This document shows, piece after piece, positions 1 to 34,217 of a stretch of 34,217 bases of DNA (positions within the stretch are counted from its first letter, which is position 1; every line of letters starts with the position of its first letter). The notes beneath the pieces were generated by a model. That model had not been told where the DNA came from, did not search any database, and saw only the letters and a list, made by a program, of their open reading frames with translations. The position numbers were made by a program, and so were the translations under genes. The stretch spans positions 1 through 34,217 of the forward strand of contig JBDIWM010000023.1 of NCBI GenBank assembly GCA_039638595.1, read 5' to 3'. Source of the stretch: Atribacterota bacterium. Its GTDB lineage: Bacteria > Atribacterota > Atribacteria > Atribacterales > Caldatribacteriaceae.

Positions 1-2195
1 ACAAATACCAGGGCCATTCCACAAAAAAACAAGAGAAAATGAGCAAGGAGCGAAGATATAACTGAGAAAAAGCCATTATAGGCAAAAACCATGGGAAAAA
101 TTTCTGGATTTTTACAGCGCACTCGTTCTGAAAGAATTGGAAAGGGCATTCCACTCCAGTAGGCAAGTGGGAAAAGAGGGAAAAGCAAAAAAAGCTGGTT
201 CTGAAAAAGTTTCAAAAGCACCATATATCCTCCCATGACTAGAAGATGGAAGTAAGCCGCCCACCTTTTGGAACCTCCGTCAAAAAATTTCTTCCCTATT
301 TGCATACTTCCCCACCCTGAACCCAAAAGAAGCACCACCAGAAGGAGGGAAAACGTGTAAAGGGGCAATCCAACCACAAGATGGAGACGCACAAAAAGGG
401 TTACTTCAAGAAACATAAATCCAATTCCGGTACAGACCCCACCAAGAAGAAAAATCCACCCGGAGGACGAAAGAACCCTTTTCCAGTAAACCCGTACAGG
501 TACAATAAGGAAAACCACCGAGAACAGCACCACAATGGCGAAAATAGCGATAAAAAGTAAAAACCCTGCTCCACCAAAGGGAAGCCAGCGCTTTCCCAGG
601 TTCAACCAGGTTTCCCGTAGTTGCGAAAAACGGAAAAAATTTCCAAAATAAGGACGTTGATCCTCTGGGGGGCGAAGGTCAAAGGAGCTTTGCACGCTTC
701 CACTCTGAAAGATTTCCTGCAGAACCCGATAATATCGCTTCCCGGTTTGAAAGACCCGTTCACATTCCTCTTCACTTCCGCCCGGAAAGTAGACGAAGTC
801 AAAGGACCATTTCGTCACTTCCTCTTTCCAAAAAGAGAGGTCTTTCGCGCTCCAACCCCCTTTTCTAAAAAGAAGCACCGCAAAGTCGAGGTTTTTAACC
901 ACCACCAGACTGGACTGGAGAAACGGACTCCCATATACCGAGTGAAATAACAGAACCAGCTTCGGTAAAAGGGAGGGAGGATTCTGCAGGAAGAAAGGAA
1001 AAACCAGGATTCCGTCCTCCTTTAAGGCTGAAAGAAGGGTTGCCATTCCTTCCCGTGTAAAGAGAAAATCCTCGGTTAGGGAAAATGTCCCCGGAAAAAC
1101 CGAGGCTCTCTGTACTGGAACCCGAACCACGATGCAGTCATACCAGTGTTTTTTCTCCTGCAGGTATCGGCGAGGCGAAGCCACCACAACCCGAGCAGGA
1201 AAAGAGGGGACAAAGTCCTGCAAAAAAGAGGAAAAAAGAAACGAGGCCGTCACCAACTCAATGCTCCGACTCCCAAATTGTTGCGCACAGTAAACTTCAA
1301 GACCCCCCTTATCTTCGAGAACTAGAACCCGTTCTGGTCGAAGAATCCGGAATGGAAGGGAAAGAAGAAGCGCTTCCAGAAATGGCACTGAAACGTCTTC
1401 AGGAAATACTTCGGTCGCATGATGGTCAAACACCAGAGTGAAAGAAGAGGGGGGAACCCCGGTAAAATGGGCACTCAAACCCCATCCTATCCGCGAAGAG
1501 GGTGTGAAAAACACTTCCATCACTTCAAGAGCATTGCGGTAATATCGCAGCATCCTATTACCAGGGATTTCCCGGAGCAGCAAAGACGGTGAATAGGGAG
1601 AAAGGGATATCGTTAAGGGAGAAACAAAAAGGGCCGCGAGCAACACCACCACGATGACTCTCCAGATCGTCCGCACGTTTCCCAGGATTCCCGAAAGGGC
1701 CAAAACAAGCACCATCCGGGACTCTTCCAGAAAGAAAAGCCCAACTATACCCACCCCTACTCCCACCGCCGAACCTAAGAGATTCAAACCGTAAAAACGC
1801 GAGAAAAGGTGGGGAGCGCGTTCAAAAGCAACAAGTTGCATCATTCCGTGAAAGAAAAAAGGGGAAAGCGTCAAAACCAGGAAAATACCCAGAGTCAGAA
1901 ATGACCAGGGTTTGAGAAACATCCCGTACGGATCGAAGGGAAAAAGACAAAGCCCCAGGAAGAAAAAACATGTTGACCAGGAAAGCGCCCAAAGGGGATT
2001 TTCTTTTATACCTGCAGGTACCTTTTTTATCAAACTTCCTGACATCCCATACCCAAGAAGTGCCAGTGCAAGGAGCAAGGAAACAAAATGATAACCAAAA
2101 AGAAAGGTAAAAATCCGGAAAACCACCACCTCGAAAGCAAGCGTCACAACCGAAGCCAGAAACACATTTCCCTGCAGGCGCTGTACTTCATCCAT
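1..2195 (-). CDS. Polytopic membrane protein with spermidine-synthase-like (PABS) domain, C-terminus cut by window edge
   Basis: Reading the minus strand from the ATG at 2195 gives an open frame of 731 codons with no stop up to base 1, so the C-terminus lies outside the window. A GGGGTGAGGGG Shine-Dalgarno region lies just upstream. The first ~230 residues are strongly hydrophobic (several membrane spans, starting with LAFEVVVFRIF, like the SLxYEVxWxR opening of fused transporter/spermidine-synthase proteins). A soluble part follows, with a Rossmann-like strand VLVLEDKGGLEVY (~residue 288), YDCIVVRVPV (~351) and DQRPYFGNFF (~512). A second block of membrane spans follows, with SGMPFPIL and a later AYNGFFSVISSLLA segment. 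These landmarks match the spermine/spermidine-synthase-like membrane family. The nucleotide-binding loop lacks the usual Gly-Gly-Gly-Asp-Gly pattern, so methyl- or aminopropyl-transfer activity is doubtful. The substrate is unknown. The family assignment is from recall, not a search. Confidence 0.72.
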   Translation of the reverse strand, partial: MDEVQRLQGNVFLASVVTLAFEVVVFRIFTFLFGYHFVSLLLALALLGYGMSGSLIKKVPAGIKENPLWALSWSTCFFFLGLCLFPFDPYGMFLKPWSFLTLGIFLVLTLSPFFFHGMMQLVAFERAPHLFSRFYGLNLLGSAVGVGVGIVGLFFLEESRMVLVLALSGILGNVRTIWRVIVVVLLAALFVSPLTISLSPYSPSLLLREIPGNRMLRYYRNALEVMEVFFTPSSRIGWGLSAHFTGVPPSSFTLVFDHHATEVFPEDVSVPFLEALLLSLPFRILRPERVLVLEDKGGLEVYCAQQFGSRSIELVTASFLFSSFLQDFVPSFPARVVVASPRRYLQEKKHWYDCIVVRVPVQRASVFPGTFSLTEDFLFTREGMATLLSALKEDGILVFPFFLQNPPSLLPKLVLLFHSVYGSPFLQSSLVVVKNLDFAVLLFRKGGWSAKDLSFWKEEVTKWSFDFVYFPGGSEEECERVFQTGKRYYRVLQEIFQSGSVQSSFDLRPPEDQRPYFGNFFRFSQLRETWLNLGKRWLPFGGAGFLLFIAIFAIVVLFSVVFLIVPVRVYWKRVLSSSGWIFLLGGVCTGIGFMFLEVTLFVRLHLVVGLPLYTFSLLLVVLLLGSGWGSMQIGKKFFDGGSKRWAAYFHLLVMGGYMVLLKLFQNQLFLLFPLFPLAYWSGMPFPILSERVRCKNPEIFPMVFAYNGFFSVISSLLAHFLLFFCGMALVF

Positions 2196-2212
2196 TTCCC
2201 CTCACCCCTTCT

Positions 2213-2245
2213 ATTCTACCGCAGCAAAGAAAAATACAGTATAAT
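2213..2245. promoter_or_regulatory. Divergent promoter region between the membrane protein and dut
   Basis: On the plus strand a perfect TATAAT (2240-2245) lies 21 nt before the dut ATG and is followed by the AAAGGAGG ribosome site. No good -35 box is seen at 17 nt. On the minus strand TAGAAT (complement of 2213-2218) could be the -10 box for the membrane-protein gene, again with a weak -35. The plus-strand box is convincing; the minus-strand one is tentative. Confidence 0.5.
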
Positions 2246-2266
2246 GAAAAATAAAAAGGAGGTTCT

Positions 2267-2695
2267 ATGGAGGTCGTCATACGTTTCAAGCGACTCACCG
2301 AACGCGCATACGTACCCCGCTTTGCCTTCTCTGATGACGCCTGCTTTGATCTTTTTTCCCCGGTCAATGTCTCCATTCCTCCAGGAGAGAGTGTCACAAT
2401 CGACCTTGAGATTGCTTCAGAATTTCCCCGAGGCTACGAAGTGACACTGCGCCCACGCAGCGGGATGGGCATCAAGCACGGTATTGTCATTCATCTCGGA
2501 ACCATTGACGCCGGATACCGGGGGAGCTGGGTGGTACGACTTTTCAATCTGGGGAAAGAAACGTACCAGATTCAGCAAGGGGACCGCATCGCCCAGGGAG
2601 CCCTTCGGGTCGTTCCGAGGGTGAAAATTGTAGAAACGTCTCACCTTTCTCCCAGCGAACGTGGAGAAAGGGGTTTAGGCTCAACTGGAAAATAA
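2267..2695 (+). CDS. dut: dUTP diphosphatase (dUTPase)
   Basis: 142 residues, the normal size of the homotrimeric dUTPase family. It hydrolyses dUTP to dUMP and pyrophosphate in the cytoplasm, keeping uracil out of DNA and supplying dUMP for dTMP synthesis. All five family motifs can be read in order: motif 1 DACFDLFSP (~25-33), motif 2 RPRSGMGIKHG (~62-72), motif 3 GTIDAGYRGSW with the catalytic Asp (~78-88), motif 4 GDRIAQGAL (~105-113) and the C-terminal flexible motif 5 RGLGSTG (~135-141), which closes over the nucleotide. The start ATG follows AAAGGAGGTTCT at ideal spacing. It is 14 nt upstream of glgP and probably cotranscribed with it from the TATAAT at 2240. Nothing is missing from the active site. 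Confidence 0.95.
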   Translation: MEVVIRFKRLTERAYVPRFAFSDDACFDLFSPVNVSIPPGESVTIDLEIASEFPRGYEVTLRPRSGMGIKHGIVIHLGTIDAGYRGSWVVRLFNLGKETYQIQQGDRIAQGALRVVPRVKIVETSHLSPSERGERGLGSTGK

Positions 2696-2709
2696 AGGGA
2701 GGAAAGAGC

Positions 2710-4431
2710 ATGGAAATCCTGCAAAAATTACGTCAAGAACCAATTATCGCCTACTTCTCTATGGAAATTGCCCTTTCCAGTGACATTCCCACCTATAGCG
2801 GTGGTCTGGGAATCCTCGCCGGAGACACCGTCCGTTCCGCAGCTGACCTGCTTTTACCCTTTGTCGCGGTGACCCTCATCAGCCGGAAAGGGTATTTTCG
2901 GCAGGAACTCACTCCCGATGGATGGCAAATAGAACACCCCATGGAGTGGGAAGTGGAAAAATTCCTCACCCCCTTACCCATCACCGTAGAAGTGGAAATC
3001 GAAAAAAGGAAAGTGAAGGTGAGAGCCTGGCTCTACACCCTGGTCAGCGTTACTGGCGGTGTGGTGCCGGTGCTCTTTCTTGACACCAACCTCCCCGAGA
3101 ACACTCCTGAAGATCAAACCATCACCGATTACCTTTACGGGGGAGATCGCCGTTATCGCCTGAAACAGGAAATCGTTCTCGGTATCGGCGGCGTTCGACT
3201 CTTAAAGGCGCTCGACTTCGAAGTACGCAAGTACCACATCAACGAAGGCCATGCCGCTCTGGCCACGGTGGAACTTTTACGTCAAGAAAAGAACTTTAAC
3301 CTCGAAGCTGTCCGAGCCCGATGTGTGTTCACCACCCATACCCCGGTTGAGGCTGGTCATGATAAATTTCACCACGATCTGGTCCGGGAAGTCCTGGGCG
3401 AACCCATCCCGGAGGGACTCCTCAAACAACTTGGGGGAGAAGAATATCTGAATATGACCTTGTTAGCGCTTAATCTGAGCGGTTACGTCAATGGGGTAGC
3501 CAAGCGCCACAGCGAAATTTCCCGCAACATGTTTCCCGGTTATACCATTCATTCCATCACAAACGGCGTCCACGGTTTCACCTGGACCTCGGAAAGCTTT
3601 CGCCAGATATTTGACCAGTACATCCCAGGATGGGCCCATGAACCGGGGCTTTTAGTGCGGGCCGATATCATCCCAGACGAAAAAGTCTGGGAAGCCCATC
3701 AGAAAGAGAAGCAGAAACTCCTTGCCTTCGTTAAAGAAAAAACCGGAATCATCATGGACGAAAACGCCATCACCATTGGATTCGCACGAAGAATGACCTC
3801 CTACAAGCGACCCCATTTTGTTTTTTCTGATATTGAGCGTCTGCGCAAGGTCAGGCGAAAAGGAGCCTTGCAGTTTATTTTCGCAGGAAAAGCACATCCC
3901 CAGGATTTCGAAGGAAAAAAACTCATCCAGGAAATCATCCTGCAGAGTCGGGAACTCCAGCGAGAGATAAGAATCGCTTTTCTGGAAAACTACGATATGG
4001 AAATCGCCCAAAAAATAATTGCCGGAGTCGATGTCTGGCTCAACACCCCCATGCGACCTCTGGAAGCTTCAGGGACAAGCGGGATGAAGGCTGCTCACAA
4101 TGGAGTAGCCAATTTCAGTATTCTTGACGGCTGGTGGATCGAAGGACACCTGGAAGGGATCACCGGATGGTCAATAGGCCCCGAAAAAGAGGACGGCATA
4201 ACCCCCCAGCAGATTTTTGAAGAAGAAGTTGACGACTTCTACCATAAATTAGAGTACCTTATCTTGCCCCTCTATTACGGCCGAGTAGACTGGTGGGTAA
4301 AGCTGATGAAAAACTCCATTGGAAAAATTGCCTCTTATTTCAATGCCCATCGGATGATGCGCCGTTACATCAGTGAAGCCTACTTTCACCAACCAATTAT
4401 CAACCATTCTTTCAAAGCGGAGGAATCTTGA
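2710..4431 (+). CDS. glgP: Alpha-glucan (glycogen/maltodextrin) phosphorylase, short form
   Basis: 573 residues, GT35 phosphorylase of the short 'more_P_ylases' type found in thermophiles, clearly shorter than the ~800-residue E. coli/muscle form. It releases glucose-1-phosphate from alpha-1,4-glucans with a pyridoxal-phosphate cofactor. Signatures: N-terminal IAYFSMEIALSSDIPTYSGG (~14-33); KYHINEGHAAL (~173-183), the conserved catalytic His region; TTHTPVEAGHDKF; and RPLEASGTSGMKAAHNG (~448-464), whose Lys in SGMKAAHNG corresponds to the PLP-bound lysine; then DGWWIEG. Start ATG is preceded by GGGAGGAAAGAGC. It lies 14 nt after dut and is followed by a hairpin terminator. It should feed stored or imported glucan into glycolysis; no other glycogen gene is in the window. 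Confidence 0.93.
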   Translation: MEILQKLRQEPIIAYFSMEIALSSDIPTYSGGLGILAGDTVRSAADLLLPFVAVTLISRKGYFRQELTPDGWQIEHPMEWEVEKFLTPLPITVEVEIEKRKVKVRAWLYTLVSVTGGVVPVLFLDTNLPENTPEDQTITDYLYGGDRRYRLKQEIVLGIGGVRLLKALDFEVRKYHINEGHAALATVELLRQEKNFNLEAVRARCVFTTHTPVEAGHDKFHHDLVREVLGEPIPEGLLKQLGGEEYLNMTLLALNLSGYVNGVAKRHSEISRNMFPGYTIHSITNGVHGFTWTSESFRQIFDQYIPGWAHEPGLLVRADIIPDEKVWEAHQKEKQKLLAFVKEKTGIIMDENAITIGFARRMTSYKRPHFVFSDIERLRKVRRKGALQFIFAGKAHPQDFEGKKLIQEIILQSRELQREIRIAFLENYDMEIAQKIIAGVDVWLNTPMRPLEASGTSGMKAAHNGVANFSILDGWWIEGHLEGITGWSIGPEKEDGITPQQIFEEEVDDFYHKLEYLILPLYYGRVDWWVKLMKNSIGKIASYFNAHRMMRRYISEAYFHQPIINHSFKAEES

Positions 4432-4443
4432 GGGAAAATACAT

Positions 4444-4475
4444 AAAAGCCCCAGGCGGTCTGGGGCTTTTTCTCA
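4444..4475. terminator. Bidirectional intrinsic terminator between glgP and csp
   Basis: A perfect 11-bp stem, AAAAGCCCCAG (4444-4454) with CTGGGGCTTTT (4460-4470), encloses a 5-nt loop. It carries a T-run on the plus strand and a T-tract on the minus strand. It sits between the glgP stop (4431) and the csp stop (4479) of two convergent genes, so one hairpin can end both transcripts. Confidence 0.88.
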
Positions 4476-4478
4476 TTT

Positions 4479-4679
4479 TTAGAGCTTTCTCACCCGTACA
4501 GCCTGAGGTCCCTTGGAACCCTGCTGAACCTCGAATTCCACTGCCTGACCCTGCTCAAGCGTTTTAAAGCCGTTACCTTCGATCGCGGTATAGTGGACGA
4601 AAACATCGCCACCACTATCGGACTCGATGAAACCATACCCTTTGGTTGCACTAAACCACTTCACTTTACCAGTTGCCAT
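4479..4679 (-). CDS. cspA: Cold-shock-domain RNA chaperone (Csp family)
   Basis: 66 residues, the normal size of a single cold-shock (OB-fold) domain. It binds single-stranded RNA/DNA and melts mRNA secondary structure. The RNP1 motif KGYGFIE (~13-19) and the RNP2 motif VFVHYTAI (~26-33) are intact, and the N-terminus [11 protein letters not shown] is canonical. The ATG follows AGGAGGTTTAATTTTAA. The gene is monocistronic, with its own sigma70 promoter and a short structured leader upstream and the shared terminator downstream. The name cspA is by family; which paralogue it is cannot be told from one copy. Confidence 0.95.
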
Positions 4680-4734
4680 TTAAAATTAAACCTCCTAAAA
4701 GAAAAATTGAGAGAGCCTGCGCAAGCTCAATTTA

Positions 4735-4763
4735 ATACTAACATCCCAAAGTAAGTTTGTCAA
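4735..4763 (-). promoter_or_regulatory. sigma70 promoter of csp with structured leader
   Basis: On the minus strand a perfect -35 TTGACA (4763-4758) is separated by exactly 17 nt from -10 TAGTAT (4740-4735). Initiation is expected near 4728, giving a ~48-nt leader. The leader opens with a near-palindrome, GAGCTTGCGCAGGCTC (4728-4713), able to form a hairpin at the extreme 5' end of the mRNA, and ends with the AGGAGG ribosome site. The spacing and hexamers make this one of the clearest promoters in the window. Confidence 0.85.
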
Positions 4764-4880
4764 ATAACTCGAGTATCGTAGCGGGAATTTTATGGGTCGA
4801 GTGCTTCATATACGCTTTATCTTTTTTTAACCACCGTTTAATACGCCAAAGATATCATGAACAAAAAGGGAGGTGAAGCT

Positions 4881-6848
4881 ATGAGCCAATCCTGGGACGA
4901 AATCATTGCCGTTCTTGATTTTGCATTGCAACCCATCGTCAGCGTACATCATGGAACATGCCTTGGCTTCGAGGCTCTGCTTCGTGGTTACGAGAAGGCC
5001 GGATTCTCCTCAATTCAGGAAGTATTTGAAAAAGCCTGGCAAGACCGGTATCTCTACCATCTTGAGCTAAAGCTGCGAGAAAAGGCCATCCAGAAGTTTT
5101 GCCTCCTCCCCTTCGCCCACAGGCTGAAACTCTTTTTTAACCTCGATACCCGGGTGGTCAATATGCCCGATTATCAACCAGGACGAACCATACATATCCT
5201 CCAGAAGTATCATCTGAACGCGTCTCAGGTAGTTTTCGAAATTTCAGAGCAACACCGGGTGAGTTCGTTCCATCACCTGCAACGCATTCTGGAACAGTAT
5301 CGCCAACAGGGATTCCAGATTGCTTTGGATGACTATGGAATAGGCTGCTCAGGACTACAGCTCCTTTACTACTGTGAACCCGATTACATCAAAATTCCGC
5401 GATTCTTTATTGAAGGATTGGCTCAAGATCAGCGGAAAAAACTTTTTCTTTCCAATCTCGTGTCGATATCCCACATCCTCGGCATTCAGATCATTGGAGA
5501 AGGAATCGAAACAGAACAGGAATTTTACGAAGGATGGGAAATAGGCTTTGATTTTGTCCAAGGATTCTTGGTGCAGAGACCAACCTGTGAAACGGAAACG
5601 TTACAGGAACGCTATCCCCTGGTGGTTTCGTTGCGCATGGCGAATCGCCGTCGCAAGAAAGACGATAATTCGTCCATCCTTGCCAACCTTGAAAAAATAC
5701 CGGCTATTTCCATCCAGGATTCGCCAACCCAGGTCTGCGAGATCTTCAAGGCAAATCCCCAATACCAACTCCTGCCGGTTTTAGGCAATGACCACACCCC
5801 TATTGGGGTGATCAAAGAACAGGATTTCCGAAAGATGATCTATTCCCGCTATGGTCATGCACTGTTTGAGAATCCAACTTTACAGAGCATGGAATCGTTC
5901 CTCATTCCTTGTCCAGTTTTTGAGCTCTCTACCTCATGTGAAACAATGCTCTCTGCCTTTGCCGTTCAGGAAAGGGTTCCTGGTATCCTTTTCACCCAGG
6001 AAGGACGATATGTCGGATTCTTGAGCCCCCAGGCTTTGCTCAAATTGGTCTATGAGAAAAAACTCTATGAGGCTCGGGACCAAAACCCTCTGACCGGTCT
6101 TCCAGGAAATAACAAAATTTATGAGTACCTCCTCTTTTCGCTCGAAGAACAAGAAACCACCAAAGCGTATCTCTATGTGGACATCAACCACTTTAAATCC
6201 TTCAATGACCGTTATGGTTTTCGTCAAGGGGACCGGGTGATTATGCTGCTTGCTTCACTGCTCCAGGAAATCTTCTGGGGAGAATCCTTTTTGATCGGGC
6301 ATATCGGTGGGGATGACTTCTTCATCGGTGCCCACCAAATCCAGAATGAAAAAACCTTAGAGGACATCTTTCAGCGTGCTCAGCAGGCATTCCTGAGATT
6401 CTCGCAGGATGTAGTAGGATTCTACGATCGCACCGCCCAAGAGAATGGCTATATTGTAGAGTATGACCGCGAAGGGAAAAAACGACGGTTTCCACTCCTC
6501 ACTACCACCACCATTGCCGTCGTTATCCCAAAAGGATACCTGCTACCAAGCGCTGAATTCCTCAGCCAAACGGTTGCCCGATTGAAAAAACGAGCCAAAG
6601 ACCATGGTATTGCCTGCATCATCCAGGTATGCAACACCCCAGAGAAAAAGCAGAATGACCCCTTCGTCACGGATAAATTCGATAAATCTGACGGGGAAAG
6701 GGGATGGCTTCCCGGATGTGATGAATGCCACAGATCCAGGCTACCATCCGCTCAATTCCCAGACCAAATCCAGAATGCGGACAAGTTCCATACCGACGCA
6801 GGTCCAGATACCAGGCAAAGGCCTCTTGCGGAAGGTTGTGTTCGGTGA
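4881..6848 (+). CDS. EAL-CBS pair-GGDEF cyclic-di-GMP signalling protein
   Basis: 655 residues from the ATG at 4881, chosen because GGGAGGTG lies just upstream; an ATG at 4857 would add eight residues but has no ribosome site. Domain order: EAL phosphodiesterase (~1-245), CBS pair (~270-390), GGDEF (~400-600). EAL landmarks are intact: GFEALLRG, FFNLDTRV, FEISEQ, LDDYGIG, YIKIPRFF, GEGIETEQ, FVQGFL. The cyclase signature is IGGDDFF, a GGDDF variant, without an RxxD inhibitory site just upstream. It probably hydrolyses or makes cyclic-di-GMP under control of a ligand bound by the CBS pair; which activity dominates cannot be decided. No signal peptide or membrane span is seen, so it should be cytoplasmic. 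The last ~60 residues overlap asnS on the other strand, have no domain character, and start about where GGDEF domains end. Confidence 0.88.
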   Translation: MSQSWDEIIAVLDFALQPIVSVHHGTCLGFEALLRGYEKAGFSSIQEVFEKAWQDRYLYHLELKLREKAIQKFCLLPFAHRLKLFFNLDTRVVNMPDYQPGRTIHILQKYHLNASQVVFEISEQHRVSSFHHLQRILEQYRQQGFQIALDDYGIGCSGLQLLYYCEPDYIKIPRFFIEGLAQDQRKKLFLSNLVSISHILGIQIIGEGIETEQEFYEGWEIGFDFVQGFLVQRPTCETETLQERYPLVVSLRMANRRRKKDDNSSILANLEKIPAISIQDSPTQVCEIFKANPQYQLLPVLGNDHTPIGVIKEQDFRKMIYSRYGHALFENPTLQSMESFLIPCPVFELSTSCETMLSAFAVQERVPGILFTQEGRYVGFLSPQALLKLVYEKKLYEARDQNPLTGLPGNNKIYEYLLFSLEEQETTKAYLYVDINHFKSFNDRYGFRQGDRVIMLLASLLQEIFWGESFLIGHIGGDDFFIGAHQIQNEKTLEDIFQRAQQAFLRFSQDVVGFYDRTAQENGYIVEYDREGKKRRFPLLTTTTIAVVIPKGYLLPSAEFLSQTVARLKKRAKDHGIACIIQVCNTPEKKQNDPFVTDKFDKSDGERGWLPGCDECHRSRLPSAQFPDQIQNADKFHTDAGPDTRQRPLAEGCVR

Positions 6849-7974
6849 TGCGTTTTTCAAGAAGCGCAAGGTCATGGATGCGCTCACTGCCACCGATGAT
6901 TTCCCCATACCCTTCCGGTGCAATGAGGTCATCGTTGAGAACCAGATTGGGGTTTTCGGGATCAGGCTGCATGTAAAAAGCCTTGATAGCCGCAGGATAA
7001 TGGTGAATGAAAACCGGCCGATCGAACTCCTGGGAAATCACCGATTCTTCATCACCACCAAAATCGTCTCCCCATTGGACCGGAAAACCCTTCCTTTGTA
7101 GGATGGCAATAGCTTCCTGGTAAGAAATTCGCGGAAAGGGGGGTTGAACCTGTTCCAGAAGGGTAATATCCCGTTCCAAAACTTCCAGTTCTCGCCTCCT
7201 CTTCCGGAGCACTTCTTGCACCACGAAACTCACCAGTTCCTCCTGCAAACGCATGTTATCCTGCCAGTTGTAAAAGGCCATCTCCGGCTCCAGCATCCAG
7301 AATTCCGTGAGATGGCGACGAGTTTTAGACTTCTCAGCCCGAAAAGCCGGAGCCAAGCAGTAGACCCGTCCAAAAGCCATGCAGGCTGCTTCCATGTACA
7401 GTTGCCCACTCTGGGAAAGATACGCCTTACCCAGATCGAAATAGTCCAGTTCAAAAAGGGTGGTGGTTCCCTCACAGGCTGCCGGGGTAAGAATGGGTGG
7501 GTCAATGAGGGTGAATCCTCGTTTTTGCAAGAATTCGTGGATACTCATCACCACCTGATTGCGGATACGCAGAATGGCATTCTGACGACGGGAACGAATC
7601 CACAGGTGACGGTTCTCCATCAAGAATTCCACTGAGTGGTCTTTTTTCTGAATGGGGTACTCCTCCGAAGAGGATACCAGGGTCACACCTTTCCCCTGCA
7701 GCTCATATCCCCCTGGTGCTCGTTCTTCACGCCGTACCATCCCTTCCACGATGATGGCCGACTCAAGGGGTAACCGCTCCCAGGTTTTGAGACTCTCCTT
7801 GTCGAAGTCCTCACCAAGACTCAACGTGGTCTGCACAAAGCCAGTTCCATCTCGCACAATCAGAAAAACCACTTTACCACTGGAACGGCGATTGGCAAGC
7901 CACCCCCGAACTTCAACCTCTTTTCCCTCGTAATTTCTCAAATTCTCAATGGATACCCATTCTCTGCCCATCAC
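6667..7974 (-). CDS. asnS: Asparaginyl-tRNA synthetase
   Basis: 435 residues, class IIb synthetase charging tRNA-Asn with asparagine. An N-terminal OB-fold anticodon domain (VEVRGWLANRRSSGKVVFL, ~20-38) is followed by the class II core. Motif 2 is FRAEKSKTRRHLTEFWMLEP (~211-230), APEGYGEIIGGSERIHD follows, and motif 3 is GFGLGIERMVAW (~402-413). The TEFWMLEPE and APEGYGEIIGGS segments favour AsnRS over AspRS. The frame opens with GTG at 7974 immediately followed by ATG at 7971; GAGGGGG lies upstream, overlapping the stop of the creatininase-family gene 7 nt away. The gene is therefore the last member of the amino-acid transporter transcript, an unusual place for a housekeeping synthetase. Its 3' end overlaps the convergent EAL-GGDEF gene. 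Confidence 0.93.
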   Translation of the reverse strand: MMGREWVSIENLRNYEGKEVEVRGWLANRRSSGKVVFLIVRDGTGFVQTTLSLGEDFDKESLKTWERLPLESAIIVEGMVRREERAPGGYELQGKGVTLVSSSEEYPIQKKDHSVEFLMENRHLWIRSRRQNAILRIRNQVVMSIHEFLQKRGFTLIDPPILTPAACEGTTTLFELDYFDLGKAYLSQSGQLYMEAACMAFGRVYCLAPAFRAEKSKTRRHLTEFWMLEPEMAFYNWQDNMRLQEELVSFVVQEVLRKRRRELEVLERDITLLEQVQPPFPRISYQEAIAILQRKGFPVQWGDDFGGDEESVISQEFDRPVFIHHYPAAIKAFYMQPDPENPNLVLNDDLIAPEGYGEIIGGSERIHDLALLEKRITEHNLPQEAFAWYLDLRRYGTCPHSGFGLGIERMVAWICGIHHIREAIPFPRQIYRIYP

Positions 7975-7981
7975 TGCCCCC

Positions 7982-8743
7982 TCAAATCTTCAGCAACTCT
8001 CCATAACGCCAGTTACGTTGCTCCATCTCCTTTACAAAGCGAACCACCCAATCAACCAGAGCGTTGAACATTTTTTCACCCTTTTCCGGAGTCCCCTTGG
8101 TCGGGTCTCCAGTCGCACCATAAGGAGTCAACTCATCAAACTTCCATTTGATGGTCAGTTCTGAGGGTACATCCGGAACCACACCACGAGCGTTTTCCAT
8201 CCGGCATAATTCAGGAAAGAGGTGAAGCGCAATGGATGTTTCCCCCTCCCCAGCGTGTCCTAAACCCCCCCAAACCTCAAACGTTTCCGCAGGCAAAAGC
8301 TCTCCTGCGGTTACCCACCAGGCATCGAGCGAAGCCAGGAAAGCCTGGGGATACTCTACCTTCACCGACCGGGCAGCGATTTCAATGGGAGCAATGTTAC
8401 CATCATGACCATTGATGACGATGATCTTTTGAATTCCCTGACGAATAGAAGAACGAAAAATATCCTTAAGAGCTTCGATGAGAATCTCTGGACGCAACGT
8501 CAGGGTAAAGGAGAAATGCCCATAGTGTTCGCTCACCCCATATGGAACTGGCGGTAAAACCAGCATCCCATCCACCCTCTGGGCCACTTCTTGAGCAATA
8601 GCCTGAGCGACCAAAGCGTCAGTCCCAAAGGGGAGATGGAAACCATGGTTTTCTGCCGAACCGACAGCAAGAATCGCCTTATCGAAACGACCCTCCTTAA
8701 AGTCAGTATAGGTCATTTCCTGATGTAGAACTTTCTTACGCAC
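7982..8743 (-). CDS. Creatininase-family metal-dependent amidohydrolase
   Basis: 253 residues, the usual size of the creatininase/MftE-like family, whose members hydrolyse cyclic or linear amide bonds with a dinuclear metal site. Metal-ligand signatures are present: VGSAENHGFHLPFGTD (Glu31, His36, Asp42), NGHDGN (His113) and GHAGEGETS (His163, Glu166/168). The position corresponding to creatininase Glu122 in the NGHxEN motif is not Glu here, as in most family members that are not true creatininases, so the substrate is unlikely to be creatinine itself. It starts with GTG overlapping the last 8 nt of livM and ends 7 nt before asnS, implying translational coupling with an amino-acid/amide importer. 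Hydrolysis of an imported amide or lactam is a reasonable inference. Confidence 0.85.
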   Translation of the reverse strand: MRKKVLHQEMTYTDFKEGRFDKAILAVGSAENHGFHLPFGTDALVAQAIAQEVAQRVDGMLVLPPVPYGVSEHYGHFSFTLTLRPEILIEALKDIFRSSIRQGIQKIIVINGHDGNIAPIEIAARSVKVEYPQAFLASLDAWWVTAGELLPAETFEVWGGLGHAGEGETSIALHLFPELCRMENARGVVPDVPSELTIKWKFDELTPYGATGDPTKGTPEKGEKMFNALVDWVVRFVKEMEQRNWRYGELLKI

Positions 8744-9749
8744 TGCTTTTCCCCCCTACCGTCATTTTCTTAACCCTCCTTTTCTGACCCACCAATCCTT
8801 CTGGCTTAAAGAGCATCACCACAATGAGGAGCACCGCATAGATAATTTCGATGAGTCCATAGATTTTGAGGTGCTCCTCTATCGGCTTCAGGGCATAGCG
8901 CAATGTCAAAAGCGACACCGCTCCCACGATGGGGCCGGCAGTGGTTCCCATTCCTCCTAAAATGAGCATCACCACAATCTGAAAGGTGAGAAAGAAAGAG
9001 AATTCAAAGGGACGAATCGCTTTGGTGAAGTGGGCGTACAGCCCTCCGGCCACACCAGCAAAGAATGCCCCCACCACAAAAGACATGAGCTTATACTTCA
9101 CGGGATACACTCCTAACACCTGTGCTGCAGTCTCATCTTCACGCAACGCCATCATAGCCCTTCCAAAGCGAGAATTCACGATACGCCATATGACATATAC
9201 CGTAATCAGTAACCACAGACAAGTCCAGTAAATATTGGTATAGGAAGGGATGGCGCTAATTCCCATCGGCCCCCGAGTAAGATTCTTCATGGTTTTGGCA
9301 AGCGTGGTCACAATGACCACAAACCCCAATGAGGCCACCGAAAGGTAATGACCTCGTAAACGCAAAACCGGTGCCCCGATGAGTAAAGCCGCCACACTGG
9401 CCAGCACTCCTCCCATACAGATAGCCGGGAAAAACGGCCACACAAAGTTTGGTCCACCCAGAAAGGAAGGAAGCATGGGTAACTCATATGCTTCCCGAAG
9501 CGCCAGGGGAAAGGTGAGAAGGGTCGAAGTATAGGCTCCAATAGCCATGAACGCCGCATGCCCCAGAGAGAAAAGACCGGCATATCCATTGGTGAGGTTT
9601 AAACTCACTGTGGCAATGGAATAAATCCCCATGAGCACGAGGATGTAGAGAAGGTAGCGGTTGAGAAACTGGGTAGCCAGAAATGCACCCCCAAAAAGGA
9701 GTAGCCCCCCGAAAAGAAAATACCATTCAGCTCGAATACCCTGTTTCAT
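8736..9749 (-). CDS. livM: Branched-chain amino acid-type ABC transporter permease LivM
   Basis: 337 residues, highly hydrophobic, LivM-type permease of the HAAT (hydrophobic amino acid) importer family. Landmarks are LTNGYAGLFSLGHAAFMAIGAY (the LivM opening), RLRGHYLSVASLGF and RFGRAMMALREDETAAQVLG (cytoplasmic coupling loop that contacts the ATPases). It ends FKPEGLVGQKRRVKKM. About eight to nine membrane spans are expected. It overlaps livH by 4 nt upstream and the creatininase-family gene by 8 nt downstream. With LivH it forms the transmembrane channel; the exact substrate cannot be read from the permease. Confidence 0.92.
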   Translation of the reverse strand: MKQGIRAEWYFLFGGLLLFGGAFLATQFLNRYLLYILVLMGIYSIATVSLNLTNGYAGLFSLGHAAFMAIGAYTSTLLTFPLALREAYELPMLPSFLGGPNFVWPFFPAICMGGVLASVAALLIGAPVLRLRGHYLSVASLGFVVIVTTLAKTMKNLTRGPMGISAIPSYTNIYWTCLWLLITVYVIWRIVNSRFGRAMMALREDETAAQVLGVYPVKYKLMSFVVGAFFAGVAGGLYAHFTKAIRPFEFSFFLTFQIVVMLILGGMGTTAGPIVGAVSLLTLRYALKPIEEHLKIYGLIEIIYAVLLIVVMLFKPEGLVGQKRRVKKMTVGGKSSA

Positions 9750-10645
9750 ACCCGCACCTCTTCCTTCACACCCATAAGCCCGGATGGGCGCAAAAGCAAA
9801 ACCAGGATGAGGATTCCAAAGACAATCCCATCTCGGTATTCGGCAAACCGGGTGGGCAAAAAGGCAATAGAAAGGATTTCCGCCAACCCCAGCACAAAAC
9901 CACCCACCATGGCACCGGGGATGCTTCCCACTCCACCCACCACCACCGCTACAAACGCCTTAACTCCGGTTAAAAAACCCATATCATAGGCAATTTGCCC
10001 ATATTTGGCTCCCCATAAAAATCCGGTAAAAGCCGCAATGGCCGAACCCAGAGCAAAAGCCAAGGCAATAACCCGATTCACCTCAATCCCCATAATATGA
10101 GCCACTTCCAAGTTCTCAGCCGTGGCTCGCATGGCAATACCCATTCTGGTTTTTTTCACAAACAGATTAAAAACCAACATGATGAGAAGGGAAGAAACAA
10201 TGATGAAAACATCAATCGAGCGAAAGGTGAGAAGAGGCGTCTTATACATCACCGCCAGATACGCCGGAGTCTTAAACGAGTATGGCTGCGGCGAAACCAC
10301 CATCTTCATGAAATTTTCCACAAAGGTATAAAAACCCAAAGAGGTAATGAGAAGCGCCACTTCCGGCCCTCCCCGTAATTTCCGGTAGGCGATGACATCA
10401 AGTAAAAGCCCCATCAATCCCCCAAAACCAAGCACCAAAAGCAACGAAGCAACCAGGTTCATTCCGGCGCGAAAGAAAATGAAGTACACGAAAAAAGCAC
10501 CCACGGTAATGAGGGCCCCGTGAGCAAAATTGATGAGACGCAGAATTCCATATACCACCGTCATCCCCAAAGCTAAAAGCGCATAGATACAACCCAGGAT
10601 GACCCCATTCATCGTTTGCTGAAGAAAATAACTCCAGGAAAACAT
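9746..10645 (-). CDS. livH: Branched-chain amino acid-type ABC transporter permease LivH
   Basis: 299 residues, LivH-type permease. Typical features are the N-terminal GVILGCIYALLALGMTVVYG, the span RLINFAHGALITVGAF, the coupling loop TRMGIAMRATAENLEVAHIMG and the C-terminal FGILILVLLLRPSGLMG. It pairs with LivM to form the membrane channel. It lies 5 nt after livF and overlaps livM by 4 nt (ATGA), so the two permeases are translationally coupled and likely made 1:1. Confidence 0.92.
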   Translation of the reverse strand: MFSWSYFLQQTMNGVILGCIYALLALGMTVVYGILRLINFAHGALITVGAFFVYFIFFRAGMNLVASLLLVLGFGGLMGLLLDVIAYRKLRGGPEVALLITSLGFYTFVENFMKMVVSPQPYSFKTPAYLAVMYKTPLLTFRSIDVFIIVSSLLIMLVFNLFVKKTRMGIAMRATAENLEVAHIMGIEVNRVIALAFALGSAIAAFTGFLWGAKYGQIAYDMGFLTGVKAFVAVVVGGVGSIPGAMVGGFVLGLAEILSIAFLPTRFAEYRDGIVFGILILVLLLRPSGLMGVKEEVRV

Positions 10646-10650
10646 CCCAT

Positions 10651-11355
10651 CTATCCTCCCAAATAAATCCGCTTCACATCTTCAAGTGATTTCAGTTCTT
10701 CTGGTTTCCCAGATAGCTTCAGATTTCCACTTTCTAAGACATAAGCATAGTCCGATGTCCCCAGAGCCACCGCAGCGCTTTGTTCCACCAGAAGAATGGT
10801 CACCCCCTGTTCTCGAATCCGGGAAACCGTGGCATAGAGTTCCCGAACCACAAGGGGGGCAAGACCAAGAGACGGCTCATCCAGAAGAAGAAGTCGGGGT
10901 TTTGACATTAACCCCCGTCCCAGGGCTAACATCTGCTGTTCACCACCCGAGAGGGTACCGGCAATTTGCTTTTTGCGTTCTTCAAGACGCGGAAAAAGGG
11001 CATACACCTCCCGAAGGTCTTTCATGACCAGGTCACTCCCAGAGCGGGAATACGCCCCCAGAAGGAGGTTTTCCTCCACGGTGAGACGGTTAAAAATCCC
11101 CCGACCCTCCGGAACCAGCGCAATTCCCTTTCGCACGCGATGTGAAGGAGACATATGGGTGATTTCTTCTCCCTGGTAGAAAATTTGGCCACTGGCCGGA
11201 CGCAGAACCCCCATAATGGCCTTAAGCGTTGTGGTCTTTCCAGCTCCGTTTGCTCCCAGGATAGTCACAATCTGGCCTGTTTCCACTTCCAAACTCAAAT
11301 TCATAATCGCTGGAATGACACCATATTTGACCGTGAGGTTTTCAACCTTAAGCAA
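10651..11355 (-). CDS. livF: Branched-chain amino acid-type ABC transporter ATPase LivF
   Basis: 234 residues, one of the two ATPases of the importer. Walker A is GANGAGKTT (~34-42), the Q-loop region follows GEEITHMSPS, the ABC signature is LSGGEQQMLALGR (~134-146) and Walker B is LLLLDEPSLGLAP (~155-167), followed by a switch-like VEQSAAVAL where LivF proteins carry an EQ. Length and motif wording match LivF rather than LivG. It overlaps the end of livG by 8 nt and precedes livH by 5 nt. Confidence 0.93.
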   Translation of the reverse strand: MLKVENLTVKYGVIPAIMNLSLEVETGQIVTILGANGAGKTTTLKAIMGVLRPASGQIFYQGEEITHMSPSHRVRKGIALVPEGRGIFNRLTVEENLLLGAYSRSGSDLVMKDLREVYALFPRLEERKKQIAGTLSGGEQQMLALGRGLMSKPRLLLLDEPSLGLAPLVVRELYATVSRIREQGVTILLVEQSAAVALGTSDYAYVLESGNLKLSGKPEELKSLEDVKRIYLGG

Positions 11356-12124
11356 TCAAATCACCTGCCCCCAGATAGGCTTCAATCACTTTCTGGTCAT
11401 TTCGGATTTCTTCAGGGGTCCCGAAGGCAATCATCGAACCATAATCAAGAACCTGAATACGACTGGCTAAACCCATCACAAAGGGCATCCGGTGTTCCAC
11501 CACCATCATGGTGAGACGAAAATCCTCATGAATCCGCCGGATCAAAACTCCCAGATCTTCGGCTTCTTTGGTATTCATCCCTGCCGAAGGCTCATCGAGG
11601 AGAAGAATTCGAGGTTCACACACCAGAGCTCGAGCGATATCGAGTTTCCTCTGCCATCCATAAGGAAGGCTGGAAACAACTTCCTCCCGAAAGTCAAGCA
11701 TTTCAAAGAGCTCCAGAATCCGATCCACCCTCTTTTCAATCTCCTTTTCTTCCCGGAAAAAAGGAGGAGTACTGAAGAGAGTAGCCAAAAATCCACTCTG
11801 AGCATGGGTATGATACGCAATGCGTAAATTCATTTCCACAGTTAAGGAAGGAAAAAGACGCAGATTTTGAAAAGTTCGAGTGAGACCCAGCCTTGCGATT
11901 TGGTCGGGACGCAACCAGGTAATATCCACGCCTCGAAAAAGAATTTTCCCTTTCGACGGTTTAATGACCCCACTGATGAGATTAAAAACCGTGGTTTTTC
12001 CTGCCCCATTCGGACCAATAAGACCATAAATTTCCCCTTCGGGTAACTCCAGAGAATAATCACTGACTGCCGTTAATCCACCAAAATTTTTCCACAGTTT
12101 TTCCACTTTCAGGATAGTCGTCAT
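11348..12124 (-). CDS. livG: Branched-chain amino acid-type ABC transporter ATPase LivG
   Basis: The frame is open from 12223, but the ATG at 12124 is the credible start. It follows GAGGAGC, gives the standard N-terminus MTTILKVEKLWKNFGG and leaves the upstream hairpin non-coding. The longer version would overlap the binding-protein gene. From this start the protein is 258 residues. Walker A is GPNGAGKTT, the signature region is LPYGWQRKLDIARAL (LivG proteins have the degenerate LPYG version in place of LSGG), Walker B is ILLLDEPSAGMN and the switch His is in VVEHRMPFV. The insert between Q-loop and signature (LRIAYHTHAQSGF onward) is typical of LivG. It partners LivF on the LivHM channel. 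Confidence 0.92.
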   Translation of the reverse strand: MTTILKVEKLWKNFGGLTAVSDYSLELPEGEIYGLIGPNGAGKTTVFNLISGVIKPSKGKILFRGVDITWLRPDQIARLGLTRTFQNLRLFPSLTVEMNLRIAYHTHAQSGFLATLFSTPPFFREEKEIEKRVDRILELFEMLDFREEVVSSLPYGWQRKLDIARALVCEPRILLLDEPSAGMNTKEAEDLGVLIRRIHEDFRLTMMVVEHRMPFVMGLASRIQVLDYGSMIAFGTPEEIRNDQKVIEAYLGAGDLIA

Positions 12125-12148
12125 AATGCTCCTCAACTCATGCGTAGT

Positions 12149-12178
12149 CAAAAAAAAGGGGTGGGATACCCCACCCCC
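12149..12178 (-). terminator. Intercistronic terminator-like hairpin between the liv binding-protein gene and livG
   Basis: Read on the minus strand, a perfect 8-bp stem GGGGTGGG/CCCACCCC (12177-12170 with 12165-12158) closed by a 4-nt loop is followed by an uninterrupted T-run (12157-12151). It begins 6 nt after the stop of the binding-protein gene and ends ~25 nt before the livG start. By its form it is a rho-independent terminator. In this position it should act as a partial terminator and mRNA 3'-end stabiliser, raising binding-protein output over the rest of the operon. Confidence 0.82.
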
Positions 12179-12182
12179 AGCT

Positions 12183-13352
12183 TCATTTCGCCAGTTTCGG
12201 ATCCGGCATGTACTCCGGAGCAACCTGCTTTACGGTGATGAATTTTCCACCTTTGACCTCAATGACCGCCACCGACTTATTGGGTACCTGGCTTCCAGCC
12301 TCATAGGAAATGGTTCCTGATACTCCTTCGAAACCCTTAATTTGCGCTAACCCTTCCGGAATTTTCTTGGGGTCACTGCTTCCAGCAAGCTCGATGGCCT
12401 TGGCCAGAACTTTTATGGCGTCATAACCCAGTGCGGCAAACGCATTTTCTGGCAGTGTTCCAAACATCGCCTGGTAGGCACTCTTAAAGTTCTGGACAAT
12501 GGGAGTCTGGTCCTCCAAAGACATATGGGTGGCAAATACCACACCCTCAGCCGCCTCGCCACCAGTTTCCACAAGAAGCGGAGTATCAAAACCATCCTCG
12601 CCAAGCATGGGTACCGTCACCCCACCTTCTCGAAGCTGCTTGGCGATGAGTCCACAGTTGGAAGGAATGGCACCCACGTAAACAAAATCCACTTCACCTC
12701 GATCCTGGTACTCCTTGAGGCGAGCCACCATGCTGGAGAAATCCGTCCAGCTGGTTTCAAAGTAGTCTTCATAGACCACTTCACCACCATACTGTTTCAG
12801 AGCATCCGCAAAGTACGCACAAACCGCCACGCTGAAATCAACTGCGGTATCCACCCAGATAACGCCCTTTTTCAGACCCAAATCCTTCACCGCGTACTCG
12901 GCAATTGCCGCCGCCTGAGCGTTATCACCGAAACAGGCCAGCCAAGCTCCGGTTCGCTCTGGAATCCGGGGATGTGTGGCCCCAGGAGTAATAAACGGCA
13001 CCCCATATTCCCTGGCCAGTGGTGCAGCAATGTTCACCCAGTGGGTATCACAGTACCCTACCAGGGCTGAAACCTTCTCATTTTCAATCAAACGAATGAC
13101 GGCTGCTACGGTTTCACCTTCGTCGGCTTTGGTATCCACAATTTTGAGTTCCATCGGTCTTCCCAAAACCCCGCCAGCCTTGTTGATTTCCTCTGCCGCC
13201 AGTTTAGCACCATTCGTCGCCGGAGTATCAATCGAAGCCCATGGACCAGTTAAACCCATTACCACTCCAATTTTAATGGGTTCTTGCGCATACGCCGAAA
13301 ACGCCACACTGAGAAAGATCACCACAAAACCCAGAACCAACCACTTCTTCAT
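12183..13352 (-). CDS. livJ: Periplasmic binding protein of the Liv-type ABC importer
   Basis: 389 residues, type I periplasmic binding fold (LivJ/LivK, Peripla_BP_6). An N-terminal signal peptide MKKWLVLGFVVIFLSVAFSAYA ends in an AxA site before QEP, with no lipobox Cys, so a freely periplasmic protein is predicted. Family landmarks are IKIGVVMGLTGPWASIDTPA, GAKLAAEEINKAGGVLG, ALVGYCDTHWVNIAAPLARE (the position where LivJ-like proteins bind the ligand carboxylate) and a C-terminal TVKQVAPEYMPDPKLAK. The name livJ is by class only: the ligand could be a branched amino acid, an amide or another small metabolite. First gene of the transcript; start ATG follows AGGAGGTGGGATT. Confidence 0.9.
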   Translation of the reverse strand: MKKWLVLGFVVIFLSVAFSAYAQEPIKIGVVMGLTGPWASIDTPATNGAKLAAEEINKAGGVLGRPMELKIVDTKADEGETVAAVIRLIENEKVSALVGYCDTHWVNIAAPLAREYGVPFITPGATHPRIPERTGAWLACFGDNAQAAAIAEYAVKDLGLKKGVIWVDTAVDFSVAVCAYFADALKQYGGEVVYEDYFETSWTDFSSMVARLKEYQDRGEVDFVYVGAIPSNCGLIAKQLREGGVTVPMLGEDGFDTPLLVETGGEAAEGVVFATHMSLEDQTPIVQNFKSAYQAMFGTLPENAFAALGYDAIKVLAKAIELAGSSDPKKIPEGLAQIKGFEGVSGTISYEAGSQVPNKSVAVIEVKGGKFITVKQVAPEYMPDPKLAK

Positions 13353-13378
13353 AATCCCACCTCCTAAGCTTTTCCATT

Positions 13379-13408
13379 TTTATACCTTTTTTCTCTTGGA
13401 AAAGTCAA
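13379..13408 (-). promoter_or_regulatory. sigma70 promoter of the liv operon
   Basis: On the minus strand, TTGACT (13408-13403) and TATAAA (13384-13379) are separated by 18 nt. The -10 box lies 26 nt before the binding-protein ATG at 13352. The match to consensus is good (5/6 and 5/6), and it lies in the only sizeable gap on this strand between the asparaginase and liv genes. Confidence 0.75.
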
Positions 13409-13445
13409 CTCTTACCACCGAATTTCCACCACTTTCCTCTCACCC

Positions 13446-13487
13446 CCTTAAAATGGAAAAGCCCCCGCACGCAGCCAAGGGCTTCTC
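13446..13487 (-). terminator. Probable terminator after the isoaspartyl peptidase gene
   Basis: On the minus strand GAGAAGCCC (13487-13479) pairs with GGGCTTTTC (13464-13456), eight of nine positions matching, with a 14-nt loop, followed by a T-rich stretch (CATTTT). It is ~80 nt past the stop of the upstream operon and ~40 nt before the liv promoter. It therefore probably separates the sugar-transport and liv transcription units. The loop is long, so strength is uncertain. Confidence 0.5.
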
Positions 13488-13569
13488 CGCCAACATGATT
13501 GATGACACCATGATATCCGCTCTGGGCCGAAACGTCAATATCAACCCATCGGGAATTGCTTCAGAGTAG

Positions 13570-14472
13570 CTATTCCCTTCGAGGTGCCAGAGGTTCCGTC
13601 ATCCCCTCATTAAAGTAGGCGAAAATGAGCTTTCCCCCGTTTTCCCCCCAGCCGATGTCCCCATGACGGTGAACGGCAATCGCTCCACAACGAACATTGA
13701 ATTTACGGGCCAGTTCCATACCCCGGTCGACGGCTTCTTGAGCACTACTGTGTTCCATCCATTCTCCGATTTTACGGGCTAAACCCAGTTTGACGATACC
13801 CTCTCCTTCCCCGGTCATGGAGACTCCACCCCATTCCCAGGCGAAGGTTCCACATCCCACAATGGGAGAATCCCCCACCCGACCGGGAAGCTGCATTTCC
13901 ACGCCCCCAGTGGAAGTACCGGCAGCCAGGTGACCACCGCGGTCCAGAGCCACAGCTCCCACCGTCCCCAAGTGAATTCGTCTGAGCCGGTCTCTGGCCC
14001 GCTCAAGGTAGTAGCGGTAAATGGAATCCTTTTCCTTTTTCGCCCGCTCCACCGATTTCTGGAGTGTCCGTATGGTGAGCTCCCCCACTGGATTGTAGGG
14101 TTCAAACCCCAAAAGTCGCGCAAAGAGGTTCGCTCCTTCACCCACCAGAAGAACATGCCGGGTCCGTTCCATAACTGCCCGGGCTACCGAAATAGGGTTT
14201 TTGATGTTTTTAATCCCCGCCACACCCCCACAGGAAAAATCGTCCTTCATGATACTCGCTGACATCTCCACCTCCCCAAGGAGGTTGGGGAAAGCACCAG
14301 TCCCGGCATTCAGGCGAGGGTCGTCTTCGAGAACTTTCACGGCTTCTTCCACGCCATCAATCGCCTCGCTTGTTTCAAGAGCTTTCCATCCCTGAAGACA
14401 AGCCCGCACAAGGCAATCATAGGCCTCGGTTACTTCATCAAGGCACACCCCACCATGAACGATAATGACCAC
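13570..14472 (-). CDS. iaaA: Isoaspartyl peptidase / L-asparaginase (Ntn-hydrolase, plant type)
   Basis: 300 residues, the normal precursor length. Members cleave themselves into alpha and beta chains before a Thr that becomes the N-terminal nucleophile, then hydrolyse isoaspartyl dipeptides and asparagine. The self-cleavage site is LGT-VGAVALDRGG with Thr170 as the predicted nucleophile, followed by LAAGTSTGG (second conserved Thr/Gly cluster). VHGGV at the N-terminus and RLNAGTGAF are also family features. GTVGAVAL favours isoaspartyl peptidase over glycosylasparaginase, which usually reads DTIGMV. It lies 17 nt after the MalG-like permease gene and closes that operon, so it may process an imported amino-acid conjugate (inference). 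Confidence 0.9.
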   Translation of the reverse strand: MVIIVHGGVCLDEVTEAYDCLVRACLQGWKALETSEAIDGVEEAVKVLEDDPRLNAGTGAFPNLLGEVEMSASIMKDDFSCGGVAGIKNIKNPISVARAVMERTRHVLLVGEGANLFARLLGFEPYNPVGELTIRTLQKSVERAKKEKDSIYRYYLERARDRLRRIHLGTVGAVALDRGGHLAAGTSTGGVEMQLPGRVGDSPIVGCGTFAWEWGGVSMTGEGEGIVKLGLARKIGEWMEHSSAQEAVDRGMELARKFNVRCGAIAVHRHGDIGWGENGGKLIFAYFNEGMTEPLAPRRE

Positions 14473-14489
14473 TGTTTTGTCGCTCCTTT

Positions 14490-15335
14490 CTACCCTTTTA
14501 CTGCACCAGAGAGTAATCCACCCACGATGTACTTCTGGAACACAAAGGCAATAAAAACAGGAGGTAACGCTGCCAAGATTCCACCTGTAGCCATCATCCC
14601 AAAGTCGATGGAATGACGACCAGAAAATTCAGCAATAGCCACTGGAATAGTTTTGGCCTGAGGCGTAGAAGTCAGAATCAGAGCGATGAAAAATTCTTCC
14701 CAGGACATGAGAAAGGCAAAAAGTAAAGTCGCCACCACCCCGGGTAAAGAGAGAGGCAAAATCACCCGCAAAAGGGTTAAAAGCGGTGAACAGCCATCAA
14801 TTTTGGCTGCGTCTTCCAGATCCCTGGGAATGGTGTCGAAGTAGGTTCGCATCATCCAGATGACAAAGGGGGTGAGAATAGCCGAGTAGGTGAGAACGAG
14901 TGCTCCACGGGTGTCAAGCATGCGCAGACCACTATAGGTCTGATACAGGGGAATGATAAAAGCAATCGGGGGAAGCATGTAGGAAAAAAGGAGTACAAAG
15001 AGAACCTTGTCCTTACCCGGAAAACGCAGACGAGAAAAGGCGTACGCCGCCAGAGAGCCGAGTCCCACACAGATGATGGTGACCAAAAGTGCCACATACA
15101 GGCTATTACCCATGATTCTTCGAAACTCGCTCTCTGGACCCTGAGAAAAGAGAATGTTCCCATAGCGGGTCAAACTCGGGTTTTGAGGAATCCAGCGTAA
15201 GGGTATCGCCAGGAGCTCTTTCAAATCGGCAACACTGGAAATAAAAAGCCACAAAGGGGGCGCCAGAATAACCAGGGCAAGGAGTATCGAAAAGACCGCA
15301 ATCACCACTCGACCCAGAACCTTTCCCTTTTTCAT
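14490..15335 (-). CDS. Sugar-type ABC transporter permease, MalG family
   Basis: 281 residues, six predicted membrane spans, carbohydrate uptake transporter 1 (CUT1) permease. The EAA coupling loop reads LEDAAKIDGCSPLLTLLRVI (~184-203), followed by LPLSLPGVVATLLFAFLMSWEEFFIALIL, as in MalG/UgpE proteins. An N-terminal signal-anchor span and the C-terminal GGLLSGAVKG ending are typical of the MalG partner. It lies 12 nt after the MalF-like gene, and GAAGGGGTGAGGCG precedes its ATG. No ATPase gene accompanies it, so a shared MsmK/UgpC-type ATPase encoded elsewhere is expected. Confidence 0.9.
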   Translation of the reverse strand: MKKGKVLGRVVIAVFSILLALVILAPPLWLFISSVADLKELLAIPLRWIPQNPSLTRYGNILFSQGPESEFRRIMGNSLYVALLVTIICVGLGSLAAYAFSRLRFPGKDKVLFVLLFSYMLPPIAFIIPLYQTYSGLRMLDTRGALVLTYSAILTPFVIWMMRTYFDTIPRDLEDAAKIDGCSPLLTLLRVILPLSLPGVVATLLFAFLMSWEEFFIALILTSTPQAKTIPVAIAEFSGRHSIDFGMMATGGILAALPPVFIAFVFQKYIVGGLLSGAVKG

Positions 15336-15347
15336 CGCCTCACCCCT

Positions 15348-16241
15348 TCAGTACTCAATTTGTTTCCGCATGCTCTTGGTGTACAGGTAGGCAAAAAGCG
15401 CCACCACCATGGTGATCACAAAAGACAGCGCCGCTCCTTTACTGAAATGGAGGAATTTGAAGGCCTCCTGATAGGCTAGAAAGGAAATCACCTTGGTGGC
15501 ATTGGCTGGTCCACCCTGGGTCATCACGTATACGATGTCAAAAACCCGAAAGGCATCAAGAGTCCGCAAAACCAAAACCACCGTGGCGGTGGGCAAAAGT
15601 AAGGGTACGGTGATGGCAAAGAGACTCGTCAATCTCCCTGCTCCATCCACCAAAGCAGCTTCATAGAGCTCCCGGGGAATGGTCTGGAGCCCGGCCAAAA
15701 GCAAAAGCGCCACCAGGGGAGTCACCTTCCACACATCGGCAACGATCACACAGTGCATGGCGCTCCATCCCTGGGTCAACCAGGGCCGGTACCCTGGAAT
15801 AATACCAGCCTGAGTGAGGAAAGCATTGAGGGCTCCGTAATTGGCATTGAAAATCCACTTCCACATGATGGCATCAACGGTGATGGGTAACGCCCAGGGC
15901 AAGAGTAAGAGGCTGCGCAAAATTCCCCTCCCCCAGAACTTCTGATTTAAAAGCAAAGCCACCAGAAACCCCAGAACCATTTCGATGGCAATGGAAACCA
16001 CGGTGAAGTACGCCGTTCGTCCCATAGAGGACCAGAAATAGGAACTGCGTAACACTTCTGCGTAATTCCGCAATCCCACAAAAGGGGTCCCCTGAGCCCG
16101 GCGGGTGAGGTCCACCTGGAAAAGGCTCAAGACAAAGGAAAACGCTGTGGGATAAAAAACAACCAGCGCAATAAAAAGAAAGGAGGGTAAAATCAAAAAC
16201 CAGGCAAAATAGATTTCCTTTTTGCGTGAACGCGTCGTCAC
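15348..16241 (-). CDS. Sugar-type ABC transporter permease, MalF/UgpA family
   Basis: 297 residues with about six membrane spans; CUT1 permease of the MalF/UgpA/LacF type. The opening FLILPSFLFIALVVFYPTAF and VGLRNYAEVL, and the coupling loop LYEAALVDGAGRLTSLFAIT with LPLLLPTATVVLV, are diagnostic of the family. The start codon is GTG at 16241 with GGGTGGGG upstream. The gene follows the binding-protein gene, from which it is separated by a 43-nt gap almost filled by a terminator-like hairpin. It forms a heterodimeric channel with the following MalG-like protein. Confidence 0.9.
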   Translation of the reverse strand: MTTRSRKKEIYFAWFLILPSFLFIALVVFYPTAFSFVLSLFQVDLTRRAQGTPFVGLRNYAEVLRSSYFWSSMGRTAYFTVVSIAIEMVLGFLVALLLNQKFWGRGILRSLLLLPWALPITVDAIMWKWIFNANYGALNAFLTQAGIIPGYRPWLTQGWSAMHCVIVADVWKVTPLVALLLLAGLQTIPRELYEAALVDGAGRLTSLFAITVPLLLPTATVVLVLRTLDAFRVFDIVYVMTQGGPANATKVISFLAYQEAFKFLHFSKGAALSFVITMVVALFAYLYTKSMRKQIEY

Positions 16242-16250
16242 TGAACCCCA

Positions 16251-16282
16251 CCCAAATAAAGAGGGGGATTTCCCCCCTCTTT
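16251..16282 (-). terminator. Intercistronic hairpin between sugar binding-protein gene and permeases
   Basis: A perfect 10-bp stem, AAAGAGGGGG (complement of 16282-16273) with CCCCCTCTTT (16267-16258) read on the minus strand, closed by 5 nt and followed by TTTATTT. It starts 1-2 nt after the binding-protein stop codon and ends ~10 nt before the permease ribosome site. As in the liv operon, this probably reduces read-through and protects the binding-protein mRNA. Confidence 0.8.
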
Positions 16283-16283
16283 T

Positions 16284-17543
16284 CTAGTACTTCGCCATCA
16301 CTTCCTTACTCCGGGCCACCGCATCTGCCATGGCTTTTTCTGGAGTCTTCCCTCCGGTGAGCGCCGCCTGAAGTTCCTCACTCAAAAGGAGCGAAAACTG
16401 CGAATACCAGCTCACCTGGGGACGGTCAAAAACGTAGCGGATTTGTTCTTTGGCCACTTTGATCACCTCAGGTTGCTGGGCAATGAGTTCCGGATCATCG
16501 TACAGCGATTTCCAGATGGGGAGCGCATTCTGACTGTATTTTTTCTGGACCTCGCGGCTGGCAAGATAGGTCACGTACTTCCAGGCCTCGTTCGGATACT
16601 TACTGGTATTGAGGATACTCAAACCCATTCCTCCATTACAGGTGGCACTCCGCCGTCCATCCGGAAAACCGGGAATTACTGCCAGGACTGCATCACCAGC
16701 AATCTGGGATTCTGCCGGGTCATTGGCCAGGTTATACATATAGGTCCAGTTCAGCCCAAAAGCGGCCTGCCCGGCTGAAAACACCCGGCGCACCTCTTCA
16801 TAGAAAGATTCGATACAGGCGGGGTTAAAAAGCCCCTTTTTCATATTATCCACCATAAACTGGAGAGCCTGCAGAGGTTTGCCCTGGTTCATCACCGGGT
16901 TTCCCGCTTCGTCAAAGAGCTTTCCGTCCATCGCCGAAACGTACTGTAACCACTGGATGACCACCGCTTCCCCCTGTCCCCAGGCATCGATGATGGGGTA
17001 CTCCACAATACCCTGAGCCTTCATCTTTTCGGCATACTCCATCACTTCCGGCCAGTACTGCGGTTCTTTTCCTCCGATGTCAGCGAGCATTTTCTTGTTA
17101 TAGAAGAAGTACTGCCAGTCATTGAGCCAGGGCATCCCGTACAGTCGCCCTTTATAGGTCACCGAAGAGAGAACCTCGGGAAAAATATCCTCCCGGTCTT
17201 CGGGGGCCAGCCAGTCCGTCACATCCAGTAACCACCCGGCTTCGGCAAACTCCGCCGGCCAGATGCAGTCCACGAGAATCACATCATAGGTCCCAGCCCC
17301 ACTGGCTGCCGCCACCACGATTTTATCGTGGAGTTCTTCGTAGGCTACAAAGGAGAGGTTCACCTCAATATCGGGGTTTTGTTTTAAGAATTCCTCGGTC
17401 ATCGCCCGGATATCGCTTTCCTGGTACCCCGCCTGCTTCATGAAAAGACCACTGATGGCCACCTTTCCCAGAGCCATACCCGACAGGGCAAACACCACCA
17501 TTCCTACCACGATCGCTATGGTAATCATCTTTCGCATATTCAC
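16284..17543 (-). CDS. Extracellular sugar-binding protein (family 1) of CUT1 ABC importer
   Basis: 419 residues, family 1 solute-binding protein. The frame starts GTG (17543), with ATG two codons later (17537); GAGGGAGGG precedes both. The signal peptide MRKMITIAIVVGMVVFALSGMALG has no lipobox Cys, so a soluble periplasmic protein is predicted. Characteristic segments are TEEFLKQNPDIEVNLSFVAYEELHDKIVVA, TYDVILVDCIWPAEFAEAGWLLDVT, YKGRLYGMPWLNDWQYFFYNK (the canonical YGxPxxxxxxxxxYNK patch) and NTSKYPNEAWKYVTYLAS. Several Trp/Tyr residues suit sugar stacking. The ligand cannot be deduced, but MalE/UgpB relatives bind oligosaccharides or glycerol-phosphate. First gene of the importer operon. 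Confidence 0.9.
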   Translation of the reverse strand: MNMRKMITIAIVVGMVVFALSGMALGKVAISGLFMKQAGYQESDIRAMTEEFLKQNPDIEVNLSFVAYEELHDKIVVAAASGAGTYDVILVDCIWPAEFAEAGWLLDVTDWLAPEDREDIFPEVLSSVTYKGRLYGMPWLNDWQYFFYNKKMLADIGGKEPQYWPEVMEYAEKMKAQGIVEYPIIDAWGQGEAVVIQWLQYVSAMDGKLFDEAGNPVMNQGKPLQALQFMVDNMKKGLFNPACIESFYEEVRRVFSAGQAAFGLNWTYMYNLANDPAESQIAGDAVLAVIPGFPDGRRSATCNGGMGLSILNTSKYPNEAWKYVTYLASREVQKKYSQNALPIWKSLYDDPELIAQQPEVIKVAKEQIRYVFDRPQVSWYSQFSLLLSEELQAALTGGKTPEKAMADAVARSKEVMAKY

Positions 17544-17569
17544 TCATCCCTCCCTCAAGTAATTTCTCC

Positions 17570-17605
17570 CTATTGTAGCATAAAAGGGTGAAAAATTGGT
17601 ACCAT
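17570..17605 (-). CDS. Possible 11-codon leader ORF upstream of the sugar binding-protein gene
   Basis: Minus strand: AAAAGGAGG, four bases, then an ATG at 17605 and a TAG at 17572-17570, encoding [11 protein letters not shown]. The ribosome site is nearly perfect, although nothing else in this gap is a gene. It lies 26 nt upstream of the binding-protein start and could be a leader peptide. Against it, the best promoter -10 box (17577-17572) overlaps its end, so a transcript from that box would not include it. Low confidence; a chance match is possible. Confidence 0.22.
17572..17577 (-). promoter_or_regulatory. Extended -10 promoter candidate for the sugar importer operon
   Basis: On the minus strand TGCTACAAT forms an extended -10 element (TG-N-TACAAT, hexamer at 17577-17572), ~28 nt before the binding-protein start. 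There is no convincing -35 at 17 nt, which extended -10 promoters tolerate. It is the best candidate in the 174-nt divergent gap shared with the chemoreceptor gene. Confidence 0.45.
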
Positions 17606-17717
17606 AAAGCCTCCTTTTCTTTTATCCGCGGGTATACTTCCGGACAATCCCTCCCATTTTGGCAATCTTTTTCATATCTTACTCGCCAGTATCACTTTCC
17701 CAAAAGGGGGGTTGTGT

Positions 17718-19901
17718 ATGGTAGGTTTTGGGACGCTAAAGAGTAAACTGGTTACTTTTTTCCTTCTTTTTGCCCTGGTGCCGTTTTTCGCCGTCACCTA
17801 CCTGGGTCTCACCCGTTTTCAAAGTGCACTCCTTGAACGAGAAATGGAAAATGGGAAAAACCTCACCCGGAGTGTCGCCAACACCATCGAGGCGATCTTG
17901 AACGATAACCTGGGGTACATCAAAATCCTGGCCCGGGAACTGGGCTTCATCACCTCAACCGAAGAAATAAACCGCATTCTCCGGGACTTCGCCAGTTCTA
18001 GTCCCCTCATCGCCTCGGTATCGTTCACCGACGAAAAGGGGACGCAAACTGCCGATTCCAAAGGTCTGGGAATTGGTGAGGACAAAAGCACCACCGAGTG
18101 GTTCCAGGCTTCCGGGGTAGGGAAAAAACTTTTCCTCTCCGATGTGCGCATGTCCCGGGATTTAGGGGTTTACATCCTCAACTTTAGTTCCCCGGTGTAC
18201 GACCCCCAGGGAACCTTTCGGGGGGTGGTGGCGGCCCGCCTCAACCTCGAGGAACTGTACGGGCAGCTGAGCGAAGGGGTACAAATTCAAAAAACCGGGT
18301 ACCTCTACCTCTACGACGTCAAAAATGAACGTATGACCCTTCATCCTGACCAGACGCTGATAGGAAAAAGCTTTCGGCAAGTTGATGCCAACCTTGCCTT
18401 CGTCGACCAGGCTTTAAAAGAGCAAAAAGAGGCAGCCATTCGCTACGTCTATAAAGGGGCTGAGCGAATCGTGTTTTTCCATGCTCTCAAACCCAGCGGA
18501 TTCTTTTCGGGAGAGAACTTTAAAGACTGGCGGATTGCCTCGGTGGCCCCCATGGCGGAACTCCAAGCTCCGGCCACCACCATGCTTCGCTTCATCCTTA
18601 TTTTGGCTGGGGTGGTGGTGGCGCTCATCCTGGTCTTTGCTCTACAAATCGGTTCTTCCCTTGCCAACCCCATCAGAAAAACTGCACAAGTCCTCTCCCA
18701 GGTTGCTCAAGGAAATCTGAAGACAGAGGTTTTCCAGTACCGGGGAAAAGATGAGATTGGTCAGATGGCCGAATCCCTCCAAACCATGCTCACCAACCTC
18801 CACAACCTGGTGGAGAAAACGCTCAATATCGCCTCACAGCTTGCCGCTTCCAGTGAGGAGCTCGCCTCTTCGGTGGAAGAAGTGTCCAAAGCCACCCAGG
18901 AGATCGCCAAAACCATGGGAGAAGTAGCCGAAGGGTCCACCCGCCAGGGCGAAGATTTGAACCGCAGCACCGAAAGCACCGAAAAGCTGGTCCGGGAAGC
19001 CAGGGAGGTAGAGAGTATCATCGAGCGAAACTTCTCACTCCTCACCGGAATGGAAGAGAGCTTGGTGCGAAATGGCAAAGCCATCCAGCGTATCCGGGAA
19101 GCCATGAACACCACCGAAGAGCATACTAGTCGCACTCAGAAAGAAGCTCAACACGGAAAAGAACTCCTCACCGGTCTTGTAGAGCGGGTCAACACCATCG
19201 CCAGTGTGGCCCAGGAAATCGGGGAAAGCATCACCGTGCTTGACACCCGTTCCCAGGAAATCGGAAAAATCGTGGACCTCATCACCGGGATTGCCGAACA
19301 GACTAACCTCTTAGCCCTCAACGCCGCTATTGAAGCCGCCCGGGCTGGAGAAGCCGGACGAGGATTTGCGGTGGTGGCCGAAGAGGTACGGAAACTGGCC
19401 GAAAACTCTGCCCAGGCTGCCGGACAAATTGCTCACCTAATCGGTGAAATTCAAAAAGACACCGAAAAGGCGGTGAAAAATGCCGAACGGGCTCGAACTC
19501 AGGTTACCGAAGGAACCAGAGAGAGCCAGGAAGTGGAAGGGAATTTCTCCGAGATCCTCTCAGCCATTGAAGCGGTGAACCATTCCATCCAGAATTTAGC
19601 TGAGGCCCTCACGGTGGTGGAAAAAACCCAAGAAGAAACCCAAAAAAGCGGACAGGACTTGCGGACCTCTTCGGAAGAGATCAGCCGGGCCATCAAAAAC
19701 GTCGCAGAACGAATCAGCGAAATCTCCGATCGAATGGGTTCCATTGCGGCCATCGCCGAGGAGAATGCTGCCTCAAGCGAAGAGGTCTCGGCCTCCACCG
19801 AAGAGCAGAGCGCGTCGTTAGAAGAGATCAACTCGGCCACTGAATCCTTAGCCAAAATGGCCGAAGAATTGCAGAAAACGGTGAGCGTTTTCCAGGTATA
19901 G
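17718..19901 (+). CDS. Methyl-accepting chemotaxis protein with dCache-type sensor
   Basis: 727 residues from the ATG at 17718, preceded by AAAGGGGGG; a TTG two codons earlier is also in frame. TM1 is at ~10-31. A ~250-residue periplasmic double-Cache-like sensor follows ([61 protein letters not shown]). TM2 is at ~289-313, then a HAMP linker ([19 protein letters not shown]) and a long cytoplasmic coiled coil. The signalling tip is [20 protein letters not shown] (~527-546), followed by [20 protein letters not shown], the universally conserved hairpin. Methylatable Glu/Gln-rich heptads occur on both sides. No NWxxF CheR-binding tail is present. It signals through CheA/CheW; those genes are not in the window. 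It is divergent from the sugar importer, hinting at taxis toward the imported sugar (inference). Confidence 0.93.
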
Positions 19902-19903
19902 TA

Positions 19904-19938
19904 TTCCTCCCCACCAGGAAAATCCTTGGTGGGAGGAA
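19904..19938 (+). terminator. Strong hairpin after the chemoreceptor gene
   Basis: TTCCTCCCCACCAGGA (19904-19919) pairs with TCCTTGGTGGGAGGAA (19923-19938) with one bulged C and one mismatch and a tiny loop, directly after the stop codon. There is no T-run, so it is a terminator-like or mRNA-stabilising hairpin rather than a classic intrinsic terminator. Its 3' arm contains GGGAGGA, which could serve as a ribosome site for the small ORF that follows. Confidence 0.55.
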
Positions 19939-20048
19939 CGTTCATTAGTAAAACAATCAAAGAGGGCAAAAACCATCGCGAAAGCTGGGGAACCATCTTC
20001 GTTCTGATGGTGATTTCCATGCCCATCGCAGCGCTTCTGGGCCACTGA
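19926..20048 (+). CDS. Possible small single-span membrane peptide
   Basis: An open frame follows the chemoreceptor and ends in TGA at 20046-20048. From a TTG at 19926 it gives 40 residues; from an ATT at 19944, placed 6 nt after GGGAGGA, it gives 35. There is no ATG at a sensible position. The protein part is a charged N-terminal segment (KTIKEGKNHRESW) followed by a hydrophobic stretch (GTIFVLMVISMPIAALLGH), as in a small membrane peptide with the N-terminus inside. The composition is protein-like, but a non-AUG start, short length and a ribosome site buried in a hairpin keep confidence low. It could also be a remnant of a longer gene. Confidence 0.3.
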   Translation: MVGGTFISKTIKEGKNHRESWGTIFVLMVISMPIAALLGH

Positions 20049-20050
20049 CC

Positions 20051-20062
20051 GGGAACGTTCCC
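20051..20062. other. Perfect 12-bp palindrome between the small ORF and manC
   Basis: GGGAACGTTCCC is a perfect dyad 7 nt downstream of the manC stop on the minus strand and 2 nt past the small ORF on the plus strand. It has no T-run on either side and its two arms directly abut, so it cannot form a normal hairpin loop. A dimeric-protein binding site or chance are both possible. Confidence 0.3.
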
Positions 20063-20069
20063 ACTCGCT

Positions 20070-21194
20070 TCAAAGATAGCGCTGCAAGCTCTCTTTCTCC
20101 CGAATCAAAGCTAAAAGGAGCTTGACCTCCTCACTCCGATCTTTGGTGGTCACAAAAATGAGGTCTTCAGCCTCGATGAGAACCAGGTCCATGACCCCCA
20201 GGCTGAAAACCAGCTTCTGAGTCACAAAGAGCGAATTTTGGGTTCCAAGGCCAAAATGGGTACCAAGCACCGTGTTTCCGCCTGAATCTTTACCTAAAGC
20301 TTCGGCCAGGGCTGGAAAAGACCCTACATCGCTCCAGGGAATATCAACCGGTATCACCAGAATTCGGGAGGATTTTTCCATCACTGCATAGTCAATGGAA
20401 ATGGAAGAAAGGTTTTCAAAAACACGCTTGAGCACCCTTGCATCACCCCAGTGGTGGCGAATTTCCTCCAGTCCCCAGAAAATCTCCGAAGCGTAATGGT
20501 GCAATTCTTCCAGAATCACATCGGCTCGAAAAAGGAACATCCCGCTATTCCAGAAATAGTTTCCCTGAGCAAGGTACATCTCGGCCACGTCTCTTGTGGG
20601 TTTTTCCCGAAACCCAAGGGCATTCCGGGCCAGAAGCGTTCCCGACTGCCGGTATTCCTTCCCACCTTCGATATACCCATAGCCGGTATGGGGACTTTTC
20701 GGAACTATACCCAGAGTTACCAGCCACTTCTCCTGCGCCAGTGCCACCCCAAACCGTAAAATTTCCCGAAAGCGTTCCTCTTCTCCCACTAGGTGGTCTG
20801 CCGGAAGGACAATCATCACCTCTTCAGGGTCTCTCCGCTCAATTGCCAGAGCCGCCAGTCCCACACAGGGGGCGGTATTCCGTCCCACTGGTTCCACAAT
20901 AATATTCCCCAAAGGAAGCTCTGGGAGCTCGTACTGCACCAGCTTTCGGTACTCTTCGGGAATCACCACGTAAATATTTTCCCAGCCCAAAAGGGGTAAA
21001 ACTCGCTCCACCGTCCGTCGCAGGAAACTTTTGCCCTCGAGAACGAAAAACTGCTTGGGCTTGGTCGCACGGCTTAAGGGCCAAAGACGTTCCCCCTTCC
21101 CCCCGGCCATGATCACCCCAACTGGCACCACCAACACCTCCTCTTTGCTTTCCAAATTGAAGTTTTCCTGCCACAAATTCAACGACTCAGTCAT
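20070..21194 (-). CDS. manC: Mannose-1-phosphate guanylyltransferase (GDP-mannose pyrophosphorylase)
   Basis: 374 residues from the ATG at 21194. Converts mannose-1-phosphate and GTP to GDP-mannose, the donor for polysaccharide, lipid or protein mannosylation. The nucleotidyltransferase signature is VIMAGGKGERLWPLSRATKP (~27-46), then EPVGRNTAP (~102-110), PADHL, GYGYIEGG, FREKP (~196-200), FWNSGMFLF and DIPWSDVGSF. Only the ~350-residue catalytic part is present; the phosphomannose-isomerase domain of bifunctional ManC/AlgA is absent. Start choice is open: GAGGAGG lies ideally before GTG codons at 21131 and 21128, giving VVPVGVIMAGG, closer to the family's usual N-terminus. The ATG at 21194 has only AGGA upstream. 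No glycosyltransferase is nearby. Confidence 0.92.
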   Translation of the reverse strand: MTESLNLWQENFNLESKEEVLVVPVGVIMAGGKGERLWPLSRATKPKQFFVLEGKSFLRRTVERVLPLLGWENIYVVIPEEYRKLVQYELPELPLGNIIVEPVGRNTAPCVGLAALAIERRDPEEVMIVLPADHLVGEEERFREILRFGVALAQEKWLVTLGIVPKSPHTGYGYIEGGKEYRQSGTLLARNALGFREKPTRDVAEMYLAQGNYFWNSGMFLFRADVILEELHHYASEIFWGLEEIRHHWGDARVLKRVFENLSSISIDYAVMEKSSRILVIPVDIPWSDVGSFPALAEALGKDSGGNTVLGTHFGLGTQNSLFVTQKLVFSLGVMDLVLIEAEDLIFVTTKDRSEEVKLLLALIREKESLQRYL

Positions 21195-21432
21195 TCAAAT
21201 CCTGTTCTCCCTCAGTGCACGAACTTTTCCCAGGCATAGAATACTTTTCTCACAGACACGAAAGCACAGCGACTCAAAACAAAAGGACAAACCCCCGCAA
21301 AGCATACACCACGGTGATAGTACCGAAACCGGAAAGGGATAAACCGGATATTTAGAGCGTGTCGATGCATCGGCCGACCGAAAGAAAAAATCAGACCTCA
21401 ACCACGGAAACCCCAAAATATCCCGGGAGTGA
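21195..21432. other. 238-nt non-coding gap between the DUF2271-like gene and manC
   Basis: No supported gene is seen. The stretch must hold the end of the DUF2271-like transcript and possibly a manC promoter, but no good -35/-10 pair was found; TATTCT (minus strand, near 21243) is the best -10 guess. It contains a dyad-rich patch, CGATGCATCG (21363-21372) running into TCGGCCGA (21370-21377), and short inverted repeats around 21313-21350 (CGGTG/CACCG and CCGG-rich). No riboswitch class that I know fits. Confidence 0.35.
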
Positions 21433-22047
21433 TCACGACCCACTCGCGGTGTACTTCGCGTTCACGTTCTTGATCATCCCCTCACGGGTACGCTCCCCAA
21501 AATACGTCACCGTGACCGGAATTTCATCCTGGCTTTCCCTACCGTAATGGAACATACCGCGGTACACCACTCGACTCGACCACAGAAGGTTGGCCTCGAG
21601 AACAAAACAGTATTCTCCTGGTACCACCAGGTTGCCCACCTCATCGTGGCCATCCCAGGTGTAAACCTGTAAACCTCCTTTGGGTGTAGCCGTGGCAATA
21701 CCATCCACCATTTCCCGTGACCACAACGAGGGGTTGGCTTTTTTGACCCACTCTGGCAAACATTCCGGGCGCTTTTCATATCCACCTCGACCGGTAAATC
21801 GGGTGACATAAATGGTTTTCACCAGATTCCCTTTCGCGTCCTCAATCCACAGGGCAAATTGATTCGAAGCGATGGTTTTCTGCCTTTCATACTCAAAAGA
21901 AATTTCCAGCACCCCCTGGCTTTTTGTGATTCCCTCACACCAGCCCTGGCAGTATCCGGGCAGTGGATTCCCCAAAAAAAGAAAGAATGTCACGAGAATG
22001 ACATGACTAAAAACCAGAAACATGCCCATGTCTTTCCAAGAAACCAC
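21433..22047 (-). CDS. Secreted DUF2271-like protein
   Basis: The frame is open from 22137, but the best start is GTG at 22047, directly behind AAAGGAGGTTTTATT. That gives 204 residues beginning VVSWKDMGMFLVFSHVIL. A hydrophobic signal segment (MFLVFSHVILVTFFLFLG) is followed by a candidate cleavage site near GYCQG. The mature part shows the DUF2271 pattern: beta-strand FALWIEDAKGNLVKTIYV, TYTWDG-like YTWDGHDEVGNLVVPGEYC and a final strand VTYFGERTREGMIKNVNAKY. DUF2271 proteins are periplasmic or exported beta-sandwich proteins, often next to redox or flavin-transfer genes; function is not established. There are three to four Cys in the mature part. The family call is from recall. Confidence 0.72.
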   Translation of the reverse strand: MVSWKDMGMFLVFSHVILVTFFLFLGNPLPGYCQGWCEGITKSQGVLEISFEYERQKTIASNQFALWIEDAKGNLVKTIYVTRFTGRGGYEKRPECLPEWVKKANPSLWSREMVDGIATATPKGGLQVYTWDGHDEVGNLVVPGEYCFVLEANLLWSSRVVYRGMFHYGRESQDEIPVTVTYFGERTREGMIKNVNAKYTASGS

Positions 22048-22368
22048 AATAAAACCTCCTTTCTTCACCGTGCTGACTATGGCCGGAAATTTCTTTCTTC
22101 CTCCATTATACCAAGCCGGGGAAAATTCCGACGGCATTTCTACGACCCAGCCAAAAGGGAAGAAGAAGCCGAAAAGAGATTTTCCCGATAAGGAAGATGG
22201 GTCCCGGCAGGCGGAGACGGAAGGGGGGTGTTCTGGTCCCTATTCCAAAACTGCGCCCGACGTCACCATGTCGCAATGTTCCCGCCAAACACTCAAAAAA
22301 CCGTATTCTACCTTTCGGGAAAATCCCGTTCATGATACACTGGAATAAAAAATCAGAAAGAGAAAACC
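22048..22368. other. 321-nt divergent intergenic region
   Basis: Between the DUF2271-like gene (minus) and the MFS gene (plus). It holds the extended -10 for the minus gene (22105-22110) and, 41 nt before the MFS start, a short perfect inverted repeat CGGGA-AAA-TCCCG (22316-22328). ATACAC near 22333-22338 may be the plus-strand -10. The middle ~170 nt is purine-rich on the plus strand, has no credible ORF and shows no RNA element that I recognise. Confidence 0.4.
22105..22110 (-). promoter_or_regulatory. Extended -10 promoter of the DUF2271-like gene
   Basis: Minus strand TGGTATAAT gives a perfect TATAAT (22110-22105) with the extended TGn element, 57 nt before the chosen GTG start. The -35 position (GTCGGA) is poor, which is acceptable for an extended -10 promoter. 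Its position downstream of codons in the longer frame supports the shorter gene start. Confidence 0.65.
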
Positions 22369-23502
22369 ATGGCTCTCCTTCTCTTATTTTTCCATTTCAT
22401 GGTGGACTTTGTGGTGTCGTTCCCAGCTCCCCTGAGCCCGTACTTCATCCACCATTACGGACTGGACGCGCGAACGGCCGCCATGAGCGTGGCCACTCTG
22501 GCTTTCACCGGGTCTCTGAGCCAGGTTCTTTTCGCTTTCCGGAGGCATGATAGACCATTCCGGCAGGCTTACCTCTCGATGAGTTTCACCCTGATTCCAC
22601 TCTTCTTCCTGGGTCTACCGGTCCCGTTTCTGGCCGTATTTTTACTCTTTTTTGCCGTCTACCTTGCGGATGGTGCCTTTCACCCTCTGGGAGCGGCTCT
22701 GGCGGGAATAAATCAGGGGGGAAAGGGGATCACCTCGTTTATCTCTGGGGGAATCCTGGGCGGAGCGCTGGGACCGGTTTTCATCACCTGGTTCGTGCCG
22801 AAATACACCCTGCTACGGCTACCATTTCTTCCTCTCTTCACTCTTTTACCCCTGAGCCTGTGGTTTTTGCGGGAAGAAAAACCCTCACTCTGCTTAGAGC
22901 GGGCCACGTTCTCCTGGCGCCTCTTTAGCCTTCTCTGGCCGATATGGTTTGTGGTGAGTAGCCGTACCTTTATTTCTTCCGTTTTTCACACGTTTGTCCC
23001 GATTGCCATGGCTGAGAAAGGGTACCCCCTTCTTTCAGGAGGGATACTCCTCTCTTCTGGAGTCCTCCTCGGGATTGCCGCCAACACCCTGGGCAACCGG
23101 CTGCGTTCCTTCCTCTCCAATGGGAAAATTAACTTGCTGTCGTTTTTGGTTCTGGGTGGGTCAGTTCTTGCCTTCACCGTGGTGCACCGGCTTTTTCTCC
23201 TCTTTTTCTTCTATATCCTGGCTGATTTCGCCACCTTCCTCACCATGAGCACCAACGTCACCGAAGCCCAGAAGTTGCTTCCCGAACATCGGGTTTTTGC
23301 CTCGTCCCTGTCGATGGGTTTTGCCTGGGCACTGGGGCACACTCTGAATCTCTTGTGGGCATCACTTTTTGGAAACCATACCTCGTTTGTGCTCCAGAGT
23401 ATCGGGCTTATCGCCCTGGGCATCACATTCACCCTCTTTTTTCTGGAGCGGGCCACGGCCCTCAGGACGGCCGAGGCTGAGTCGAAATCAACGCCGACTT
23501 GA
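22369..23502 (+). CDS. Major facilitator superfamily transporter, Fsr-like
   Basis: 377 residues with about ten to twelve hydrophobic spans and short loops, on the small side for an MFS protein (usually ~400). The N-terminus LLLLFFHFMVDFVVSFPAPLSPYF resembles the HxxxDxxxxxxPxxLP opening of fosmidomycin-resistance (Fsr)-type exporters. YLADGAFHPLGAALAG resembles their GxxxAxFHPxxxAL signature in TM4, and a central cytoplasmic loop lies at LREEKPSLCLERATFSW. Substrate unknown; an efflux role is likely by family. The start ATG has only a weak purine-rich ribosome site (GAAAGAGAAAACC). Its last 41 nt overlap, on the opposite strand, the end of the TM1266-family gene. Confidence 0.82.
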   Translation: MALLLLFFHFMVDFVVSFPAPLSPYFIHHYGLDARTAAMSVATLAFTGSLSQVLFAFRRHDRPFRQAYLSMSFTLIPLFFLGLPVPFLAVFLLFFAVYLADGAFHPLGAALAGINQGGKGITSFISGGILGGALGPVFITWFVPKYTLLRLPFLPLFTLLPLSLWFLREEKPSLCLERATFSWRLFSLLWPIWFVVSSRTFISSVFHTFVPIAMAEKGYPLLSGGILLSSGVLLGIAANTLGNRLRSFLSNGKINLLSFLVLGGSVLAFTVVHRLFLLFFFYILADFATFLTMSTNVTEAQKLLPEHRVFASSLSMGFAWALGHTLNLLWASLFGNHTSFVLQSIGLIALGITFTLFFLERATALRTAEAESKSTPT

Positions 23503-23734
23503 CCTTAACACCGGGAATAAGCCCCAGTTTCCCGGTCAAAGCACCCAGGGTATCGGTGTCGCCATCCACGATGAGTGCCACCACCGAGATGTTCTTTTCC
23601 CGATAGGGAATGCCCATCCGGCCCACGATGATTTCCCCAAATTCGGTGAGGACTTCATTGACCCGGTGAGCCTGCTTTTCCCGGTCGGTGATGATGACCC
23701 CAATCACCCCAACTCGATTCTCCATGTTCCTCAC
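23462..23734 (-). CDS. TM1266-family (iron-only hydrogenase system) regulator, ACT-like
   Basis: 90 residues, matching the small putative regulators named after Thermotoga TM1266, often encoded beside [FeFe]-hydrogenase maturation genes and having an ACT/NikR-C-like fold. Recognised by RVGVIGVIITDRE at the N-terminus, VNEVLTEFGEIIVGRMGIPY, the following ISVVALIVDGDTDTLGALTG and KLGLIPGVKVKSA. The frame starts GTG at 23734, overlapping the stop of the FGGY kinase in GTGA, with an internal ATG at 23725. It is the last gene of the Rnf operon. No hydrogenase gene is in the window, so whether it still senses hydrogenase-related signals is unknown. It lacks a DNA-binding domain. Confidence 0.88.
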   Translation of the reverse strand: MRNMENRVGVIGVIITDREKQAHRVNEVLTEFGEIIVGRMGIPYREKNISVVALIVDGDTDTLGALTGKLGLIPGVKVKSALISTQPRPS

Positions 23735-25200
23735 CTGAAAAGCCGAAAGAGCTTCTGGTTGAGCACCCTTAAGTCCTCTCGCAGTTCCTCATAGAGGGTA
23801 AACCAGCGATCCAGCACCTTTTGGGGAAATTCCGGAGAAAAGACCTCCGCCACCCGGAAAGTGGCAGAGAACATTTCTTCAAGATTTCGATATAGACCAG
23901 CACCCAGCCCGGCCAGGAGGGCTGCTCCCTTACAGCTTCCTTCCCGGTCTTCAGGAACCACGATTTCCCGGGCAAGCATAGAGGATTTCAGCCGCATCCA
24001 GGCTCGATTTTTGGTCCCCCCTCCCACGTTGACCACCTTTTCCACCCTCAGGTCAAGCGTTCCCATCATCATTTCAAAAAGATGGCGATACTCAAGACAT
24101 AACCCCAGTAACACCCCGAGTAACAACTCGTCCCGATGGGTTTCACCGGAAAGGTTCAGGAATGCCCCCCGGGCTTCCTCATAGTAACTTCCCAAAAGAT
24201 AGGGAAAAAAGAGGGGAACATTCTGGGAAAGGGCAAGAGGAAGGGTACTGAAAACGTGATGGTTCTCCTGCAGTAGCTTCATGGTCCAGTCCACCGCGTA
24301 GCCACCGCTATAGATTCCGTTCATGGCGTAGTAGTACGGAAAGACCACATGATGCCCGAACGAGAACGGTTTCTCCTTACCCAGGGATTTCCTCTGGAGC
24401 GTTCTTTCCAGCGTCACCAGGATGGACTCGGTGGTTCCAGAAGAGATGAGTGCCCACCCCGGTTGGTATACTCCGCTGGCCAGCGCCGCACAGAGGTGGT
24501 CATGCCCGCCAGTCACCACCAGGGTTTTCGGATGTAAGCCGGTTTCCCGGGCCACCTCCTCTCGAATGGTGCCCAGAACCCTACCTGAGGGGTAAAGCGG
24601 AGCAAGGGTCCCCAAATCCACACCGGCACGCTGGCATGTTTCTCGCCACCAGGTCCGGTTCTCCTGGTCAAAGAGCATGGTTCGAGAAGCGAGCGAATAG
24701 TCAAAGGAGAGCACTCCACTAAAATAGTAGAGAATAAACCCCGACATGGAAGTCCAGGTTTGCACCCGAGAAAAAAGCTCTGGCTCGTGTTCCCGGTGCC
24801 AGAGGAGTTTATAGAGGGAATACTTCTGCTGGGGGGAAAGACCCGTGACCCAGTAGACTTCTTCAGGGTCCAGGGGAAAACGGGCGAACACCTCTTTGGT
24901 ACAGTCGCTGTACCAGGGGATACTGTGGGGCAAAACCCAGCCGTTTTCGCCCACCCCGACCATGACTTCAGCAAAACTGGAAACGCTCATGGCCCGAACG
25001 TTCTGAAGCAATTTCTTTTCAAAGGAAGCAATGGCTTCTACCACCTGGGAAATAATTCCCATGGGGCTATAAAACCGTTCCCCGGTTTCCTCCACAAGAG
25101 GGGTGGGGAAACTGCGTTCCGCTTGAACCCGCCCTTCCTGGTCATAGACCTGAATTTTGGTATTGGTTGTGCCGATATCCATTCCCAGAAGAACACTCAC
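23731..25200 (-). CDS. FGGY-family carbohydrate kinase
   Basis: 489 residues, the usual FGGY kinase length (xylulokinase, glycerol kinase, gluconokinase class). N-terminal phosphate loop LGMDIGTTNTKIQVYDQEG (~5-23); GGHDHLCAALASGV (~254-267) carries the conserved Asp that serves as catalytic base; SSGTTESILV and VNVGGGTKNRAWMRLKSSML (~397-416) with GCKGAALLAGLGAG-type ending EGSCKGAALLAG form the adenine-binding half. The sugar substrate cannot be deduced. It starts 6 nt after rnfB and its stop overlaps the next gene's start by 4 nt, so it is cotranscribed with Rnf genes, an odd place for a sugar kinase. Confidence 0.92.
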   Translation of the reverse strand: MSVLLGMDIGTTNTKIQVYDQEGRVQAERSFPTPLVEETGERFYSPMGIISQVVEAIASFEKKLLQNVRAMSVSSFAEVMVGVGENGWVLPHSIPWYSDCTKEVFARFPLDPEEVYWVTGLSPQQKYSLYKLLWHREHEPELFSRVQTWTSMSGFILYYFSGVLSFDYSLASRTMLFDQENRTWWRETCQRAGVDLGTLAPLYPSGRVLGTIREEVARETGLHPKTLVVTGGHDHLCAALASGVYQPGWALISSGTTESILVTLERTLQRKSLGKEKPFSFGHHVVFPYYYAMNGIYSGGYAVDWTMKLLQENHHVFSTLPLALSQNVPLFFPYLLGSYYEEARGAFLNLSGETHRDELLLGVLLGLCLEYRHLFEMMMGTLDLRVEKVVNVGGGTKNRAWMRLKSSMLAREIVVPEDREGSCKGAALLAGLGAGLYRNLEEMFSATFRVAEVFSPEFPQKVLDRWFTLYEELREDLRVLNQKLFRLFR

Positions 25201-25206
25201 CTGATT

Positions 25207-26040
25207 TCACCTCGATATTTTTTCCGGCACCGACGTTTCTTGAAAAACCCGCACAAGGCACTGGGTCGGACACCGTTCAATGCACAGCCCACATAGGGTA
25301 CATTTTTCTCGGTCAATTTGAATCCGTTCGTTTTCCAGGGTGATGGCTTTTTCAGGACAAACCTTCACACAGAGCTGACATTTGATACATCCTCTGCTAC
25401 AGTTCTGACGCACGATTTTTCCTGGGTCCCTGGATATGCAGGCCGAAAGCACCTGTTCCCCGTAGGGAAACAGAGCCAAAACCTTCTGGGGGCATTCCGC
25501 CACACATTTCCCACAGCCAGTACACCTCTCAGGGTTAATCTGGGGAAGACCGGTCTTATCATCCATCTGAATAGCCGAAAAGGGGCAAATTCGTTCACAA
25601 TTTCCCAGCCCCAGACACCCGAAGCGACAGAGCTTGGGAGAATGCCCCAGAAGCTTCACGGCTCGACAGTCCTTGACCCCTTCGTAGAGGGCTGATGCCT
25701 TTGCTATTCCTTTTCCACCCTGACAGAGCAAAACCGCTTTCTTCACCTTGAAGTCCAGCGTTTCGGAACTTCCCAGTAACCGCGAAAGCTCCTGCCACAC
25801 CCTCAGTCCTCCTACCGGACAAGCATTGACCGGCACTTCCCCAGAAGCAATTTTTTCCGCTAACCCCGAACACCCCGGATACCCGCAAGCACCACAGTTT
25901 CCCCCGGGTAAAATTTCGGTCACCTTCTGCACCAGCGGGTTCTCCGCCACTGCCATTTTCTTGGCTAACCATGCCAGCGCCAGCCCAAACCCAAGTCCTA
26001 AAAAACCCATAATGATTGCCGGAAGAACAATACTTCCCAT
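25207..26040 (-). CDS. rnfB: Ion-translocating Rnf complex, iron-sulfur subunit RnfB
   Basis: 277 residues. An N-terminal membrane anchor (LPAIIMGFLGLGFGLALAWL) is followed by the [4Fe-4S] domain GGNCGACGYPGCSGL with Cys49, Cys52, Cys57 and Cys74 (NACPVGG). Four-Cys ferredoxin clusters follow: CLGLGNCERICP, CTGCGKCVAECP, CIKCQLCVKVCP and CTLCGLCIERCP. RnfB is the entry point for electrons from reduced ferredoxin. The ferredoxin repeats make it longer than the ~190-residue proteobacterial form, as in clostridial and thermophilic Rnf. Start ATG follows GGGAGGATACC, 11 nt after the rnfA stop. Confidence 0.96.
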   Translation of the reverse strand: MGSIVLPAIIMGFLGLGFGLALAWLAKKMAVAENPLVQKVTEILPGGNCGACGYPGCSGLAEKIASGEVPVNACPVGGLRVWQELSRLLGSSETLDFKVKKAVLLCQGGKGIAKASALYEGVKDCRAVKLLGHSPKLCRFGCLGLGNCERICPFSAIQMDDKTGLPQINPERCTGCGKCVAECPQKVLALFPYGEQVLSACISRDPGKIVRQNCSRGCIKCQLCVKVCPEKAITLENERIQIDREKCTLCGLCIERCPTQCLVRVFQETSVPEKISR

Positions 26041-26051
26041 GGTATCCTCCC

Positions 26052-26642
26052 TTATTTCACCAGTCCTTTAAACCCCAGAAAAGCAATGGCTAAGAGGGCA
26101 GTGGAAATAAACACAATTGGGTATCCCTGGTAAAAGTCGGGAACCCGCGAGAACCGTAACCGTTCTCGAATTCCCGCCAGAAGCACCAGCGCCACCGTAA
26201 ACCCCAGGGCCACACTGATACTGTAGAATACCACCTGCAACAGGGTATACCCGTAATCCACCCCAAAAAAGGCTACCGCCAAAATGGCGCAGTTGGTGGT
26301 GATGAGTGGCAGGTAAATTCCCATAGCCCGATAGAGGTTGGGAATATTCTTTTTCAAAAGGATTTCGACCAACTGCACCAGAACCGCAATCACCAGGATG
26401 AACACCATAATCCGCAGGTACTCAAGGCGCAGGGGAAGGAAAATGTAATTCCACAAAAACCAGGTGACGCAGGAAGAAAGCACCATGACAAAGGTCACCG
26501 CCATCCCCATTCCAATGGAATTCGCCACATTGGAGGACATCCCGATATAGGGGCAAAGACCAATGTAGCGAGCAAGGATGATGTTATCCACAAACGCCGC
26601 TGCGATAAAAATCTTAAGAAGGGTTATGAGCATTCCGTTCAT
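26052..26642 (-). CDS. rnfA: Ion-translocating Rnf complex, membrane subunit RnfA
   Basis: 196 residues, six predicted membrane spans, RnfA/NqrE class. Diagnostic pieces: AAFVDNIILARYIGLCPYIG (with the Cys that helps hold the membrane iron-sulfur centre shared with RnfE), AMGIYLPLITTNCAILAVAF (second half-repeat with its Cys) and the C-terminal ALLAIAFLGFKGL. The start ATG overlaps the rnfE stop in ATGA. It forms the membrane ion channel region with RnfE. Confidence 0.96.
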   Translation of the reverse strand: MNGMLITLLKIFIAAAFVDNIILARYIGLCPYIGMSSNVANSIGMGMAVTFVMVLSSCVTWFLWNYIFLPLRLEYLRIMVFILVIAVLVQLVEILLKKNIPNLYRAMGIYLPLITTNCAILAVAFFGVDYGYTLLQVVFYSISVALGFTVALVLLAGIRERLRFSRVPDFYQGYPIVFISTALLAIAFLGFKGLVK

Positions 26643-27238
26643 CGCTTCGCCCTCCCTGTGAAGCGGTTGAGCAGGGCAATGTAAATTCCGATGAGCAGAA
26701 ACGCTCCCGGAGGAAGAACCATGAACATCATTCCCTGGTAAGAAGAAGGTAAAAGCGGAATCGAGAGGATGGTTCCATACCCAAAGAGTTCCCGTACCAG
26801 ACCAATAGCGGTAATAACCAAGGTATACCCCACCCCCATTCCCAGCGCATCAGCAAAGGCCAAAAGCGGGGGCTTTCGGGAAGCAAAAGCCTCAGCCCGT
26901 CCCATGATGATGCAGTTCACCACGATGAGGGGAATGAAAACCCCCATCGCCTTGGAAAGGACAGGAAGGTACGCCTGCATGACCAAATCCACAATGGTGG
27001 TGAAAGTCGAAATCACCACGATGAAGATGGGAATCCGTACTTCCCGAGGTACAAAGTTCCGCAAAAGCGAAATCACCAGGCTCGAGCAAACGAGCACAAA
27101 TAGCACCCCGGCCCCCATGGCTAAACAGTTGTCCACCCGCACCGACACCGCCAGCACCGAACACAACCCAATCATCAAGCGCAAAATGGGGTTTTCCCCA
27201 ATGATACCGTTTCTAAAATAGAACCAGAACTCCCTCAC
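26639..27238 (-). CDS. rnfE: Ion-translocating Rnf complex, membrane subunit RnfE
   Basis: 199 residues, six membrane spans, RnfE/NqrD class, related to RnfA with inverted topology. Key segments: NGIIGENPILRLMIGLCSVL with its Cys, VRVDNCLAMGAGVL and AMGVFIPLIVVNCIIMGRAEAF with the second conserved Cys; GVGYTLVITAIGLVRELFGYG follows, and the C-terminus ends in a basic loop (RFTGRAKR). It overlaps rnfG and rnfA by 4 nt each, so translation is coupled through the operon. Confidence 0.96.
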   Translation of the reverse strand: MREFWFYFRNGIIGENPILRLMIGLCSVLAVSVRVDNCLAMGAGVLFVLVCSSLVISLLRNFVPREVRIPIFIVVISTFTTIVDLVMQAYLPVLSKAMGVFIPLIVVNCIIMGRAEAFASRKPPLLAFADALGMGVGYTLVITAIGLVRELFGYGTILSIPLLPSSYQGMMFMVLPPGAFLLIGIYIALLNRFTGRAKR

Positions 27239-27792
27239 GGTTTCGACTCCACCTCCTTGAAATAGGCAATAACCCCCCGGCAGGCCCGTAACACCGCGTT
27301 GGTCGAAATCGTAGCTCCGGTTACCGCCTGAACATCTTTCTTGACCTCAAAGGGATCGTCGATGGATTTTCCCATAAACTGATTCTGGAATGCCTCTTCG
27401 GTGATGTTTGACCCCAGACCAGGGGTTTCCTGATGTTCTAAGACTTGAATGCCGGTGAGTATCCCTTCCTGGGAAATACCCAAAAGAAGAACCATCATCC
27501 CTCCATACCCCATGGTCGACACTCGAAAAACATATCCCCTGAGCTTTCCTTCTCCCAGCACTTCATAGGAGGTGAGGATTGAAACCCCCTCTCTTTTGCC
27601 CATCTCCTCAGGAACCGGGCGTTCCCTGAACTCTGTGGCCTCGGGGAAAACCACGCTCAGGCTTTCCCGGAGCTCTGCTGCTTTCTTTCGTTCAATCTCT
27701 CCTCTGGTGAGATAGTTCACCGCTGCCAGAGAAACCGCAGCCACAAGGCAAACCAAACCCAGTGCCAACCCGATTCGTGCAATGCCTCTCAT
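27235..27792 (-). CDS. rnfG: Ion-translocating Rnf complex, FMN-carrying subunit RnfG
   Basis: 185 residues: one N-terminal membrane span (~9-27) and a periplasmic FMN-binding domain. The flavin is covalently attached through phosphoester to Thr in the motif VTGATISTNAVL; Thr161 (GAT at 159-161) is the predicted attachment residue. GILTGIQVLEHQETPGLGSN is the typical preceding strand-turn. Start is in the ATGA overlap with rnfD. It passes electrons between the RnfD flavin and the RnfAE membrane centre. Confidence 0.95.
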   Translation of the reverse strand: MRGIARIGLALGLVCLVAAVSLAAVNYLTRGEIERKKAAELRESLSVVFPEATEFRERPVPEEMGKREGVSILTSYEVLGEGKLRGYVFRVSTMGYGGMMVLLLGISQEGILTGIQVLEHQETPGLGSNITEEAFQNQFMGKSIDDPFEVKKDVQAVTGATISTNAVLRACRGVIAYFKEVESKP

Positions 27793-28763
27793 ACCTTTTT
27801 CACCCCAAACCGCCGTGGAAGCAACCGGTCCAGGAAAGGCACCAGAGCGTTCATGATGAGGATACCGAACGTAACCCCCTCCGGATACCCTCCCAGCCAG
27901 CGGATAATCCCGGTAAAAATTCCCGCTCCCAGGCCAAAAATGATTTTTCCTTTAAACGTCACCGGAGAAGTCACATAATCGGTGACCATAAAACATCCCC
28001 CCATAATGGCGCTGCCGGCCAGAATGTGATAGAGAGGATTCTGTCCGGCGATGGCTCCTGTAATGGCCAGTCCCAGAAAATAAAAGGTAGGGATATCCCA
28101 GCGGACAACTCCAGTGAAAAGCAGATAGAAAAACCCGCTAAGAAGCGCCACTGCCGAAATCTCCCCGATACATCCCGGCACCGTTCCCACAAAAAGCCGC
28201 CAGAGAATCCGAGGCTCAAGCTGAGTAAGAGCGCTATACCCCTGGAGCTTTGAGATTCCCAGAGGGGTTGCAGTGGTGACCACATCAAGACCCTCACCGG
28301 AGAAAGGAACCCCCAGAGCCCAAATTTCCCGCACCCGCCAGCTGGTCATGATTCCTGGCCAGGAAATGAAAAGCACCGCCCGTCCCACCAGGGCGGGGTT
28401 AAAAATATTCTGTCCCAATCCGCCAAACATCTGTTTGCCGAAAATAATCGCCACTCCACTCCCCACCAGGGGAATCCAGAATGGTACCCCCGGGGGAAGC
28501 GAGAGACCCAGAAGCAGCCCGGTCACCAGAGCACTGCCATCGAAAATGGAAAGGGGCTTACGAAAAACGAAGCAATCCAGGGCCTCAAATCCAACTGCCC
28601 CAAGAATGGAGAGTAAAAGAGGCCACAGGGTTAACTGTAAGCCAAAAAAGGCCATCCCCCAGATCGTTGCGGGAAGCAAGCTCAGAAAAACCCGACCCAT
28701 CACCCGAGGAACGTCAAGAGGACTCCTAAGGTGCGGTGCCGGTGTGATGACGAGTTCGCTCAC
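27789..28763 (-). CDS. rnfD: Ion-translocating Rnf complex, membrane subunit RnfD
   Basis: 324 residues, about nine to ten membrane spans. The covalent-FMN motif is LDVVTTATPLGISK (~159-172), with Thr166 the likely attachment site in the TAT context. DGSALVTGLLLGLSLPPGVP and FGGLGQNIFNPALVGRAVLF are other invariant RnfD regions, as is VTDYVTSPVT near the C-terminus. It overlaps rnfC by 4 nt upstream and rnfG by 4 nt downstream. It drives ion translocation together with RnfG and RnfAE. Confidence 0.96.
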   Translation of the reverse strand: MSELVITPAPHLRSPLDVPRVMGRVFLSLLPATIWGMAFFGLQLTLWPLLLSILGAVGFEALDCFVFRKPLSIFDGSALVTGLLLGLSLPPGVPFWIPLVGSGVAIIFGKQMFGGLGQNIFNPALVGRAVLFISWPGIMTSWRVREIWALGVPFSGEGLDVVTTATPLGISKLQGYSALTQLEPRILWRLFVGTVPGCIGEISAVALLSGFFYLLFTGVVRWDIPTFYFLGLAITGAIAGQNPLYHILAGSAIMGGCFMVTDYVTSPVTFKGKIIFGLGAGIFTGIIRWLGGYPEGVTFGILIMNALVPFLDRLLPRRFGVKKV

Positions 28764-30091
28764 TTTCTCTCTCCTCCTTTTTTGCGACGAAGCAAGATTT
28801 CATTTTTCGTCAGTTTGATGAACTGAGTGATCTGGATTCCCGCTGGACAAAGGTAACTGCAGGTCCCACACTCCATGCAGTCCATAACCCGATTTTCTTC
28901 AGCCTCCGCAAAGGCCTTAAATTCAGAGAGCTTGGCAAGGTACGATGGGGTAAGAAACATGGGACACCCTTCACTGCACCGCCCACAACGAATGCAGGGG
29001 TACTCCCGTTTTTCCACCACTTCCACAAAAAAGAGAAACCCGGAAGTCCCCTTGATTACCGGCACCTCCAGGGAAACCTGGGCAATCCCCATCATCGGTC
29101 CTCCCATCACCACTTTTCGGGGCTCCCTTTCAAATCCCCCACAAAACTCAACCAGTTCAGCGAGTATAACCCCCAGGGGAACCTCAAGGTTTCCTGGTTC
29201 TCGCAGGCAGTCCCCGCTCAGGGTAATCACCCGCTCAATCAGCGGTACCCCTTCCTGGCTCATGCGCCCCACTGCCCAGGCCGTCTGGACATTGTCCACC
29301 ACCACGCCCACATCAAGTGGTAATCCCCCTGGAGGCACTTCCCGGTTCAAAATGGCCCGAATAAGCTGTTTTTCCGAACCCTGAGGATACTTGGTCCGAA
29401 GCGCGACCACCTGCAGGGGAAGAGGGAAATCTTTTTGGAGGTTTACAAAAAGCTTGATGCAGTCTTTCTTGTTTTCCTCTATCCCCACGTAAACCCGCTT
29501 CGCACCACAGGCTCGGGCCAGAACCCGCGCCCCCCGAAGCACCACCTCTGCCCGCTCCACCATCACCCGATGGTCGCAGGTGAGATACGGTTCACACTCT
29601 GCCCCATTGAGAATGAGGCTATCGATTTCCTTCCCTTGCGGTGGGGAAACCTTCACATGGGTGGGAAAGGCCGCTCCCCCCAGCCCGACTATACCACCCT
29701 CCCGAATCCATTCCCGCAAAAACTGAGGTTCAAGACGTTCGATATCCTCCGGCAAGGGTTCCCGGTATTCTCCAAGGTCCTGAAAATCATTCCCCACTAC
29801 GATGGCTCGGAAGCGCCCCAAAACTGGATGCCACCACTCTTCAATCCCCTGAACGGTTCCTGAAACCGAGGCATGAACCGGGGCAGTGATAAAGGCTTCA
29901 GCATCAGCAATTTTTTGCCCTTTCCGAACGGTATCCCCCTTTTTCACCAGGGGTTCCAGAGGGGTTCCAGTGTGCTGCACAAGTGGAAGAACCACTTTTG
30001 TGGGTGGATTGATTTTCCGTATGGGCTTTCCCTCAGTGCGGTCCTTCGCCGGGTCAAGGAGAACCCCGCCGGGAAAGCTTTTCCACTTCAT
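28760..30091 (-). CDS. rnfC: Ion-translocating Rnf complex, NADH-binding subunit RnfC
   Basis: 443 residues, peripheral cytoplasmic subunit that exchanges electrons with NAD+/NADH. The N-terminal sandwich-hybrid region (LVQHTGTPLEPLVKKGDTV) is followed by the FMN/NADH domain GGIVGLGGAAFPTHVK (~132-147), which is Complex I NuoF-like. Two ferredoxin-type clusters lie near the C-terminus, CIRCGRCSEGCP (366-377) and CMECGTCSYLCP (405-416). First of the six rnf genes, 18 nt after accC; ATG preceded by GAGGTCATC. The order rnfCDGEAB is that of clostridia and Acetobacterium-type Rnf. Confidence 0.97.
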   Translation of the reverse strand: MKWKSFPGGVLLDPAKDRTEGKPIRKINPPTKVVLPLVQHTGTPLEPLVKKGDTVRKGQKIADAEAFITAPVHASVSGTVQGIEEWWHPVLGRFRAIVVGNDFQDLGEYREPLPEDIERLEPQFLREWIREGGIVGLGGAAFPTHVKVSPPQGKEIDSLILNGAECEPYLTCDHRVMVERAEVVLRGARVLARACGAKRVYVGIEENKKDCIKLFVNLQKDFPLPLQVVALRTKYPQGSEKQLIRAILNREVPPGGLPLDVGVVVDNVQTAWAVGRMSQEGVPLIERVITLSGDCLREPGNLEVPLGVILAELVEFCGGFEREPRKVVMGGPMMGIAQVSLEVPVIKGTSGFLFFVEVVEKREYPCIRCGRCSEGCPMFLTPSYLAKLSEFKAFAEAEENRVMDCMECGTCSYLCPAGIQITQFIKLTKNEILLRRKKGGERK

Positions 30092-30109
30092 GATGACCTC
30101 ATACCCCCT

Positions 30110-31453
30110 TTACGAATAAAAGTTCTCCTCCAGGAACTGCGTATGGTATACACCTTTTACAAAATCCGGATGGGAGATGATTTTCAAATGAAAGGGAATG
30201 GTGGTGGCAATCCCTTCCACCACAAAAGAGCGTAACGCTTCCCTGGCTCGTCTTATGGCCAAATCCCGATTCACATCCCAGATGATGAGTTTTCCCAGAA
30301 GTGAATCGTAGTACGGCGGTACCACGTATCCTGCATAACAGTGTGTATCAAGGCGTACTCCCGGACCATGAGGCACTTCAAGGCGGGTGATTCTGCCGGG
30401 AGAAGGGGCAAACCTTTGATTCGGGTCTTCAGCGTTGATCCGCATCTCCAGAGCATGCCCCCGCAACAGGACCTCCTCCTGGGTCATACTCAGTTTTTCT
30501 CCAGCACCCACCCGAATTTGTTCCCGCACAATGTCCACTCCGGAAATCATCTCTGTGACCGGATGCTCCACCTGAATCCGGGCGTTGAACTCCATAAAAT
30601 AGAACGCTCCATCATCGGTGAACAAAAACTCCAGGGTCCCGCAACTGGTGTAATGCAGGACTTTTGCTGCGCGTACTCCCGCTTCACAGATTTTCTGCCG
30701 GAGTTCCTGGGTCAATGCTAAAGAAGGCGCTTCTTCCAGAATCTTCTGGCGCCGTCTCTGCAGCGAACATTCCCGTTCCCCCAGGTGAATCACGTTCCCG
30801 AAAGTATCAGCCAAAATCTGTACTTCCACATGCCGAGCCCGACTGATGAGTTTCTCCATATAGAGCTCTTCTCGACCAAAGGCAAGCTTTGCTTCCCGTT
30901 CAGCGCTCCGGAAAGCTTCCTCAAAGCTCTCGGCGTTCTCGACCACCCGGATTCCCCGTCCACCCCCTCCCAGAGAAGCCTTCAAAAGCAGAGGGTATCC
31001 CAGTTCCGTCGCAACGGATCGACCCTCATCAAGGCTTCGTATCGGTTCCAGGGGTCCCGGTACCACCGGCACACCAGCCTCGTGGAGCCTTTTCTTCACA
31101 TGGAGCTTATTTTTCATACCCCGCAACGTTTCCAGACTCGGGCCAATAAAGGTGAAACCCTTTTCGGTAAGCCTTTCTACAAACTCGGCATTTTCGGACA
31201 AAAACCCATAGCCGGGATGCACGGCATCCACTCCAGTGACCTCACATGCCCGAATGATTTTCTCGATATTGAGATAGGTTTCCTGGGGGAGATTCCCCCC
31301 CAACGCCACTTTTTGGTCCACATACCGCAAATGCGCAAGACCGGCATCGGCATCAGAAAAAATTCCCACCGTTTTGATTCCCAGTTCCCGACAAGCCCGC
31401 AGAACCCGCAGAGCGATTTCTCCTCGGTTGGCAATCAACACCTTCTCAAACAA
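30110..31453 (-). CDS. accC: Biotin carboxylase subunit (AccC-like)
   Basis: 447 residues, same length as AccC. It makes carboxybiotin from bicarbonate and ATP for acetyl-CoA, propionyl-CoA, pyruvate or other carboxylases. N-terminal KVLIANRGEIALRVLRACRE; ATP-grasp lysines and glycine loop KASLGGGGRGIRVV (~158-171); FMEFNARIQVEHPVTEMISG (~283-302), containing the catalytic Arg/Glu/His set of the RIQVEHPVTE motif; EDPNQRFAPSPGRI near the end. The start codon is TTG at 31453 (LFEKV, read as Met), preceded by GGGGAGTGATGCAGA; a nearby ATG is out of frame. No biotin-carrier or carboxyltransferase gene is in the window, so the acceptor is unknown. It lies between trkH and rnfC. Confidence 0.92.
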   Translation of the reverse strand: MFEKVLIANRGEIALRVLRACRELGIKTVGIFSDADAGLAHLRYVDQKVALGGNLPQETYLNIEKIIRACEVTGVDAVHPGYGFLSENAEFVERLTEKGFTFIGPSLETLRGMKNKLHVKKRLHEAGVPVVPGPLEPIRSLDEGRSVATELGYPLLLKASLGGGGRGIRVVENAESFEEAFRSAEREAKLAFGREELYMEKLISRARHVEVQILADTFGNVIHLGERECSLQRRRQKILEEAPSLALTQELRQKICEAGVRAAKVLHYTSCGTLEFLFTDDGAFYFMEFNARIQVEHPVTEMISGVDIVREQIRVGAGEKLSMTQEEVLLRGHALEMRINAEDPNQRFAPSPGRITRLEVPHGPGVRLDTHCYAGYVVPPYYDSLLGKLIIWDVNRDLAIRRAREALRSFVVEGIATTIPFHLKIISHPDFVKGVYHTQFLEENFYS

Positions 31454-31469
31454 TCTGCATCACTCCCCA

Positions 31470-32813
31470 CTACATCAAAATCCGTTCTTCTGGATAGGTC
31501 AAAAGCTCTCTGCGCTCCTGGGCCAGACGGAACGATACAATAGCCGTCAGAATTCCCACCCTTCCCAGGTACATGTTGAGCATCAGGACCACTTTCCCCA
31601 GATCCGAATGGTACGGAGTGAGACCCCGGGAAAGACCCACCGTTCCAAACGCCGAAATCACTTCAAAAAACGTGTCAAGGACTTCAGTCCCTTGCCACGC
31701 CAGCAGGAAAACCCCACTCACAAAAATCAGCACAAAAGCCATGGCCGTCAGCGCTACTGCCCGGTAGACCATCGAAGACGCCACCCGGCGGTGGAAAAAC
31801 TCCACCCGTTCTCTTCCATGCAAAAAACTCCAGATCATCCCTCCCAGAATGGCAAAGGTGGTGGTTTTCACCCCACCACCGGTTCCTCCGGGTGAAGCTC
31901 CCACAAACATAAGAAGCATCAAAAGCACCGCCGTGGCCGGACGCAGGGCTCCCACAGGGATGGTATCAAACCCAGCTGTCCTTGGAGTAACGGCCTGAAA
32001 AAGCCCAGCCATCAATCTTCCCCAGATGGGAAGCTTTCCCAAAGTTTGCGGATTGCTCCACTCTAAGAGCACAATAAGCAATGTTCCCCCCACAACGAGC
32101 GTCAAGGTGGTCACCACCACTACCCGGGCATGGAGGCTCAAAAAGCGTCTTTCCTCCATCACCTCTTTCATCACCACAAATCCAATTCCTCCCAGAATAA
32201 TAAGACCAATCATGGCGAAATTGACCACCGGGTCCAGGGTAAACCGTTCCAGGCTATTATTGAACACCGAAAAACCAGCGTTACAAAAGGCAGAAATACT
32301 GTGGAATACGGCAGCAAAAAGTGCCCGGGGGAATGGAAAATACCTCAAAAAACCAAAAAAAAGGATAAAGCATCCCACACCCTCTACAAAAAACGTGTAC
32401 TTTACCACGGCAATCACAAAACGAACGATCCCACCCGGTACATCAAGGCCAAAAGAATCTCTGAGGGCCAGTCGGTCCCGATACTCAATCCGCCGCCGTA
32501 TCGCCATCGCCAGGAGGGTGGTGATGGTCATATAGCCCAACCCCCCAATCTGGACAAGTCCAAGGATGACCAGCTGACCCCAGAGAGAAAAAAAGGTAGC
32601 GGTATTGACCACCACAAGTCCAGTCACACAGACGGCTGAGGTCGCCGTAAACAATGCATCGATAAAGTGCAAACGATTCTCCGGCGTAACCATAACTGGA
32701 ATTGACAACACCAGAGCACCAATCAGAATTAAAGCTAAAAACCCCAGAAGAATCAGTGAAGCTGGGGGAAGCCCCGCCAGGAATTTTTCAACTTTTGACC
32801 ACAAAAATGCCAC
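31470..32813 (-). CDS. Trk/Ktr-type potassium uptake channel subunit
   Basis: 447 residues, eight-span superfamily of K+ transporters (TrkH/KtrB). Four pore-loop selectivity regions with central Gly can be read: ATSAVCVTGLVV (~57-68), SAFCNAGFSVF (~193-203), VTPRTAGFDTI (~275-285) and SAFGTVGLSRG (~388-398). Length and the short first loop fit KtrB/NtpJ rather than the longer TrkH. Start is GTG at 32813 with AGAAGGCG upstream. A regulatory KtrA/TrkA RCK protein is required in the family and is not in the window. It lies 12 nt after the URO-D-like gene and 16 nt before accC. Confidence 0.9.
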   Translation of the reverse strand: MAFLWSKVEKFLAGLPPASLILLGFLALILIGALVLSIPVMVTPENRLHFIDALFTATSAVCVTGLVVVNTATFFSLWGQLVILGLVQIGGLGYMTITTLLAMAIRRRIEYRDRLALRDSFGLDVPGGIVRFVIAVVKYTFFVEGVGCFILFFGFLRYFPFPRALFAAVFHSISAFCNAGFSVFNNSLERFTLDPVVNFAMIGLIILGGIGFVVMKEVMEERRFLSLHARVVVVTTLTLVVGGTLLIVLLEWSNPQTLGKLPIWGRLMAGLFQAVTPRTAGFDTIPVGALRPATAVLLMLLMFVGASPGGTGGGVKTTTFAILGGMIWSFLHGRERVEFFHRRVASSMVYRAVALTAMAFVLIFVSGVFLLAWQGTEVLDTFFEVISAFGTVGLSRGLTPYHSDLGKVVLMLNMYLGRVGILTAIVSFRLAQERRELLTYPEERILM

Positions 32814-32825
32814 TATATCGCCTTC

Positions 32826-33974
32826 TTAGTTGCTCTGAGCTTCTCTGTACATGGCCACAATGTTTTCCGGAGGAACATCAGCCTGCACATCGTGCACCGC
32901 ACAGAGGACATACCCATCGGGACCGAGTTCCTGAATACGCCGGCGCACCTCCTGACGCACTTCTTCTTCTTTCCCTCGAGGCAAAACAAAGGTGGTATCC
33001 ACTGCACCCCAGAAACACAGGTCTTTGCCAAACTTTTCTTTCAACACCCTGGTGTCCATCCCCTGGGCCGAAACCTGCACCGGATTCAGAATATCAACCC
33101 CAATCTCAATCAAATCGGGAATAAAGGAAACAATGCTCCCACAGGAATGGTACAGAAGCTTCGCCTGAGGAACGAGCTTTTTGAGGTTCGCAAAATATTC
33201 CTTCTGGAAGGGTTTCACCATTTCCCGGTACACCTTTGGACTCATGATCACACTCTCTGCCGTAGCTAAGTCGTCTCCCACAAAAATGACATCCAAATAC
33301 TCTCCCACTTCCTGCAAGAAAAGACCATAGCGTTTGAGCTGATAGTTGTACATCCCCTCCATCAGGGCCAGAACGAACTCACGGTTCGTCATAAGGTCCA
33401 CCAGGAAATTCTCAAAACCCCGCAGGTACCAGCAGGGTTCAAAAATCCCAGTATCAATCATATCCCCTACCAGAAGATACTTTCCTTCTTCCTTTAACCG
33501 CTTCGCCCGCTCCCGAACTCCGGTTAAATCCATACTCCGTGCTGGATCTGGCCAGGGATACTCCCTCAACTCCTCTACCGATACCCCCGCCAGGGGGTGT
33601 TCCACCATATCGTAATAAAGACCCCCTTCTGGCATATGGTATTTGATTCCAAATTCGTTATAGTAGGTCCATTCGTCAACGATTCGCTTTTGCCAAACAG
33701 GCTGGGGATGAATCCCCCGGGTATCAATCCCCAGAATTTCCAAAACCTCTTCATCGATAAAGACAATCTGGAAATTCTCCATCATGAGACGGGTTTCCTT
33801 TTCCACCCCCAGGAATCGCTTTAGGTTCTCATATGCCACCCTGGTCATGGTGGTACAATTCGTGGTCCCCAGATCAACGGGTACCCGATCTGGAGTTTCA
33901 TGATTAAGGGCCTTCATCGCCCTTTCTCTTCCCGTCACCCCCGCCACACCCCTTTCAGCTCTCAAATCGTCCAT
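32826..33974 (-). CDS. Uroporphyrinogen-decarboxylase-like protein (methyltransferase-type)
   Basis: 382 residues from the ATG at 33974. The sequence resembles the MtaA/CmuA/URO-D superfamily: GRERAMKALNHETPDRVPVD (~15-34), GVDILNPVQVSAQGMD (~290-305), LCFWGAVDTTFVLPRG (~315-330), VPPENIVAMYREAQ at the end. LLYHSCGSIVSF carries His-x-Cys, the zinc-ligand region of the methylcobamide:coenzyme M methyltransferase branch, so a corrinoid or methyl-transfer role is more likely than haem synthesis; arginines that bind uroporphyrinogen were not seen at the N-terminus. Start choice: TAAAAT (33980-33975) abuts the ATG, so a transcript from that box would begin inside the frame. A GTG at 33938, giving VTGRERAM, matches family N-termini better. 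First gene of the large Rnf operon. Confidence 0.8.
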   Translation of the reverse strand: MDDLRAERGVAGVTGRERAMKALNHETPDRVPVDLGTTNCTTMTRVAYENLKRFLGVEKETRLMMENFQIVFIDEEVLEILGIDTRGIHPQPVWQKRIVDEWTYYNEFGIKYHMPEGGLYYDMVEHPLAGVSVEELREYPWPDPARSMDLTGVRERAKRLKEEGKYLLVGDMIDTGIFEPCWYLRGFENFLVDLMTNREFVLALMEGMYNYQLKRYGLFLQEVGEYLDVIFVGDDLATAESVIMSPKVYREMVKPFQKEYFANLKKLVPQAKLLYHSCGSIVSFIPDLIEIGVDILNPVQVSAQGMDTRVLKEKFGKDLCFWGAVDTTFVLPRGKEEEVRQEVRRRIQELGPDGYVLCAVHDVQADVPPENIVAMYREAQSN

Positions 33975-33980
33975 ATTTTA
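33975..33980 (-). promoter_or_regulatory. -10 candidate for the Rnf operon promoter
   Basis: Minus strand TGTGGTAAAAT places TAAAAT immediately before the ATG at 33974. No good -35 was found at 16-18 nt (CTGGTT/TCTGGT). If it works, transcription starts near 33968 and translation must use an internal start such as GTG 33938. This is the only credible box found upstream of the 10.5-kb operon, but it is weak. Confidence 0.35.
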
Positions 33981-33993
33981 CCACATCCATCTG

Positions 33994-34019
33994 AAAAACC
34001 AGAAAAACCCTTGGTTTTT
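33994..34019. terminator. Terminator-like hairpin upstream of the Rnf operon
   Basis: AAAAACCA (33994-34001) pairs perfectly with TGGTTTTT (34012-34019) around a 10-nt loop. The stem is A/T-rich with U-rich ends in both directions. It may end a minus-strand transcript coming from outside the window, keeping it out of the operon. It is short and weak. Confidence 0.4.
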
Positions 34020-34111
34020 CCCCACCGGAAATTATCACCATCTGAACAGGAAGTCAAGATGTCTTATGTTCCTCATCCAGGAGAACCAACATCAAACTCC
34101 TTCCAACTTGC

Positions 34112-34217
34112 CCCTAAATGTATTAATCGAGGAGCCTGCCCTCGAATGGATTAATCGAGGAGCCTGCCCCTGCATGTCTTAAGCAGGGGTCATTCCGGCA
34201 ATCTTTAAGCCGGAATC
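34112..34217. repeat. Array of ~28-nt stem-loop units with TTAA-ended loops
   Basis: Four consecutive units have 9-nt loops starting at 34118, 34146, 34174 and 34200 (spacing 28, 28, 26). Loops are ATGTATTAA, ATGGATTAA, ATGTCTTAA and AATCTTTAA. Arms differ but pair in units 2-4: CCTCGA/TCGAGG (34140-34145 with 34155-34160), CCCCTGC/GCAGGGG (34167-34173 with 34183-34189) and ATTCCGGC/GCCGGAAT (34192-34199 with 34209-34216). Unit 1 shares the right arm of unit 2, but its left arm is mostly unpaired. It is non-coding and runs past the window edge. The last unit, GTCATTCCGGC...GCCGGAATC, resembles widespread palindromic REP/MITE-type repeats. Full extent and function are unknown. Confidence 0.8.

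What the first reader, a model, noticed from the sequence alone, without database searches (positions are those of the whole stretch)
34112..34217. Stem-loop array with conserved loops and compensating stems
Units 2, 3 and 4 have entirely different arm sequences (CTCGA, CCCCTGC, ATTCCGGC), yet each pairs perfectly with its partner across a 9-nt loop that ends in TTAA in all four units. Changing arms that keep pairing while loop and spacing stay fixed (28, 28, 26 nt) means the hairpin shape, not the sequence, is being kept. CRISPR repeats have identical units, and simple tandem repeats do not covary. The last unit resembles the GTCATTCC...GGAATC palindromes spread through many genomes, so this may be a MITE or REP cluster, a subterminal hairpin set at a transposon end, or a string of structured RNAs or protein sites. 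This is the least explained structure in the window.
Basis: seen in the sequence. Interest (0 to 1): 0.75.

Follow-up and report, generated by a model that had tools for sequence, protein, structure and literature searches.

The report
REP palindrome cluster at contig end
The hairpin array is real. It is the cut-off edge of a cluster of REP elements, short palindromes that spread through bacterial genomes, here an unusual 9-base-loop form in a heat-loving Atribacterota bacterium whose genome shows no gene for the transposase normally linked to such repeats.

Summary
Four 9-nt loops ending in TTAA start at 34118, 34146, 34174 and 34200 (spacing 28, 28, 26), and units 2-4 pair perfectly (6, 7, 8 bp); unit 1 does not pair. 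Chance would give about 0.2 such hairpins in the window.

34217 is a contig end. The same 105 bp recurs at 96% identity elsewhere in the genome, which holds at least 32 units in about 9 clusters; related Atribacterota carry up to 134. Units read CGTC/GTC-ATTCC(NGN)-9-nt loop-complement-C. They occur singly, as tag-outward dimers mostly 18-30 nt apart, and as 27-28-nt head-to-tail runs. This matches the published CGTC-tagged REP superfamily (PMC3733652), including its lack of an associated transposase. It differs in the conserved asymmetric 9-nt loop (published mostly 4-5 nt) and in common head-to-tail arrays (published: negligible). Arm covariation is strong across 111 distinct units. G-U pairs are rare and units lie in both orientations, so I favour DNA-hairpin maintenance over a structured RNA.

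CRISPR is excluded by anatomy; RAYT and IS110 enzymes were sought in this genome and not found. Unexpected lead: HepT toxin genes sit beside the clusters (1 of 1 here, 3 of 3 in a relative).

The parts
34111..34132 (+). Unit 1, degenerate: left arm CCCCTAA, loop ATGTATTAA (34118-34126), right arm TCGAGG. Arms do not pair; looks like a chimera of two unit types
   Evidence: sequence; the paralogue on C62 has a different, also mismatched left arm (GTCATTCCTGA) in front of the same kind of right arm
34140..34160 (+). Unit 2: CCTCGA - ATGGATTAA - TCGAGG, 6-bp stem, 9-nt loop, tag replaced by GCCTG
   Evidence: model hit 34135-34163, 35.2 bits
34167..34189 (+). Unit 3: CCCCTGC - ATGTCTTAA - GCAGGGG, 7-bp stem, 9-nt loop
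34189..34217 (+). Unit 4: canonical tagged REP, GTC + ATTCCGGC - AATCTTTAA - GCCGGAAT + C, 8-bp stem. In a related cluster on C8 the identical unit is half of a tag-outward dimer; here the contig ends
   Evidence: (38.5 bits)
32826..33974 (-). Nearest gene, URO-D family (PF01208); its start is about 140 bp from the array. Context only, no sign that it belongs to the element

Best explanation
It is the edge of a mosaic cluster of CGTC-tagged REPs (repetitive extragenic palindromes), in a form with a conserved oriented 9-nt loop. Shown: units of this type are dispersed and clustered in this genome and in a patchy set of related genomes, in both orientations, as tag-outward dimers and as 27-28-nt head-to-tail runs that usually lead into a tagged REP. 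Inferred: the tagged REPs are non-autonomous elements that spread as single-stranded DNA hairpins through an enzyme not identified here. The head-to-tail run grew by slippage or unequal recombination between units, which also made chimeric units such as unit 1. Arms stay complementary because hairpin recognition demands it, because replication template switching copies one arm onto the other, or both.
For: Own-genome copies of the window array: C62 at 96% over 105 bp, C8 at 77%. At least 32 units on 6 contigs. 20 of 41 related genomes carry the unit, with 134, 134, 103 and 68 copies in the richest, and none found in four congeners of the genome with 68. Tag CGTC or TGTC, 8-bp stem starting AT, tail after the final C of CT or CCA type: the published description of CGTC REPs (PMC3733652). 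Orientation classes: 40 tag-outward pairs within 60 bp, most 18-30 nt apart. A contig from the viral collection has one of these 9-nt-loop units in a dimer with a 4-nt-loop palindrome that fits the CGTC-1 description (L135). Covariation: 96.6% of cells paired against 78.1% in shuffles, 170 two-sided changes against 46.8, and nothing comparable when the partner is slid. Paralogous array edges carry mismatched left arms.
Against: The published loop sizes are mostly 4-5 nt and published head-to-tail dimers are negligible, so this is not a textbook copy. No enzyme has been tied to it. Mobility itself is not demonstrated: relatives with the neighbouring gene show no REP near it, but non-coding flanks were too diverged to align across an empty site.
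Confidence: 0.8

Rival explanations
1. Arms co-vary only because DNA polymerase template switching (quasipalindrome correction) copies one arm onto the other; the hairpin has no selected role. The array is then a mutationally homogenised satellite derived from REPs.
For: Two-sided changes (170 cells) far outnumber one-sided standard-pair changes (15 cells); G-U pairs are about 2% of standard pairs. Template switching is published as able to fix the pairing of existing stems (PMC8794818). Chimeric units with unpaired arms exist as possible starting material.
Against: It does not explain the conserved tag or loop ends (loop position 9 was an A in all 134 distinct units, though A was required by the parser; position 1 is A in 114; position 6 is T in 106), nor dispersal to many places. 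Probably a contributor rather than the whole story.
Confidence: 0.4
2. String of structured RNAs: the units are kept as RNA hairpins (terminators, mRNA stabilisers or protein-binding RNAs).
For: RNA fold z = -3.4. Published REPs are often downstream of genes and probably transcribed (PMC3733652).
Against: Units alternate in orientation within one cluster. G-U pairs are rare. No Rfam family matches in the window. Here the array lies on the upstream side of the only gene next to it. Incidental effects on transcripts remain possible.
Confidence: 0.1
3. MITE or subterminal hairpin set of an insertion sequence whose transposase sits nearby or elsewhere in the genome.
For: Tag-outward dimers resemble REPINs. 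Some relatives carry Y1 transposases (25 of 41).
Against: No PF01797 match in this genome (97% complete) nor in REP-rich G001, G003, G004 and G006. No IS110 match in G000, G001, G003, G006 or G012. Twenty proteins, most of them neighbours of clusters, include no transposase. Other transposase families were not searched genome-wide.
Confidence: 0.1
4. CRISPR-like array.
For: Regular 26-28-nt spacing.
Against: The variable parts are palindromic arms, not unique spacers. Units occur inverted and dispersed. No direct repeat is identical across all units.
Confidence: 0.01

Closest known systems
CGTC-tagged REPs, families 1-4 (Di Nocera et al. 2013, PMC3733652), including Neisseria dRS3 and Rickettsia RPE-4 and RPE-6
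   Same: CGTC/TGTC tag, 8-bp stem starting AT, short tail after the stem, many stem and loop subtypes, tag-outward dimers prominent, heterodimers common, large mosaic clusters as in Neisseria, no associated transposase.
   Different: 9-nt asymmetric loop (A....T..A) instead of mostly 4-5 nt; head-to-tail 27-28-nt arrays with a GCCTG junction are common; phylum Atribacterota is not on the published list of five phyla.
REPINs and GTAG REPs mobilised by RAYT (TnpAREP)
   Same: Tagged palindrome, dimers in opposite orientation. Loop sequence can be read by the enzyme: T and A positions of a TTTA loop were needed for Marinomonas TnpAREP (PMC8266576).
   Different: Tag CGTC, not GTAG; no RAYT-type gene in this genome or in four REP-rich relatives.
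BIME / NIME mosaic clusters
   Same: Several palindromes in mixed orientation plus other short repeats in one intergenic stretch.
   Different: Here the cluster edge often has a head-to-tail run of untagged hairpins, and other stretches hold tandem half units (tag + left arm, 24-27 nt period).

Membership tests
CGTC-tagged REP superfamily | Unpaired CGTC (or TGTC/CCTC) at one end | tested here: met
   132 of 189 parsed units carry GTC, mostly preceded by C or T. In the window only unit 4 has it, as GGTC; units 1-3 carry derived junctions.
CGTC-tagged REP superfamily | Stem of 8-9 bp starting with A-T, T-A pairs | tested here: met
   8 pairs; A-U and U-A commonest at the first two. Units 2 and 3 of the window depart from this.
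CGTC-tagged REP superfamily | Loop of 4-5 nt (exceptions published for a few species) | tested here: not met
   9-nt loop in nearly all units, a few 10 nt. The paper itself records loops of other length in Bradyrhizobium, K. olearia and M. prima, so this makes it a variant rather than excluding it.
CGTC-tagged REP superfamily | Mostly tag-outward dimers, head-to-tail negligible | tested here: inconclusive
   40 tag-outward pairs against 26 tag-inward and 55 same-direction pairs within 60 bp; same-direction pairs are common because of the tandem runs. Loci were chosen for being REP-rich.
CGTC-tagged REP superfamily | No associated transposase | tested here: met
   No PF01797 or PF01548 match in the own genome; no transposase among scanned neighbours.
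RAYT-mobilised REPIN | GTAG tag and a RAYT gene in the genome | tested here: not met
   Tag is CGTC-type; no PF01797 match.
CRISPR array | Identical repeats with unique spacers | tested here: not met
   Palindromic units with variable arms, also dispersed and inverted.
Rfam RNA families | Match above gathering score | tested here: not met
   Only hit in 55.6 kb was a c-di-GMP-I riboswitch on another contig.

The most novel reading that the evidence does not exclude
A CGTC-REP lineage with an enzyme-read 9-nt loop spreads without RAYT, through an unrecognised single-strand DNA-processing enzyme, and its clusters act as landing sites for toxin-antitoxin genes (HepT/MNT, VapC).
Probability: 0.15. 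Interest if true: 0.65.

Novelty: new variant of a known kind. Interest (0 to 1): 0.35.

Why it matters
The enzyme behind CGTC REPs has been an open question since 2013. This clade offers a sharp contrast: one genus with a genome holding 68 copies and four congeners with none found, plus REP-rich genomes without RAYT or IS110 matches. Comparing their gene content could name or exclude candidate enzymes. It also warns that strong arm covariation in a repeat does not by itself prove selection for a structured RNA.

Tried and rejected
Exact pattern GATTCCGGC..GCCGGAATC gave nothing because the canonical unit lacks the leading G. Rfam gave no match in the window. RAYT and IS110 did not track REP copy number. 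Alignment of the window flank to 17 relatives stopped at the gene, so no empty site could be shown. The model in 18 genomes of other phyla found nothing at E 1e-4, without a positive control; viral-collection contigs do carry the unit. A literature search for HEPN/MNT with palindromic repeats returned seven papers; none was opened and no title concerns REPs. Avoidance of identical arms in dimers: 0 of 40, expected 4.5 by reshuffling dimer members (P 0.0055) but 2.3 by drawing from the pool (P 0.08), so only suggestive.

Full report
What is there. The last 107 bases of the window hold four 9-nt loops ending in TTAA, at 34118, 34146, 34174 and 34200. Units 2, 3 and 4 have different arms that pair perfectly over 6, 7 and 8 bp; unit 1 does not pair. 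A Markov model of the window expects 0.19 such hairpins on one strand, and the array folds better than shuffles as DNA (z -3.6) and RNA (z -3.4).

Where it is. The window is a complete contig, C23 of an 83-contig assembly of 2.13 Mb, so the array is cut by the contig end. The neighbouring gene's relatives place the organism with Candidatus Caldatribacterium and other Atribacterota. The neighbour is a URO-D-family gene reading away from the array, its start about 140 bp off.

Copies. The 105 bp at the contig end recur at 96% on contig C62 and at 77% on C8. A covariance model of 20 units finds 32 in this genome, on six contigs in about nine clusters, 20 of 41 related genomes positive, up to 134 copies, and none found in four congeners of a genome with 68. 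A wider phylum sample agrees. Relatives that share the neighbouring gene have no unit near it.

Anatomy. The common unit is C/T-GTC, ATTCC plus three bases, a 9-nt loop with A at both ends and T-rich second half, the complementary arm, then C. Units lie in both orientations: tag-outward pairs mostly 18-30 nt apart, tag-inward pairs, and head-to-tail runs one to three bases apart whose tag is replaced by GCCTG or similar and which usually run into a tagged unit. The window shows such a run (units 1-3) ending in a tagged unit (4). The same run type, including the CTCGA arm type, occurs in a different genus (G003). Tandem half units (tag plus left arm, 24-27 nt) occur in several clusters.

Covariation. 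On 111 distinct units 96.6% of cells pair, against 78.1% after shuffling partners; six of eight pairs change on both sides; sliding the partner by one column drops pairing to 52% or less. The alignment was fitted to the structure and the units are related by descent, so the size of the effect is inflated, but its existence is not in doubt: perfect arms are visible in raw sequence. Two-sided changes (170) dwarf one-sided standard-pair changes (15). That, with mixed orientation, argues for a DNA-level process over selection on an RNA, and fits template switching that repairs one arm from the other (PMC8794818). Chimeric edge units with unpaired arms on both C23 and C62 fit recombination between unit types.

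What it is. Tag, stem, tail, subtypes, dimers, clusters and lack of a transposase match the CGTC-tagged REPs of Di Nocera et al. (PMC3733652). A contig in the viral collection joins one 9-nt-loop unit to a 4-nt-loop palindrome of CGTC-1 type in one dimer. Loop length and head-to-tail arrays depart from the published picture, and Atribacterota are not on its list. I file it as a variant of that superfamily.

How it may work. Shown: dispersal, patchiness, dimers, tandem runs, covariation. Inferred: spread as single-stranded hairpins by an unidentified enzyme, tandem growth by slippage or unequal recombination, arm repair by template switching. RAYT is an unlikely current agent: no PF01797 match in this genome or in REP-rich G001, G003, G004 and G006. 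IS110 is absent from most of them too. Other enzyme families were not searched.

A side finding. The only HepT gene of this genome lies between two REP clusters on C8, and all three in G003 lie within 150 bp of a cluster. This was noticed after looking, not predicted, and the figure assumes random gene placement. In G004, G006, G012 and G001 some HepT genes are near units and many are not, and small PIN genes show a similar tendency (4 of about 11 within 500 bp) while long PIN-domain proteins show none (0 of 6). It may mean only that both collect in variable regions.

Noticed in passing
L010 (C8) 21-1620; L109 (G003:C25); L113 (G003:C26): HepT/MNT toxin-antitoxin genes sit beside REP clusters: 1 of 1 HepT in this genome, 3 of 3 in G003; weaker in four other genomes; small PIN genes show some of the same tendency.
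   Followed up: partly
L009, L010, L115: Tandem half units (tag + left arm, no right arm) with 24-27 nt period inside REP clusters.
   Followed up: partly
REP dimers in 22 loci: None of 40 tag-outward dimers has identical arms in both halves; depletion is suggestive only (P 0.0055 or 0.08 by two nulls).
   Followed up: partly
L132-L136 (viral collection): Five contigs labelled viral carry the same 9-nt-loop unit; on L135 it forms a dimer with a 4-nt-loop unit. Hosts not determined.
   Followed up: partly
L010 (C8) 2878-2961, - strand: c-di-GMP-I riboswitch, 78.1 bits.
   Followed up: no
contig ends C8, C23, C62, C75; G003 C16, C24, C25, C26, C31, C46: REP clusters lie near contig ends, so they probably break short-read assemblies of this group and are undercounted.
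   Followed up: no
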